DNA from: Candidatus Fermentibacterota bacterium
Lineage (GTDB): Bacteria; JAFGKV01
Direction of reading: 5' to 3'
DNA: 5,464 bases
NCBI GenBank assembly: GCA_030620115.1
Contig: JAUXFG010000218.1
Coordinates: 1-5,464, forward strand
Shown here: one piece after another, positions 1-5,464 of the stretch
Position numbering within the stretch: position 1 is the stretch's first letter
Layout: each line of letters starts with the position of its first letter
The notes under the pieces: generated by a model
What the model was told of the DNA's origin: nothing
Seen by the model: only the letters and a program-made list of their open reading frames with translations
The model's database searches: none
Translations under genes and position numbers: made by a program

Positions 1-1
1 C

Positions 2-3000
2 GGCGTCTCATGCAAAAAGATGCCTGCGCCCGTTTCGAAGGAGATGGAGCGGGCAGATACGCTCTGGGTTCCGGTGGACTCGGCAAAGGCTTGGAAGATA
101 GTGCCGGCGCGGAAAAGCGCCTGGGTCTACTATGATGCGGAGGAAGGCTCGCTCCAGGGTGGAACAAGCGTGGCGGAGGCGCTTACGGAAACCGCGCAAT
201 CCGCAGTGGAAATGGCCCCGGGCTGGCTCAAGAAGGAGCTTGCGGACAACCTGCGTCGCATGAATTCCGGACAACAGGATCGCTGTGGCGCCCTGGTGAT
301 CGACTGCCATGACAAGAGATTCGTTGACGAGGTGGCCTTCCAGGTGGCCCACCTGTCTCCGCAAGCCTTGAGCCGCATCGTCAAAGACCTACTTGTGCGC
401 AATGTCGAAGTGGCGTATCAGATAGATCCGGAGCTCTCTTTCGTGGATATCGTTGACTACGGCGACCCGGTTATGGGCGGCGACTACTACTCCACCACCA
501 GGTACCACACGTTTGAGGCCGGAGACACGGTAGAGGTTGAAATTCCCAAGGAGATCTACTACTGGTGGGTCATCATGCCAAAGTTGTCGGACGAAGAACC
601 AAGCATGGACTCTTCTGTCTACGGATACTTCTGGCGAGAATATCTCTTCTACGTTGCAGATCAGGGATATCCTCTTCTGAGAGAGAAGCTTGCGACAACC
701 CGTGTGCTCTGGGACGGTCAAGTCCACCACTTGCCGGGGGGGAGAGACTTTTCCGACAGCATGTTTGCCCTCGACGTGATCGGCAACTGGGTGTCGGAAA
801 CACTCCCCTACGCAGCCTCGGGCAACCGGCCCATTCAACCGAACATCATTGCCCACGAGCACAACGGCAACTGCGGCGAAGTTCAGGATCTCCTGGGAGC
901 AGCCTGCCGAACCGCGCTGATCCCCGTGGCGTTGACACACAATATCAACGAGGACCATGTCTGGAACGAATTCTGGTGGGATGGACAATGGCATCCGTAC
1001 CAGGTGGATCTCGGCGGAGGTTCGACACACATAAACGATCCGTACATCGCCTATGACTACGAGTATGGCGGAAGAAGGGAGGTCTCCGCAGTATGGGACT
1101 GGAGGGGTGATGGCTACCAGTGGAGCGTAGTCGAGCGATACTCTGACGCCTGCAGTCTCACGGTCAGCGTCACGGACCAGGGAGGAGTGCCGGTTGACGG
1201 AGTACTCGTCCAGCTCCACAGTGAGATGTGCGAATCGTCCGATATCTGGCCGTGCTTCTTCGGCGCCACTGATCGCCTTGGCCAGTTTACCACTGCTTTG
1301 GGGGACTCCCAGAACTACTACATTCGCATCGAGTCCGGACTCGGGGACCATCCGCCATCAGGAGTGGTCAAGATCATCAGCAGCGCGGACGCGGCGCCGG
1401 GATGTCACTTCCTTTGGGAGAAAAGCCTCCCCGGTTCCATGCCGGATCTCCCCGCCGTCCCCGCCGAGCCGCCTGAAGCAGCCTCAACGCTCCGGATGGC
1501 AATAGTCGCCCGGGTTCCCACCGAGACGCTCTACGGCAGAGACTGCTACAACGGGGGGTATGATAACGTCTATGCGAGGAAGTTCCCCGTTGGATACGTG
1601 GACTTCTTCATGGTGGGAGAGCCCGGCTTCGAGGCCTACTCTTCCTGGGACCCCTTCGACGCCTTCGGGCTCATGGAAGGTGTTACCGGACCGAGTGCCG
1701 AGTTCCTCTTGCCGAATACTGAATCGAACTGGTATGCGGTCTTCAGCAACGAGCAGTCCATGGTTCTTCAGCGCATCGTTGATTACGACATCTATCTCTA
1801 CGATAATCGTGCCCCTTCGGTGGGCGGGCCGGATATGTGGGGCTACCGGTGGACAAACTCCGGCGTTGAAGAGGGCCCGGATTTTGACTGGGTGGACATC
1901 AGTGCCACCGGCACGAGCGTGTCCATGGGAGACGACGACAACCAGGGGCCTTTCTCCATCGGTTTCAGCTTCCCGTACTACGGCGAATCGTACGACAGCC
2001 TCTGTATCTGCTCCAATGGCTGGCTCAGTTTCACGTCGGAAAGCCATGCCTACCAGAACAAAGCCATACCTGATGCACGTGATCCAAACGCGCTGCTCGC
2101 GCCGTTTTGGACTGATCTCGACCCCGGTTCCGGAGGAACAATCTCGTATTACCGGGACATCTTTGATCAGCGCTTTGTGGTCTCATGGGTCGGGATCCCT
2201 CGTGTTCCTGATCAGGGCCCCAATACCTTTCAGGCCATCCTTCACGAGGATGGAACGATTCTGTTCCAGTATGAGAACGTGAGCCCATGGGAAGGCGTGC
2301 CCCAATGCACGGCGGGGATCGAAAGCCCGGACGGTTCTGTTGGCCTCCAGTACTTCTTTGACGGTTTACCCAATGAGAATCAGCTGCGCGACGCTCTGGC
2401 GGTCAGATTCTACCGGCTCGACCGCGATGTCGGCCCGATCAGGGCACACAGCCCCATATCCAATCTGTTCCCCGGCATTCCGGTGACGCCAAGTGCCACT
2501 GTCAAGAGCTCTGGTCTCGAGCAGGTCAGCTTCGAGGTGGTATGCTCTATCGTGGAAGAGGGCGGTGGTAACTTGGTATACCAGGACACCGCACAAGTCT
2601 CGGGGCTTTCATATCTCGCGGAAAGGCAGGTGCGATTCCCATCCTGCTGGACTCCGGATCATCCGGGGACCTACACCGCTACGTTCCGGACAGTTCTCAG
2701 CGACGATCAAGATCCATCCAACAACATCATTTCTTCCGGCTCAGTCGTGGACTACGTGGCCGACATGGCATATGACGATGGATCGCCTGAGGACTGGTAC
2801 ATCACCCCTGCGGGGCCCACGGTACCAAAAGCCATGGCTGTGTGGTTCGAGACGCCGTTCCCTCAAGGGCTCATTGTGAACGGCAAGATACTCACTCAGG
2901 AAAATGCTCCTTTTGACGCCGTTTACCTCTGCCCAAGCAATGCCGCCGGGCACCCGGATCTCGGGAATTGGTATGCCTGTGACTCCTTGGTCTCAGCGCA

Positions 3001-3556
3001 GGCCGAGCAGGGATGGGCATGGGCTTCCCTCCCGCATCAGTACTCGAACAAGGAAACCCTATGGGTGGTGGCGTGCTGGGGTCTCGGAGCTTCGGAGCCG
3101 CATGTCGGGGTCGATCTCGACGCGCCCAACGACGGACATTCCTGGTACGGAAGACCCGACATAGGGATGTGGCGTCAATACGATCAGGGCGATCTGATAG
3201 TCAGACTCGAGAGCGAAATGTCTGCTTCTGCTCATGGAGCGGCACCGCTTGCCGCGGGCATAGTCCGGCTGTTGCGCGTGGGACCAAACCCACTGAGTTC
3301 CAGCGCCACCGTATGCTACCACGTGGCTCCAGGGCTGAACGGGAAACAGAGGCACGTCTCCCTGCGTGTCTACGATATGCTGGGCCGGCTCATTGCCATG
3401 CCCATTGAGCACGAATCCGTATCAGGAACACACAGAATGACATGGCATATCCCTTCACACGGCTCGGAACGAGTGCCGCCGGGATCGTATGTCCTCAGGC
3501 TTGAGGCCGACAATCCATTGGCCCGGGACACCATGCGGCTCATCGTCATTCCATGA
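2..3556 (+). CDS. Large secreted multidomain protein with transglutaminase-like domain and C-terminal sorting-type domain (5' partial)
   Basis: The frame is open to the left edge (GVSCKK precedes the first Met, at base 20). That Met has no ribosome binding site or signal peptide after it, so the true start and export signal are probably upstream. Residue numbers count from that Met. Residues 45-130 are mostly helical. Residues 270-345 are a transglutaminase-like core with GNCGE (Cys285), EDHVWNEF (His313) and YQVD (Asp330), a complete Cys-His-Asp triad. Residues 378-450 resemble a carboxypeptidase regulatory-like beta domain. Residues 604-800 form a beta-sandwich with the SNGWLSF and APFWTDLDP signatures common in FCB exoproteins. 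Residues 805-912 look Ig/CARDB-like, and 915-1067 are another beta module. Residues 1086-1178 (VGPNPLSSSAT, VYDMLGRL, PPGSYVLRLEA) match FlgD-like/type IX sorting domains. The role inferred is an exported, surface-bound or secreted enzyme that cleaves or crosslinks proteins or peptides; the substrate is unknown. It ends with TGA and has no clear operon partner. Confidence 0.9.
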   Translation, partial: GVSCKKMPAPVSKEMERADTLWVPVDSAKAWKIVPARKSAWVYYDAEEGSLQGGTSVAEALTETAQSAVEMAPGWLKKELADNLRRMNSGQQDRCGALVIDCHDKRFVDEVAFQVAHLSPQALSRIVKDLLVRNVEVAYQIDPELSFVDIVDYGDPVMGGDYYSTTRYHTFEAGDTVEVEIPKEIYYWWVIMPKLSDEEPSMDSSVYGYFWREYLFYVADQGYPLLREKLATTRVLWDGQVHHLPGGRDFSDSMFALDVIGNWVSETLPYAASGNRPIQPNIIAHEHNGNCGEVQDLLGAACRTALIPVALTHNINEDHVWNEFWWDGQWHPYQVDLGGGSTHINDPYIAYDYEYGGRREVSAVWDWRGDGYQWSVVERYSDACSLTVSVTDQGGVPVDGVLVQLHSEMCESSDIWPCFFGATDRLGQFTTALGDSQNYYIRIESGLGDHPPSGVVKIISSADAAPGCHFLWEKSLPGSMPDLPAVPAEPPEAASTLRMAIVARVPTETLYGRDCYNGGYDNVYARKFPVGYVDFFMVGEPGFEAYSSWDPFDAFGLMEGVTGPSAEFLLPNTESNWYAVFSNEQSMVLQRIVDYDIYLYDNRAPSVGGPDMWGYRWTNSGVEEGPDFDWVDISATGTSVSMGDDDNQGPFSIGFSFPYYGESYDSLCICSNGWLSFTSESHAYQNKAIPDARDPNALLAPFWTDLDPGSGGTISYYRDIFDQRFVVSWVGIPRVPDQGPNTFQAILHEDGTILFQYENVSPWEGVPQCTAGIESPDGSVGLQYFFDGLPNENQLRDALAVRFYRLDRDVGPIRAHSPISNLFPGIPVTPSATVKSSGLEQVSFEVVCSIVEEGGGNLVYQDTAQVSGLSYLAERQVRFPSCWTPDHPGTYTATFRTVLSDDQDPSNNIISSGSVVDYVADMAYDDGSPEDWYITPAGPTVPKAMAVWFETPFPQGLIVNGKILTQENAPFDAVYLCPSNAAGHPDLGNWYACDSLVSAQAEQGWAWASLPHQYSNKETLWVVACWGLGASEPHVGVDLDAPNDGHSWYGRPDIGMWRQYDQGDLIVRLESEMSASAHGAAPLAAGIVRLLRVGPNPLSSSATVCYHVAPGLNGKQRHVSLRVYDMLGRLIAMPIEHESVSGTHRMTWHIPSHGSERVPPGSYVLRLEADNPLARDTMRLIVIP
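839..1009 (+). other. Transglutaminase-like catalytic core within the large secreted protein
   Basis: This stretch encodes the residues that define the enzyme: the Cys codon at 872-874 in a GNCGE context, the His codon at 956-958 in DHVWNEFW, and the Asp codon at 1007-1009 in PYQVD. The spacing Cys-27-His-16-Asp fits the transglutaminase-like/peptide N-glycanase papain fold. In that fold Cys is the nucleophile, His follows a short loop, and Asp comes a strand later after a Trp-rich hairpin (FWWDGQWH). All three residues are intact, so the domain is predicted to be active. Bacterial members are mostly proteases, isopeptidases or amide-processing enzymes rather than true crosslinkers, so no reaction is assigned. 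Confidence 0.85.
3275..3556 (+). other. C-terminal FlgD-like / type IX secretion sorting-type domain
   Basis: The last ~93 residues have the usual pattern: an entry motif VGPNPLSSSAT, a central strand pair with VSLRVYDMLGRLIAMP, and a final PPGSYVLRLEA followed by RLIVIP at the very C-terminus. In Bacteroidota and related candidate phyla this domain directs export through the type IX system, or stands as a FlgD-like Ig fold at the end of cell-surface proteins. No type IX component is visible in the window, so the export route is inferred. It is the best single clue to the taxonomic neighbourhood. Confidence 0.75.
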
Positions 3557-3648
3557 GTAGATCCAGGAGGCCAACCGGTGAGATCATTCGGGTCAGCGCC
3601 GCCACCCGCCATCCAGCGGGACCATTCAGGGTTAGAGACTTCACTTGG

Positions 3649-3693
3649 AATCGACGAAGCTCCCGCCAAAGCTCCCGATGAGGTTCGGGAGGA
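3649..3693 (+). repeat. 45-bp direct repeat, copy 1, with internal hairpin
   Basis: This copy matches 3989-4033 at 40 of 45 positions by eye; the last 25 bases, starting AAGCTCCCGATGAGG, are identical. Inside is a perfect 7-bp inverted repeat, CTCCCGA (3672-3678) and TCGGGAG (3685-3691), around the loop TGAGGT. Differences cluster in the 5' half while the hairpin half is unchanged, which suggests the hairpin is the conserved core of a dispersed repeat. No function is known to me. Confidence 0.8.
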
Positions 3694-3707
3694 AGTTTTG
3701 GGATATT

Positions 3708-3741
3708 TCAGGACAGGCCCTTCGACTGAGCTCAGGACAGG
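3708..3741. repeat. Dispersed-type repeat: TCAGGACAGG direct repeats around CTGAGCTCAG
   Basis: TCAGGACAGG occurs at 3708-3717 and again at 3732-3741. Between them lies CCCTTCGA, leading into the perfect 10-bp palindrome CTGAGCTCAG (3726-3735), which overlaps the second copy. The core CCTTCGACTGAGCTCAGGAC resembles an intergenic element I recall as widespread in environmental bacterial genomes, but that is memory and not a search result. It probably forms a small hairpin. It sits inside spurious open frames on both strands. Confidence 0.65.
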
Positions 3742-3796
3742 TCGGGAAGTGGTTTGCACTTTCGGAACCTTCCTTGTAATGACTGAGGCCCCGGGG

Positions 3797-3870
3797 GTCA
3801 TCGCGCGCGACAGCGCGGCGATCCCGCGTACCGCGCGGGATTGCTTCGTCGTTACCCTCCTCGCAATGAC
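3797..3870. repeat. 74-bp imperfect palindromic repeat (GTCAT...GCAATGAC type)
   Basis: The left arm runs from GTCATCGCGC to GATCCCGCG and the right arm from CGCGGGATTGCTTCG to CTCGCAATGAC, with TACC in the middle. The inner arms GATCCCGCG and CGCGGGATTG pair closely, the outer ends GTCAT and ATGAC pair, and the intervening bases are only partly complementary. The right arm resembles the CATTGCGAGG...GAAGCAATC class of intergenic palindromes recalled from many bacterial lineages. A related TGTAATGAC stands just upstream at 3775-3783. It would fold as a long imperfect stem in RNA or single-stranded DNA, similar in design to REP/BIME units. Confidence 0.7.
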
Positions 3871-3918
3871 AGAGGGTGGGGTCATGGTTCTGGGATCTCT
3901 CAATAGAGATATTGCATT

Positions 3919-3942
3919 CCTATCGTGAGCCGTAGCGATAGG
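3919..3942. repeat. Short inverted repeat, 7-bp stem
   Basis: CCTATCG (3919-3925) and CGATAGG (3936-3942) are perfectly complementary around a 10-base loop. No T-tract follows in either direction, so it is not a standard terminator. It lies between the 74-bp palindrome and the second copy of the 45-bp repeat and may be part of a further repeat element. Confidence 0.5.
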
Positions 3943-3988
3943 CCAAGAGCGCAAAAGGAGAAAATGAAACATCCCGAAGTTCTGGGGA

Positions 3989-4033
3989 AATCGACAAGGC
4001 TTCCGCTGAAGCTCCCGATGAGGTTCGGGAGGA
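3989..4033 (+). repeat. 45-bp direct repeat, copy 2, with internal hairpin
   Basis: This is the second copy of the element at 3649-3693, with start points exactly 340 bases apart and in the same orientation. It keeps the CTCCCGA/TCGGGAG hairpin (4012-4018 and 4025-4031) with the same TGAGGT loop. The 5' half differs at five positions. One change set creates a second small inverted repeat, GCTTC (3999-4003) and GAAGC (4008-4012), that copy 1 lacks. Confidence 0.8.
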
Positions 4034-4065
4034 GGACGGGGAAGGATTTTGGAGGGGAAGAGGAA

Positions 4066-4104
4066 AACATCAAACATCGAACATTCAATCCGCCAGCTGG
4101 CGGA
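4066..4104. repeat. 7-nt tandem repeat abutting a 16-bp perfect palindrome
   Basis: AACATCA, AACATCG and AACATTC follow one another at 4066-4086, three heptamers with one or two changes. Two bases later comes TCCGCCAGCTGGCGGA (4089-4104), a perfect palindrome centred on CAGCTG. The AT-rich tandem followed by a GC-rich palindrome looks like a unit of a dispersed intergenic repeat rather than coding sequence. I see no protein or RNA function for it. Confidence 0.7.
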
Positions 4105-4133
4105 AACGTCGAAGTTTGGATGGGAGGAAGGGG

Positions 4134-4189
4134 AAGTTCGAGACCCGCCTTCGTCGGATGGCTTCGGCGTGGCAAGCAAAGTTCGAGAC
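4134..4189 (+). repeat. Short direct repeat AAGTTCGAGAC, two copies
   Basis: AAGTTCGAGAC occurs at 4134-4144 and 4179-4189, and a third, partial GAAGTTCGGGG follows at 4190-4200. Between the copies is CCTTCGTCGGATGGCTTCGG, a segment rich in TTCGxCG steps. The block runs directly into the ribosome binding site of the methyltransferase, so the gene's leader was apparently assembled from repeat material. Confidence 0.6.
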
Positions 4190-4213
4190 GAAGTTCGGGG
4201 GAGGGGTTTTGAC

Positions 4214-4220
4214 AGGAGGG
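4214..4220 (+). promoter_or_regulatory. Ribosome binding site of the methyltransferase gene
   Basis: AGGAGGG is a near-perfect Shine-Dalgarno sequence ending nine bases before the TTG at 4230. It decides the start: the protein then begins directly with the first membrane helix. In-frame alternatives are ATG at 4116 and 4158, whose extra residues are encoded by repeat sequence, and TTG at 4209 behind a GGGGAGGGG run with a shorter spacer. Confidence 0.6.
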
Positions 4221-4229
4221 CGAGGTAGA

Positions 4230-4700
4230 TTGGCTTTTGCAGTAGCGAGTATCACGCTTGTACTGTGTTGGTTATTGTTCTTCCTACTTCTCCATGATCC
4301 CGTCAGTCAGGTTCTCTTCGTGATAGGGAATATGGTCCTCGCGTTGGGCATACTGTTCATAATCCTTTCAATTCTCACCTTGCGCAGAAAGGGGGAACCT
4401 CGAGAAGGGGAAGCCTTCACCGCTACCATGACGCTCGTAAGGAGTGGGATCTACTCGATGGTCCGGCATCCCCTCTATCTGGGCTGGCTTCTGATGTACC
4501 CGGCGGCAATGCTGGTAAGTCAGCATTGGTTGATAGTTATCCTTGGTGTGATTGGGATGATAAGCATGGATCAAATCACGAGAGCTGCTGACGATGAGCT
4601 GGTCCAGAAATTCGGATCAGCATATGAGACCTATATGCAGGAAGTGCCGAGGCTCAATATGATCTCAGGCGTGATACGGGAGTTGCGAGGCCAGATATAG
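4230..4700 (+). CDS. Integral membrane methyltransferase of the ICMT/PEMT (isoprenylcysteine carboxyl methyltransferase-like) family
   Basis: Read from TTG at 4230 this is a 156-residue membrane protein. Residues 1-21 and 27-50 are hydrophobic helices, and 80-114 form one or two more. The family signature is clear: VRHPLYLGW (78-86) followed by DDELVQKFGSAYETY (121-135) and EVPR (138-141), the arrangement that binds S-adenosylmethionine at the membrane face in ICMT/PEMT-like enzymes. The usual EE before the FG..Y..Y motif is DD here, a conservative change. Bacterial relatives are mostly of unknown substrate; small lipids, isoprenoids or thiols are possible, so no symbol is given. The length is typical of minimal bacterial members. 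An upstream ATG at 4116 would give 194 residues, but the added Arg/Lys-rich stretch is repeat-derived. No operon partner is visible, and repeats flank it on both sides. Confidence 0.82.
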   Translation: MAFAVASITLVLCWLLFFLLLHDPVSQVLFVIGNMVLALGILFIILSILTLRRKGEPREGEAFTATMTLVRSGIYSMVRHPLYLGWLLMYPAAMLVSQHWLIVILGVIGMISMDQITRAADDELVQKFGSAYETYMQEVPRLNMISGVIRELRGQI

Positions 4701-4739
4701 GTCCGAAGCGAGTCCTTGACGTGTGACGACTCTCATCTC

Positions 4740-4765
4740 CATGATCGTCCATTTGGACGATCATG
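4740..4765. repeat. Perfect 11-bp stem hairpin after the methyltransferase gene
   Basis: CATGATCGTCC (4740-4750) and GGACGATCATG (4755-4765) are exact reverse complements around the loop ATTT. It begins 40 bases after the methyltransferase stop codon, where a transcription terminator would be expected, but CCGCGAATCC follows instead of a T-run. It could protect the 3' end of the mRNA, act as a factor-assisted terminator, or be another dispersed repeat. Confidence 0.75.
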
Positions 4766-4795
4766 CCGCGAATCCATCGTCATTTCGGCATTGAA

Positions 4796-4835
4796 ATAAA
4801 TCTCTAGTAAATCCATGGATTTACTAGAGATTTAT
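4796..4835. repeat. Perfect 40-bp palindrome centred on CCATGG
   Basis: Every base from 4796 to 4835 pairs with its mirror position, giving 20-bp arms with no spacer. The left arm begins ATAAATCTCTAG and the centre is CCATGG at 4813-4818. The element has only 10 G/C of 40, much more AT-rich than the surrounding DNA. Symmetry stops abruptly on both sides. It could extrude as a cruciform, form a stem in transcripts from either strand, or be a binding site or the fused ends of a small inverted element. It lies 30 bases beyond the preceding hairpin. Confidence 0.85.
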
Positions 4836-4906
4836 CAGAGTTGCTCTCGCCTTCATCAGACATCCACATTCTCGTGATTGGGGACCATGTGATCACGCTT
4901 CAATTC

Positions 4907-4942
4907 GATTCCGACTCCGATTCCGATAGCGATACCGATGAA
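4907..4942. repeat. Degenerate hexanucleotide tandem repeat (GATTCC-like, six units)
   Basis: The units are GATTCC, GACTCC, GATTCC, GATAGC, GATACC and GATGAA, each beginning with GA and mostly ending in C. The array explains the Ser-Glu and Gly-Ile alternation in minus-strand frames here. It looks like a decayed microsatellite, and variation in unit number between strains would be expected. Confidence 0.75.
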
Positions 4943-4950
4943 GGATGAAG

Positions 4951-5027
4951 ACATTGGCGGACATAGCCATTTTCGCCATTGTGCCCCGAAGGGGCTTGGC
5001 ATACCAGCCCAAGGCGAGACATAGCCA
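4951..5027. repeat. Repeat element with GACATAGCCA direct repeats and a GCCCC/GGGGC hairpin
   Basis: GACATAGCCA occurs at 4960-4969 and 5018-5027. Between them is the hairpin GCCCC (4983-4987), GAA, GGGGC (4991-4995), followed by CTTGGCATACCAGCCCAAGG, which carries TTGG/CCAA complementarity. The segment resembles a dispersed intergenic element that I recall producing recurring spurious peptides in environmental genomes; this is recollection only. The two direct repeats may mark its boundaries. Confidence 0.5.
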
Positions 5028-5077
5028 AGAATACGCGAAAGAACAAGATCACTGTTCTGGCGCATACCATCCCGTAG

Positions 5078-5103
5078 GTCGGGTTAGCGTAGCGTAACCC
5101 GAC
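5078..5103. repeat. GTCGGGTTA...TAACCCGAC inverted repeat
   Basis: GTCGGGTTA (5078-5086) and TAACCCGAC (5095-5103) form a perfect 9-bp stem with the loop GCGTAGCG. With the preceding CCCGTAGG it matches the GTAGG-GGGTTAGCG-TAACCC pattern that I know as a very widespread bacterial intergenic hairpin. There is no T-tract in either direction, so it is listed as a repeat rather than a terminator. Confidence 0.75.
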
Positions 5104-5137
5104 AATCCCCCATCCCCTTCCTGACGCTCCCAGACCT

Positions 5138-5168
5138 CCCCCATGTAGGGGCATGGCATGCCGTGCCC
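5138..5168. repeat. Overlapping hairpins CCCC/GGGG and GGGCATGGC/GCCGTGCCC
   Basis: GGGCATGGC (5149-5157) pairs with GCCGTGCCC (5160-5168) across an AT spacer, with a single T:G position that is a wobble pair in RNA. The upstream CCCCC (5138-5142) can pair alternatively with GGGG (5148-5151) around ATGTA, so two mutually exclusive folds are possible. The GTAGGGGCATGGCATGCC core is like other dispersed GTAGGGGC-type intergenic repeats. It lies about 100 bases beyond the 3' end of the recombinase gene. Confidence 0.65.
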
Positions 5169-5272
5169 ATCGGCTTCCGTCTGCGCTCTTCGAGCTTCGC
5201 CCACAAAAGTCGCCAGGGCGTAGTCATTCGAAGATGGGATCCCAAAATGTCAGACTATTTCTGCGCGAGCCC

Positions 5273-5464
5273 TCAGAGCGTGTCCAACGGGCTGATTACA
5301 CCGCCGGCCCCTTTGTTGAGTACATGTGTGTAGATCATCGTGGTCTCTACGTCCGAATGGCCCAATAGCTCCTGAACGGTACGGATATCATATCCCGCTT
5401 CAAGCAAATGGGTCGCAAATGAATGACGGAACGTATGACACGTGAACCGAAATGAGATCCCCGC
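5273..5464 (-). CDS. Integron-integrase-like tyrosine recombinase, C-terminal 63 residues (partial)
   Basis: Read on the minus strand from the right edge, this frame has no start codon within the window and ends with TGA at 5275-5273. It encodes the end of the catalytic domain of a tyrosine recombinase. Visible are the HxxR box in [20 protein letters not shown] (His10, Arg13 of the fragment), the second catalytic His in ELLGHSDV (His36) and the nucleophilic Tyr in TTMIYTHVL (Tyr45), so the active-site end is intact. The [24 protein letters not shown] run and the terminal [10 protein letters not shown] are characteristic of integron integrases (IntI) rather than XerC/XerD or phage integrases. 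The IntI-specific extra helix would lie upstream, outside the window. IntI enzymes recombine attI with cassette attC sites. The gene converges on the methyltransferase, and in the usual layout attI and cassettes would be on its 5' side, beyond the window. Confidence 0.9.

Follow-up and report, generated by a model that had tools for sequence, protein, structure and literature searches.

Integrase gene fragment at the right edge

The right edge of the window (the whole stretch of DNA that was analysed, 5464 bp, which is the entire contig C125) probably carries the last fifth of an integron integrase gene (intI), in a genome that has cassette arrays elsewhere, a reading to which we give a probability of about 0.8 from sequence comparison. 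On the minus strand, an open reading frame runs unbroken from the right edge at 5464 to a TGA stop codon at 5273-5275 and encodes the last 63 residues of the protein, with the 63 codons at 5276-5464 cut by the contig end and corresponding to positions 253-315 of the 315 in the integron integrase model TIGR02249. An earlier, sequence-only reading of this DNA had described the HxxR, His, and Tyr residues as intact, and both direct reading and alignment agreed: the HxxR motif HTFR lies at 5426-5437 with its H at 5435-5437 and its R at 5426-5428, the catalytic His of LGH is at 5357-5359, and the catalytic Tyr of MIYTH is at 5330-5332, all on the minus strand. That reading had also held that ordinary gene calling would miss the fragment, which proved too strong, since an internal TTG at 5407 within the integrase frame yields an ORF of 44 AA that gene callers need not miss. 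The other ~250 residues of the integrase (the N-terminal 80%), including the box I Arg and the IntI-specific extra domain, lie beyond the contig end and are absent from the data because the window is already the whole contig.

The integrase tail matched TIGR02249 with an E-value of 3.6e-34 and a score of 118.6 bits; the best of the Xer models, XerD, reached 77.6 bits. The curated cut-off of TIGR02249 is 265 bits for the full-length protein, and a tail covering 63 of 315 positions cannot reach it. Among solved structures, the best match was IntI4 (2A3V) at 1.2e-25, compared with 3.4e-14 for the best Xer structure. When aligned to the proteins of relatives, the tail scored 89-107 bits for about 75 IntI and at most 69 bits for Xer with no overlap, a gap that is supportive without being an independent trial, as the IntI tails had been collected by similarity to the window tail itself. 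The complete IntI relatives checked against NCBIfam were all above the IntI cut-off (8/8). In the alignment, the fragment ends in [10 protein letters not shown] in the manner of IntI, whereas Xer proteins end with an HPRG-type sequence, and an insert specific to IntI, located between box I and HxxR, was present in the closest complete relatives and absent from Xer. The suggestion that this C-terminal ending points to IntI was therefore upheld, as was the broader claim of an integron-integrase-like recombinase at the right edge, given a TIGR02249 match far above those to Xer.

Relative to the IntI family (TIGR02249; Vibrio cholerae IntI4/VchIntIA, PDB 2A3V), the window copy is alike in its C-terminal 63 residues, its HxxR/H/Y residues, and its SPLD tail, but differs in being the tail alone, with the IntI-specific additional domain off the contig. 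XerC and XerD have the tyrosine recombinase fold and the catalytic residues in common with it, but are without the insert seen in complete IntI relatives and have another C-terminal tail. That the fragment comes from a XerC/XerD-type or phage tyrosine recombinase bearing an IntI-like tail would account for the HxxR...Y core, which is common to both, but with Xer scores so much lower and an SPLD tail of the IntI type, we regard this as barely credible. A scan of IMG/VR for the same gene returned relatives at 64-87% identity only. For the Lentisphaerota relative L039, an island integrase bound to a tRNA was considered and rejected, as ARAGORN finds no tRNA there.

Host genome and repeats

The source genome is a 98%-complete metagenome-assembled genome (MAG) of 4.1 Mb in 296 contigs. 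Its RpoB grouped with those of KSB1, Bacteroidota, Chlorobi, and Gemmatimonadota (an 11-row group with an SH-aLRT of 99, from one gene and a quick tree), which backs the earlier guess of an FCB candidate phylum and supports the assignment of the host to an uncultured FCB-group lineage near Bacteroidota and Gemmatimonadota. Mis-binning of the contig is unlikely, because the intergenic stretch adjoining intI (4690-5275) is a patchwork of repeats whose 73 matches are spread over more than 30 contigs of this genome. This mosaic includes a perfect 40-nt palindrome at 4796-4835 with many genome copies at about 90-100%, a dispersed host repeat at 4840-5018 with many copies at 75-91% identity, and another at 5013-5218 whose best copy (C187:37141-37345, 90%) lies some 500 bp from the attC array on C187. 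The start of a further dispersed repeat, at 5231-5273, abuts the integrase stop codon and has a second copy at C64:6080-6122 (84%). We considered an intI relic at C64, where this 3' flank recurs, and rejected it, since the repeat there merely follows another gene.

Cassette arrays elsewhere in the genome

Seeds for attC sites were obtained from hairpin searches in named relatives, for which a shuffled control gave 5 matches per 0.8 Mb, and were used in two covariance models, R1 and R2. R1 was built from other genomes only and so provides independent evidence for attC, whereas R2 was partly built from sites of the genome itself. Under R1, the better sites of this genome had E-values from 3e-9 to 3e-4. 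The two models defined an array of at least five sites on one strand of contig C184 (8486, 8984, 9805, 11881, and 12585) and one of at least three sites on one strand of C187 (35016, 35756, and 36547), along with single sites on C241 and C17; all counts are lower bounds, as each search scored 150 of the roughly 1000 candidates from the first look. The ORFs between and beside the attC sites included PIN, ribbon-helix-helix, ParE-type toxin, NUDIX, and DUF6036 proteins as well as unknowns. Both C184 and C187 thus have the two or more attC sites, spaced by less than 4 kb, by which integrons are recognized, and we consider it secure, from these covariance-model matches, that the genome carries integron arrays. 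The two arrays sit inside their contigs, neither at a contig end nor adjoining an intI.

The expectation of an integron in this lineage therefore stood at the level of the genome, with attC clusters on two contigs, but not for the window, in which a search with two models and filters off gave a best attC score of 8.1 bits, the chance level. The genome resembles those with sedentary chromosomal integrons and CALIN (IntegronFinder classes, PMC9024848) in its attC clusters, its oriented cassettes, and its toxin-antitoxin-type genes within the same genome, but its arrays are without an adjacent intI in the assembly and the window is without attC.

Position of attI and of an adjoining array

In the inverted-integrase layout, known from Treponema and relatives (PMC3607928), the array lies on the 3' side of intI, and the sequence-only reading had allowed for such a layout with attI within 4701-5272. 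Among relatives with a visible array, those whose array lies 3' of intI and runs in its direction came from MAGs labelled Gemmatimonadetes, Acidobacteria, Planctomycetia, Omnitrophota, Chlorobiaceae, Cyanobium, Actinomycetota, and Deltaproteobacteria, and their intI formed one side of a tree branch with a support of 89; arrays on the 5' side were mostly found in beta- and gammaproteobacteria. In a free tree, the 63-residue fragment fell beside two PVC-lineage sequences and outside the inverted-layout clade, although 63 residues are too few for placement, and joining the fragment to that clade was not rejected (p-AU 0.90).

An inverted layout, in which a whole intI has its array within the window and 3' of the gene, would match the arrangement seen in G001 (a genome of the same family), G027, G059, and the majority of non-proteobacterial relatives whose array is visible, several of them from candidate phyla. 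However, neither an attI nor an array lies 3' of the window copy: the two models found no attC in the 5.27 kb 3' of the gene, while the first attC at other inverted loci was mostly 0.3-3.3 kb from the stop codon, and the host repeats abut the stop codon and leave no room for attI. We accordingly consider an inverted layout, which would require the array to have been lost, improbable here and do not retain the proposed attI in 4701-5272. With host repeats at the stop codon and 5.3 kb of 3' sequence without attC, any attI or array would be off the right edge, or gone.

In the former case, intI would be whole and in the standard divergent layout, and both attI and the array would follow beyond the right edge; we put this forward tentatively. 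It is favored by the repeats that begin directly 3' of the stop codon and by contig breaks in other genomes, which fall on the array side: the contig stopped no more than 1 kb from the intI 5' end in 29 of 58 cases outside the inverted clade and in 2 of 22 inside it (Fisher p 0.0007), in a comparison made after seeing the tree and with clade membership partly assigned from it. Stops near the 5' end outside the inverted clade fit arrays that break the assembly, and hence an array off the right edge. Against a standard layout, no array contig of this genome ends in intI, both arrays having been found inside their contigs.

A window without attC and arrays on other contigs would likewise be consistent with a whole but solitary integrase (In0) working in trans on the C184 and C187 arrays, and archaeal MAGs with In0 and attC clusters on other contigs have been reported (PMC9668308). 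But the 5' side of intI is off the contig and draft assemblies overcount both In0 and CALIN (PMC9024848), and we hold this arrangement to be unlikely.

Whole gene or relic

We lean slightly toward the window intI being complete in the living cell. The competing explanation, that the fragment is a truncated relic such as those in G001 and that the arrays of the genome are frozen without a complete integrase, appears somewhat doubtful to us but has several observations in its favor. The assembly, at 98% completeness, contained no 5' part of intI by profile or DNA search, nor the attI and promoters of the window intI, and a genome survey (PMC2426708) classed close to one third of intI genes as pseudogenes. 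Moreover, G001 has four truncated intI tails at separate loci with differing start positions (L117:109-261, L118:35-163, L157:3066-3173, and L158:3410-3562) and no complete intI. On the other hand, a contig break alone would also leave the 5' part missing, and the window frame and its catalytic residues are present intact, while two of the four G001 tails have lost the catalytic Tyr and a stop codon occurs in one. The window fragment also extends further 5' (to model position 298) than the G001 tails (309-325). Differences between the window tail and that of L037 fell mainly at third codon positions (0.16/0.10/0.62), as between intact genes, but the certainly truncated tail of genome G003 showed the same third-position pattern, so that a recent truncation is compatible with the codon pattern of the window as well.

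Three of the four G001 tails have attC sites 3' of them, oriented the same way. It is conceivable, though in our view rather unlikely, that integrons in this FCB family persist frozen, with truncated intI tails and attI heading cassette arrays at several loci and no complete integrase. Two of the G001 tails have in common a ~40-nt conserved 3' piece that may be attI, and several more scattered intI pieces were observed in genome G033. In three other genomes, we observed intI copies that had lost their middle (about model positions 100-290) and kept both ends (L124:2872-3190, L125:1729-2412, and L166:2615-2971). Such internally deleted genes occur in several unrelated genomes, which may be a hint that the promoter and attI are kept for array expression.

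Proposed mechanism and significance

By analogy with known IntI, the whole integrase would bind the folded single-stranded attC (bottom strand) together with the double-stranded attI. From established integron knowledge, it would be expected to cut through its Tyr and to insert or excise cassettes, leading to their capture and shuffling. Such an enzyme might act in trans on the C184 and C187 arrays, or else on an array that adjoins the gene beyond the contig, and in the standard layout attI and any adjoining array would be beyond the right edge.

IntI, CALIN, the inverted layout, and intI pseudogenes have all been described (PMC9024848, PMC3607928, PMC2426708, and PMC9668308), and Bacteroidetes/Chlorobi and Gemmatimonadota were already counted among integron hosts. 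Our data add a little-known uncultured FCB lineage to these hosts, with the attC arrays as evidence independent of the integrase match. In addition, G001, with its truncated intI tails and no complete integrase, would make it possible to test how frequently chromosomal integrons become frozen through intI loss.

Other genes and recombinases

Elsewhere in the window, a 1184-AA open frame at 2-3556 contains transglutaminase-like and NIDO domains, and its C-terminal stretch, judged by eye, resembles FCB secretion-sorting domains. A PEMT/ICMT-type membrane methyltransferase at 4116-4700 is convergent with the integrase gene, and dense dispersed repeats fill the stretches between genes at 3589-4156 and 4690-5275. 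Scans with Rfam and for tRNAs gave no matches.

Among the relatives, we observed IntI proteins extended at the N-terminus by about 130-150 residues (L042:419-1834, L087:4250-5650, L101, L103, L078, and L076), which may equal the previously described clade of fused IntI that are ~120 residues longer (PMC2426708). Finally, the locus L128:6785-10070 (G000:C196) encodes three tandem tyrosine recombinases of 415, 320, and 429 AA on one strand that resemble a recombinase trio.
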